From Desulfobacteraceae bacterium CG2_30_51_40 (GTDB taxonomy: Bacteria; Desulfobacterota; DSM-4660; Desulfatiglandales; Desulfatiglandaceae), in assembly GCA_001874005.1 (NCBI GenBank), contig MNYJ01000207.1, positions 1 to 38,388 on the forward strand: a stretch of 38,388 nucleotides of DNA. The letters run 5' to 3'. Made by a program: the position numbers and the translations under genes. Within the stretch, counting starts at the first letter, position 1. The number at the start of each line of letters is the position of its first letter. The notes beneath the pieces were generated by a model. It ran no database searches and was not told the origin of the DNA. It saw only the letters and a list, made by a program, of their open reading frames with translations. Shown piece after piece: positions 1 to 38,388 of this stretch.

Positions 1-266
1 TTCGTAAGCGTTCACATGTTCCGGGTTCAAGGTTCCAGGTTGAGGGCAAAAGAAACAAGAGCGACCCGATTAGAACCTACCACGAGACCTTTTTGGCAAT
101 ATGCGTCCGTTCGATCGCCTGTTCAGTGGTTTGTAGCGACGAATGCCGGCCAGTCGATGGCTCATAGATATCCAAACAGGGATGGAAGAAAGCGAGAAAC
201 ATCCCTGAACCCCTGAACTTTTGAACCCGTGAACGGTTACCTATTTTCTAAGTAGAACGTATGACC
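1..266. other. Intergenic stretch, no gene seen
   Basis: I see no credible gene here. A 66-codon open frame on the + strand has a low-complexity, Arg/Thr-rich translation and no family resemblance. The segment contains short, imperfectly repeated phrases built on 'gaacccctgaac' and 'gaacccgtgaacggtt' around 205-240. The phrase 'gtgaacggtta' recurs in the opposite orientation near 6959 and 38207, so this is probably the outer part of a dispersed repeat (family A). Confidence 0.5.
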
Positions 267-395
267 TCAAAAATTCGGGGTAGGTGCGGCTTCAGCCGCA
301 CAGTTACCGTGCGCAAGAAGGCCCACCAACAGGAGCGGATTTCTGGTCTTCGTGTCCTGATCTGCGCAAAGCCATCCCCCCAATTATTGAGATGA
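267..395 (+). repeat. Dispersed repeat family A, copy A1 (REP-like hairpin plus core)
   Basis: It begins with GTAG followed by the near-palindrome TGCGGCTTCAGCCGCA. About 60 bases later comes the core 'tcctgatctgcgcaaagcc' and 'caattattgag'. The same two blocks recur at 6856-6975 (inverted) and 12350-12496. The core alone recurs at 17258-17316 and 35058-35115. A short palindrome preceded by GTAG is the hallmark layout of bacterial REP sequences. Calling it REP-like is inference from that layout. Confidence 0.8.
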
Positions 396-414
396 TACTA
401 TAAAACCCTCAAGG

Positions 415-750
415 CTACAGTAAGCCATTTTCCCTCAAGAGGCTCATTGCGTTTTGCGCGATACCCGTAACACGGCTAAGAGCCTGTGTCAGATGGTAAA
501 TCGAATCGCCGCCCACCCCTGAATCGAACATCACCATTACCTGATCCATTATATGGCTGATCTCCTTCCACTGGCTCAAGGGAGCAACCGTCTCAGCAAG
601 CCTTATCTCATGGCTGAGCATTCCCAGTGTAAGGCGGACGGATTTTTCCGCACCCCTTTTCTCTGATGGATCAAGCCCCGAAATCATCCCTAGAGAACTC
701 GATATCCAAATAATTCCTGCCTTTATCTTCTCGCTTTGCGAAAACGCCAT
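415..750 (-). CDS. Small conserved-looking hypothetical protein (111 aa)
   Basis: I cannot assign a function. The translation is soluble and mostly helical, without membrane segments or metal-binding motifs. It contains the phrases EKRGAEKSVRLTLGMLSHEIRLA and a C-terminal HLTQALSRVTGIAQNAMSLL, which look like amphipathic helices of a genuine protein. The chosen ATG at 750 has GGAG a few bases upstream and overlaps the stop of the preceding minus-strand frame (TAATG), which implies translational coupling. A longer frame starting with GTG at 771 is less likely. Similar short proteins occur in Desulfobacterota by my recollection, which could not be verified here. Confidence 0.6.
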   Translation of the reverse strand: MAFSQSEKIKAGIIWISSSLGMISGLDPSEKRGAEKSVRLTLGMLSHEIRLAETVAPLSQWKEISHIMDQVMVMFDSGVGGDSIYHLTQALSRVTGIAQNAMSLLRENGLL

Positions 751-896
751 TATAGCTCCGGGTATTTCCACTCAATATTCCTCCCTGCGATTTCGGGATA
801 TACCTCCAGCAAACCAGCCTTGGTCCGAAAGGCCCCGGGGAAAACCTCTTCCCGGACTTGATCCTTGACCGCTTCGAACAACGACGGGTTTACCAA
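750..896 (-). pseudogene. Short minus-strand frame, probable C-terminal remnant coupled to the next gene
   Basis: A 48-codon frame reads MVNPSLFEAVKDQV then REEVFPGAFRTKAGLL and ends WKYPEL before a TAA that overlaps the ATG of the downstream gene (TAATG). The composition looks like real protein, and the stop/start overlap is typical of an operon. The only upstream start is a TTG at 896 with no well-spaced ribosome binding site, and a TGA lies just before it. I read it as the surviving tail of a larger gene. It could instead be a small intact gene. No family was recognised. Confidence 0.35.
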
Positions 897-1343
897 TCCT
901 CAGGCAACGGACTCCCTTATTTTAAGACGCTTAGTTTACTGCCGGTCGCCTTCCCTGAGGAGGCTTCTATCAGAAATAATGAGTAAAAGCAAACAAACGG
1001 ATTTAAGGGATACGGAAACTATTTTCCATCTAAACGGTCATGCCCGAATGGGGCACAAAGAAAGATGGAAATCACCCCCACCCCTCCCTCCCCCGTCGAG
1101 GGGGAGGGAACAATGCCGGCGTATCCCGGCGTCTCGACGGAAAAAGGGGGAGGAATGAAGGGAAGGGGTATTTTCATATAAACCCCACGGACGGGCGGGG
1201 GCAATACCATAGGACAGACCCCCGGGAGGACAGTGATAATATCACTATAGGCGTTCAGTGTTGACACCGGAAGCGCATATCCTTAGTATCTTCGCCGAAG
1301 ATATTGAAAAGCTTTGTTTTCGAAGGGATAAAGTCATCCGATA
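897..1343. other. Intergenic region dominated by repeat B1
   Basis: No gene is supported. Open frames on both strands between 865 and 1267 translate the C-rich/G-rich repeat into proline- and glycine-rich strings, which are artefacts of the repeat. Positions 1183-1343 precede lptG; I found no convincing promoter there. Confidence 0.5.
1022..1182 (+). repeat. Dispersed repeat family B, copy B1
   Basis: Begins near 'catctaaacggtcatgccc', continues through a C-rich run, the spacer gtcga and a G-rich run (an 8-bp perfect stem, CCTCCCCC against GGGGGAGG), and ends in 'ggtattttcatataaa'. The same order of blocks is found at 13938-14097, and shortened inverted versions lie at 23659-23860. As RNA on either strand it would form a very stable hairpin. 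The termini are estimated by comparing copies. Confidence 0.85.
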
Positions 1344-2420
1344 ATGAGCATCCTCGCCAGATATCTCAATAAGCAATTTTTTAAATTCCTGGGCATCTGC
1401 CACCTTGTCTTTGTCTTCCTCTACCTTATCATTCATTTTTTTGACAGAGTTGACAACTTTGCGGAATCTCATGTCGCAGTAGGCAAGATGGCGGCATTTT
1501 TTGTCTCCCAGATTCCTCTCATAGCGGCTCAGATGCTTCCGCCCGCCACCCTTATCGCTATGATAATAACCTTCAGCTTTATGGAAAGAGACAATGAGAC
1601 CATTGCCCTGCGTTCCTGCGGCATAAGCATTATTGGGCTTTGCAAGCCTGTGCTTGCCGCTTCATGTGTGCTGGCGCTCTTCCTCTTTTGCCTTTCCGAG
1701 TTTGTTGTCCCCTTTGCAAGCACGTTCAGTAACCGCATCTGGAGGGGAGATGTCCAGGGGCAGGGCCATAGGAATGCCCTGACAAAGACTCATACATGGT
1801 ACAGGGGAAGCCAGTGCATCTACAACGTCCCCTTTTTCGACAATGAAAAGAAGCTCATGCTGCATCCTTCATTATATTTTCTTGATTCATCCTTTTCGCT
1901 CCAGAAGAAGATTGACGCCGGGAAAGCCGTTTGGACAGGCGACGGATGGGAGCTTTTCAATGCCATAGTCCTGGCGGCTGACCCATCGGGGGGGTATTCC
2001 CTGAAAAGGCATGACACACTTCGCCTTACGCTGCCTGAACCTCCCGAGATATTTATAATGGAGAGGAGAGAGCCGGAGGAGATGAACCTCTGGGAACTGA
2101 AGGCCTTCGCGCAGGCGATGCAGGATGAGGGATATGAGGCCAACCGATACTTCGTGGATTTTCATATAAAGATCGCATTTCCATTTATTCTGATCGTTTT
2201 CTCGCTGATGGCCCCTCCGGTGGCGCTGTGGAAGAGACGGTTTTCAACCCCGCTGGCTGTATGCGCCGGCGCGGGTGTATGTTTCACCTACATCCTTGTG
2301 CTGGGTATTTCGAGGGCAGCCGGGATAGCGGGGGTTATGCCTCCTGTTCTTTCGGCATGGCTTGCAAACGGCATATTCTCCATGCTGGGAATCTACCTCC
2401 TGATCATAAAGAATCGCTGA
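1344..2420 (+). CDS. lptG: LPS export ABC transporter permease LptG-like
   Basis: This 358-residue inner-membrane protein has the LptF/LptG (YjgP/YjgQ) architecture: three N-terminal membrane segments (about 13-33, 55-78 and 100-122), a periplasmic beta-jellyroll-like middle (about 125-265) and three C-terminal segments (about 275-355). The family works with LptB, LptF and LptC to extract lipopolysaccharide from the inner membrane and send it to the outer membrane. Length and the NLWELK...VDFHIKIAFP region fit LptG better than LptF. LptF, usually the adjacent gene, is absent; repeat B1 lies upstream, so the locus may have been split. The ATG at 1344 has only a weak GGGA upstream. Confidence 0.87.
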   Translation: MSILARYLNKQFFKFLGICHLVFVFLYLIIHFFDRVDNFAESHVAVGKMAAFFVSQIPLIAAQMLPPATLIAMIITFSFMERDNETIALRSCGISIIGLCKPVLAASCVLALFLFCLSEFVVPFASTFSNRIWRGDVQGQGHRNALTKTHTWYRGSQCIYNVPFFDNEKKLMLHPSLYFLDSSFSLQKKIDAGKAVWTGDGWELFNAIVLAADPSGGYSLKRHDTLRLTLPEPPEIFIMERREPEEMNLWELKAFAQAMQDEGYEANRYFVDFHIKIAFPFILIVFSLMAPPVALWKRRFSTPLAVCAGAGVCFTYILVLGISRAAGIAGVMPPVLSAWLANGIFSMLGIYLLIIKNR

Positions 2421-2902
2421 GAGGAGAAGCGCCCTCCTTACTCGAATTTGAAAAACAGCTTGGGATGTATCTGAAAGTTTTACTTGACCTTACTCGTCGT
2501 TAAAGCTATAGATTCTCGCCGGACACATAAGGGCCCCGGTGCCTTGAACTCGACAAAACTATCTCATTTACGGATGGGCACTAACTTTGACACACTCGTA
2601 AAGAGTCGCCAGGAGCGTCACACCGGCTAAAACTGGAGTCCAGAATTAGTTGATATTACTAGATTACGGCTCCAGGATCAGGGTCTGGGACAAGATATGC
2701 TGCAATGACGGCAATAAGCAATTTTAGCGTGAAAATACCCTCACCAACCCAGAGGTCGGTCAGCAAAAGAGGTCTGCCGTCTCACCTGTGGAAAAGGCGC
2801 TTTTCATGCTTTGGGGGTGACAAAATACCGCTTCCATGAATGTTTGGACCTTTAAAGAGACCATCAACTTTTAACAAAAAATTTCCAAAGGACATTTTGA
2901 CC
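2421..2902. other. Intergenic region with MITE fragment, no gene
   Basis: No frame here looks like protein. It contains the 41-bp end of the 142-bp MITE at 2541-2581 and a weak CTGGAG...CTCCAG inverted repeat around 2633-2674. The A-rich stretch just before 2900 serves as the efp leader. I did not find a confident promoter. Confidence 0.4.
2541..2581 (-). repeat. MITE (family C) end fragment
   Basis: On the minus strand this matches the first 41 bases of the 142-bp element at 17116 and 30374, from a diverged GTGCCCATCC terminus to 'gagttcaaggc', with a few substitutions. The terminus is bordered by TA (2582-2583), as in the full copies. The rest of the element is missing, so this is an old, decayed copy. 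Confidence 0.8.
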
Positions 2903-3466
2903 ATGTACAACGCAAGCGATTTAAGAAAAGGGCTCAAGATACTTATTGACAATGAACCCTATATAATAACGGACTTTCAATTCACAAAACCGGGAAAAGG
3001 GCAGGCCCTTTATCGCTGCAGACTCAAAAACATGATAACCGGTATAACCTTTGAAAGAACTTACCGCTCCGTGGACTCATTCGAGCAGGCATCCCTTGAA
3101 CAGCGAGTCACGCAGTATTTGTACAAGCAGGAAAATGAATTCTGCTTCATGGATGTCGAAAATTACAACCAGGTATTCCTTTCCGCTGAACAGGTAGGAG
3201 ACGCCAAGAACTTTCTTACGGACAACCTGGAAGTAGAAATCCTTTTCTTCGGAGAAAGGGCAATCGGAATAACCCTGCCTAACTTCGTCAACCTCACCGT
3301 AACCCATTCCGAGCCGTGGGCCAAAGGCGATTCGGTCGCAGGAGACAGTAAACCGGTCACTGTTGAAACGGATTATGTCCTCAGGGTTCCTCCCTTCATA
3401 CAGGAAAATGAAAAAATCGTTATAGATACAAGGACCGGGGAATATGTCACCCGGGTCAAGGGCTGA
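2903..3466 (+). CDS. efp: Translation elongation factor P
   Basis: EF-P binds between the P and E sites of the ribosome and relieves stalling at polyproline stretches. The 187-residue product has the three-domain length typical of the family. The N-terminal KOW-like domain carries the modification loop PGKGQA with Lys32 at its tip, equivalent to the lysylated Lys34 of the E. coli protein; the C-terminal OB domain ends VIDTRTGEYVTRVKG. The ATG at 2903 was chosen over the upstream ATG at 2840 because it gives the canonical N terminus (MYNASDLRKG) and has AAAGGA upstream. It overlaps the modifying-enzyme gene epmA by 23 bases, so target and enzyme are co-expressed. Confidence 0.97.
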   Translation: MYNASDLRKGLKILIDNEPYIITDFQFTKPGKGQALYRCRLKNMITGITFERTYRSVDSFEQASLEQRVTQYLYKQENEFCFMDVENYNQVFLSAEQVGDAKNFLTDNLEVEILFFGERAIGITLPNFVNLTVTHSEPWAKGDSVAGDSKPVTVETDYVLRVPPFIQENEKIVIDTRTGEYVTRVKG

Positions 3467-4403
3467 AGGCCTCAGCCCTGAAATTCTAAGGATATCCTCC
3501 CGAAAGGCGGCGCTCTTACTAAGGGCCGGATTGCTAAGAGCGATAAGGGATTTTTTTGACTCCAGAGACTTCCTTGAAGTCGAAACCCCAATACTAATCG
3601 GGGCCCCTGCCCCGGAGCTTCATATAGACCCGATTGAAGCCGAGGGCGGCTATCTCCAGACATCCCCTGAATTGTGTATGAAACGCCTGCTTGCGGCCGG
3701 TTTTAAAAAAATATACCAGATATCAAAGTGTTTCAGAAAAGGCGAGAGGGGCAATCTCCATCTTCCTGAATTCACTATGCTTGAATGGTACCATTCAGGC
3801 ATAGGCTACAGGGAGTTGATGACGGAATGTGTGGAGTTGTTTAAGTTCGTCGCTGGTGAATGCGGTTCGGCAGGAAAAATCCGCTTCAGAAATCATGAAA
3901 TTGATCTGGAAAGACCGTGGGAATACCTGAGGGTCGAGGAGGCATTTGAAAGATGGTCGCCGATCCCATTGGCAAAAGCCCTTCGCGACGGAGATTTCGA
4001 CATTATAATGGTTGAGAATATAGAGCCGAGGCTCGGGCGCAACGTCCCGTCATTTATATATGACTATCCGATAAGTCTGGGTTCACTTGCAAGATCGGTC
4101 CCCGATGACGGCCGTTTCGCTGAGAGATTCGAATTCTACGTAGGCGGGCTGGAACTTGCAAACGGATTCTCTGAGCTTTGCGATCCTGTTGAGCAAAGGG
4201 GGAGATTTAGAAATGACATCTCTGCCAGGCAAGCGCTTGGTAAGAGCTGCGGGCCCATGCCCGAGAGATTTCTGGATGCGCTGGGTTCAATGCCTGAGGC
4301 GGCAGGTATAGCGCTTGGCGTAGATCGTATGGTTATGGTTATGGGCGGGTTTTCAGACATAGACTCTGTGGTGGCCTTTACGCCGGAGGAGACGGCCGAT
4401 TGA
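3444..4403 (+). CDS. epmA: EF-P lysyltransferase EpmA (GenX/PoxA, LysRS-like)
   Basis: This is a 319-residue paralogue of the catalytic core of class II lysyl-tRNA synthetase without the anticodon-binding domain, as expected for EpmA. Motif 1 is around FLEVETPIL, motif 2 is CFRKGERGNLHLPEFTMLEW (about 96-115), and motif 3 is AGIALGVDRMVMVMGG near the C terminus. In the known pathway EpmA activates (R)-beta-lysine made by the aminomutase EpmB and attaches it to the EF-P lysine. The gene overlaps efp, which strongly supports this role over free tRNA charging. EpmB is not in the window. Confidence 0.93.
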   Translation: MSPGSRAEGLSPEILRISSRKAALLLRAGLLRAIRDFFDSRDFLEVETPILIGAPAPELHIDPIEAEGGYLQTSPELCMKRLLAAGFKKIYQISKCFRKGERGNLHLPEFTMLEWYHSGIGYRELMTECVELFKFVAGECGSAGKIRFRNHEIDLERPWEYLRVEEAFERWSPIPLAKALRDGDFDIIMVENIEPRLGRNVPSFIYDYPISLGSLARSVPDDGRFAERFEFYVGGLELANGFSELCDPVEQRGRFRNDISARQALGKSCGPMPERFLDALGSMPEAAGIALGVDRMVMVMGGFSDIDSVVAFTPEETAD

Positions 4404-4659
4404 GACTTGAGCCCCGGCATTATCGCCGGTATAATTCTCCGTCAAAAATACAATACTCTGTTCCCTCGGTATCGGGATTGCAATCGCAATCCAAAAGAGC
4501 AGACAGGGCTTTAAGTGACGATACCGACCCCGAAAACGCTTTGGAAAAAGAGAAGAGATTAAAAAACTGAGGGGGTGGGCTGCGGATTTTTGAGATCATA
4601 CGACAAACTGAGCAGTCACAAAATAAACATGGGAGAAGCCCATATCGTACCGGCATAAC

Positions 4660-5391
4660 ATGCTAAGAGAAAAACAACCCCTTACTGTTGCGGAGTCAGC
4701 TACAAGAAAACGCAAGTGCATCTCATGCGGCAGGGACCTGGTCCACCCGCAGCGCAAGTACTGCGGTCCCTCGTGTCGTCAGAGCATCACCTGGGTGCTT
4801 TCCCTTTCAAAGGGTCTCCTGAGGACCTTTAATGCCAGATACGCGACCTTTTCCTTTACAAGCTGTCATGTAATACTGGACGTCCTGCCGGTATGGAGCA
4901 AGGTCGTATCCCGTTTCGCTGCCGAGAGGGAAAACGGAAGCACCCCTGCCGACGATCTGAAGAAGCTGATTCTAAACTGGGGAAGGGCCTGGCATGAACT
5001 GGTGGAAAATCATACCTCCAGAACCCGCGCCTCCCTCAGGCTGCTGGAGGAAAACCAGGCCGACGGTATCCGTGCAGACTCACTCAGACCCAGTACCACA
5101 AGTAAACCAAGGCTTTCAAAGGAACAGAAAAGTTATCTCAAAATCCTGGATATTGAAGCAGATGAACTCGATCGGATCACCAGCACCCCGAAGATCAAGC
5201 TCGCTTTCAGGCGCATGGCCAAAATGTATCATCCCGATATCGGAGGGGATGAGGAAAAATTCAAGATGATCAATGAGGCGCACAAGCACATGCTCTACTG
5301 GAGTGAGAACCCCAGGTTCACATCCAAGCGCGCCATGCAGGGATGCTGGTCTTATGACGGTTCAACCAACCAGTGGAGGCCTCCGCTCTAA
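4660..5391 (+). CDS. Zinc-finger/J-domain protein
   Basis: The 243-residue protein joins two modules. The N terminus has a probable zinc knuckle, CISCG...KYCGPSCRQ (about 20-39, C-x2-C...C-x3-C). The C terminus (about 160-235) is a J-domain-like helix pair with the HPD signature in KMYHPDIGGDEEKFKMINEAH. J domains stimulate Hsp70 ATPase activity; the zinc module may choose a substrate. The middle segment is helical and not recognised. No strong ribosome binding site precedes the ATG at 4660. It is convergent with rarA: the two stop codons overlap. Its partner and client are unknown. Confidence 0.75.
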   Translation: MLREKQPLTVAESATRKRKCISCGRDLVHPQRKYCGPSCRQSITWVLSLSKGLLRTFNARYATFSFTSCHVILDVLPVWSKVVSRFAAERENGSTPADDLKKLILNWGRAWHELVENHTSRTRASLRLLEENQADGIRADSLRPSTTSKPRLSKEQKSYLKILDIEADELDRITSTPKIKLAFRRMAKMYHPDIGGDEEKFKMINEAHKHMLYWSENPRFTSKRAMQGCWSYDGSTNQWRPPL

Positions 5392-6689
5392 GCCTTGGGT
5401 TTCCTTCCCCTTATGCTCTCAAGCCTTTTTGCAATCTCATTTTCAAAACCCCTGGGAGTGGGTCTGTAGAAGATTCTCTCAGATATCCCGTCCGGGAGAT
5501 ACTGCTGGTAAATCCAGGCCCCCTTATAGTTATGGGGATATAGATAACCCTTTCCATAACCTGCCGCCCTCATCAGGGCCGTAGGCGCATTTCTGATATG
5601 TAGAGGGACGGACAGGGCTCCGGATTTCCTTATCTCCTCCTTTACAGTCTTATCGGCAAGATAGAGCGAGTTGCTTTTAGGGGCGGTTGCAAGGTAAACC
5701 GCAGCCTCAAGAAGGGCCAATTGGGCCTCCGGCGGGCCTATCCTTTCCCACGTATCAAAGGCCGCAAGTGCCACCTGAAGGGCCTGTGGATCGGCAAGCC
5801 CGATATCCTCAGAGGCAAATCGAATCATCCTTCTTGCTATGAAAAGAGGATCTTCTCCTGCCTCCAGCATCCTGTAGAGCCAATAGGTTCCAGCCTGGGG
5901 ATCGCTTCCCCTCAGGCTCTTATGGAATGCTGAAATCAGGTTATAGTGCTCCTCACCAGCCTTGTCATAGGGAAGGGCCTTCCTGTTTAATGCCTCTTCA
6001 ACGAGAGGAAGATCAAGTACGGGATTTCCGGGCTCGATCATCTCCGCAGAAGCCTCAAGATTTGCAAGGGCCACCCTTCCGTCGCCGTGACTCATGTCAA
6101 TGAGGTGATCCATAGCCGCAGGAGTAACTTCAAGACCGAGGCTGCCGAGGCCTCTATCCCTGTCACTTAAGGCGCGCGTCAGTATCAGGCCTATCCCTTC
6201 CCTGTCCATGGGCTTGAGTATCATCACCCTCGCCCTTGAAAGAAGCGGAGGGATCACCTCAAAAGAGGGGTTCTCCGTTGTTGCGCCAATCAGGATTATC
6301 AGGCCCGATTCCATGTGGGGCAAAAAGGCATCCTGCTGGGCCTTGTTGAACCTGTGTATCTCATCCACGAAAAGAAGGGTTGACTGCCCGCTCCGACCTC
6401 TTTCCTGCTCAGCCGCCTCTATTATCTCCCTGAGATCCTTTACTCCTGATGTGACGGCGGAAAAGGCTCGAAAATAAAGACGGCTGGTTTCTCCCATAAG
6501 CCTCGCAAGAGATGTCTTTCCCGATCCGGGAGGCCCCCAGAAGATCACGGAGAAAGCTCTTCCCTTTTCTATGGCCGCTCTGAGGTAGCGGCCCTTCCCG
6601 AGGAGATGATCCTGCCCCACGATCTCATCAACAGACCTGGGTCGCATCCTTTCAGGAAGCGGTATATAGACATCAGCTCCCTCTCCCAT
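5388..6689 (-). CDS. rarA: Replication-associated recombination protein A (RarA/MgsA, AAA+)
   Basis: RarA is a clamp-loader-related AAA+ ATPase acting at stalled replication forks; eukaryotic WRNIP1/Mgs1 are homologues. The 433-residue protein has the full family length. Walker A is GPPGSGKT (52-59), Walker B with the family signature is LLFVDEIHRFNKAQQD, and sensor 1 is GATTENPSFEV. The C-terminal part holds the SLRGSDPQAGTYWLYRMLEAGEDPLFIARRM region and the tetramerisation domain with YPHNYKGAW. It is convergent with the J-domain gene. The ATG at 6689 has a poorly spaced AAAGG upstream. Confidence 0.96.
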   Translation of the reverse strand: MGEGADVYIPLPERMRPRSVDEIVGQDHLLGKGRYLRAAIEKGRAFSVIFWGPPGSGKTSLARLMGETSRLYFRAFSAVTSGVKDLREIIEAAEQERGRSGQSTLLFVDEIHRFNKAQQDAFLPHMESGLIILIGATTENPSFEVIPPLLSRARVMILKPMDREGIGLILTRALSDRDRGLGSLGLEVTPAAMDHLIDMSHGDGRVALANLEASAEMIEPGNPVLDLPLVEEALNRKALPYDKAGEEHYNLISAFHKSLRGSDPQAGTYWLYRMLEAGEDPLFIARRMIRFASEDIGLADPQALQVALAAFDTWERIGPPEAQLALLEAAVYLATAPKSNSLYLADKTVKEEIRKSGALSVPLHIRNAPTALMRAAGYGKGYLYPHNYKGAWIYQQYLPDGISERIFYRPTPRGFENEIAKRLESIRGRKPKA

Positions 6690-6783
6690 ATCCGATATTC
6701 GCCTTTCCGCCCGCTTTCTCTATGATTCCGGAACGTAGCCTAAGCAAAAAAACCGCCGCTCACAACCGCCTTGATGAAGTGGT

Positions 6784-6800
6784 TATGATACCGTATCATA
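6784..6800. promoter_or_regulatory. 17-base perfect palindrome, possible operator
   Basis: TATGATAC and GTATCATA are perfect reverse complements around a single C. Its position about 95 bases upstream of the rarA start and 310 upstream of dnaE would suit a dimeric regulator. No matching site was seen elsewhere in the window, and the regulator is unknown. Confidence 0.35.
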
Positions 6801-6855
6801 CGACCGGATGGCCGGCAAGATCGGCGGAGTCTTTTTTAAAATTATCGCTGGAGCG

Positions 6856-6975
6856 TATCACCTCAATAATTGGGGGGATGGCTTTGCGCAGATAAGGAAT
6901 CAGGTTCTGTAGGTGCGGCTGAAGCCGCACCTACCCCCAGTTTTTGAACTCATACGCTGCAACCGTTCACGATCA
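6856..6975 (-). repeat. Dispersed repeat family A, copy A2
   Basis: Inverted relative to A1. It reads 'ctcaataattgggg', then 'gatggctttgcgcagat', then GTAG + GTGCGGCTGAAGCCGCAC + CTAC, then 'ctcatacg' and 'aaccgttcacg'. The last two phrases match in inverted form the region just left of A1, which shows that the repeat extends past the hairpin. The part between core and hairpin is shorter than in A1 and A3. Confidence 0.8.
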
Positions 6976-7113
6976 TTTTTAATTCGGCTTTCCGGGGTTT
7001 TCTGAGACGGCCGCGGGCGGAAGCCCGACAAAGACACAAAGCCGGCAGCCTACGGACAAAATAACATTCCGGGAAGCCTGCTGAGATCGTATATTGGAAT
7101 CAAGGAGATTTCT

Positions 7114-10100
7114 TTGACGCAATCATTTGTACACCTCCATGTCCACAGTGAGTTCAGCCTGCTCGACGGGGCCATTCGAATAAAGGACCTCGTCAAAAAA
7201 ACCGGGCAGCTCGGGATGCCTGCCGTAGCTGTAACCGACCATGGGAACATGTACGGCGCAGTTTCTTTTTTTTCCGAGGCAAAGAACTGCGGTGTCAAAC
7301 CCATCATAGGCTGTGAGGTATATGTTGCGCCTTCAGACCGAAGGGAGCGCTCCCAGCCTTCAAACGGCCTTCCAAGCGCTTTTCACCTGGTGCTTCTCGC
7401 CATGAACCACGAAGGCTATAAGAACCTCAGCCGCCTTGTGACCATGGGCTATCTTGAAGGATTCTATTATCATCCCCGGGTGGATATGCAGCTTCTGAGA
7501 GAATATAACGCCGGGCTCATAGCCCTTTCTGCGTGCCTTAAGGGCTCGGTTCCGTTCCATTTGAATCAGGGCCGCCATGAGGCCGCCAGGGACCTGGCCA
7601 TTGATCTTTCCCGCATCTTTGACAAGGAAAGGTTTTTCCTTGAGCTTCAAGCAAATAAAATGCCCGAACAGATAAAACTCAACGAGGCGCTCAGGGATCT
7701 GGGAAATAGCCTCTCCATCCCGCTTGTGGCCACAAACGACTGCCACTATCTCAACCGCAGCGACGCTGACGCCCATGATGTGCTCCTGTGCATACAGACA
7801 GGGAAGACCTTTAATGATGAAAAGAGGATGAAGTTTTCATCCGATGAGTTCTTTTTCAAGTCCCCTCTTGAAATGGCAGGCGACCTGGCCTCCTATCCCG
7901 AGGCCCTTTCCACCACTCTCCTTATAGCCGAAAGATGCAATTTCGAGATGGAGTTCGGCAGATACAAATACCCCGCATTCCATGTGGAGGGAAACAAGAC
8001 CCTGGAGACCATGCTGTTAGAGGAGGCGCAAAAGGGTCTTGCGAAGCGCCTTGCGGAGGAGGAGCAAAGAAGCGGCCCCATGGCTGAAGCCCTGAAGACC
8101 GAATACGTTGACAGGCTTGCCTTTGAACTCAAGGTGATATGCGAGATGGGCTTTGCGGGCTATTTTCTGATCGTTGCCGATTTCATAAACCATGCCCGCG
8201 CCAAGGGAATCCCGGTAGGGCCTGGAAGAGGCTCGGCCGCTGGGTCGCTGGTTGCCTATGCCATATCCATAACAAACGTTGATCCCATCAAATACGGCCT
8301 TCTGTTTGAAAGGTTTCTCAACCCCGAAAGAGTGAGTATGCCGGATATAGACATAGACTTCTGCATCAACGGAAGGGATGAGATAATCCGCTATGTCGCC
8401 GAAAAATACGGCCGCGAAAATGTAAGCCAGATTGTCACCTTCGGCACCATGAAGGCAAGGGCCGTCATAAGGGATGTGGGTAGGAGCCTCAACATACCCC
8501 TTCCGGAGGTGGATAAGATCGCCAAACTTGTGCCCCCTGCCCCAAAGATGACCCTTGCAAAGGCAATGGAGCTTGAGCCTGAGCTGAGAAGGCTTGAGCA
8601 GGAAGGAAGCGATCAGATCAAGAGGCTTCTTACGGTCTCGCGCGCCCTGGAAGGGCTTGCCCGGCACTCGTCAACTCACGCCTCAGGCATTGTGATCTCC
8701 GACCGTCCGCTGGTTGAGCACCTGCCTCTGTGCAAAGGGACAAACGACGAAATCATGACCCAGTTCACCATGGACCGCATAGAAAAGCTGGGGCTAATCA
8801 AATTTGATTTTCTGGGTCTCAAGACCCTCACCGTCATAGCCAAGACGGTTGAACTTGTAAAGGAAACAAGAGGAATCGAGCTGGACATGGACTCCCTTCC
8901 CCTCGATGACCCGGCCGTATATCAGCTTGCAAGCGAAGGAAAGACAACCGGGGTTTTCCAACTTGAAAGTCAAGGCATGAAAAACCTCCTTCGGAGCCTG
9001 AAACCCGAGGTATTCGCCGATCTTATCGCCGTCATGGCACTCTACAGGCCAGGCCCCCTGGGGAGCAACATGGTAACAGAGTTCATTGAAGGCAAGAGAG
9101 GCACCGCCAGCATCAGGTATCCTCTCGCGGAACTCGAGCCCATCCTCAAGGAGACCTACGGCGTCATCCTCTACCAGGAACAGGCCATGCAGATAGCCCA
9201 GAAGGTCGCCTCCTACAGCAGGGCTGAGGCCGATGAACTGAGGAAGGCCATAGGGAAAAAGAAGGAAGACGTAATGGCAAGGCACAGGGCCCGATTCATA
9301 GATGGCGCCTGCGCAAGGAAGGTGCCTAAGAAGGCCGCTCAAGACCTTTTTGATCTGATAGAGAAGTTCGGTGGATATGGTTTCAACAAGAGCCATTCGG
9401 CGGCCTATGCCATGATCTGCTATCAGACGGCTTACCTGAAGGCCCGCTTTCCGGTGGAGTTCATGGCATCGCTTCTGACACTGGATATGGGCAACCAGGA
9501 CAAGACCATCAAGAACATAGCCGAATGCCGCTCCATGGGGATACCGATTCTACCGCCGGATATAAACGAAAGCCAGTCAAGCTTCGCTGTGGTGGGAGAC
9601 AATATCAGGTTCGGGCTGGGAGCGGTGAAAAATGTTGGACTCAAGGCCGTGGAATCAGTCATTGAGGAAAGGGCAAAAGCCGGGCCGTTCAAGGACCTTG
9701 TTGATTTCTGCAAGAGGATCGAGGGAGGAAAGGTAAACAAGAGGGTGCTGGAAGGGCTCATCGAGTGCGGTGCCCTCGATTTTACAAAGAAGCCGAGAGC
9801 TGCCCTGATGGCATCCCTGGACGATGTCATGCGGATATGCAGCTCTTCTCAGGACCCGAACCAGTTGAGTATCTTTGGATCCCTGGGCGAGGATTCATTC
9901 TTCGGCAATGCTGAAGCCCCTTGCCCTGACATCCCGGAGTGGGATGAAAAGGAAAGGCTGAAGCGGGAGAAAGACGCGCTGGGTTTTTATATAACAGGCC
10001 ATCCCCTGGCGCGTTTTGAGTCTGAACTTAGGCTATTTGCAACCTGCGCGGTGCAGGACCTCCCTGACAGGGAAGATCAGAGCAGGATCAAGGTCGTCGG

Positions 10101-10584
10101 AGTCGTTGAGTCTTTCAAACAGAAGCGCACCAAAAAGGGCGATAAGATGGCCGTAATACAGTTTGAGGACCTGACAGGCGCTGTTGAGGCGGTGATATTC
10201 CCGGAGGCGTTTAACCGCTTTTCAAACCTCCTTGCAACCGATGAACCCCTGGTGCTCGCAGGAACTCTTGAGCTGTCTGAAAACAGCGTCAAGATTATTG
10301 CCAACGACCTTGTTACTCTGTCATCCGCGAGGCAAGGCGCCATAAAAGCCCTTGAAATAATCCTGAAGGAGGATCAGGCGAATCAGGATATCCTTACCGA
10401 ACTGAGATCTCTTGTCTTCCGCTACCCGGGGGATTCACGGCTCATTTTAAAAATTGAGCGATCTCCTTCAGAAAGCATGGTTATTTCAGCACATTCCAGA
10501 TTCAGTGTTCTGCCCTCCAGGGAACTCATCTCCGAGATAGAGGCAGCCACAGGCGGTCGAGTGGAGGAGATCATCAGGCAGTGA
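7114..10584 (+). CDS. dnaE: DNA polymerase III alpha subunit
   Basis: This is the catalytic subunit of the replicative polymerase. The 1156-residue protein has, in order: a PHP domain (HLHVHSEFSLLDGA near residue 7, DHGNMYGA), the C-family palm with PDIDIDF (Asp411, Asp413) and a third carboxylate in FDFLGLKTL (Asp565), fingers with YQEQAMQIAQ, tandem HhH, and a C-terminal OB fold (IKVVGVVESFKQKRTKKG). The start is TTG, supported by AAGGAG eight bases upstream and by the immediate conserved PHP sequence. The 3' end overlaps the convergent acyl-CoA ligase gene by 11 bases. Confidence 0.98.
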   Translation: MTQSFVHLHVHSEFSLLDGAIRIKDLVKKTGQLGMPAVAVTDHGNMYGAVSFFSEAKNCGVKPIIGCEVYVAPSDRRERSQPSNGLPSAFHLVLLAMNHEGYKNLSRLVTMGYLEGFYYHPRVDMQLLREYNAGLIALSACLKGSVPFHLNQGRHEAARDLAIDLSRIFDKERFFLELQANKMPEQIKLNEALRDLGNSLSIPLVATNDCHYLNRSDADAHDVLLCIQTGKTFNDEKRMKFSSDEFFFKSPLEMAGDLASYPEALSTTLLIAERCNFEMEFGRYKYPAFHVEGNKTLETMLLEEAQKGLAKRLAEEEQRSGPMAEALKTEYVDRLAFELKVICEMGFAGYFLIVADFINHARAKGIPVGPGRGSAAGSLVAYAISITNVDPIKYGLLFERFLNPERVSMPDIDIDFCINGRDEIIRYVAEKYGRENVSQIVTFGTMKARAVIRDVGRSLNIPLPEVDKIAKLVPPAPKMTLAKAMELEPELRRLEQEGSDQIKRLLTVSRALEGLARHSSTHASGIVISDRPLVEHLPLCKGTNDEIMTQFTMDRIEKLGLIKFDFLGLKTLTVIAKTVELVKETRGIELDMDSLPLDDPAVYQLASEGKTTGVFQLESQGMKNLLRSLKPEVFADLIAVMALYRPGPLGSNMVTEFIEGKRGTASIRYPLAELEPILKETYGVILYQEQAMQIAQKVASYSRAEADELRKAIGKKKEDVMARHRARFIDGACARKVPKKAAQDLFDLIEKFGGYGFNKSHSAAYAMICYQTAYLKARFPVEFMASLLTLDMGNQDKTIKNIAECRSMGIPILPPDINESQSSFAVVGDNIRFGLGAVKNVGLKAVESVIEERAKAGPFKDLVDFCKRIEGGKVNKRVLEGLIECGALDFTKKPRAALMASLDDVMRICSSSQDPNQLSIFGSLGEDSFFGNAEAPCPDIPEWDEKERLKREKDALGFYITGHPLARFESELRLFATCAVQDLPDREDQSRIKVVGVVESFKQKRTKKGDKMAVIQFEDLTGAVEAVIFPEAFNRFSNLLATDEPLVLAGTLELSENSVKIIANDLVTLSSARQGAIKALEIILKEDQANQDILTELRSLVFRYPGDSRLILKIERSPSESMVISAHSRFSVLPSRELISEIEAATGGRVEEIIRQ

Positions 10585-12295
10585 CCGCAGTTTTCCTCAT
10601 AGCTGAGTCCTCCTCCCTGAGCTGCCTTCTTAAGACCTTTCCAATTATGGACTTGGGAAGCTCCGCGCGGAACTCAACCTCACGGGGGACCTTATAGGCG
10701 GCAAGTTCTTTCCTGCAAAAGGCGATTATCTCATCTTGCGTCACGGTCTCGCCGGCCTTGGCCACCACGAAGGCCTTTACCGCCTCTCCCCTTCGCTCAT
10801 CGGGAATCCCGATAACCGCCGCTTCAAGCACCTTTGGATATTCAAAAAGAACCGCCTCCACCTCCGTGGGATAGACATTATAGCCTCCCGAGATCACGAT
10901 ATCCTTTTTCCTGTCCGCTATGCGAAAGAATCCATCCGTGTCCATGGTTCCGATATCGCCTGTAAAAAACCATCCGGCCTCTCCGTCCGGACCGATCCTC
11001 AGACCGCTTCCGCCATCCTTCATGTTCCAGTATCCCTTCATCACCTGGGGGCCTTTTATCACGATCTCACCCAGTTCACCCGACGGCATCTCCTTTGTTC
11101 CGGTCTCCATATCCACTACCCTGACATCCGTATCGGGAAGGGGAACTCCGATGCTTCCGGGCCGCGCGTGGTCAACAGGATCCATTGTCGCCGCTATCGT
11201 CTCTGTTAGTCCGTAGGCCTCTACCATCTTCCCTCCTGTAATGGCTTCAAACCTCTCCTGCACCTCAGGAGCAAGGGGTGCAGCCGCGCTTGCTGCAAAG
11301 CGCAGAGAACTCAGGTCATACTTACCCACATCAGGGTGATTATTGAAACCCACAAACATGGGCGGGACCCCGAGATAATAGGTGACTTTGTATTTCTCGA
11401 TGGCCTTGAGGACATGGAGCATATCTCGCGGATTGGGGATGAGCACTGCGGTAAGAGCCCCTGTTATGGTGGTGTTGAGTACCACGGCGAGGCCGTAGAT
11501 ATGAAAGAAGGGCATCACGGCAAGCATGACCTCCTGGGCCCTCTTGCTTCTTGCCCAAACATTAAGAGCCACGCTGTTAAAGACCTGGCTCCGGTGTGTG
11601 TGCTGCGCGCCCTTGGGCTTGCCGGTCGTCCCGCCGGTATAAATGAGAGTTGAGGCGTCATCCGGGCCGACCTCAACACGGGAAGGCTTAGCCCCCCTTT
11701 CCGCGAAGACATCCTGGAACCAAGAGGTTGAGCCCTCTCCTTTTATGTCGAGTCTGTGTCCCTCCTTTTTTTCCTTTGTCAGGGTGAAGAGAAACTTAAG
11801 AAACCCGGGGAAGTATTCCTTTATGTTGGTAACAATAACCTGTCTTATCGGACCGCCTTTTCGGATCTCTTTAAGCCTCCCGTAGAGGCTGCTCATAACG
11901 ATGAAGGTCTCGGTGCCCGAATCCCTCACAAGGTGCTCTATCTCCCTTGGCATGTAGAGCGGATTGCAGCAGACCACTACGCCGCCTATCCTCCAGACCG
12001 CGTATGCCGCTATGACAAACTGGGGACAGTTGGGAAGCATGACGGCTACCCTGTCTCCCTTCTTTACCGCCATCTTCTGAAGCCCGGCAGCGAAGCGATC
12101 CACGTAATCGTTAAGTTCGCTATAGGTCATCCTGGCATCCATGAGTCTTGATCCCACCCTCGCCCCGAAGATCAGGGCATCACGGTCGGGAAAATCCTTT
12201 GCAGAGGAGTTAAGAAAAGAATCAATAGTGGTTGCGGGATAATCAATGCTTGCGGGGATACCTTCATCGTAGCTTTTGAGCCAGGGTTTGTCCAT
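10574..12295 (-). CDS. Long-chain fatty-acid-CoA ligase (AMP-forming)
   Basis: This enzyme activates a carboxylic acid to its acyl-adenylate and then to the CoA thioester. It is 573 residues long. The P-loop-like AMP motif is YTGGTTGKPKGAQHTH (about 216-231), the adenine motif is MVEAYGLTE, the hinge region is GWFFTGDIGTMDTDGFFRI followed by DRKKDIVISGGYNVYPTEVE, and the catalytic C-terminal lysine lies in PKSIIGKVLRR. These fit the FadD-like family; the chain length of the substrate cannot be read. A strong AAAGGAGG lies eight bases before the ATG. It is a single gene convergent with dnaE. Fatty-acid or aromatic-acid degradation are both possible. Confidence 0.9.
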   Translation of the reverse strand: MDKPWLKSYDEGIPASIDYPATTIDSFLNSSAKDFPDRDALIFGARVGSRLMDARMTYSELNDYVDRFAAGLQKMAVKKGDRVAVMLPNCPQFVIAAYAVWRIGGVVVCCNPLYMPREIEHLVRDSGTETFIVMSSLYGRLKEIRKGGPIRQVIVTNIKEYFPGFLKFLFTLTKEKKEGHRLDIKGEGSTSWFQDVFAERGAKPSRVEVGPDDASTLIYTGGTTGKPKGAQHTHRSQVFNSVALNVWARSKRAQEVMLAVMPFFHIYGLAVVLNTTITGALTAVLIPNPRDMLHVLKAIEKYKVTYYLGVPPMFVGFNNHPDVGKYDLSSLRFAASAAAPLAPEVQERFEAITGGKMVEAYGLTETIAATMDPVDHARPGSIGVPLPDTDVRVVDMETGTKEMPSGELGEIVIKGPQVMKGYWNMKDGGSGLRIGPDGEAGWFFTGDIGTMDTDGFFRIADRKKDIVISGGYNVYPTEVEAVLFEYPKVLEAAVIGIPDERRGEAVKAFVVAKAGETVTQDEIIAFCRKELAAYKVPREVEFRAELPKSIIGKVLRRQLREEDSAMRKTAVTA

Positions 12296-12641
12296 TTAAG
12301 GATCCTCCTTTCACCGGGCGCATCAGATTCGCCCTTTCTCAGTCAGTCTTCGTATGAATTAAAAAACCCGGGGTAGGTGCGGCTTCAGCCGCACGGAAAC
12401 CGTGGGCCCTGCGCCTGAAGATGCACGTGCTGAAGCTGATTCCTGGTCTGCATGTCCTGATCTGCGCAAAGCCACCCCACAATTATTGAGCTGATGCCAT
12501 CCGGCTGTAGCAGCACCACTTAAGCCTGATATATCAAGGTCTTCCGGTCTCAGCACTGGAAAGGATGGCCGTCTCGCACTTTAACAACCTGTTTAAAAAC
12601 CTCTGTTAGCAGGCGGAGGGGAAATGCCAAATCATTGACCC
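12296..12641. other. Intergenic region with repeat A3
   Basis: The gap between the acyl-CoA ligase start and the radical SAM stop. It holds family A copy A3 (12350-12496). The remaining 145 bases (12497-12641) show no gene, promoter or terminator I can support. A 65-codon minus-strand frame over the repeat is not coding. Confidence 0.5.
12350..12496 (+). repeat. Dispersed repeat family A, copy A3
   Basis: The most complete direct-orientation copy. It reads 'cgtatgaatt', GTAG with TGCGGCTTCAGCCGCA, a middle part with 'gctgattcctggtctgcatg', then 'tcctgatctgcgcaaagcc' and 'caattattgag'. Its middle part matches the truncated A4 and A5 copies, so A3 is the best reference for the family. Confidence 0.85.
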
Positions 12642-13823
12642 TCACGCCCATTTACCCGGTATCCGCCTCCCGCAAAAGCCGCACAGTCCGTCTTTTATAT
12701 GAAATACGCCGATCCGATATCCCTTTCTTTCAACAAGGAGTTTGCCGCATCCCGGGCAGTAGGTGTGGGAAGAGGAGTGACCGGGGACGTTTCCTATATA
12801 GACGTGATTGATTCCCTCGCTCATAGCCTCTTCCCTCAATTTCTCAAGCACCTCCACCGGTGTTGCTGGAAGCCTCGCAAGCCTGTAGCGGGGGAAAAAC
12901 CGCAGCAGGTGAAGGGGTCTGTCAGGCCCCAACTCCTTTACAATCCAGCGGCACATCCGTTTCATCATCTCAGTTGAATCCACGTATGTCGGAACGACAA
13001 GGGTGGTTATCTCAAGCCACACTCCTTCCGCCGCTATAACCTTCAAGGTTTGAAGCACAGGGTCAAGGGTGCCGCCGTTCAACGCGCGGTAGATCTCGTC
13101 GCTGAATGACTTGAGATTGATATTGGCCGCATCCAGAAACCGACAGAGTTCTCTGAGAGGCGTTTCATTGATATAGCCGTTTGAGACAAGGACATTCATA
13201 ACTCCCCTGGCCCTGGCGGCTCGGGATGTGTCCCTTGTGTATTCGTAGAAGGTTACCGGCTCAGCATAGGTATAGGCCATGGAAGGGATTTTCCCATCAA
13301 TCGCCTGAGAAACCGCCTCCTCGGGAAAAAGCTCAACGTGATCTACCTCTTCGGGCTTTTTCTGGGATATCCCCCAGTTCTGGCAGTTAAGGCATCTCAG
13401 ATTACATCCGGTAGCGGCAAGGGAAAAAATCGAAGTACCTGGAAGAAAATGGAAAAGGGGCTTTTTTTCTATAGGGTCTGTGTGCACGGCACATGCGTTT
13501 CCATAAGCAAGCGAATAGAGCTTTCCCTTTATATTTACCCGGGAGCGGCAAACGCTTCTGTCACCAGGTCTTAGATAGCACCGGTTGGGGCAGATATTGC
13601 ACTGCACGTCTTTTCCGCTTGAGGAATAGTGGGAGCCCTCAATAGACCATTTCCAGAGTTTCGCAGGGGCGTCGTTTCTGAAGACCTCACCCCTGATATC
13701 CTTCCCGGTCTCGGTAATGCCAGGAAAGGAATCCCCGAGGGTGGGATACATAAGGGCCGCCAGCCCCAAGCCCACGGTCTTCAAAAACTTCTTTCGGGTA
13801 AGTCCTTGTGTTATGGTCTCCAT
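12642..13823 (-). CDS. AmmeMemoRadiSam-type radical SAM enzyme with export signal
   Basis: The 393-residue protein has a Tat-like N terminus (TRKKFLK, then a hydrophobic stretch to about residue 27). A Cys-rich block CNICPNRCYLRPGDRSVC (75-92) is followed by the radical SAM cluster C140-x3-C144-x2-C147 in TGCNLRCLNCQNW, and by C-terminal pairs CPGCGK and CGFCGR. This layout matches the radical SAM component of the AmmeMemoRadiSam group, whose biochemical role I do not know. The signal has Arg-Lys rather than Arg-Arg, so export is inferred. The same-strand neighbours upstream are a membrane spermidine-synthase-like protein and an exported AMMECR1 protein. The Memo component is missing from the window. 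Confidence 0.85.
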   Translation of the reverse strand: METITQGLTRKKFLKTVGLGLAALMYPTLGDSFPGITETGKDIRGEVFRNDAPAKLWKWSIEGSHYSSSGKDVQCNICPNRCYLRPGDRSVCRSRVNIKGKLYSLAYGNACAVHTDPIEKKPLFHFLPGTSIFSLAATGCNLRCLNCQNWGISQKKPEEVDHVELFPEEAVSQAIDGKIPSMAYTYAEPVTFYEYTRDTSRAARARGVMNVLVSNGYINETPLRELCRFLDAANINLKSFSDEIYRALNGGTLDPVLQTLKVIAAEGVWLEITTLVVPTYVDSTEMMKRMCRWIVKELGPDRPLHLLRFFPRYRLARLPATPVEVLEKLREEAMSEGINHVYIGNVPGHSSSHTYCPGCGKLLVERKGYRIGVFHIKDGLCGFCGRRIPGKWA

Positions 13824-13937
13824 GACTCATCCGGGGGGGTTAAACGCGTTTCCCGTTTTCGGAATCGTTATGCCATCTTTACAGCAGGCCCATACAGCGC
13901 TCTCGACAGCACCCATTCAGAAAAACAGATGACATCT

Positions 13938-14097
13938 TTTCACTCTAACGGTCATGCCCGGGTGGGGCACAACGAAAGATGAAAATCACCCCCACCCCTC
14001 CCTCCCCCGTCGAGGGGGAGGAAATAATGCCAGCGCATCCCGACGTTCGACTATTACGGGGGGTAGAGCAAAGGCAAGGGGCATTTTCATATAAACT
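13938..14097 (+). repeat. Dispersed repeat family B, copy B2
   Basis: Block order as in B1: 'cactctaacggtcatgccc', the C-rich/gtcga/G-rich hairpin, 'aataatgcc', and the 'cattttcatataaa' terminus. Its right end coincides with the stop codon of the spermidine-synthase-like gene (14096-14098), so the element sits immediately downstream of that gene and could act as its transcript end or as an mRNA-stabilising hairpin. Confidence 0.85.
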
Positions 14098-16231
14098 ATC
14101 CATGACGAGAGCCTCCTTTTCGCGTAATTATTATTATACTGGATATCTTTACGATTATCAAAGCAATAACAGATCGCTCCATACCCATCCAGGGTATAAG
14201 AAAGGCGCCTGTCACCAGCGCGCCAAGGGCTGCGCCCCATAGGTCAGCGGCAAGGCAGCCTGCAAGCGGGCTCTTTTCTTCTCCTAAAAAGAAGGCCGCC
14301 GCCGGAAACTGGAACCCGCACACAGCCGAAAACAGCACAGAGTAAGCAAGGAATATCCATGGCTCAGGACTGAGCTTGGAGCCGGCCATCCAGAGCCAAA
14401 ATACGCAAAGAAGCAACAGAACCAGAAAATCCGACTGCAGGAGTCTCTTGCCGGGATTAAGCCTTCCCATACGCGATCTCCCGATGATCGCACCCGGCAG
14501 TAGCCCGAATAGAAAGGCGGTTACTATGGCCCCCATCTGAAGATAGAGATAGCCGTAAACGGCCTGGAAGGAAAAGAGAACAAGCATCTCCGTTCCCATG
14601 ATGGAAAACCCGGTTGAAAAGAGGACGTACTCGCCTTTTTTAATGAATATGAGATAGGAAAGCGCCAGCGCTGCGAGTATGGCAAAAAAGACTACCGGCG
14701 AACTACCGTGCCTGCTGAACCATTGCTCAAAGACCGTCTTCATGAGTCCTGGAGAAAAATCGCTATTCAAAGAAGGCTCTCTCTCTGAGAACTGATTGAG
14801 GCTCCTCACGCGCTCCGGGGTGGCATTGCCGTAAAAATAGCCTTCAATGTATTCACTCGCTATGCCTTTTTCCTTGAGCCTTTCCGGGATATCATCAAAA
14901 AGATCTGCATCACTGCAAAGAAAATAGGCCCTCTCTCCCGGAAGGACGAGGACATTTCGAAAATGCCCGGCTGTGGTGCTGAACAGGGTCGAAAACTTTC
15001 TCCTTTCAGCTCGGCTTTGATAGTTCTGAGAATAATCAAGCGCGAAAGCGAATACACCCTTATCCCTCATGGCTTTTTTAACGAGCGCCATAGCTTCCTC
15101 TGTATAAAAACGGTTTACCTGAAAGCTATCCGGCTCGGGAAGATCAAAGATTATGGCATCGTATCTTTTTTCCGTCCCGCTGAGATAAAGCCTCCCGTCG
15201 GCATTGATTATTCTTGCCCTGGCCCAGCCGCTCAAAAGATTATATTGCTTAGCGGCCTCTGTCAGGGAAGGATCAAGCTCGACATAGTCTATTGATCGTG
15301 GATTGTATTTTGCAACCTCATTGAGAGTCTCACCCAGCCCCCCCGAAACCAGGAGTACATCCTCAACCTTATCCAACTGAGAAAGGATATAGTGGACCTT
15401 CTCGGCGCTCCCCGCCAGATCCCTGTCCGAATAAAGAGGCACTCCAGCCTCCCATATTGTCTTTTGATCGGCCTCCTCGCTTATGATCACCCTGCCGTAA
15501 GGAGACTCTATGTATCGCAGGATCTCGCCATACTGACCCGAAAGGGTCTTCTTTTCAAGGCCCGGCCACAAAGATACCAAAAAGAACGAGGCGGCAAGAG
15601 TATATGAAAGGAAAAGCTTCACCGTGCTCCCTGACCTTCTTAAGCCTGCCAAGGACAAAAAGACAAGCGGAGCGGAGGTAACGGCAATTGCTTTAAAAGG
15701 ATGCAGGACATAAACCAGGATAAAGCTGAACAGAATACCGCCGACTATATCGCCAATGGAGTCAAAAAGATAGAGTGCAGCGCTTTCAAGTGGATTATCC
15801 ATTCTCCTTGAGACGCTCTGTATTATGGGAAGGATGAACCCTGAGACAAGGCAATATGGGCCGCTTGCTGCAATAATAAAGAAAAGTATCTGATAAAATC
15901 CCTGGGATGTGCCGTGTAGAAAGGCCGCATCCCGCAAAAGGCGTATACCCGCTATCTGGGCCAGGGGCATCAGGGCCGCAACCAGAAGAAGTAAGCTCAA
16001 AAGGCTTAGCGACGGCCTTGAGATGGATTTTGCCAGCAAGGTACCAAGCCCGCTCAAAAGGAGCCATGAAAAGATGCTCAGAGAGAACGTTATCTCATTT
16101 CCATGAAATTGAGAGAGGAACTCCCTTAAGGTAAGAAGCTGGGTTGTGACGGAGGAAATACCTAGAAAGACCAGAGACAGCCGCTCAAAATCAAAAAATA
16201 TCCATCGCGACTTACCACCGGTAACATTCAT
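14096..16231 (-). CDS. Membrane-bound spermidine synthase-like protein
   Basis: The 711-residue fusion has about seven N-terminal membrane segments (residues about 13-215), a soluble aminopropyltransferase/methyltransferase-like domain (about 235-480) and about six C-terminal segments (about 505-700). In the soluble domain SGGLGETLNEV (about 293) fits the nucleotide-loop glycines, YVELD the ribose-binding acid, NADGRLYL the adenine site and DLPEPD the catalytic aspartate motif; LNSDFSP is usual in membrane forms. Family members transfer aminopropyl groups or are uncharacterised. It lies between AMMECR1 and radical SAM genes on the same strand, 61 bases after the former. Its true substrate is unknown. 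No good ribosome binding site was seen. Confidence 0.8.
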   Translation of the reverse strand: MNVTGGKSRWIFFDFERLSLVFLGISSVTTQLLTLREFLSQFHGNEITFSLSIFSWLLLSGLGTLLAKSISRPSLSLLSLLLLVAALMPLAQIAGIRLLRDAAFLHGTSQGFYQILFFIIAASGPYCLVSGFILPIIQSVSRRMDNPLESAALYLFDSIGDIVGGILFSFILVYVLHPFKAIAVTSAPLVFLSLAGLRRSGSTVKLFLSYTLAASFFLVSLWPGLEKKTLSGQYGEILRYIESPYGRVIISEEADQKTIWEAGVPLYSDRDLAGSAEKVHYILSQLDKVEDVLLVSGGLGETLNEVAKYNPRSIDYVELDPSLTEAAKQYNLLSGWARARIINADGRLYLSGTEKRYDAIIFDLPEPDSFQVNRFYTEEAMALVKKAMRDKGVFAFALDYSQNYQSRAERRKFSTLFSTTAGHFRNVLVLPGERAYFLCSDADLFDDIPERLKEKGIASEYIEGYFYGNATPERVRSLNQFSEREPSLNSDFSPGLMKTVFEQWFSRHGSSPVVFFAILAALALSYLIFIKKGEYVLFSTGFSIMGTEMLVLFSFQAVYGYLYLQMGAIVTAFLFGLLPGAIIGRSRMGRLNPGKRLLQSDFLVLLLLCVFWLWMAGSKLSPEPWIFLAYSVLFSAVCGFQFPAAAFFLGEEKSPLAGCLAADLWGAALGALVTGAFLIPWMGMERSVIALIIVKISSIIIITRKGGSRHG

Positions 16232-16292
16232 GGCGCGTTATCCGGCAAGCAGTCACTGGGCGGCCTTTCCCGTGATCGGATGAGTATCCGTC

Positions 16293-16997
16293 TTATTCTT
16301 CAAAGGCCTGAACCTGGTATGTTGAAACCTGGAGATCGCCTTTTCTCCAGGCATCAGGCGATAATCCGGCCTTGAGGCAGAGATGGGCAAGAAATTCCTC
16401 TTTTTTGGGAAGCTGCTCCCAGACCTGGGGCAGGAAGGTGGCTTGATGATAGCCCTTCTTGAGGATCACGCCGTCTATGCCTGGCCGCAGTTTGGCAAGC
16501 AGGTCCTTCTCACCGCCGTAAGGAAGGTCTTTCGGCTCGGTAAGAATGCTGACTTCTATTTTTATATCCTTGAACTCATTTTTATTTAAGGGGCTGAAAC
16601 GCGGATCGCGAAACGCGGCATTTATGGCGTTTTCCTTTACACCTTCCAGGAGGCTCTCCCGGGGGATGATATGGCCTATGCAGCCTCTGAGGCTTCCTCC
16701 CTTTGTGATCGTTACAAATGCGCCGCGCCTTTCTTCAAATACCCCTAATTCAACTCCGGCTTCGTCCGGCCCAGGATCGGTAGATTTGGTAAAAAGCTCC
16801 TTTTCGATCGTCTTTCTGGCAATCGAAATCAAGCGGCGGCCCTGCTCCTCTGAAAGCCTGCCTTTTTCTTCCATGACAATCTCCTTTGAAACAGTCGCTG
16901 AGAGGGCCTCTTGAGACCCGTCCTCAGAAAATGAACAAACCGGGAAAAACAATACGGAAACAAACGCGATGAAAATCAACCTCGGCATGATAGCCAT
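16293..16997 (-). CDS. Exported AMMECR1-domain protein (AmmeMemoRadiSam component A)
   Basis: The first 24 residues form a Sec-type signal (MAIMPRLIFIAFVSVLFFPV followed by CSFSED), without a clear lipobox. The rest is an AMMECR1 domain: LSEEQGRRLISIARKTIE (49-66), the signature LRGCIG (103-108), NAAFRDPRFSPL, and SILTEPKDL. AMMECR1 proteins have no established enzymatic activity, but the invariant LRGCIG suggests a catalytic or ligand site. Most bacterial members are cytoplasmic, so a signal peptide is notable. It is the first gene of a minus-strand set with the spermidine-synthase-like and radical SAM genes. Start may be 16997 or the second ATG at 16988. Confidence 0.87.
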   Translation of the reverse strand: MAIMPRLIFIAFVSVLFFPVCSFSEDGSQEALSATVSKEIVMEEKGRLSEEQGRRLISIARKTIEKELFTKSTDPGPDEAGVELGVFEERRGAFVTITKGGSLRGCIGHIIPRESLLEGVKENAINAAFRDPRFSPLNKNEFKDIKIEVSILTEPKDLPYGGEKDLLAKLRPGIDGVILKKGYHQATFLPQVWEQLPKKEEFLAHLCLKAGLSPDAWRKGDLQVSTYQVQAFEE

Positions 16998-17088
16998 AAC
17001 CCCTCACCGGATCAAAGGGAAAATCCCTGAGCGTGTGCCTTGACTCCTTCGGCGCCTCATCCTATATTTCTGAGACGCGCTTGAACAC

Positions 17089-17106
17089 GTTTATATGAAA
17101 ATGCCG
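17089..17106 (-). repeat. Family B terminal stub
   Basis: 'gtttatatgaaaatgcc' equals the inverted terminus of the B repeats (compare 14083-14096 and 23659-23675). Only the end survives; a family A copy interrupted by the MITE follows. Short match, so moderate confidence. Confidence 0.5.
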
Positions 17107-17115
17107 TATCAGCTA

Positions 17116-17257
17116 GTGTCCATCCGGAAATGAGATAGTTTCGTCGAGTTCAAGGCGGGCGATAATTTTAACCACAGGAATACATTGACGTATTTCGAGG
17201 ATTAAAATTTGAGCCCAACGCCGAAATCGGTGAAAATATCCATTTCCGGACGGACAC
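17116..17257 (+). mobile_element. 142-bp MITE (family C), copy 1
   Basis: Starts GTGTCCATCCGGAAATG and ends CATTTCCGGACGGACAC, imperfect terminal inverted repeats of about 17 bases. The left flank is TA; the right flank is CA, which I read as a mutated TA. It has the same length as, and only a handful of differences from, the copy at 30374-30515. The two halves are imperfectly complementary along their whole length, so the element can fold into one long hairpin. It encodes nothing and would depend on a transposase in trans; TA targets suggest an IS630/Tc1-mariner type. Confidence 0.88.
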
Positions 17258-17316
17258 CAGCTAAATAATTGGGGAATGGTCTTGCGCAGATCAGGACATG
17301 CAGACCAGCAATCAGC
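17258..17316 (-). repeat. Dispersed repeat family A, copy A4 (core only)
   Basis: 'aataattgggg', 'gcgcagatcaggacatgcag' and 'accagcaatcagctt' match the inverse of A3. The REP-like hairpin is absent. The MITE lies directly against its left edge. The repeat ends about 20 bases before the nth start, so repeat-derived sequence forms the nth leader. Confidence 0.82.
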
Positions 17317-17335
17317 TTAATAAGGATTATACACG

Positions 17336-17977
17336 ATGGAGTCCATGAAAAAAAAGATTCAACGAGCCGCACTCATTTATGAGATTCTTGATCCTCTCTA
17401 TACCTATGAAAAAACAGCACTGGAATACAGGAGCCCTTTTGAGCTTCTTGTAGCCACAATCCTCTCGGCCCAGTGCACGGACAAAAAGGTTAATGAAGTG
17501 ACCAAGAAACTCTTCAAGAAATACAAAAGACCACAGGATTATCTTAACACTCCCCTTGAAGAGCTTGAGCAGGATATAAAGCCGACCGGCTTCTACCATA
17601 ACAAGGCAAAATCCCTTACAGGCTGCTGCCGCGCCCTTATAGATCTTTTCGGAGGCGAGGTGCCGTCTAATATGGACGATCTTCTTAAGCTCCGGGGGGT
17701 CGGAAGAAAGACTGCCAACTGCGTCCTGGGCGCGGCCTTCAACGTGCCGGGAGTTGTTGTGGACACCCATGTAAAGAGGCTATCGGTAAGGATGGGGTTA
17801 AGTGAAAGCACAGACCCCGACAAGATCGAACTTGACCTCCAGAGGCTTTTCCCCAGTGAAAAGTGGCGCAGGTTTTCCGATATCCTTATCTATCACGGCA
17901 GGCAGATATGCTCGGCCAGAAGACCGGATCATGAGCGGTGCCCTGTCCGCGATCTCTGTCCGGGGGCTTCATCCTAG
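17336..17977 (+). CDS. nth: Endonuclease III (DNA glycosylase/AP lyase)
   Basis: Base-excision repair enzyme for oxidised pyrimidines. The 213-residue protein has the helix-hairpin-helix LRGVGRKTAN with the catalytic lysine at 125 and the catalytic aspartate in VDTHVKRL (Asp143). The C terminus normally holds C-x6-C-x2-C-x5-C for a 4Fe-4S cluster; here it is C192-x6-His199-x2-C202-x5-C208, so the second cysteine is replaced by histidine. The start has AAGGA about nine bases upstream. It is convergent with xth, another repair gene. Confidence 0.95.
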   Translation: MESMKKKIQRAALIYEILDPLYTYEKTALEYRSPFELLVATILSAQCTDKKVNEVTKKLFKKYKRPQDYLNTPLEELEQDIKPTGFYHNKAKSLTGCCRALIDLFGGEVPSNMDDLLKLRGVGRKTANCVLGAAFNVPGVVVDTHVKRLSVRMGLSESTDPDKIELDLQRLFPSEKWRRFSDILIYHGRQICSARRPDHERCPVRDLCPGASS

Positions 17978-18019
17978 ACCAATTATCGCCGGAGGGCGCT
18001 GGCCTTGTCGCGGCATTGA

Positions 18020-18790
18020 TCAGTCCGTCACAGCCATAACGAAGGCGTGATCGGAGGGCTTTGGAAGATTTCTTGACCCGGAATCAACACTGCAATCCCT
18101 TGTTCTCTGAGAAATCGGCCTTGTGGCAAGCAGGTAGTCAATTCGCCACCCCATGCGTCTCTTAAATGCGTTGGGCGCTCGGTAGTCCCAGAAGGTATAT
18201 ATCCCTCCCTCTCCCGGATGTTTCATTCTCAGGAGGTCAGCAAGCCCCCAGTCAAGTATTGCCCTCATGGCGGCCTGTTCGTCAGGATGAAATCCCACCT
18301 GGCCCTTTAGTCCTTCAGGATCATAAACATCCATGGGCTCCAGGGCCACGTTGAAGTCACCTCCTACTATGATGGCTTCTCCAGGATCACAGTTTTTCTT
18401 CAGGAAACTTAAAAAATCCCCCATCCACTTTAGCTTGTAGGAGAACCTCTCGCTTCCCACTTCAAGGCCCTGGGGCACATAGACGTTTACAACCTTTACA
18501 TCTCCCGCCATGGCGCAGATAAACCTCGCCTCATCGCCCATGCCTTCGATGATCACATCAGTAAGAGGTTCCATCGAGATAACCGCTACACCATTATACG
18601 ATTTCTGGCCCCGGAAGACGCTTTTGTATCCCGCCTCGTCAAATGCCGAAGCCGGAAAGTCCTTATCCTGCACCTTTGTTTCCTGGATGAGGAGGCACCA
18701 TGGCCTTTCCTTTTTAAGCCAGTCCAGTATTAATGGAAGCCTGGCCCTTATCGAATTGGCGTTATAGGTAGCCCATTTCCTGCCGTCCAT
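18020..18790 (-). CDS. xth: Exodeoxyribonuclease III
   Basis: AP endonuclease/3' exonuclease of the EEP fold. With the ATG at 18790 the protein has 256 residues, the usual size. Metal and catalytic motifs are visible: ATYNANSIR near the N terminus, IQETKV (metal-binding Glu), NVYVPQG, GGDFNVA, RIDYLLAT and the terminal SDHAFV. The longer open frame reaching 19078 runs into metG in another frame and was rejected. It follows metG by 13 bases, with GAGG before the start, so it is the last gene of the tmk-holB-ricT-metG-xth operon. Confidence 0.95.
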   Translation of the reverse strand: MDGRKWATYNANSIRARLPLILDWLKKERPWCLLIQETKVQDKDFPASAFDEAGYKSVFRGQKSYNGVAVISMEPLTDVIIEGMGDEARFICAMAGDVKVVNVYVPQGLEVGSERFSYKLKWMGDFLSFLKKNCDPGEAIIVGGDFNVALEPMDVYDPEGLKGQVGFHPDEQAAMRAILDWGLADLLRMKHPGEGGIYTFWDYRAPNAFKRRMGWRIDYLLATRPISQRTRDCSVDSGSRNLPKPSDHAFVMAVTD

Positions 18791-18803
18791 AGGCGCCTCA
18801 ACC

Positions 18804-20804
18804 TTATTTGATTTTACTGCCGGGTTCGGCGGCGGTGTCCGCTGTGATGAGATGGAGGCCGTTTGAATCAGACGCTGCAAGCACCATTCCCCTTGATTCA
18901 ACCCCCATGAGCTTTGCCGGCTCAAGGTTTGCCACCACCACCACCTGGCGCCCGAGAAGGGCTTCCTTCTCATAGGCTCCCAGGATGCCCGCCACAATTG
19001 TGCGCTCACCGCCCAGCTCCGGCCCCAGATCAACAATAAGACGCATGAGCTTTCTTGATCCGGGAACTGGTTCCGCATCCTTTACCTTCCCAATCCTAAG
19101 ATCGGCGCGGGCAAAGTCTTTTATGGATATAAGATCAGGCCCTGCCTTTTCATCAATATTTTTATCCGGCTTGACATCAGCCCTTGGTTTATCCGGTACG
19201 GAAGTCTTATCCCTGGTTTCCATTTCAGAATCCTTTCCCCTTACCTCAGTCTTTTTCTTTTCCCCCGGGTGTTTCCCCTTTTCTATCCTGGGAAACAGGG
19301 CCGGAGTAATCGTCATTTGAATCTCTGTTTCTCTTGCTCCCCAACCGGCCGCATCCTCCAGGGTGAAAGAAATACCCCGATTCCGAATCCCCAGCATCTC
19401 CTGTATCCTTTCAGCCGTCCCCGGCATCACCGGCCAGATGAGCGCGGATACGATTTTAAGGGCTTCGGATATATGATAGAGGACGGTAGAAAGCCTCCCC
19501 CTGTCTGATTTGGCCAGAACCCATGGAGCCATGGTATCAATGTATTTGTTGAGTTTTCCTATTACCTCCCAGACGGTCATAAGGGCCTTGTGAAAGGCCA
19601 GCTCCTTCATCTGCGAGGCGTATATTCCAATGGATGCAAGGGCGGCCTCCCTTACTTCATCATCCGGCTTCTCAGTCACTCCGCATAGCGGAGGCTCACC
19701 CTTCAGGTAGTTCTTGAGCATGGTAAGGCTTCTGCTTACGAGATTTCCCAGATCGTTTGCAAGATCGGCATTAATCCGGCCTACAAGGGCCTCTTCGCTG
19801 AACTCGGAATCAAGCCCGAAGACCATATCCCTCATGAGGAAATACCTGAATGCATCAAGTCCATACACCGAGGCCAGATCAAGTGGTCTTACAACGTTAC
19901 CCAGGCTTTTTGACATCTTTCCTTCATTGACGTTCCAGTAACCATGTACATTTAGATGCCGGTAGGGAGGTATCCCTGCCGCCTTCAGCATACAGGGCCA
20001 GTAGATACCATGCGGCTTGAGAATGTCCTTGGCTACCACGTGATTGGCGACATTCCAGAAGGTCTCGTAGCGCATTCCGCCTGGATAGTCAATCGCAGAG
20101 AGGTAGTTTATGAGGGCGTCAAACCAGACATAGGTAACGAATCCGTCATCAAAGGGAAGGGGGATTCCCCAGGTAAGACGGCTTTTAGGCCTTGAGATGC
20201 AAAGATCTCCAAGGGGCTCTTTAAGAAATGAGAGCACCTCGTTTCTGTAACGCTCCGGTCTTATGAAATCCGGGTTATCGTGTATGTGCCCTGTCAGCCA
20301 GTCCTGGTACCTGCCCATCTTGAAGAAATAATTGGCCTCCTTGATCATCTCAGGCTCTGTCTGATGATCAGGGCACCTGCCGTTTACGATTTCTCTTTCT
20401 GTAAGGAACCGCTCACAGCCGAAGCAGTATGGCCCTTCGTATTCGCTAAAGTAGATGTCGCCATTTTCCTTAACCGCACTGAGTATCGCCTGTACCGTCT
20501 TTATGTGTTTTTCATCGGTCGTGCGTATGAATGCGTCGTTTGAGATGGAGAGCCTCGGCCACATATCCCTGAAAAGGCCGCTTATACGGTCAACATACTG
20601 CCCGGGAGATTCGCCTGAAGCCCTGGCGGCCCTCACTATCTTCTCCCCATGCTCGTCTGTGCCGGTCAGAAAAAAGGTTTCAAATCCCGATATCCTGTAA
20701 AACCGGCTTAGCACATCCGCGGCTATGGTCGTGTAGGCGTGACCCAGATGAGGCTCTGCGTTCACATAATAGATGGGTGTTGTGACATAGAATCTGTTAG
20801 ACAA
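18804..20804 (-). CDS. metG: Methionyl-tRNA synthetase
   Basis: Charges tRNA-Met with methionine. The 666-residue form has the Rossmann catalytic core with HLGH (about 19-22) and KMSKS (in EGKMSKSLGN), a zinc knuckle (CFGCERF then CPDH), an alpha-helical anticodon domain (to about 510), a Lys/Glu-rich linker (about 525-560), and a C-terminal tRNA-binding OB fold (DFARADLRIGKVKDAEPV) as in dimeric MetRS. The start is TTG, preceded by AAGGAGG at a good distance. It follows ricT by 32 bases within the same operon. Confidence 0.97.
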   Translation of the reverse strand: MSNRFYVTTPIYYVNAEPHLGHAYTTIAADVLSRFYRISGFETFFLTGTDEHGEKIVRAARASGESPGQYVDRISGLFRDMWPRLSISNDAFIRTTDEKHIKTVQAILSAVKENGDIYFSEYEGPYCFGCERFLTEREIVNGRCPDHQTEPEMIKEANYFFKMGRYQDWLTGHIHDNPDFIRPERYRNEVLSFLKEPLGDLCISRPKSRLTWGIPLPFDDGFVTYVWFDALINYLSAIDYPGGMRYETFWNVANHVVAKDILKPHGIYWPCMLKAAGIPPYRHLNVHGYWNVNEGKMSKSLGNVVRPLDLASVYGLDAFRYFLMRDMVFGLDSEFSEEALVGRINADLANDLGNLVSRSLTMLKNYLKGEPPLCGVTEKPDDEVREAALASIGIYASQMKELAFHKALMTVWEVIGKLNKYIDTMAPWVLAKSDRGRLSTVLYHISEALKIVSALIWPVMPGTAERIQEMLGIRNRGISFTLEDAAGWGARETEIQMTITPALFPRIEKGKHPGEKKKTEVRGKDSEMETRDKTSVPDKPRADVKPDKNIDEKAGPDLISIKDFARADLRIGKVKDAEPVPGSRKLMRLIVDLGPELGGERTIVAGILGAYEKEALLGRQVVVVANLEPAKLMGVESRGMVLAASDSNGLHLITADTAAEPGSKIK

Positions 20805-20836
20805 ATAGGTGCCTCCTTAACCTTATTACAATCAAG

Positions 20837-21748
20837 TTAAGACAATTCATCCTGGGTGATCTCAACCTCATCACCCTCTTTGTTGAGTATGGTTATCGTC
20901 TTTTTTAAGACGTTTTGTCTCACAACCTTTCCCTCTCCCTTTTTGGTCATCACCTTCTTTCCGACCTTTGGGAAATCCTTTCTTACCTCATGGTAGTAAG
21001 CGTTTTCAAAGGAAAGGCAGCACATCAAACGGCAGCACATGCCGGATATCTTTGCCGGATTGAGAGAAAGATTCTGTTCTTTTGCCATCTTGATCGTTAC
21101 AGGATCAAAACCCTTCAAGAAAGATGAGCAGCAAAGCGGCCGCCCGCAAAGACCGAGGCCTCCGACCATCTTGGCCTGGTGCCTTACCCCTATCTGGCGC
21201 ATCTCAATCCTTGTCCTGAAGCGGGAAACCAGATCCTTTACCAGTTCCCTGAAATCCACCCTCCCGTCGGCAGTAAAATATAGAGTGGTCTTGCTTCCGT
21301 CAATTCTCTGCTCGGCACAGATAAGGCTCATCTCAAGGCCCTTTTCCACCACCTTATCGTAGCAGTATTGGAATATCTCCTTCTCCTTGGACTTGATCTC
21401 GTAATACCTTGTCTTTTCATGCGCCGACGCCGGACGCACTACACGCCCCAGCCGCCTGCATACTGAACCAGAGTGGGCTTTACGCACTTCAGTGCAAACC
21501 TCACCCATGGCAGGTCCTTCAGCGGTTTCAATCACTACTATTTCACCCCTCTTAAGCTGCTGCTCCCCCGCGTCAAAATCGCAAATATTTGAATCGTCCC
21601 TGACCTTTATCCCCACTATTCTCATCGCCATGCAAGGATTTTGATCTTCGATGCCCCCCCCATCGAGCCCCTCAGGATCCGGGCGGATATCTCCATCAAT
21701 AACCCCTGGCGCAACTACACCGTTTGCCGGGGAAGTTTCATCAGACAT
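20837..21748 (-). CDS. ricT: PSP1-domain protein (RicT/YaaT-like)
   Basis: The 303-residue product has a non-conserved N-terminal tail of about 40 residues, then the PSP1 domain (VGIKVRDDSNICDFDAG through GGLGLCGRPLCCSSFLKGF) and a Cys motif CCRLMCCLSFEN. In Bacillus the homologue is part of the RicAFT (YmcA-YlbF-YaaT) iron-sulfur complex that supports RNase Y-dependent mRNA maturation; in Desulfobacterota the role is not established. The cysteines at CGRPLCC and MCCRLMCC would bind the clusters. GGAG just upstream supports the ATG at 21748, which overlaps holB by eight bases. Confidence 0.9.
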   Translation of the reverse strand: MSDETSPANGVVAPGVIDGDIRPDPEGLDGGGIEDQNPCMAMRIVGIKVRDDSNICDFDAGEQQLKRGEIVVIETAEGPAMGEVCTEVRKAHSGSVCRRLGRVVRPASAHEKTRYYEIKSKEKEIFQYCYDKVVEKGLEMSLICAEQRIDGSKTTLYFTADGRVDFRELVKDLVSRFRTRIEMRQIGVRHQAKMVGGLGLCGRPLCCSSFLKGFDPVTIKMAKEQNLSLNPAKISGMCCRLMCCLSFENAYYHEVRKDFPKVGKKVMTKKGEGKVVRQNVLKKTITILNKEGDEVEITQDELS

Positions 21749-22799
21749 AATTTCTCCTCTCCACTTGACCCGCCCTCTCCTTTATGGACATGAGGACATA
21801 CTGGGCTACCAGGACGGAATTGCGGTTTCTTCTGATATCTTTTTCAGCCTGATTTAAAATATATAAGATATCAACCAGGGCCTCTTCTGTAAAGACCGTT
21901 GACAATTTTTCCAACGCGGAAACTGCATCCCTGTTCATAATCCCTGTTTTATCGGAAGTGGTCTTTATCACAAGAAGGTCCCTGAAGATACCGGACCACA
22001 GGTCAAGGATATCTTCCATGGCGGATGTTCCACCCTCTTCCGGATCAAGCAACCGCTTCTTGTCCAGATCACTCCACTGCCGAGCCATATCCAGTATCTC
22101 TCCGTAATCAAGAGATTCAACGCCACGCAACTTCTCAAGCCAGCCCCTGCGCATTTCCATGAATCCGGATTGAAACATCCGGATCGCCCTTCCGGGGCTT
22201 CCCCTGCATATCCCGGCTATCACAGATCTATCTCCATCGTTTTCACCCTGCCCCTTGTTCCTGAGCATTCTCTCTATGTCCATGCTCTTTATAGGACTGA
22301 ATGGAACCCTCTGACACCGTGAAACTATTGTGGGCAGAAGATCGAGCGGTTCAGCGGCTGTAACTACAAGGATATTTCCTCTTGGAGGCTCCTCCAGGGT
22401 CTTTAGAAATGCATTGGCAGCCTCAACGGTCATCTTGTCGCCTTCACGAATGACCGTAAACCTGTATGCCGCCTCCAAAGGCGGATACTGCAGTTCCTTT
22501 CTGATTTCCCTTATCGCGTCTATCCTTATCAGTCCTTTATCAGGAGATATCTCCTTGAAGTCCGGGAAATTGTCAGACTTCATCCTGCGGCAGCTCCTGC
22601 ACATTCCGCAGGCATCTCCCCCCTGCAGGTCTTCGCAGTTCAGATAAAAGGCAAATGCCCTTGCGGTTGTAGTCTTTCCCACTCCCTTCATACCGGTAAA
22701 GAGATAGGCGTGAGGTATCCTCCCCATATCTTTAGACCTGATCAGCACCCCGACTGCAAGGTCCTGGCCGACGATATCAGCAAATCTCATGAACTCCAT
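21741..22799 (-). CDS. holB: DNA polymerase III delta-prime subunit
   Basis: Clamp-loader subunit. The 352-residue protein has an intact Walker A (GMKGVGKTTTA, 36-46), the zinc module CGMCRSCRRM preceded by a cysteine in LNCEDL, the family motif FLKTLEEPP, and the sensor SRCQRVPF. Delta-prime of E. coli lacks a working P loop, whereas this one keeps it, so the boundary with DnaX/gamma is not absolute; length and context (between tmk and ricT) favour delta-prime. It begins one base after the tmk stop. Confidence 0.93.
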   Translation of the reverse strand: MEFMRFADIVGQDLAVGVLIRSKDMGRIPHAYLFTGMKGVGKTTTARAFAFYLNCEDLQGGDACGMCRSCRRMKSDNFPDFKEISPDKGLIRIDAIREIRKELQYPPLEAAYRFTVIREGDKMTVEAANAFLKTLEEPPRGNILVVTAAEPLDLLPTIVSRCQRVPFSPIKSMDIERMLRNKGQGENDGDRSVIAGICRGSPGRAIRMFQSGFMEMRRGWLEKLRGVESLDYGEILDMARQWSDLDKKRLLDPEEGGTSAMEDILDLWSGIFRDLLVIKTTSDKTGIMNRDAVSALEKLSTVFTEEALVDILYILNQAEKDIRRNRNSVLVAQYVLMSIKERAGQVERRNYV

Positions 22800-22800
22800 T

Positions 22801-23442
22801 TCAGGAAGTCTTCCCCTCTATATGACTTTCCAGAAGGAAGATTATCTTCTTCTGGACGGCTGAAACACCTTCCGAACCGTCAAGGATAAAAAACCTGGCG
22901 CTATTGCTGCGGGCAAGATCAAGATATCCCCTTCTTACCGCCTCATGAAATGCCGTGACCTCCTTCTCAAACCTGTCCTGTCCCTTATCGGCTGTTTCCA
23001 TGTTACGCCTGAGCGCCCTTCCAAGCGCGAGATCAACATCGCAGTCTATGAGGAAGGTGATGTCAGGCACGACACCTAGACAGGCCATTTCATTTATTGA
23101 GGCAACCAGACCCGGATCCTGTCTCCTTGCAACTCCCTGATACACGGTAGTTGCATCCATGAAGCGATCGCATATCACCCATCTTCCGTTGTCCAGAGCG
23201 GGCATTATGACCTCTGAGACATGCTGAGCACGGTCAGCCGCGTAGAGAAAAAGCTCAGCCCTAGCGGAAAGATGACTGTTGGAAGAATCAAGAAGTATCC
23301 TTCTTATGACAGAGCCTATCGCGGTTCCTCCGGGCTCCCTGGTAAGAATGAAATCAACCCCCATACGCTCCAGTTGTTTGCTCAAAAGTGCCGCCTGCGT
23401 TGACTTTCCACAGCCCTCTATACCCTCAAATGTTATGAACAT
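22801..23442 (-). CDS. tmk: Thymidylate kinase
   Basis: Phosphorylates dTMP to dTDP. The P loop is FEGIEGCGKST (about 5-15), followed by the DR/E motif LTREPGGTAIG, the ICDRFMDATTVYQGVAR motif, and a LID segment rich in basic residues (RALRRNMETADKGQDRFE). The ATG at 23442 was chosen over an in-frame TTG at 23460 because it starts directly at the conserved MFITFEG and has GGAGG upstream, though at about 11 bases. It is the first gene of the tmk-holB-ricT-metG-xth operon. Confidence 0.96.
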   Translation of the reverse strand: MFITFEGIEGCGKSTQAALLSKQLERMGVDFILTREPGGTAIGSVIRRILLDSSNSHLSARAELFLYAADRAQHVSEVIMPALDNGRWVICDRFMDATTVYQGVARRQDPGLVASINEMACLGVVPDITFLIDCDVDLALGRALRRNMETADKGQDRFEKEVTAFHEAVRRGYLDLARSNSARFFILDGSEGVSAVQKKIIFLLESHIEGKTS

Positions 23443-23595
23443 ATATCTCAAAACCTCCAACTAGAAACTATCCCAAGACCCTCCTCATGACAAGACCAAA
23501 AGCTTTTATGGAAATACGCCTCCTTCTAATCGTGAACCTGACAACCTGAGTAGTTACCTTATTACAAGCTACGGAAAACAGTAGTCGTTTTTAGG

Positions 23596-23623
23596 TTGAC
23601 AAAAAGAAAAAAGTGGCTACCAT
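23596..23623 (+). promoter_or_regulatory. Sigma-70-type promoter candidate
   Basis: TTGACA is followed after 16 bases by TACCAT (four of six -10 matches). It points toward the DksA/TraR-type gene about 290 bases downstream; the tandem B repeats would then lie within the leader. The -35 box is perfect but the -10 is weak, so this is tentative. Confidence 0.4.
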
Positions 23624-23658
23624 TCCTACGCTCCAGCCTTGACCACTTAGACTCTATT

Positions 23659-23760
23659 TTATATGAAAATGCGCCTTCCCTTTATCCCTCCACCTCGACG
23701 GGAGAGAGAGATGGGGGCGATTTTCATGGTTAGTTGTGCTCCATTCGGGCTTGGCTGTTA
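23659..23760 (-). repeat. Family B, shortened copy B3a
   Basis: Inverted: 'tttatatgaaaatgcg', 'cttcccttta', a diverged C-rich/ctcgacg/G-rich hairpin, 'gattttcatggtt', and 'ccattcgggc'. It lacks the middle block (with aatgcc) of B1 and B2. It is directly followed by a second such copy. Confidence 0.78.
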
Positions 23761-23860
23761 ATATGAAAATACCCCTTCCCTTTACGCCTCCCCCTCGACG
23801 GGGGAGGGAGGGGTGGGGGTGATTTTCATGTTTCGTCGCGCCCTGCCCGGGTATCGGAGT
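23761..23860 (-). repeat. Family B, shortened copy B3b
   Basis: Tandem repeat of B3a with a cleaner hairpin (CCTCCCCC-tcgac-GGGGGAGG). It also lacks the middle block, so B3a and B3b probably derive from one deleted ancestor that duplicated. The right end is about 50 bases before the downstream regulator gene. Confidence 0.8.
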
Positions 23861-23913
23861 TCGTTAAGAGGCCCACAATTGAAAATTAATTTTGCAGTAT
23901 GAAGGGATTTCCA

Positions 23914-24453
23914 ATGGATGAAAGAATGAAAAGGTTCCTTGACCAGCTACTGAAGAAAAAGAGGGAATTTGAAAAGACCCTTGAGCTGCTCCTGGAAAGC
24001 CAGAGAGATTACAATGAGGACATCTCAGACACTAATTTGGCCGATGAAACAGATCACGCCCAGCGTGAGACGTCGCTTCACAGCAACTTCAGTCTGATCG
24101 AACGTAAGAGTTTGGAATTAAAGCAGATCAATCGCCTTATAGAGAAGATAAAATGCGGCGAGAAGTTCGGAGAGTGTGAGGAGTGCGGGGAACCCATTCC
24201 AACCGCCAGACTTCTGATAATGCCTGAATCCACTCTTTGCATAAAGTGTCAGAGGGATATTGAGAAGGCCGCCCAACTGAGAAGCATGGGCAGCAGAGGT
24301 CAGGACCGTCTGAGCCCCAGGATGGAATCACCATGGCAGTATTCAAGTGAATGGGACGAAGCTGAAAAGAGCGGAGGCATTATGGAAACGGACTCCCTTT
24401 GTGTGGTGGAACTGGATGAAGGCGAAGGACACGAGGAGCAGGAGGCGGTCTAA
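23914..24453 (+). CDS. DksA/TraR-family zinc-finger regulator
   Basis: The 179-residue protein starts with a coiled-coil region containing ADETDHA (compare the D-x-x-D-x-A tip motif of DksA), followed by the C4 zinc finger CEECG...CIKCQRD (about 88-113) with the spacing usual for DksA/TraR. It then has an acidic tail of about 60 residues ending DEGEGHEEQEAV, which is unusual. DksA proteins bind the RNA polymerase secondary channel and modulate initiation with ppGpp. The ATG at 23914 has AAGGGA at good spacing; the ATG at 23899 does not. It is followed closely by xseA. Confidence 0.88.
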   Translation: MDERMKRFLDQLLKKKREFEKTLELLLESQRDYNEDISDTNLADETDHAQRETSLHSNFSLIERKSLELKQINRLIEKIKCGEKFGECEECGEPIPTARLLIMPESTLCIKCQRDIEKAAQLRSMGSRGQDRLSPRMESPWQYSSEWDEAEKSGGIMETDSLCVVELDEGEGHEEQEAV

Positions 24454-24469
24454 CGGAGAGGATGGCCGG

Positions 24470-25813
24470 TTGGAATCTCAGGAGACAGCGCCGAAGATTT
24501 TTTCAGTCACTGAACTTACAAGCGCGCTGCAACAGCTTATAGAAACCCGTTTCGCCTTCGTCTGGCTCGAAGGCGAAATATCAAACTTCAGTTCCCCTTC
24601 ATCCGGGCACTTCTACATGGTTATCAAGGACGGTAAGGCCCAGATAAGGGCAGTGATGTTCCGTCCGCAAATCAGATCCATCCGCTTTGTCCCTGAAAAC
24701 GGCATGAAGGTCCTTGCCAGAGGAAGGATAACGGTTTACGCACCAAGAGGGGAATACCAGCTCGTAATTGACTATATAGAACCCATCGGGGCAGGCGCTC
24801 TGGCCTTGGCCTTTGAGCAGCTAAAAAAGAAGCTTGCGGCCCAAGGGATATTTGATCAGGCACTCAAGAGAACTCTTCCTTTCCTTCCAAAGCGGGTTGC
24901 GGTAATCACATCGCCTACAGGTGCCGCCATAAAGGATTTCCTTAAGATCATCCATAGGCGGTTTGCAAACCTTGAAATTACGATCCTTCCTGTAAGGGTT
25001 CAAGGGGAAGGGGCCGCTTGCGAGATAGCTCACGCCCTGGACCTTGCAAACAAAACCCTTGACGCGGATGTGATAGTGCTTACTCGCGGCGGAGGCTCTC
25101 TTGAAGATCTCTGGGCCTTTAACGAGGAAGAGGTAGCGCTTGCGATAAGGAGATCGCGGATACCGGTTGTCTCTGCGGTAGGCCATGAAATTGATCTGAC
25201 CATCTCTGATATGGCCGCAGACGTCAGGGCCCCGACCCCTTCAGCGGCCGCCGAGATGCTTGTCAGGGAAAAGGAAGGCCTTGAAGAAAAGCTCTTTCTG
25301 ATAACGGCCAGAATAAGGCGCGGCATCACGGGAAGACTCTCCTCTTCCCGTGAAAGACTGGAAAGCCTTTCAAAGGCCGTCAAACAGCCGGAAAGGGCAA
25401 TTGAGGATATGTGGATTAGGTTGGACGAACTTCACGCAAGACTCACCGTTCAGATAAGGAGGAGCATGAGCGAGGTTCAAAGAGAGCTGAAGAATGCAGC
25501 CAGGGCCCTTTCGCTCAGATCTCCGCTTGGCCTCATATCCTTCTCCAGGGAAAAGATCGACGGCCTTTCCCGAGGTCTTACAAGGGCATGCTTCGGTTTC
25601 CTGAGCGGAAGAAAAACCGACCTCTCCGCCGCCTCCAGGCAGATTGAAAACCTCAATCCCTTCGCTATCCTCAAGAGGGGTTACAGCATAACGACCGCTC
25701 TACCGGAAAAGAAGATCGTAAGAGCAGGTAGTCAGGTCAAAGAAGGTCAGCTCCTCGAAGTCATCCTCGGCTCAGGCTCCCTTGTCTGCGTCACAAAAGA
25801 AGTCAAACAATAG
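24470..25813 (+). CDS. xseA: Exodeoxyribonuclease VII large subunit
   Basis: Catalytic subunit of ExoVII, which degrades single-stranded DNA and acts with XseB. It has an N-terminal OB fold (FAFVWLEGEISNFSSPSSGHFYMVIKDG), the catalytic domain with VAVITSPTGAAIKDFL, LTRGGGSLEDLWAFNEE and AVGHEIDLTISDMAADVRAPTPSAAAE, then a long coiled coil and the C-terminal ILKRGYS motif. The open frame reaches back to 24347 inside the preceding gene; I chose TTG at 24470 because GGAGAGG lies nine bases upstream and it gives the standard length of 447. This start is an inference. Confidence 0.94.
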   Translation: MESQETAPKIFSVTELTSALQQLIETRFAFVWLEGEISNFSSPSSGHFYMVIKDGKAQIRAVMFRPQIRSIRFVPENGMKVLARGRITVYAPRGEYQLVIDYIEPIGAGALALAFEQLKKKLAAQGIFDQALKRTLPFLPKRVAVITSPTGAAIKDFLKIIHRRFANLEITILPVRVQGEGAACEIAHALDLANKTLDADVIVLTRGGGSLEDLWAFNEEEVALAIRRSRIPVVSAVGHEIDLTISDMAADVRAPTPSAAAEMLVREKEGLEEKLFLITARIRRGITGRLSSSRERLESLSKAVKQPERAIEDMWIRLDELHARLTVQIRRSMSEVQRELKNAARALSLRSPLGLISFSREKIDGLSRGLTRACFGFLSGRKTDLSAASRQIENLNPFAILKRGYSITTALPEKKIVRAGSQVKEGQLLEVILGSGSLVCVTKEVKQ

Positions 25814-25823
25814 ACCCTCTTTA

Positions 25824-25852
25824 TTGACTGCCGGTCCATCTTGGACTATCTT
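25824..25852 (+). promoter_or_regulatory. Sigma-70-type promoter for xseB-ispA-dxs-tlyA
   Basis: TTGACT, a 17-base spacer and TATCTT, located just after xseA in the 180-base gap before xseB. Transcription would begin near 25860, giving a leader of about 130 bases that contains a small AGGC...GCCT hairpin. I recognised no riboswitch in the leader. Read-through from xseA is also possible. Confidence 0.5.
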
Positions 25853-25993
25853 TAACGGCGATTGCCGACATTTATTTCATAAACAGGCTTTCAGCGCACT
25901 CGGCCACAGTGATGAGGGCCGTGTAAAAAGAGGAAGACAGGCGTCTTTAGAGAGCCTGGCTGGCGCATGTATGGGCCCTGACAAGGAGGCATG

Positions 25994-26233
25994 ATGGCGG
26001 AGCAGAGATTCGAAGACGCGATGAAGCGCCTCGAGGAGATTGTTGAAACCCTTGAAGAGGGTAATCCCTCTCTTGAGGAGGCCATAAAGAGATTCGAGGA
26101 AGGCATGAAGCTCGTAAAGCTTTGCACCAGGAAACTCGATGAGGCAGAGCGAAAGGTCACACTCCTCATAGAGGAGGCCGACGGAAGGACCAGACAGGTT
26201 CCCTTTGAAGAAGAGGAAGAAAAGGATGCCTGA
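25994..26233 (+). CDS. xseB: Exodeoxyribonuclease VII small subunit
   Basis: The 79-residue helical protein has the family signature FEDAMKRLEEIVETLEEGNPSLEEAIKRFEEGMKLVKLCTRKLDEAERKV (two helices packing against XseA). Of the two adjacent ATGs, the second (25994) is better spaced from AAGGAGG. It sits 180 bases after xseA and overlaps ispA by eight bases. Confidence 0.95.
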   Translation: MAEQRFEDAMKRLEEIVETLEEGNPSLEEAIKRFEEGMKLVKLCTRKLDEAERKVTLLIEEADGRTRQVPFEEEEEKDA

Positions 26234-27128
26234 GCCTTTCAGTCTTTCAGCCTACCTGAGTGAAAAGCGTTCAGCCGTGGAAAAGGCTCTTGCCGATATC
26301 TTCCGGGAACCGGGAGGCCCTGCATCAAGGATAAGAGAAGCCATGTCATACAGCCTTTTTGCAGGAGGGAAAAGACTGCGCCCGATCCTTTGCATTGCCG
26401 CAGCGGAGGCGGTAGGCGGAACCCAGTCCCAGACCATGCCTGCTGCCTGCGCCCTCGAACTCATTCATACATATTCCCTGATTCACGATGATCTCCCGGG
26501 CATGGATGATGATGACCTGAGGAGAGGACTTTCAACAAATCACAAGGTTTTCGGAATAGGAGCGGCGATCCTGGCCGGAGACGGACTTCTTACTGAGGCA
26601 TTCAGGCTCCTTGCCGGAAAAGGGCTTTCCATGCCAGATTCAGCGCCCGCATTCATAAGAGCCATGGCGATAATAGCCGAGGCCGCGGGTTATCTCGGCA
26701 TGGTGGGCGGTCAGATGGCAGATCTTGATGCCGAAGGAAAAGTCGTGTCCCTTGAAACTCTTTCCTTTATTCATACCCACAAGACCGCCGACCTTATAGC
26801 CGCATCCGTCAAGGCGGGGGCAGTGCTGGCTAATGCCGACAAACCGGCCTTTGACTCCCTGGGCGATTATGGGATCAATATCGGCCTCGCCTTTCAGATA
26901 AGGGACGATCTCCTTGATGTAGAAGGCGATGCGAACGCCATGGGAAAATCAACCGGCTCTGATAATAAGCGGGGCAAGGCGACCTACCCCGCCCTTTTGG
27001 GCCTTGATCGCTCAAAGGAAATACAGCGTAATCTCGTGGAAAAGGCCCTTAAAAGTATAGCGGCATTTGATTACAGGGCCCAACCGCTTCGCGCCATCGC
27101 AGCATACATAATCGAGAGGAAGTCGTGA
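26226..27128 (+). CDS. ispA: Polyprenyl (farnesyl/geranyl) diphosphate synthase
   Basis: Head-to-tail prenyl transferase condensing IPP with allylic diphosphates. The 300-residue protein has GGKRLRP near the N terminus, the first Asp-rich motif DDLPGMDDDDLRRG (FARM) and the second QIRDDLLDVEGD (SARM). The short-chain type, with two residues inserted in the FARM, fits FPP/GGPP synthases of the IspA group. The ATG at 26226 gives the expected N terminus (MPEPFSLSAYL). It overlaps xseB and, by four bases, dxs, so isoprenoid genes are translationally coupled. Confidence 0.94.
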   Translation: MPEPFSLSAYLSEKRSAVEKALADIFREPGGPASRIREAMSYSLFAGGKRLRPILCIAAAEAVGGTQSQTMPAACALELIHTYSLIHDDLPGMDDDDLRRGLSTNHKVFGIGAAILAGDGLLTEAFRLLAGKGLSMPDSAPAFIRAMAIIAEAAGYLGMVGGQMADLDAEGKVVSLETLSFIHTHKTADLIAASVKAGAVLANADKPAFDSLGDYGINIGLAFQIRDDLLDVEGDANAMGKSTGSDNKRGKATYPALLGLDRSKEIQRNLVEKALKSIAAFDYRAQPLRAIAAYIIERKS

Positions 27129-29026
27129 AAGCGGGGGAGCAACATTATAGAATCCTCAACAGGGTAGATTCGCCACGGGATATAAAATCCCTCTCCATCC
27201 AGGAGCTTGAACTTCTGGCACGGGAGATAAGGGACAAGATAATAGAAACCGTGAGCCACACCGGAGGTCATCTTGCCCCGAGCCTGGGTGCGGTGGAAAT
27301 CGCGATAGCCCTGCACTATGTGTTTGACGCCCCGAATGACAAGATTATATGGGACGTCGGGCATCAGGCCTATGCCCACAAGCTTCTTACCGGAAGGCGC
27401 GACAGATTCCATACACTGCGGACCCTGGGAGGATTGAGCGGTTTTCCAAAGAGGGCTGAGAGCCCCTATGACTCATTTGACACGGGGCACAGCAGCACCT
27501 CAATCTCCGCCGGACTGGGCATCTCAACGGCCAAGGCCCTGAAAGGTGAAGATCACAAGGTCATAGCGGTTATAGGAGACGGCTCCATGACTGCAGGCAT
27601 GGCCTTCGAAGGCCTCAACCAGGCGGGCGAAACCGAAAAGGACCTTATTGTCGTCCTAAACGATAACGGCATGTCCATCGCGCCCAACGTAGGCTCGTTT
27701 TCATCATTTCTGAGCCGCAAGATGACAGGGAAAAGATTCGTCAATCTGAGGCGGGAGATTGATAACTTCTTCAGGTCACTGCCAGGCCTGGGGGAAAACA
27801 TAATCAGTCTTCTGAGAAAAAGCGAGGACTCCCTGATCACCTTTTTTACGCCGGGAATGCTCTTTGAGGCCTTCAAGTTCAAATACATTGGCCCTATTCA
27901 GGGTCACAGGCTCGACATGCTCATCGAGACCTTTGAAAACGTACGACGCATCGGGGGCCCCATACTGGTTCACGCCGTGACCGTGAAGGGCAAGGGATAC
28001 GAGCCCGCTGAGATAAACCCCTGCCATTTTCACAGTGTGGGCTCATTTGATGTCCCTACAGGCTGCGCGCCTTCTCCCGTTAAACCCAAGCCGCTAACCT
28101 ATACAGAGATCTTCGGAAGCACGATGCTGGAGCTTGCCGCATCCAATGAAAAACTGTTTGCTATCACGGCAGCCATGCCTGAGGGAACCGGGCTTGCCGA
28201 GTTCGGCGACAAGTATCCGGAAAGGTTTCTTGACGTCGGCATTGCCGAACAACACGCTGTAACCTTTGCTGCGGGCCTTGCCTGTGAAGGCTTCCGTCCC
28301 GTGGTTGCGATCTATTCGACCTTTCTTCAAAGGTCTTTTGACCAGATCATCCATGATGTCTGCCTGCCGAAACTTCCCGTGGTATTCGCACTCGACAGGG
28401 CAGGGATCGTCGGCGAAGACGGCCCCACCCACCATGGGCAATTTGACATAACATACCTCAGGAGCCTTCCGAATATGACGGTCATGGCCCCGAAGGACGA
28501 AAACGAATTGAGAAAAATGCTTTTTACCGCCCTGTCTCATGATGGACCTGTTGCAATACGCTATCCCAGAGGACCAGGGCTTGGGGTTGAGATAGACCGG
28601 GAGCTTGAGGCTGTTCCTTTCGGCAGGGCAGAGATACTTAAGGAAGGATCAGATATCGTTATCGTGGCCCTTGGAAGCATGGTAACAAAGGCGATCGAAG
28701 CCTCCGGGATACTGGGTGAAAAGGGAATCTCCGCAGCCGTCATCAATGCCAGATTTGTAAAACCTCTTGACCTGACCATCCTACATCTTGCGGCTAAGGC
28801 AGGCAGGATGATCATTGCGGAGGAAAACACAAGGCTGGGCGGACTTGGATCCGCAGTTATGGAGTCTCTTAGCGACGAGGGCATCTATTCCGTGAAGATT
28901 GCCAGGGTCGCTCTCCCGGATGCCTTTATCGAGCACGGTCCCCAGGAGGTTCTGAGGGAGAAATACGGAGTCGGCACAGCCTCGATTGTCAAGGCCGCAG
29001 AAGGTCTTATGGCTCATGAGGCTTGA
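27125..29026 (+). CDS. dxs: 1-deoxy-D-xylulose-5-phosphate synthase
   Basis: The first committed step of the MEP isoprenoid pathway: pyruvate plus glyceraldehyde 3-phosphate gives DXP, using thiamine diphosphate. The 633-residue protein has HTGGHLAPSLGAVE, the phosphate-binding HQAYAHKLLTGR, the TPP motif GDGSMTAGMAFEGLN, FDTGHSSTSISAGLG, and in the transketolase-like C-terminal half AEQHAVTFAAGLA and DRAGIVGEDGPTHHG. The start is GTG (27125) with GAGAGGAAG upstream and overlaps the ispA stop as GTGA. It supplies precursors for the adjacent prenyl synthase. Confidence 0.97.
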   Translation: MKAGEQHYRILNRVDSPRDIKSLSIQELELLAREIRDKIIETVSHTGGHLAPSLGAVEIAIALHYVFDAPNDKIIWDVGHQAYAHKLLTGRRDRFHTLRTLGGLSGFPKRAESPYDSFDTGHSSTSISAGLGISTAKALKGEDHKVIAVIGDGSMTAGMAFEGLNQAGETEKDLIVVLNDNGMSIAPNVGSFSSFLSRKMTGKRFVNLRREIDNFFRSLPGLGENIISLLRKSEDSLITFFTPGMLFEAFKFKYIGPIQGHRLDMLIETFENVRRIGGPILVHAVTVKGKGYEPAEINPCHFHSVGSFDVPTGCAPSPVKPKPLTYTEIFGSTMLELAASNEKLFAITAAMPEGTGLAEFGDKYPERFLDVGIAEQHAVTFAAGLACEGFRPVVAIYSTFLQRSFDQIIHDVCLPKLPVVFALDRAGIVGEDGPTHHGQFDITYLRSLPNMTVMAPKDENELRKMLFTALSHDGPVAIRYPRGPGLGVEIDRELEAVPFGRAEILKEGSDIVIVALGSMVTKAIEASGILGEKGISAAVINARFVKPLDLTILHLAAKAGRMIIAEENTRLGGLGSAVMESLSDEGIYSVKIARVALPDAFIEHGPQEVLREKYGVGTASIVKAAEGLMAHEA

Positions 29027-29732
29027 TGCCCTGCTTGTCCAAAAGGGACTTGCCCCCACAGGTGAGAAGGCCAGGGCACTTATCCTTGCAGGTGTTGTTG
29101 AGGTTGACGGCAAAAGGGCGGACAAGGCAGGGAAAGATGTCCGGGAAAACTCCATTGTGACGGTAAAGGAAGACCCCAATCCCTACGCAAGCCGGGGGGG
29201 CCTTAAGCTTGAGGCAGCCCTCAAGAGTTTCGGGATTGATGTAAGCGGCTTAATTATGCTGGATGCCGGCGCTTCCACCGGGGGATTCACCGATTGCCTT
29301 TTGCAGCATGGCGCGGCAAGGGTCATAGCCGTTGATGTCGGGTACGGTCAGCTTGCATGGAAAATCCGTAACGACCCGAGAGTAACCGTCCTTGAAAAGA
29401 CCAACATCCGGTACCTCAGTAAGGTTGACACGGCCCTGGACGGAGCAGTCATAGATGTGTCTTTCATCTCTCTTAAACTCGTCATACCGCCGGTATCAAG
29501 GCTTCTCAAGGAAAAAGCCTTTATCATAGCGCTTATAAAACCGCAGTTTGAGGCGGGGAAGGAAAGCGTGGGAAAGGGCGGCGTTGTCCGTGACCCGGCG
29601 CTTCACAAAGCCATAATAAAAGACATAGAGGATTTTTCAGCAAAGGCGGGATGGACAGTTAAAGGCCTCATCCCCTCCCCTCTTCTTGGCCCCAAGGGAA
29701 ACAGGGAATTCCTCATCCACCTCGAAAGGTGA
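29016..29732 (+). CDS. tlyA: TlyA-family rRNA methyltransferase/hemolysin-like protein
   Basis: An S4 RNA-binding domain (MRLDALLVQKGLAPTGEKAR, then AGVVEVDGKRADKAGKDV) precedes an FtsJ-like SAM-dependent methyltransferase domain (LDAGASTGGFTDCLLQHGAARVIAVDVG, near residue 86). In mycobacteria TlyA 2'-O-methylates 16S and 23S rRNA; other members are annotated hemolysin A. The conserved catalytic region includes VDVSF-like IDVSFISLK and LIKPQFEAG. The ATG at 29016 matches the family N terminus and overlaps dxs by 11 bases; the longer frame from 28986 was rejected. Confidence 0.94.
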   Translation: MRLDALLVQKGLAPTGEKARALILAGVVEVDGKRADKAGKDVRENSIVTVKEDPNPYASRGGLKLEAALKSFGIDVSGLIMLDAGASTGGFTDCLLQHGAARVIAVDVGYGQLAWKIRNDPRVTVLEKTNIRYLSKVDTALDGAVIDVSFISLKLVIPPVSRLLKEKAFIIALIKPQFEAGKESVGKGGVVRDPALHKAIIKDIEDFSAKAGWTVKGLIPSPLLGPKGNREFLIHLER

Positions 29733-29831
29733 ATGAGGATGAGCCAGACTTTGCGGAACGATAAAACACTCCGATACCCTCTTCTACTGTTGAAGAGTTG
29801 CCCGGCCAATTCTGAAATGTCAGCGTGCTTT

Positions 29832-30110
29832 CTAGTGAGCGCCGCGTTTGGACGCTTTCAGGGGATTGAGTTTCTGTGCAGGCTTTTTCGCTTCTTTTAC
29901 AATGTGCGTGGCCATATTGCATGTGCCCAGGCGCCACTTGGAAGCTGGATCAGGAAAGGAAAGGCAGTACTTTCCGCTTGGAAAGACCGCGATTTTCTGG
30001 CAGCCCTCGCACTGCTCGACAATTGGATGGCAGGAGCCGCCGTTAAACTGGCAGCCCTTCTTGTTCATAAAAACACAGTCATATCCTACTTTAACGGTTC
30101 CGCAAATCAT
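29832..30110 (-). CDS. PxxKW family cysteine-rich protein
   Basis: The 92-residue protein has about nine cysteines spread as C6, C15 and C23-like pairs through EQCEGCQKI and KYCLSF, and the family motif PASKW (P-x-x-K-W) followed by LGTC. A Lys-rich tail ends the protein. The family occurs in Desulfobacterota by my knowledge; its role is not established, and the cysteines suggest metal or Fe-S binding. The ATG at 30110 has GAAAGGA upstream at about ten bases; an upstream GTG is too close to it. It has its own near-consensus promoter, so expression may be high. Confidence 0.8.
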   Translation of the reverse strand: MICGTVKVGYDCVFMNKKGCQFNGGSCHPIVEQCEGCQKIAVFPSGKYCLSFPDPASKWRLGTCNMATHIVKEAKKPAQKLNPLKASKRGAH

Positions 30111-30142
30111 GGTAACCACATCCTTTCTTTAGAAAAATTAAA

Positions 30143-30161
30143 GGAAGCCATAAAGGCCTCC
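30143..30161 (-). promoter_or_regulatory. Hairpin in the leader of the PxxKW gene
   Basis: GGAGGCC and GGCTTCC flank a TTTAT loop on the minus strand (seven pairs, one G-U). It lies between the promoter and the ribosome binding site, so it would be in the 5' leader. No known riboswitch was matched. Confidence 0.35.
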
Positions 30162-30196
30162 CCGAAAAAACAGTGGAAATTTTTATTAAACTGTAT

Positions 30197-30225
30197 TTAA
30201 TATAAAACCAATTCAATTTTGTCAA
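30197..30225 (-). promoter_or_regulatory. Near-consensus sigma-70 promoter for the PxxKW gene
   Basis: On the minus strand: TTGACA (-35, perfect), a 17-base A/T-rich spacer and TATTAA (-10). The start of transcription would be near 30190, giving a leader of about 80 bases. It is the best promoter seen in the window, and its A/T-rich surroundings contrast with the flanks. Confidence 0.75.
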
Positions 30226-30373
30226 GAAAAATAATTCAACAAAAAATCTTTTCAAGGGGCATACATCTTTTCACCGTCTTGCAAGCCGATCCTGCCTCCA
30301 AAATACTTGCCATCATACCTTGTTGGGATTTCTACTTTCCGGTTGACAATGACTTAGTTCATGACTTAGTCTA

Positions 30374-30515
30374 GTGTCCATCCGGAAGTGAGATAGTTTC
30401 GTCGAGTTCAAGGCGGGCGATAATTTTAACCACAGGAATACATAGACGTATTTCGAGGATTAAAATTTGAGCCCAACGCCGAAATCGGTGAAAATAGCCA
30501 TTTCCGGATGGATAC
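30374..30515 (+). mobile_element. 142-bp MITE (family C), copy 2
   Basis: Flanked by TA on both sides (30372-30373 and 30516-30517), with termini GTGTCCATCCGG... and ...CCGGATGGATAC. It matches copy 1 along its whole length with few differences, which suggests recent movement or strong conservation. It ends 58 bases upstream of the Phd-type antitoxin start and could alter that promoter. Confidence 0.9.
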
Positions 30516-30573
30516 TAGTCTATTTTTGTCTGGAAAACAAACCCAACTTCTCATGTTGTCATGGGGGAAACAG

Positions 30574-30807
30574 ATGCAAATGATTAATATTCACGAGGCA
30601 AAGACCCACCTCTCAAGGTTGCTGACAAGGGTTTCGGCAGGAGAAGACATCATAATATCAAAGGCCGGAAAGCCCGTAGCACGGCTTGTCGCATGGAGAG
30701 ACAACGTTGTGGAGCGTAAACCGGGCCTTGACAGAGGTAAATTTTTGGTCCCGGACGATTTCGATGCGCCATTGCCGGAAGATGTGCTGGCTGATTTCGA
30801 GTCATGA
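30574..30807 (+). CDS. Phd/YefM-family antitoxin
   Basis: The 77-residue protein has the family N-terminal fold MINIHEAKTHLSRLLTRVSAGEDIIISKAGKPVARLV, which dimerises and binds operator DNA, and a C-terminal disordered part (APLPEDVLADFES) that neutralises the toxin. The ATG at 30574 was taken with GGGGG upstream; an ATG at 30580 is possible. A longer frame from 30508 would start within the MITE and is not likely. It overlaps the PIN toxin gene by four bases (ATGA). Confidence 0.9.
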   Translation: MQMINIHEAKTHLSRLLTRVSAGEDIIISKAGKPVARLVAWRDNVVERKPGLDRGKFLVPDDFDAPLPEDVLADFES

Positions 30808-31202
30808 AGATACTGCTTGACACCCATTGTTGGCTGTGGTGGATAACTACGCCTGAAAAACTGGCACCAAAGGCCCAACAGCTCATCATGGATGGTCATA
30901 ATGAGCTTTTTTTCTCTGCAGCCAGCAGTTGGGAGATAGCCATCAAGTATGCGCTCGGCAAGCTCCCACTCGCGGAAGATCCTGAAACCTTTATCCCCCC
31001 AAGATTGATGCGAGATGCGATAATGCCGCTTCCCATAACCCACATCCACGCCTTGCACGTGGCCTCCCTGCCTTTGCATCACAGGGATCCTTTTGATCGC
31101 ATCCTCATATCTCAAGCACAACTGGAACATTTGCCCATCATGACCGTGGACAGACAATTCGCTGTTTATAAGGTTGACTTGATTTGGGGGGGGAATGAAT
31201 GA
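30804..31202 (+). CDS. PIN-domain toxin (VapC-like ribonuclease)
   Basis: The 132-residue PIN domain carries the expected acidic residues: Asp6 (LLDTHCWLWW), Glu44 (SSWEIAIK), Asp95/Asp98 (HRDPFDRILI) and Asp116 (TVDRQF). PIN toxins are Mg-dependent endoribonucleases, and the LDTHxxLW type is often paired with Phd-type antitoxins, as here. It is translationally coupled to the antitoxin upstream. It also overlaps a 35-codon ORF downstream by ATGA. Confidence 0.92.
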   Translation: MKILLDTHCWLWWITTPEKLAPKAQQLIMDGHNELFFSAASSWEIAIKYALGKLPLAEDPETFIPPRLMRDAIMPLPITHIHALHVASLPLHHRDPFDRILISQAQLEHLPIMTVDRQFAVYKVDLIWGGNE

Positions 31203-31306
31203 GCTTTCTATCACTCAAGGTCAGAGAGTATGAGGCGCTTAAAAAGAAGATCGCTGAACTCGGCAAAGAACTCAGCTCAGAAATCCCTACCGAAGCGTCA
31301 ATATAG
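31199..31306 (+). CDS. 35-codon ORF coupled to the PIN toxin
   Basis: Starts at ATG 31199 overlapping the toxin stop (ATGA) and reads MSFLSLKVREYEALKKKI then AELGKELSSEIPTEASI. It is a Lys/Glu-rich helix with heptad-like spacing, which could be a small coiled coil. It may be a third member of the toxin-antitoxin operon, or the surviving end of an unrelated gene. No family was recognised and no separate ribosome binding site was seen. It rests on the overlap and composition only. Confidence 0.4.
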   Translation: MSFLSLKVREYEALKKKIAELGKELSSEIPTEASI

Positions 31307-31531
31307 CGCTAAAAACAATATTTTTAATAGGTTATATGCATAAACCTATGTAACCCAAGGGGCGGAGCAGTCCCTTTCTCCTTCACATCTTCCTTGATAG
31401 CGCACAGAATAAAACCTTGAAAAGAAATTGCCCAGCGGCAGCTTTACCCAGTTGGCGATCCTGCACTCCAACAATCAGCCCCGTCCAATTTCGGTTTATT
31501 TAAGGGAATCGGCCGAAGCAGTCCCGGCGAT

Positions 31532-32677
31532 ATGAAAATCCTTGTAAACGCCATACCTCTTAAAGGTCTTCTGACCGGCATCTCCCGCTACGTGCGGCAG
31601 CTTTATACTGAGCTGGAGAAGTTGCCCGGAGTCAGTGTCTCCTACTTTGACGGCCTGCGGGTAACGGACAGAATGCCGGAGCAGGCAGATTCAATGACAT
31701 GGGCCATTAGCAGAAAGGCAGTTTGGCGCCTGCCCGATTCTGTTGTCTTTGCGGCAAGGTGCATTCATCAGCTCCTTTTTGAGGCAAATCTGCGGCGTCT
31801 CTGCGGCCGGGGATCATTCGATCTTTATCACGAAACCACTTTTTTCCCTGCAGCCCTTTATTCCATCCCGCAGATTCTCACCATATATGATCTCTCCCTG
31901 CTCAAGTATGCCTCCTCACATCCGAGGGAGCGAATATGGTTCTATAACTTCTTCCGAAAAAGGCGCATGCCGTTTGCTTCCCGCATCTTGACGATCTCAG
32001 ATTTCATTAAGGGAGAGATCAACTCCAGCCTCGGTATCAGCCCTGAGTTTGTTGACACGGTACATCTGGCCCCCGCGCCTTTGTTTTCCAAAAGGAATAC
32101 GGGCGAGGTGAATGCCGCCTTGAGGCGGCTAGCACTTCCGCAGGAGTTTCTTCTTTTCGTCGGTTCGCTCGAACCCCGCAAGAACCTTCCCAAACTGATT
32201 GAAGCCATGAAGATTGCAAGATCGAACATTCCCCTCGTCCTTGCGGGATGGGAAGGATGGGGCGACAAGGAATGGCTCCAAACACTAAAGGGATCGCCCT
32301 TGAGAGATAGAATCTTCATTACAGGCCACGTGAGCGAAGAAGATCTGGCCTTTCTTTACAGCGCTGCAAAGGCCCTTGTCTATCCAAGCCTCTATGAAGG
32401 CTTCGGCCTTCCGGTTCTGGAGGCTATGGCGTGCGGCTGCCCTGTGATCTGCTCGAAAGTAGCAAGCCTCCCTGAAGTGGCTGGCGATGCGGCACTATTT
32501 ATTGATCCCGCCGATGCAGAGGGGTTGGCCCAGAAGATTGAACTTATCGTTAATGATCAAGAAGTCCGCAAGAAATATGAAATCCTGGGTAAAGCCAGGG
32601 CTAATTACTTTAGCTGGAAAAAGAATGCCGAAAATACCTTTGAGGTATTCATGAAGGCTACGCAGAATCGGAAATAA
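31532..32677 (+). CDS. GT4-family glycosyltransferase
   Basis: The 381-residue protein has the GT-B layout. The N-terminal Rossmann domain begins [21 protein letters not shown]. The C-terminal nucleotide-binding domain has [18 protein letters not shown] (about 207-224), [21 protein letters not shown] with the E-x7-E motif (about 288-307), and [12 protein letters not shown]. Such retaining enzymes transfer a sugar from a nucleotide sugar to a cell-surface glycan. It is first in a cluster with a flippase and another GT4 enzyme; donor and acceptor cannot be inferred. The ribosome binding site is weak. Confidence 0.9.
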
Positions 32678-32688
32678 ATGGGGCAGTT

Positions 32689-33921
32689 TTGAAAATTCAA
32701 GATACTGACCTTGCCGCATGGCGGCAACTTCCCCTCCAGTGGGTTGCAACAATATACGTAGCTGCCGTCTCAACAGGGATATTTTTTTTCCTCGGGAGGT
32801 TTCTGGGGCCTGAGCAGTTCGGATTGTTTAATTATGCGCTATCTGTGATAGCCCTGATAACCCTTTTCCTTGACGGCGGTTTCCACATACTCATATTCCG
32901 CGAGCGCATAGGAAGCAAGGAAGCCGGCGATGTTATCGGCAGGGCCATTGGTCATCTTTGCGCCGTTACCTTAATAGCATTAATAGCTGTTTCCCTTTTC
33001 GTCAGTGAGACTATCTGGCTCTGGTGGGGGGCTGTGGTCTATGCCTCTTTCAACTCCCTAGCAATATTTTATGCTTCAGATCTAAAGGCCAGAGGCCATT
33101 TCGACCATGAGGCATTTTGGCAGATTGCATGGCGCAGTGTGACAGCCATCGCAGTTATAGCCGCGGTTATGTTCAGAGCTACGCCCACTGCCGCTTTTTG
33201 GGCATTGGCCTGCGGTCTGCTGATCGTGCTCCTGTCCAGAGCAAATTGGCTTAATCTTAACAGGCCCCGTTTCCGATTTTCCCCCTCACTTTACAAGCCA
33301 GTGCTGGCCCTGATCATTGTTGATGCTGCAACCACCATATATTTTCGGATAGACATGATTCTATTGGAGAGGATGGGAACTTCCCTAGGGATGGTTGGTC
33401 TGTATGCAGCAGCTTACAAGGTCATTGAGGGATTCAGTTTACTCATTTCGCCTCCTGCACAGATATTCTTCAGAAAGATCCGTATAAAATGGTCCTCCGG
33501 AGAGGAGATTCTTGCGATGACCCTAAAGTTTTCACTCCTTATGATGGGTTTAGCAGCCATTATTGGAGGCTTCTTAAGCCTAGCGGGGGAGCCGATTCTT
33601 GTCTTTATCCTGGGTGAACGCTATGCCGGGGTCGGCGCAGTCCTGCCTTGGCTGATGATCGCCCTTTTATTCATTTTTCCCAACGCCATACTCACACACG
33701 CATGCCTGGCTCTTGACCTTGAATGGTGGTATGCCGCTAGTGCCGTGATCACTGCATCTGTCAATATAGTTTTGAACCTGGCGCTCATACCCCATTACAA
33801 CATCATTGGGGCTGCGTGGGCTACCATTGCGGCCGAGGCGATCCTTTCTTTATCGCTTCTCTGGAGTCTTTTTCGAAACAAAAAGGGAATCCATGCGGCA
33901 CAGCCTGGCGCTTGTTCATGA
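32689..33921 (+). CDS. Polysaccharide biosynthesis flippase (MOP/Wzx-like)
   Basis: The 410-residue protein has about twelve membrane segments, arginines in cytoplasmic loops, and the usual early motif FFLGRFLGPEQFGLFNYALS (about 30-49). It fits the MOP superfamily of lipid-linked oligosaccharide flippases. The start is TTG at 32689; the frame holds no convincing later start. It lies 11 bases after the first glycosyltransferase and overlaps the second by 29 bases, so the three are one operon. It would move the glycan made by its neighbours across the inner membrane. Confidence 0.87.
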   Translation: MKIQDTDLAAWRQLPLQWVATIYVAAVSTGIFFFLGRFLGPEQFGLFNYALSVIALITLFLDGGFHILIFRERIGSKEAGDVIGRAIGHLCAVTLIALIAVSLFVSETIWLWWGAVVYASFNSLAIFYASDLKARGHFDHEAFWQIAWRSVTAIAVIAAVMFRATPTAAFWALACGLLIVLLSRANWLNLNRPRFRFSPSLYKPVLALIIVDAATTIYFRIDMILLERMGTSLGMVGLYAAAYKVIEGFSLLISPPAQIFFRKIRIKWSSGEEILAMTLKFSLLMMGLAAIIGGFLSLAGEPILVFILGERYAGVGAVLPWLMIALLFIFPNAILTHACLALDLEWWYAASAVITASVNIVLNLALIPHYNIIGAAWATIAAEAILSLSLLWSLFRNKKGIHAAQPGACS

Positions 33922-34981
33922 CTTCTTCTCGGTAAAAGACGGCGGGGGGCGCCTCTGCCTGCTCCTTGCGCGTGCTTTTAAAGCAGACGTTGTACATGGC
34001 TTCAAGACAAAGGACACATACGATCCTGAAGCCTTTGCCGGCATTCATACATTCGACCTGAATGCAGCCACCAAAATCCCCGGATTCAAAACAGCAAAGC
34101 TTATAAGGGCATTTTCCCGGAAGACAGGCTTCTTGCGGGCTTATGACACAGTCATTTACAGCGGAGAACTTGCTCCCTTTGCCGTGCAAAATCATCCTGA
34201 AGGAAGGAATATTTTTTACTGCCACTCCCCTTCCCGCCTGGCCTATGACCAGGGAGACTTCCATCTCGAGCAGGCGGCCTTCATTGTTCGGCCTGCCATG
34301 AGGACAATTGTCGCACATTTGCAAAAAGCCTACCCTGAGCTGGTTTCTGCGATGGACGCAATCATCGCAAACTCCGAGAACGTCAGACGCCGAATCCAAT
34401 TGTACTGGGGAAAGGATTCGACAGTAATATACCCCCCATGTGACACGAAAAGGTTCAGGTGGCGGGATCACGAGGGATACTATCTTTCACCGGCTAGACT
34501 TGAGCCCCTTAAGCGGGTTGATTTGATCGTAAAGGCATTTCTTAAGATGCCGGATAAACGCCTCATTGTCGTATCAGGAGGAAGCTTGTTCGATTCGCTC
34601 AGGAAGACTGTTAAGGGCGCATCGAACATCGTCTTTACCGGCTGGGTTGATGATAGCCGCATGGAGGAGCTTATCGGCGGTGCGATTGCAACAATTTACA
34701 TTCCAATGCAAGAAGATTTCGGAATGTCTCCTGTGGAATCAATGGCTGCAGGAAAGCCTGTGGTTGGAGTTTCCGAAGGAGGCCTCCTTGAAACAGTGGT
34801 TCATCGGGAGACCGGCATACTGCTTCCTCCCAACCCCTCCGCTGAAGATATTATTGATGCGGTTCAATATCTTGACGCAAGAAAGGCAGCGGAGATGCGG
34901 GATTTGTGCGAGCAAAGGGCCAAGCGATTTGACAAGGAGGTATTTCTGCGGGAAATGGGGAAACTCCTTCAAGTCCGCTAA
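33893..34981 (+). CDS. GT4-family glycosyltransferase
   Basis: The 362-residue GT-B protein starts MRHSLALVHDFFSVKDGGGR, has the middle hinge IIANSENVRRRIQLYWGKDSTVIYPPCD, then the donor site YYLSPARLEPLKRVDLIVKAF, and the C-terminal E-x7-E-containing EDFGMSPVESMAAGKPVVGV. This resembles mannosyltransferases of surface polysaccharide clusters. The ATG at 33893 has AAAGGG upstream and lies inside the end of the flippase gene in another frame; the longer frame from 33806 was rejected. Repeat A5 follows. Confidence 0.88.
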   Translation: MRHSLALVHDFFSVKDGGGRLCLLLARAFKADVVHGFKTKDTYDPEAFAGIHTFDLNAATKIPGFKTAKLIRAFSRKTGFLRAYDTVIYSGELAPFAVQNHPEGRNIFYCHSPSRLAYDQGDFHLEQAAFIVRPAMRTIVAHLQKAYPELVSAMDAIIANSENVRRRIQLYWGKDSTVIYPPCDTKRFRWRDHEGYYLSPARLEPLKRVDLIVKAFLKMPDKRLIVVSGGSLFDSLRKTVKGASNIVFTGWVDDSRMEELIGGAIATIYIPMQEDFGMSPVESMAAGKPVVGVSEGGLLETVVHRETGILLPPNPSAEDIIDAVQYLDARKAAEMRDLCEQRAKRFDKEVFLREMGKLLQVR

Positions 34982-35057
34982 AAGAGAAGGCCTCCTGGAA
35001 CTCAAAAAGATCGAAATTGAAAGGGAATGCTTCAAGTGAATAGACGCCATTTATATG

Positions 35058-35115
35058 TATCATTTCAATAAATCGGAGGGATGGCTTTGCGCAGATCAGG
35101 ACATGCAGACCAATA
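35058..35115 (-). repeat. Dispersed repeat family A, copy A5 (core only)
   Basis: 'gtatcatttcaataaatcgg', 'gatggctttgcgcagatc' and 'aggacatgcagaccaa' match the inverse of A3 and A4. It has no REP-like hairpin. It ends ten bases before the -35 element of the mazEF promoter. Confidence 0.82.
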
Positions 35116-35124
35116 TCTTTATTC

Positions 35125-35166
35125 TTGACCGGTCAAAATCGAATGTTTAAACTAAGTCTAAACATT
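35125..35166 (+). promoter_or_regulatory. mazEF promoter with two palindromic operators
   Basis: TTGACC (35125), a 17-base spacer and TAAACT (35148) form a sigma-70 promoter. The -35 is inside the perfect 12-base palindrome TTGACCGGTCAA (35125-35136), and the -10 is inside an inverted repeat AATGTTTA...TAAACATT (35142-35166, nine-base centre). MazE-type antitoxins repress their own promoters through such sites, so autoregulation is likely. Confidence 0.7.
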
Positions 35167-35192
35167 AAACAGGTATTGGGAGGTGGGTTACT

Positions 35193-35444
35193 ATGACCGA
35201 AGCCGTCTTGGATATCAAGAAGTGGGGAAACAATTTGGGTGTTCGCTTGCCTGCGGGGGTGGCTCGCGCAGCGCATTTACATGTGGATCAACGTGTGCGC
35301 ATCTCGGTGGAAGACAGAACCATCGTGATCAGGCCTGTAGAGGACGCTGAACTGACATTGGATCAACGTCTGGCTCGCTTTGACCCGGCTCGGCATGGAG
35401 GCGAAGTAACGGGGGGTCAGGCTGTTGGGGCTGAACTGTGGTAA
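35193..35444 (+). CDS. mazE: MazE-like antitoxin (AbrB/SpoVT fold)
   Basis: The 83-residue protein begins VLDIKKWGNNLGVRLPAGVARAAHL, the swapped-hairpin DNA-binding fold of MazE, and continues VRISVEDRTIVIRPVED. The C-terminal tail (TLDQRLARFDPARHGGEV) would bind the toxin. GGGAGG lies about ten bases before the ATG. The stop overlaps the GTG start of mazF. Confidence 0.9.
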   Translation: MTEAVLDIKKWGNNLGVRLPAGVARAAHLHVDQRVRISVEDRTIVIRPVEDAELTLDQRLARFDPARHGGEVTGGQAVGAELW

Positions 35445-35836
35445 CGATAAACAAAAGAGCGAAGACCGACCGGCCGTGGGTGCCGGAGCGACAGGATATC
35501 ATCTGGATAGATTGCAATCCTCAGGCAGGGCAGGAAATGCGCGATCTAAACCCATTTCTGGTGCTTTCTCCGGCCAATTTCAACCACAAGACATCTTTTG
35601 TCATCGGCCTGCCCATGACTACGGCAGAATACAATGCCGACAACCCATTTGCCGTTGCCATCGGGCAGGCCAGAGGTCGAAGCAAGGCAGGAAAAATGAG
35701 TTATGTACTCTGCCACCAGCCAAAATCATTCGACTGGCGTGTACGCCGTGCGAAGGCGCATCCGCTCAAGCGGTTGCCTGATGTGCCCTTCGCTAACGTA
35801 TGCAGGCGACTGAATCAGATAATCCAGTTGGGGTAA
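35438..35836 (+). CDS. mazF: MazF/PemK-like endoribonuclease toxin
   Basis: The 132-residue protein has the family N terminus PERQDIIWIDCNPQAGQEMRDLNPFLVLSP with the basic/acidic catalytic region, then VIGLPMTTA and a C-terminal basic helix. MazF toxins cleave mRNA at short sequences. The start is GTG at 35438, overlapping mazE by seven bases, as is common for such pairs. The NNNPF-type loop varies from E. coli MazF, so the cut site cannot be predicted. Confidence 0.9.
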   Translation: MVTINKRAKTDRPWVPERQDIIWIDCNPQAGQEMRDLNPFLVLSPANFNHKTSFVIGLPMTTAEYNADNPFAVAIGQARGRSKAGKMSYVLCHQPKSFDWRVRRAKAHPLKRLPDVPFANVCRRLNQIIQLG

Positions 35837-35922
35837 GGTGCGGAGCTATCTTAACATGGTTCTGGTCGAAGCACGGGACCGAAGATTACAATTTTTTCGG
35901 ATAGTTGAATAAAATGTCATTT

Positions 35923-35954
35923 AACTTGTTATGTTGAGTTCAACATAACAAGTT
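35923..35954. promoter_or_regulatory. 32-base near-perfect palindrome
   Basis: AACTTGTTATGTTGA and TCAACATAACAAGTT are exact reverse complements with GT between them. This is much longer than a typical operator. There is no T tract next to it, so it is not a standard terminator on the plus strand. It lies between mazF and the DUF4258-like gene, and the latter's reading frame runs into its right arm. Confidence 0.7.
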
Positions 35955-35975
35955 TACCCGTACTTCGAAGAGAGG

Positions 35976-36179
35976 GTGCTGAAGAAAAGGGCTTATCTCA
36001 AGAAGGAGTGGTGCGTCCGAGTTGTTGAGGATCCTTTGAAGGTTGAACCGCAAGAACACAACCGTTTCCGGTTTTGGGGCGTGGTTCCAGTCCTGGAAGG
36101 TCGGATTCTGAGGGTGATCACCTTAGAGGACAAGCAGACCATTCATAATGCCTTCCCGGACAGGAGGTTTAAGCGATGA
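35976..36179 (+). CDS. DUF4258-like small protein (possible toxin of a TA pair)
   Basis: The 67-residue product reads KKRAYLKKEWCVRVVEDPLKVE, RFRFWGVVPVLEGRILRVITLED and ends NAFPDRRFKR, matching the DUF4258-like family by pattern. The GTG at 35976 is the first start. The family-like reading continues upstream as PYFEERV to about 35950 before a TAA in the palindrome, so the 5' end may be truncated or an unusual start used. Paired by ATGA with a DUF2283 protein; such pairs are thought to be toxin-antitoxin systems, which is not proven. Confidence 0.65.
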   Translation: MLKKRAYLKKEWCVRVVEDPLKVEPQEHNRFRFWGVVPVLEGRILRVITLEDKQTIHNAFPDRRFKR

Positions 36180-36394
36180 AAATGAATTATTGCCCAGAGA
36201 CAGATTCGCTTTACATAGACCTTTCGGAGAAAACGAGTGCAGAGAGCATGGAGATATCCGAGGGTGTGGTGGTGGATTATGACGGTGAGGGGAATCTGGT
36301 CGGGATTGATATTGACAATGCAAGCAGGAAAGTGAGGCTTTCAGAACTAACCATAAGCCGATTGCCTTGCCTGGTGGAAGCAGTAGCTACATGA
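36176..36394 (+). CDS. DUF2283 protein (possible antitoxin)
   Basis: The 72-residue protein has the family signature YCPETDSLYIDLSE, ISEGVVVDYDGEGNLVGIDIDNAS. DUF2283 proteins are small beta-rich proteins often next to DUF4258-like genes. The start overlaps the upstream stop as ATGA, so the two are translationally coupled. Function is unproven. Confidence 0.8.
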   Translation: MKMNYCPETDSLYIDLSEKTSAESMEISEGVVVDYDGEGNLVGIDIDNASRKVRLSELTISRLPCLVEAVAT

Positions 36395-36879
36395 CGAGTA
36401 TCGTAGCAGATTTTCAGAGATTTATAAATGCTGAAATGCCGAGATGCGGAAATGCGGTCCGCACCCGAGAGGAATAGCCGAAACAAAGAGTTCGTTATGG
36501 GCGAGAACCTGGAGGGTCTGCCGGTGTCGAAAGGGCGTGGCATGTATGAAGAGAAACGCTATGGAACCTGGGAGACCCTGGTTGTTCCTGATAGAAAGGG
36601 GGAATACCCGTTTTCCTGGGTAAACGAGAGGTGAAAGAGGAGAGAACCTGCGTTAAGCGAATTCCCGGCATTGAATGGAACGTCCCGCTGTTCAATGAGT
36701 CTGCCGAAATGGCAGAGATACAAACACAAGTATAAGGGCGGCTCAGGGGAAATATCAGGTAAGCCTGACCGAATAAAAAGGAGGCAAGCTGATGACATTC
36801 AGGGAGTCATACTCACTCATAGTACTCAGAGACCGGTAGGGCCGATCACAAGGGGGAAGGGGTGAGCAGGATTATGTAG

Positions 36880-36960
36880 TCTGCAATTGTAGAGGCTGAC
36901 ATCAGAGGTTTTTTCGACGCAATTGATCACACGCTGTTGATTGAGATCACGAACTTCTGA
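36880..36960 (+). pseudogene. Group II intron reverse transcriptase fragment
   Basis: The frame reads SAIVEADIRGFFDAIDH followed by TLLIEITNF and a stop. ADIRGFFDAIDH is the RT motif of intron-encoded proteins that carries the first catalytic aspartate. A TAG lies immediately upstream and a TGA after 26 codons. About 90 percent of the expected protein, including YADD, is absent. Confidence 0.75.
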
Positions 36961-37059
36961 AATACTTTCGGATAGAAAAGCCACGAATAACGGAAAAGAA
37001 TCTGCCGAAACAACTGAAAATGGCCTTTTGAGAGCGTAGGCACCCAAGCGAATAATCCT

Positions 37060-37139
37060 GAGGAACCCGGTGCGGTAATTCCGCACGCCGGGGTCTGTGA
37101 GGGGACAGTCGGGTAACTGGCTGTTCTACCTCGATCCCC
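37060..37139 (+). ncRNA. Group II intron domain V/VI remnant
   Basis: CCCGG-TGCGG-loop TAATT-CCGCA-CG-CCGGG has the domain V shape: two five-pair stems separated by a CG bulge on the 3' side. The expected AGC triad in the lower left strand is disturbed (GAGGAAC in place of GAGC). A second stem with GGGG...CCCC ends and an unpaired A in 'ttctacc' fits domain VI. The RNA is probably unable to splice. Confidence 0.6.
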
Positions 37140-37142
37140 TAT

Positions 37143-37286
37143 TACAACACAGCAATAGAATTGAAGAACAGCGGAAAAAAAATAGCGGAATACTTGCATC
37201 TGAGTGAAAAAAATGTAAACAGGTGTATAGATCGGGGGAAGAAACTCCTTGACAACGATTTAAAATCACTGGAGTATATCCAATAA
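37143..37286 (+). pseudogene. C-terminal tail of an IS200-like (Y1/RAYT) transposase
   Basis: In frame from the intron end, 47 codons read YNTAIELKNSGKKIAEYL, then HLSEKNVNRCIDRGKKLL and DNDLKSLEYIQ before TAA. The SGKKIAEYL...SEKNVNRCIDRGKKL pattern resembles the C-terminal helix-turn-helix of Y1-type transposases related to RAYT proteins. The catalytic part is not in the window. A sigma-4-like or other HTH is possible. Confidence 0.4.
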
Positions 37287-37300
37287 AGTCATAAGGTAAC

Positions 37301-37315
37301 AACGTCCCCCATTAC
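37301..37315 (+). repeat. Direct repeat D, left copy
   Basis: AACGTCCCCCATTAC, identical to the copy at 37698-37712. The two flank the DUF1640 gene at a distance of about 400 bases. Confidence 0.7.
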
Positions 37316-37334
37316 GTCCCTAGGAGGTGAAGGT

Positions 37335-37586
37335 ATGGCAAGTATCACATTTGACACCCTTGCCTATGCGAAAAGATTGAGGGAAGGCGGATTTACTGAA
37401 CAGCAGGCGGAGGCTCATACGCAGGCACAGAAACAGGTGCTTTCAGAGGTCTTGGATACAACGCTTGCGACCAAAGATGATATCAATCGGCTTGAGAAAC
37501 AGATAGCGGTTCTTAAATGGATGATGGGCGTCATGCTTGCCGGTGTAATATCCCTTGTGCTGAAGGCATTCTTTATAACTTCATAA
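37335..37586 (+). CDS. DUF1640-type coiled-coil membrane protein
   Basis: The 83-residue protein has the family N terminus ITFDTLAYAKRLREGGFTEQQAEAHTQA, a coiled coil (TKDDINRLEKQIAVLKW) and a single C-terminal membrane anchor (MMGVMLAGVISLVLKAFFI). Bacterial DUF1640 proteins are frequent in accessory regions; their role is unknown. AGGAGG lies about eight bases before the ATG. It is flanked by two copies of a 15-base direct repeat. Confidence 0.85.
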   Translation: MASITFDTLAYAKRLREGGFTEQQAEAHTQAQKQVLSEVLDTTLATKDDINRLEKQIAVLKWMMGVMLAGVISLVLKAFFITS

Positions 37587-37697
37587 TGTAGGATGTGCCT
37601 CATTTCGCACCTGGCTGACTGGGTCTTGGAAATGAGAAAGTTATGATTTAATGTACGTCCCGCAGAATCATATCCTGGAGAAACGCAGTTGGATAGC

Positions 37698-37712
37698 AAC
37701 GTCCCCCATTAC
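37698..37712 (+). repeat. Direct repeat D, right copy
   Basis: AACGTCCCCCATTAC as at 37301-37315. It might mark a small mobile or duplicated unit carrying the DUF1640 gene. The 100 bases to either side contain no other recognised feature. Confidence 0.7.
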
Positions 37713-37787
37713 AGGGCCTAAAAATCCAGTAAAGTAACAAATGTACCAACATCCGCCTATCTCAGAGCTCTATCAGGAAGGGGCAGT

Positions 37788-38129
37788 TTGAGGACAATAA
37801 AGAAACTTAGTTTTCTAACAGCGTCCAGCTTTACACGGATTATTGGAACACGGCATGGTGAGAAGCTTTATGAGACTCTTCTCAACCGGGAGGAAATGGC
37901 AAAAGCGGAGGATTTAGGGGACTATTACCGGGTGCCGGCGGATTGTCGGGATTTGAATTATTCGTGTTATTTTTCGGAAGGGGCTGAGGAGTTCTCTGTG
38001 GCGGAGGAGTATAATTCGCACAATACGGAGAGGCTGGATGTGGATGGGATGTGTGAGATGTTGATGAAGTTGGAGATTGTTAGAAAAGCGATTCACCGCA
38101 AAGGACACAAAGAGCACGAAGGGTATTAG
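37788..38129 (+). pseudogene. C-terminal fragment of FnlA/WbjB-type UDP-GlcNAc dehydratase
   Basis: From about residue 17 the translation reads IIGTRHGEKLYETLLNRE, EMAKAEDLGDYYRVPADCRD and EYNSHNTERLDVDGM, which is the C-terminal part of UDP-N-acetylglucosamine 4,6-dehydratase/5-epimerase enzymes (FnlA/WbjB/CapE). The N-terminal Rossmann domain with the GxxGxxG motif and the catalytic Tyr-Lys are absent. The last residues (HRKGHKEHEGY) look like unrelated repeat sequence read in frame. The intact gene probably served a glycan pathway. Confidence 0.8.
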
Positions 38130-38132
38130 CCG

Positions 38133-38168
38133 CCCCGGTTAAATGGATGAAAAAGAGATTTAACGGGG
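38133..38168. repeat. Inverted repeat near the right edge
   Basis: CCCCGGTTAAAT and ATTTAACGGGG pair with one bulged base around a 13-base loop. No T tract follows. A 20-codon frame (38147-38209, MKKRFNGVNKKAQ...) reads through its right arm and may be a gene tail. Its role is unknown. Confidence 0.4.
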
Positions 38169-38313
38169 TAAACAAAAAGGCGCAAGAATTGGTGAAAGAA
38201 AAATTGTAACCGTTCACGGGCAATCGTAGCTCCAATTTAAAATTGTCCGCCTCGCCGTAATTTTTCTTCGAAAAAGATTGCGTTCCGGTTCCTGATGATT
38301 TATAGTCTCAGGA

Positions 38314-38388
38314 ATGGAATCGATCATAACATACAGGAGGCGGTCAGTCACCCCGGAAGATGTCGAGATCGTCAGGCGTATTATTGAG
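38314..38388 (+). CDS. Start of a probable DUF4338 (DruA-like) gene, cut by the window end
   Basis: The first 25 codons read MESIITYRRRSVTPEDVEI then VRRIIE. A short N-terminal strand followed by YRRRSVTPEDVEIVRRIIE resembles the beginning of DUF4338 proteins, which include the Druantia defence protein DruA and many transposon-linked proteins. Only the N terminus is visible and there is no clear ribosome binding site, so both the family and the start are tentative. Confidence 0.45.
   Translation, partial: MESIITYRRRSVTPEDVEIVRRIIE

Follow-up and report, generated by a model that had tools for sequence, protein, structure and literature searches.

Three adjacent genes and the question they raise

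Proteins of the AMMECR1 and Memo families range from archaea to humans, and we know of no established joint function for the two. In the DNA analyzed here, an AMMECR1 gene with a signal-like N-terminus, a gene for a membrane protein with a spermidine-synthase-fold domain (referred to as SpdTM) and a gene for an AmmeMemoRadiSam-type radical SAM enzyme follow one another. This arrangement raises the question of whether an AmmeMemoRadiSam set operates outside the cytoplasm. The window, meaning the whole stretch of 38,388 nucleotides, is the entire contig C160 of a 3.44-Mb genome.

The three open reading frames were confirmed on the minus strand, and the family matches bore out the initial annotation, which had described three such genes in a row. 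AMMECR1 (AmmeMemoSam_A; positions 16293 to 16997; 234 aa in its long form) matched TIGR04335 with 209 bits (cut-off 99) and also PF01871. SpdTM (positions 14096 to 16231; 711 aa) matched PF01564 (Spermine_synth) with 60 bits, in residues 280 to 395 only. The radical SAM enzyme (positions 12642 to 13823; 393 aa) matched TIGR04337 with 347 bits (cut-off 220) and also PF04055, and its CxxxCxxC cysteines (C140, C144 and C147) were invariant in the alignment.

Conservation of the three-gene arrangement

Scanning genomes with the SpdTM alignment yielded 80 loci, nearly all of them titled Desulfobacterota or Deltaproteobacteria; the loci behind the counts given here come nearly all from metagenome-assembled genomes. 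Relatives in the same order share the arrangement of a signal-bearing AMMECR1 gene, SpdTM and a long radical SAM gene. In loci with room for a neighbor, SpdTM was immediately preceded by AMMECR1 in 64 of 65 and immediately followed by the radical SAM gene in 58 of 63; both counts are conditional on SpdTM. Since dozens of genomes repeat it, the arrangement is far beyond chance, and the three genes can be regarded as one conserved unit. When AMMECR1 was taken as the starting point within the order, SpdTM was found downstream of 23 of 26 signal-bearing genes but of none of the 3 signal-less ones (p = 0.005). Therefore, the expected co-occurrence of signal-peptide AMMECR1 with the membrane protein gene was indeed observed.

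In the SpdTM tree, which took in six window-type rows, the split between the window type and a sister type was fully supported. In the sister type, a single polypeptide composed of signal peptide, Memo and AMMECR1 (TIGR04336 plus TIGR04335) is followed by SpdTM and then by the radical SAM enzyme; in the variants L188, L196 and L202, Memo and AMMECR1 are encoded by adjacent genes. Of 198 genomes of the phylum, 40 contained a match (E ≤ 1e-90) in a search for more distant SpdTM relatives. Among the inspected loci of such relatives, which belong to other families of the phylum, radical SAM genes with an RR signal adjoin the SpdTM relative in L283, L285, L287 and L290, though not in every case.

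Whether the cluster is functionally tied to the genes around it was also considered, and this was rejected: nth, metG and an exonuclease/endonuclease family gene are conserved neighbors, joined by an MBL-fold hydrolase or AFOR at some loci, and synteny can account for all of them. The cluster is bracketed by a pair of 64-nt inverted repeats (88%; positions 12433 to 12496 and 17255 to 17318). The 27-nt core of this repeat occurs 47 times in the genome when up to 3 mismatches are allowed, and the repeat therefore represents a dispersed family. Furthermore, just upstream of AMMECR1 there is a MITE-like element (positions 17111 to 17262) whose inverted ends are 22 nt long; the end sequence has 171 genomic matches, often near contig ends.

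SpdTM has a spermidine synthase fold but lacks a key aspartate

The AlphaFold2 model of SpdTM (pLDDT 84, pTM 0.86) consists of seven transmembrane helices, a soluble domain and seven further helices. When the positive-inside rule was applied to these helices, an N-inside orientation was favored in 80 of 80 homologues, and the soluble domain (residues 222 to 511; positions 14699 to 15568, minus strand) is therefore predicted to be periplasmic. Its best Foldseek matches were aminopropyltransferases (E = 1e-10; TM-score on the target, 0.67). An internal repeat formed by the two seven-helix halves was also considered and was discarded, because the profile comparison was not significant.

The fold of the aminopropyltransferase-like domain proposed in the initial annotation was thus supported by PF01564, AlphaFold2 and Foldseek. 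However, its residues make it very unlikely that SpdTM is an aminopropyltransferase. The aspartate of the GGGDGG motif, which binds decarboxylated SAM, is Leu299 in the window and was never Asp in the 80 homologues (Leu, Met, Ile or Phe, or missing). The position of the catalytic aspartate (D363; Asp in the window) is occupied by Asp in 49, Asn in 28 and Ser in 3 of them, and Glu318 and the DGR motif (residues 345 to 347) are retained. SpdTM also scored below the equivalog cut-offs (PRK03612, 102 of 472 bits; speE, 47 of 250), which together with the loss of the GGGDGG aspartate ruled out a plain spermidine synthase. In a plant spermidine synthase, the D103I replacement of the same motif aspartate abolished aminopropyl transfer, and methyl transfer from SAM was gained (PMC3725402). 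For SpdTM itself, we infer SAM binding.

The AMMECR1 gene has a conserved internal start codon

Signal calls were based on inspection, hydropathy and comparison across loci. The AMMECR1 N-terminus (MAIMPRLIFIAFVSVLFFPVCSFSED...) appeared Sec-like by inspection and hydropathy, with a Kyte-Doolittle value of 3.1 over 12 residues; read by eye, the sequence MAIMPRLIFIAFVSVLFFPVCSFS contains a putative signal peptide of about residues 1 to 24. Apparent n-, h- and c-regions of such a peptide were seen by the same means on both AMMECR1 and Memo. The hydropathy peak and the signal-peptide–Memo–AMMECR1 fusions of the sister group argue for the Sec signal that had been claimed for AMMECR1.

An in-frame ATG (16874 to 16872) was detected within the gene just ahead of the AMMECR1 domain, 6 nt after the Shine-Dalgarno (SD) sequence AAAGGAG (positions 16881 to 16887, minus strand; -8.7 kcal/mol). 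Translation from this ATG would give a probable short, cytoplasmic AMMECR1 of 193 aa (positions 16293 to 16874). Among related genes with a separate, full-length AMMECR1, an internal ATG with a strong SD was present in 41 of 41, in 35 of them with identical spacing to the domain. The mean energy of the duplex with the anti-SD was -10.2 kcal/mol, compared with -6.7 kcal/mol for synonymous codon shuffles (Wilcoxon p = 1e-12, a nominal value given that the rows are related); for other internal ATGs of AMMECR1, used as a control, it was -2.6 kcal/mol. The conserved ATG and its strong SD suggest that one gene probably yields both an exported and a cytoplasmic AMMECR1. The earlier claim of export is thus backed by the comparison, but it probably has to be widened, since the second, internal start is the stronger one.

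Of the 25 fusions, 22 retain an ATG where Memo joins AMMECR1, mostly with an SD. The genomes of all three fusions without it (L193, L207 and L212) also have a separate AMMECR1 gene, compared with 1 of the 22 with an ATG (p = 0.0017). Because these three fusions occupy two places in the SpdTM tree, the tie between loss of the internal ATG and a separate AMMECR1 gene is a weak correlation, which is suggestive but no proof.

The genome content is of interest for a gene with two products. The whole genome has a single AMMECR1 gene, whereas Memo and the full radical SAM enzyme are each encoded twice, in both cases with one signal-less copy. A two-product AMMECR1 gene would supply both an exported and a cytoplasmic set.

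The radical SAM enzyme carries a putative Tat-type signal

The N-terminus of the radical SAM enzyme (METITQGLTRKKFLKTVGLGLAALMYP...) is Tat-like, yet its motif TRKKFLK (positions 13779 to 13799, minus strand) has RK in place of RR. In the window type, the first arginine is invariant and is followed by Lys in 31 of 33 enzymes and by Ile or Ser in the others, but never by Arg. In the sister type, by comparison, a true RR motif was found in 24 of 24. The (S/T)RxxF motif is otherwise nearly invariant, and TatC is encoded in the genome (252 bits). We read RK as a putative derived Tat-type signal. The Tat-like start noted in the initial annotation is therefore backed by the sister group, while the motif in the window itself has no twin arginine. 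The radical SAM paralogue of this genome, encoded on contig C67, is short and lacks the N-terminal extension.

A second radical SAM family with Tat-like N-termini, mostly of the KR type (TKREFL), was observed in the same order (L041, L043, L044, L046, L048 and L090); in L090, this gene is divergent from a signal-peptide Memo gene. In the literature searched, no description of Tat-exported radical SAM enzymes was found.

A variant locus is L091, in which a relative of SpdTM is fused to an RnfG/NosR-type FMN domain and a NapH-type ferredoxin membrane domain (L091:902-7792). As in the window, the SpdTM relative has a TIGR04337 radical SAM gene and an exported-type AMMECR1 as neighbors, the latter here as a lipoprotein-type Memo–AMMECR1 fusion. 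L091 differs from the window by the C-terminal FMN and NapH-type domains, by a gene for an exported thioredoxin-like protein upstream, and by a radical SAM enzyme without N-terminal extension; the layout therefore varies. Judging by its domains, the fusion may provide a path for electrons across the membrane.

The Memo genes are on other contigs

No Memo gene is present in the window, and the only Memo genes of the genome are on contigs C55 and C183. The C55 protein (303 aa; TIGR04336, 226 bits; cut-off 26) starts with MMRTIYIALRVFVLIFIFLPAAAQSQ, by appearance a signal peptide, and its gene is unlinked to the three-gene cluster; the C183 protein (183 bits; same cut-off) is signal-less. Many relatives in the order also have signal-peptide Memo genes distant from the cluster. 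Therefore, the description of the set as being without Memo holds for the gene order but not for the genome, and in the sister group Memo is even fused to AMMECR1.

A dual start in the signal-peptide Memo gene on C55 was considered and rejected, since its internal ATG has no SD. At nine other loci (L090, L096, L098, L256, L257, L258, L262, L263 and L264), a signal-peptide Memo gene contains an internal ATG in frame, which follows a strong SD and stands just before the Memo domain, making it a possible second two-start gene. Furthermore, a third Memo type of ~405 aa with an N-terminal extension of ~110 residues was found in several genomes of the order (L104, L105 and L106).

Proposed model and alternatives

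We propose that the cluster probably encodes an AmmeMemoRadiSam system that is exported and acts in the periplasm, on the outer surface of the cytoplasmic membrane, accompanied by a parallel cytoplasmic set that is served by the internal AMMECR1 start. According to this model, AMMECR1 and Memo, the latter encoded in trans in this genome, would be exported by Sec, and the radical SAM enzyme would be exported in folded form, including its Fe-S cluster, by means of the Tat-type signal. The soluble domain of SpdTM, as a SAM-binding-type domain rather than an aminopropyltransferase, would be on the same side and work with the three exported partners, perhaps in a complex, and the substrate modified by the exported set would most likely be membrane-bound or periplasmic. 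The signal-less AMMECR1 from the internal start would serve the cytoplasmic set together with the signal-less Memo paralogue and the extension-less radical SAM paralogue. Fusions, the RR motif of the sister group and the predicted periplasmic domain of SpdTM thus lend partial support to the idea, put forward in the initial annotation, of one pathway at the membrane or in the periplasm, with two exported proteins and a membrane protein encoded between them.

Regarding AMMECR1, it could be argued that the protein is cytoplasmic only, that the internal ATG is its true start, and that the signal-like upstream frame is rarely or never translated. Of 36 genes, 34 have a stronger SD at the internal than at the upstream start (mean of the upstream SD, only -5.3 kcal/mol), AMMECR1 of L158 lacks the upstream part with the signal, and in L196 and L202 a signal-less AMMECR1 stands beside a signal-peptide Memo. 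However, the upstream frame has a median open length of 66 codons, compared with 8 and 21 in the other frames, and encodes a hydrophobic stretch in nearly every locus (mean Kyte-Doolittle peak, 2.7); moreover, signal peptide, Memo and AMMECR1 are a single polypeptide in the sister group. By these sequence measures, the upstream signal-coding part is real, and we consider a purely cytoplasmic AMMECR1 improbable.

It is similarly unlikely that the radical SAM enzyme and the SpdTM domain are cytoplasmic, with TRKKFLK being an uncleaved tail that is not exported, or a membrane tether, and with an inverted topology prediction. This would agree with the general knowledge that SAM and reductant are cytoplasmic, with RK in place of RR, and with the extension-less enzyme of L091, but it would leave the exported partners on the opposite side of the membrane. 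The nearly invariant (S/T)RxxF motif, the RR of the sister clade (24 of 24) and of some distant relatives, and the positive-inside rule, which places the SpdTM loop outside in 80 of 80 homologues, also argue against it. Least of all do we expect the three genes to be mere neighbors that share an inherited order and do not act together. Plain synteny also maintains nth, metG and the exonuclease/endonuclease family gene next to the cluster, but the sister clade keeps the three genes together despite other flanks and a different gene architecture, and elsewhere in the phylum SpdTM relatives are located beside Tat-type radical SAM genes.

If the exported set acts at the membrane surface as proposed, the question arises of how a radical SAM enzyme obtains SAM and electrons outside the cytoplasm. 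We know of no SAM pool or low-potential electron donor in the periplasm. As a tentative scheme, which we regard as possible but rather doubtful as a whole, Tat would deliver the enzyme with its Fe-S cluster, SpdTM would supply or handle a SAM-type cosubstrate, the FMN/ferredoxin module would bring in electrons in some relatives, and AMMECR1 would feed both sets by its two starts. Proposals made by Burroughs et al. in 2019 reportedly include nucleotide-base and isoprenoid modification. For a set acting at the membrane surface, RNA or nucleotide targets would be unlikely, and a membrane or envelope substrate would be favored. The two-start AMMECR1 gene offers a simple handle, since the starts can be removed separately, which would show the compartment in which AMMECR1 is needed.

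Comparison with known systems

For Memo-Ammecr1 systems, Burroughs et al. 2019 is cited in PMC7159879. A literature search found no exported AmmeMemoRadiSam form or two-start AMMECR1, with subscription papers mostly outside its scope, so that an earlier description is possible. We file the components as known, and the proposed exported form and two-start AMMECR1 as new as far as the searched literature shows.

SpdTM has the same fold as spermidine synthase/polyamine aminopropyltransferase (PF01564; PRK03612; MFS_SpdSyn), with Glu318 and DGR kept, and is membrane-fused like the PRK03612 type, to which its match is weak (102 of 472 bits). It differs by the absence of the GGGDGG aspartate in 80 of 80 homologues, by Asn instead of Asp363 in 28 of 80, and by the 14 transmembrane helices around the domain. 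Plant putrescine N-methyltransferase evolved from spermidine synthase; with the D103I exchange, in which a hydrophobic residue takes the place of the same aspartate (PMC3725402), it offers an analogy to SpdTM at one position only, within the shared fold.

All three components of the AmmeMemoRadiSam system (TIGR04335, TIGR04336 and TIGR04337) are present in the genome above the curated cut-offs, and the Memo–AMMECR1 fusion with a neighboring radical SAM gene in the sister group is a further likeness to this system. The set described here departs from this system in that AMMECR1 and Memo have predicted signal peptides, the radical SAM enzyme begins with a putative Tat-type signal, a membrane partner with a spermidine synthase fold is conserved, and so is an internal start within AMMECR1.
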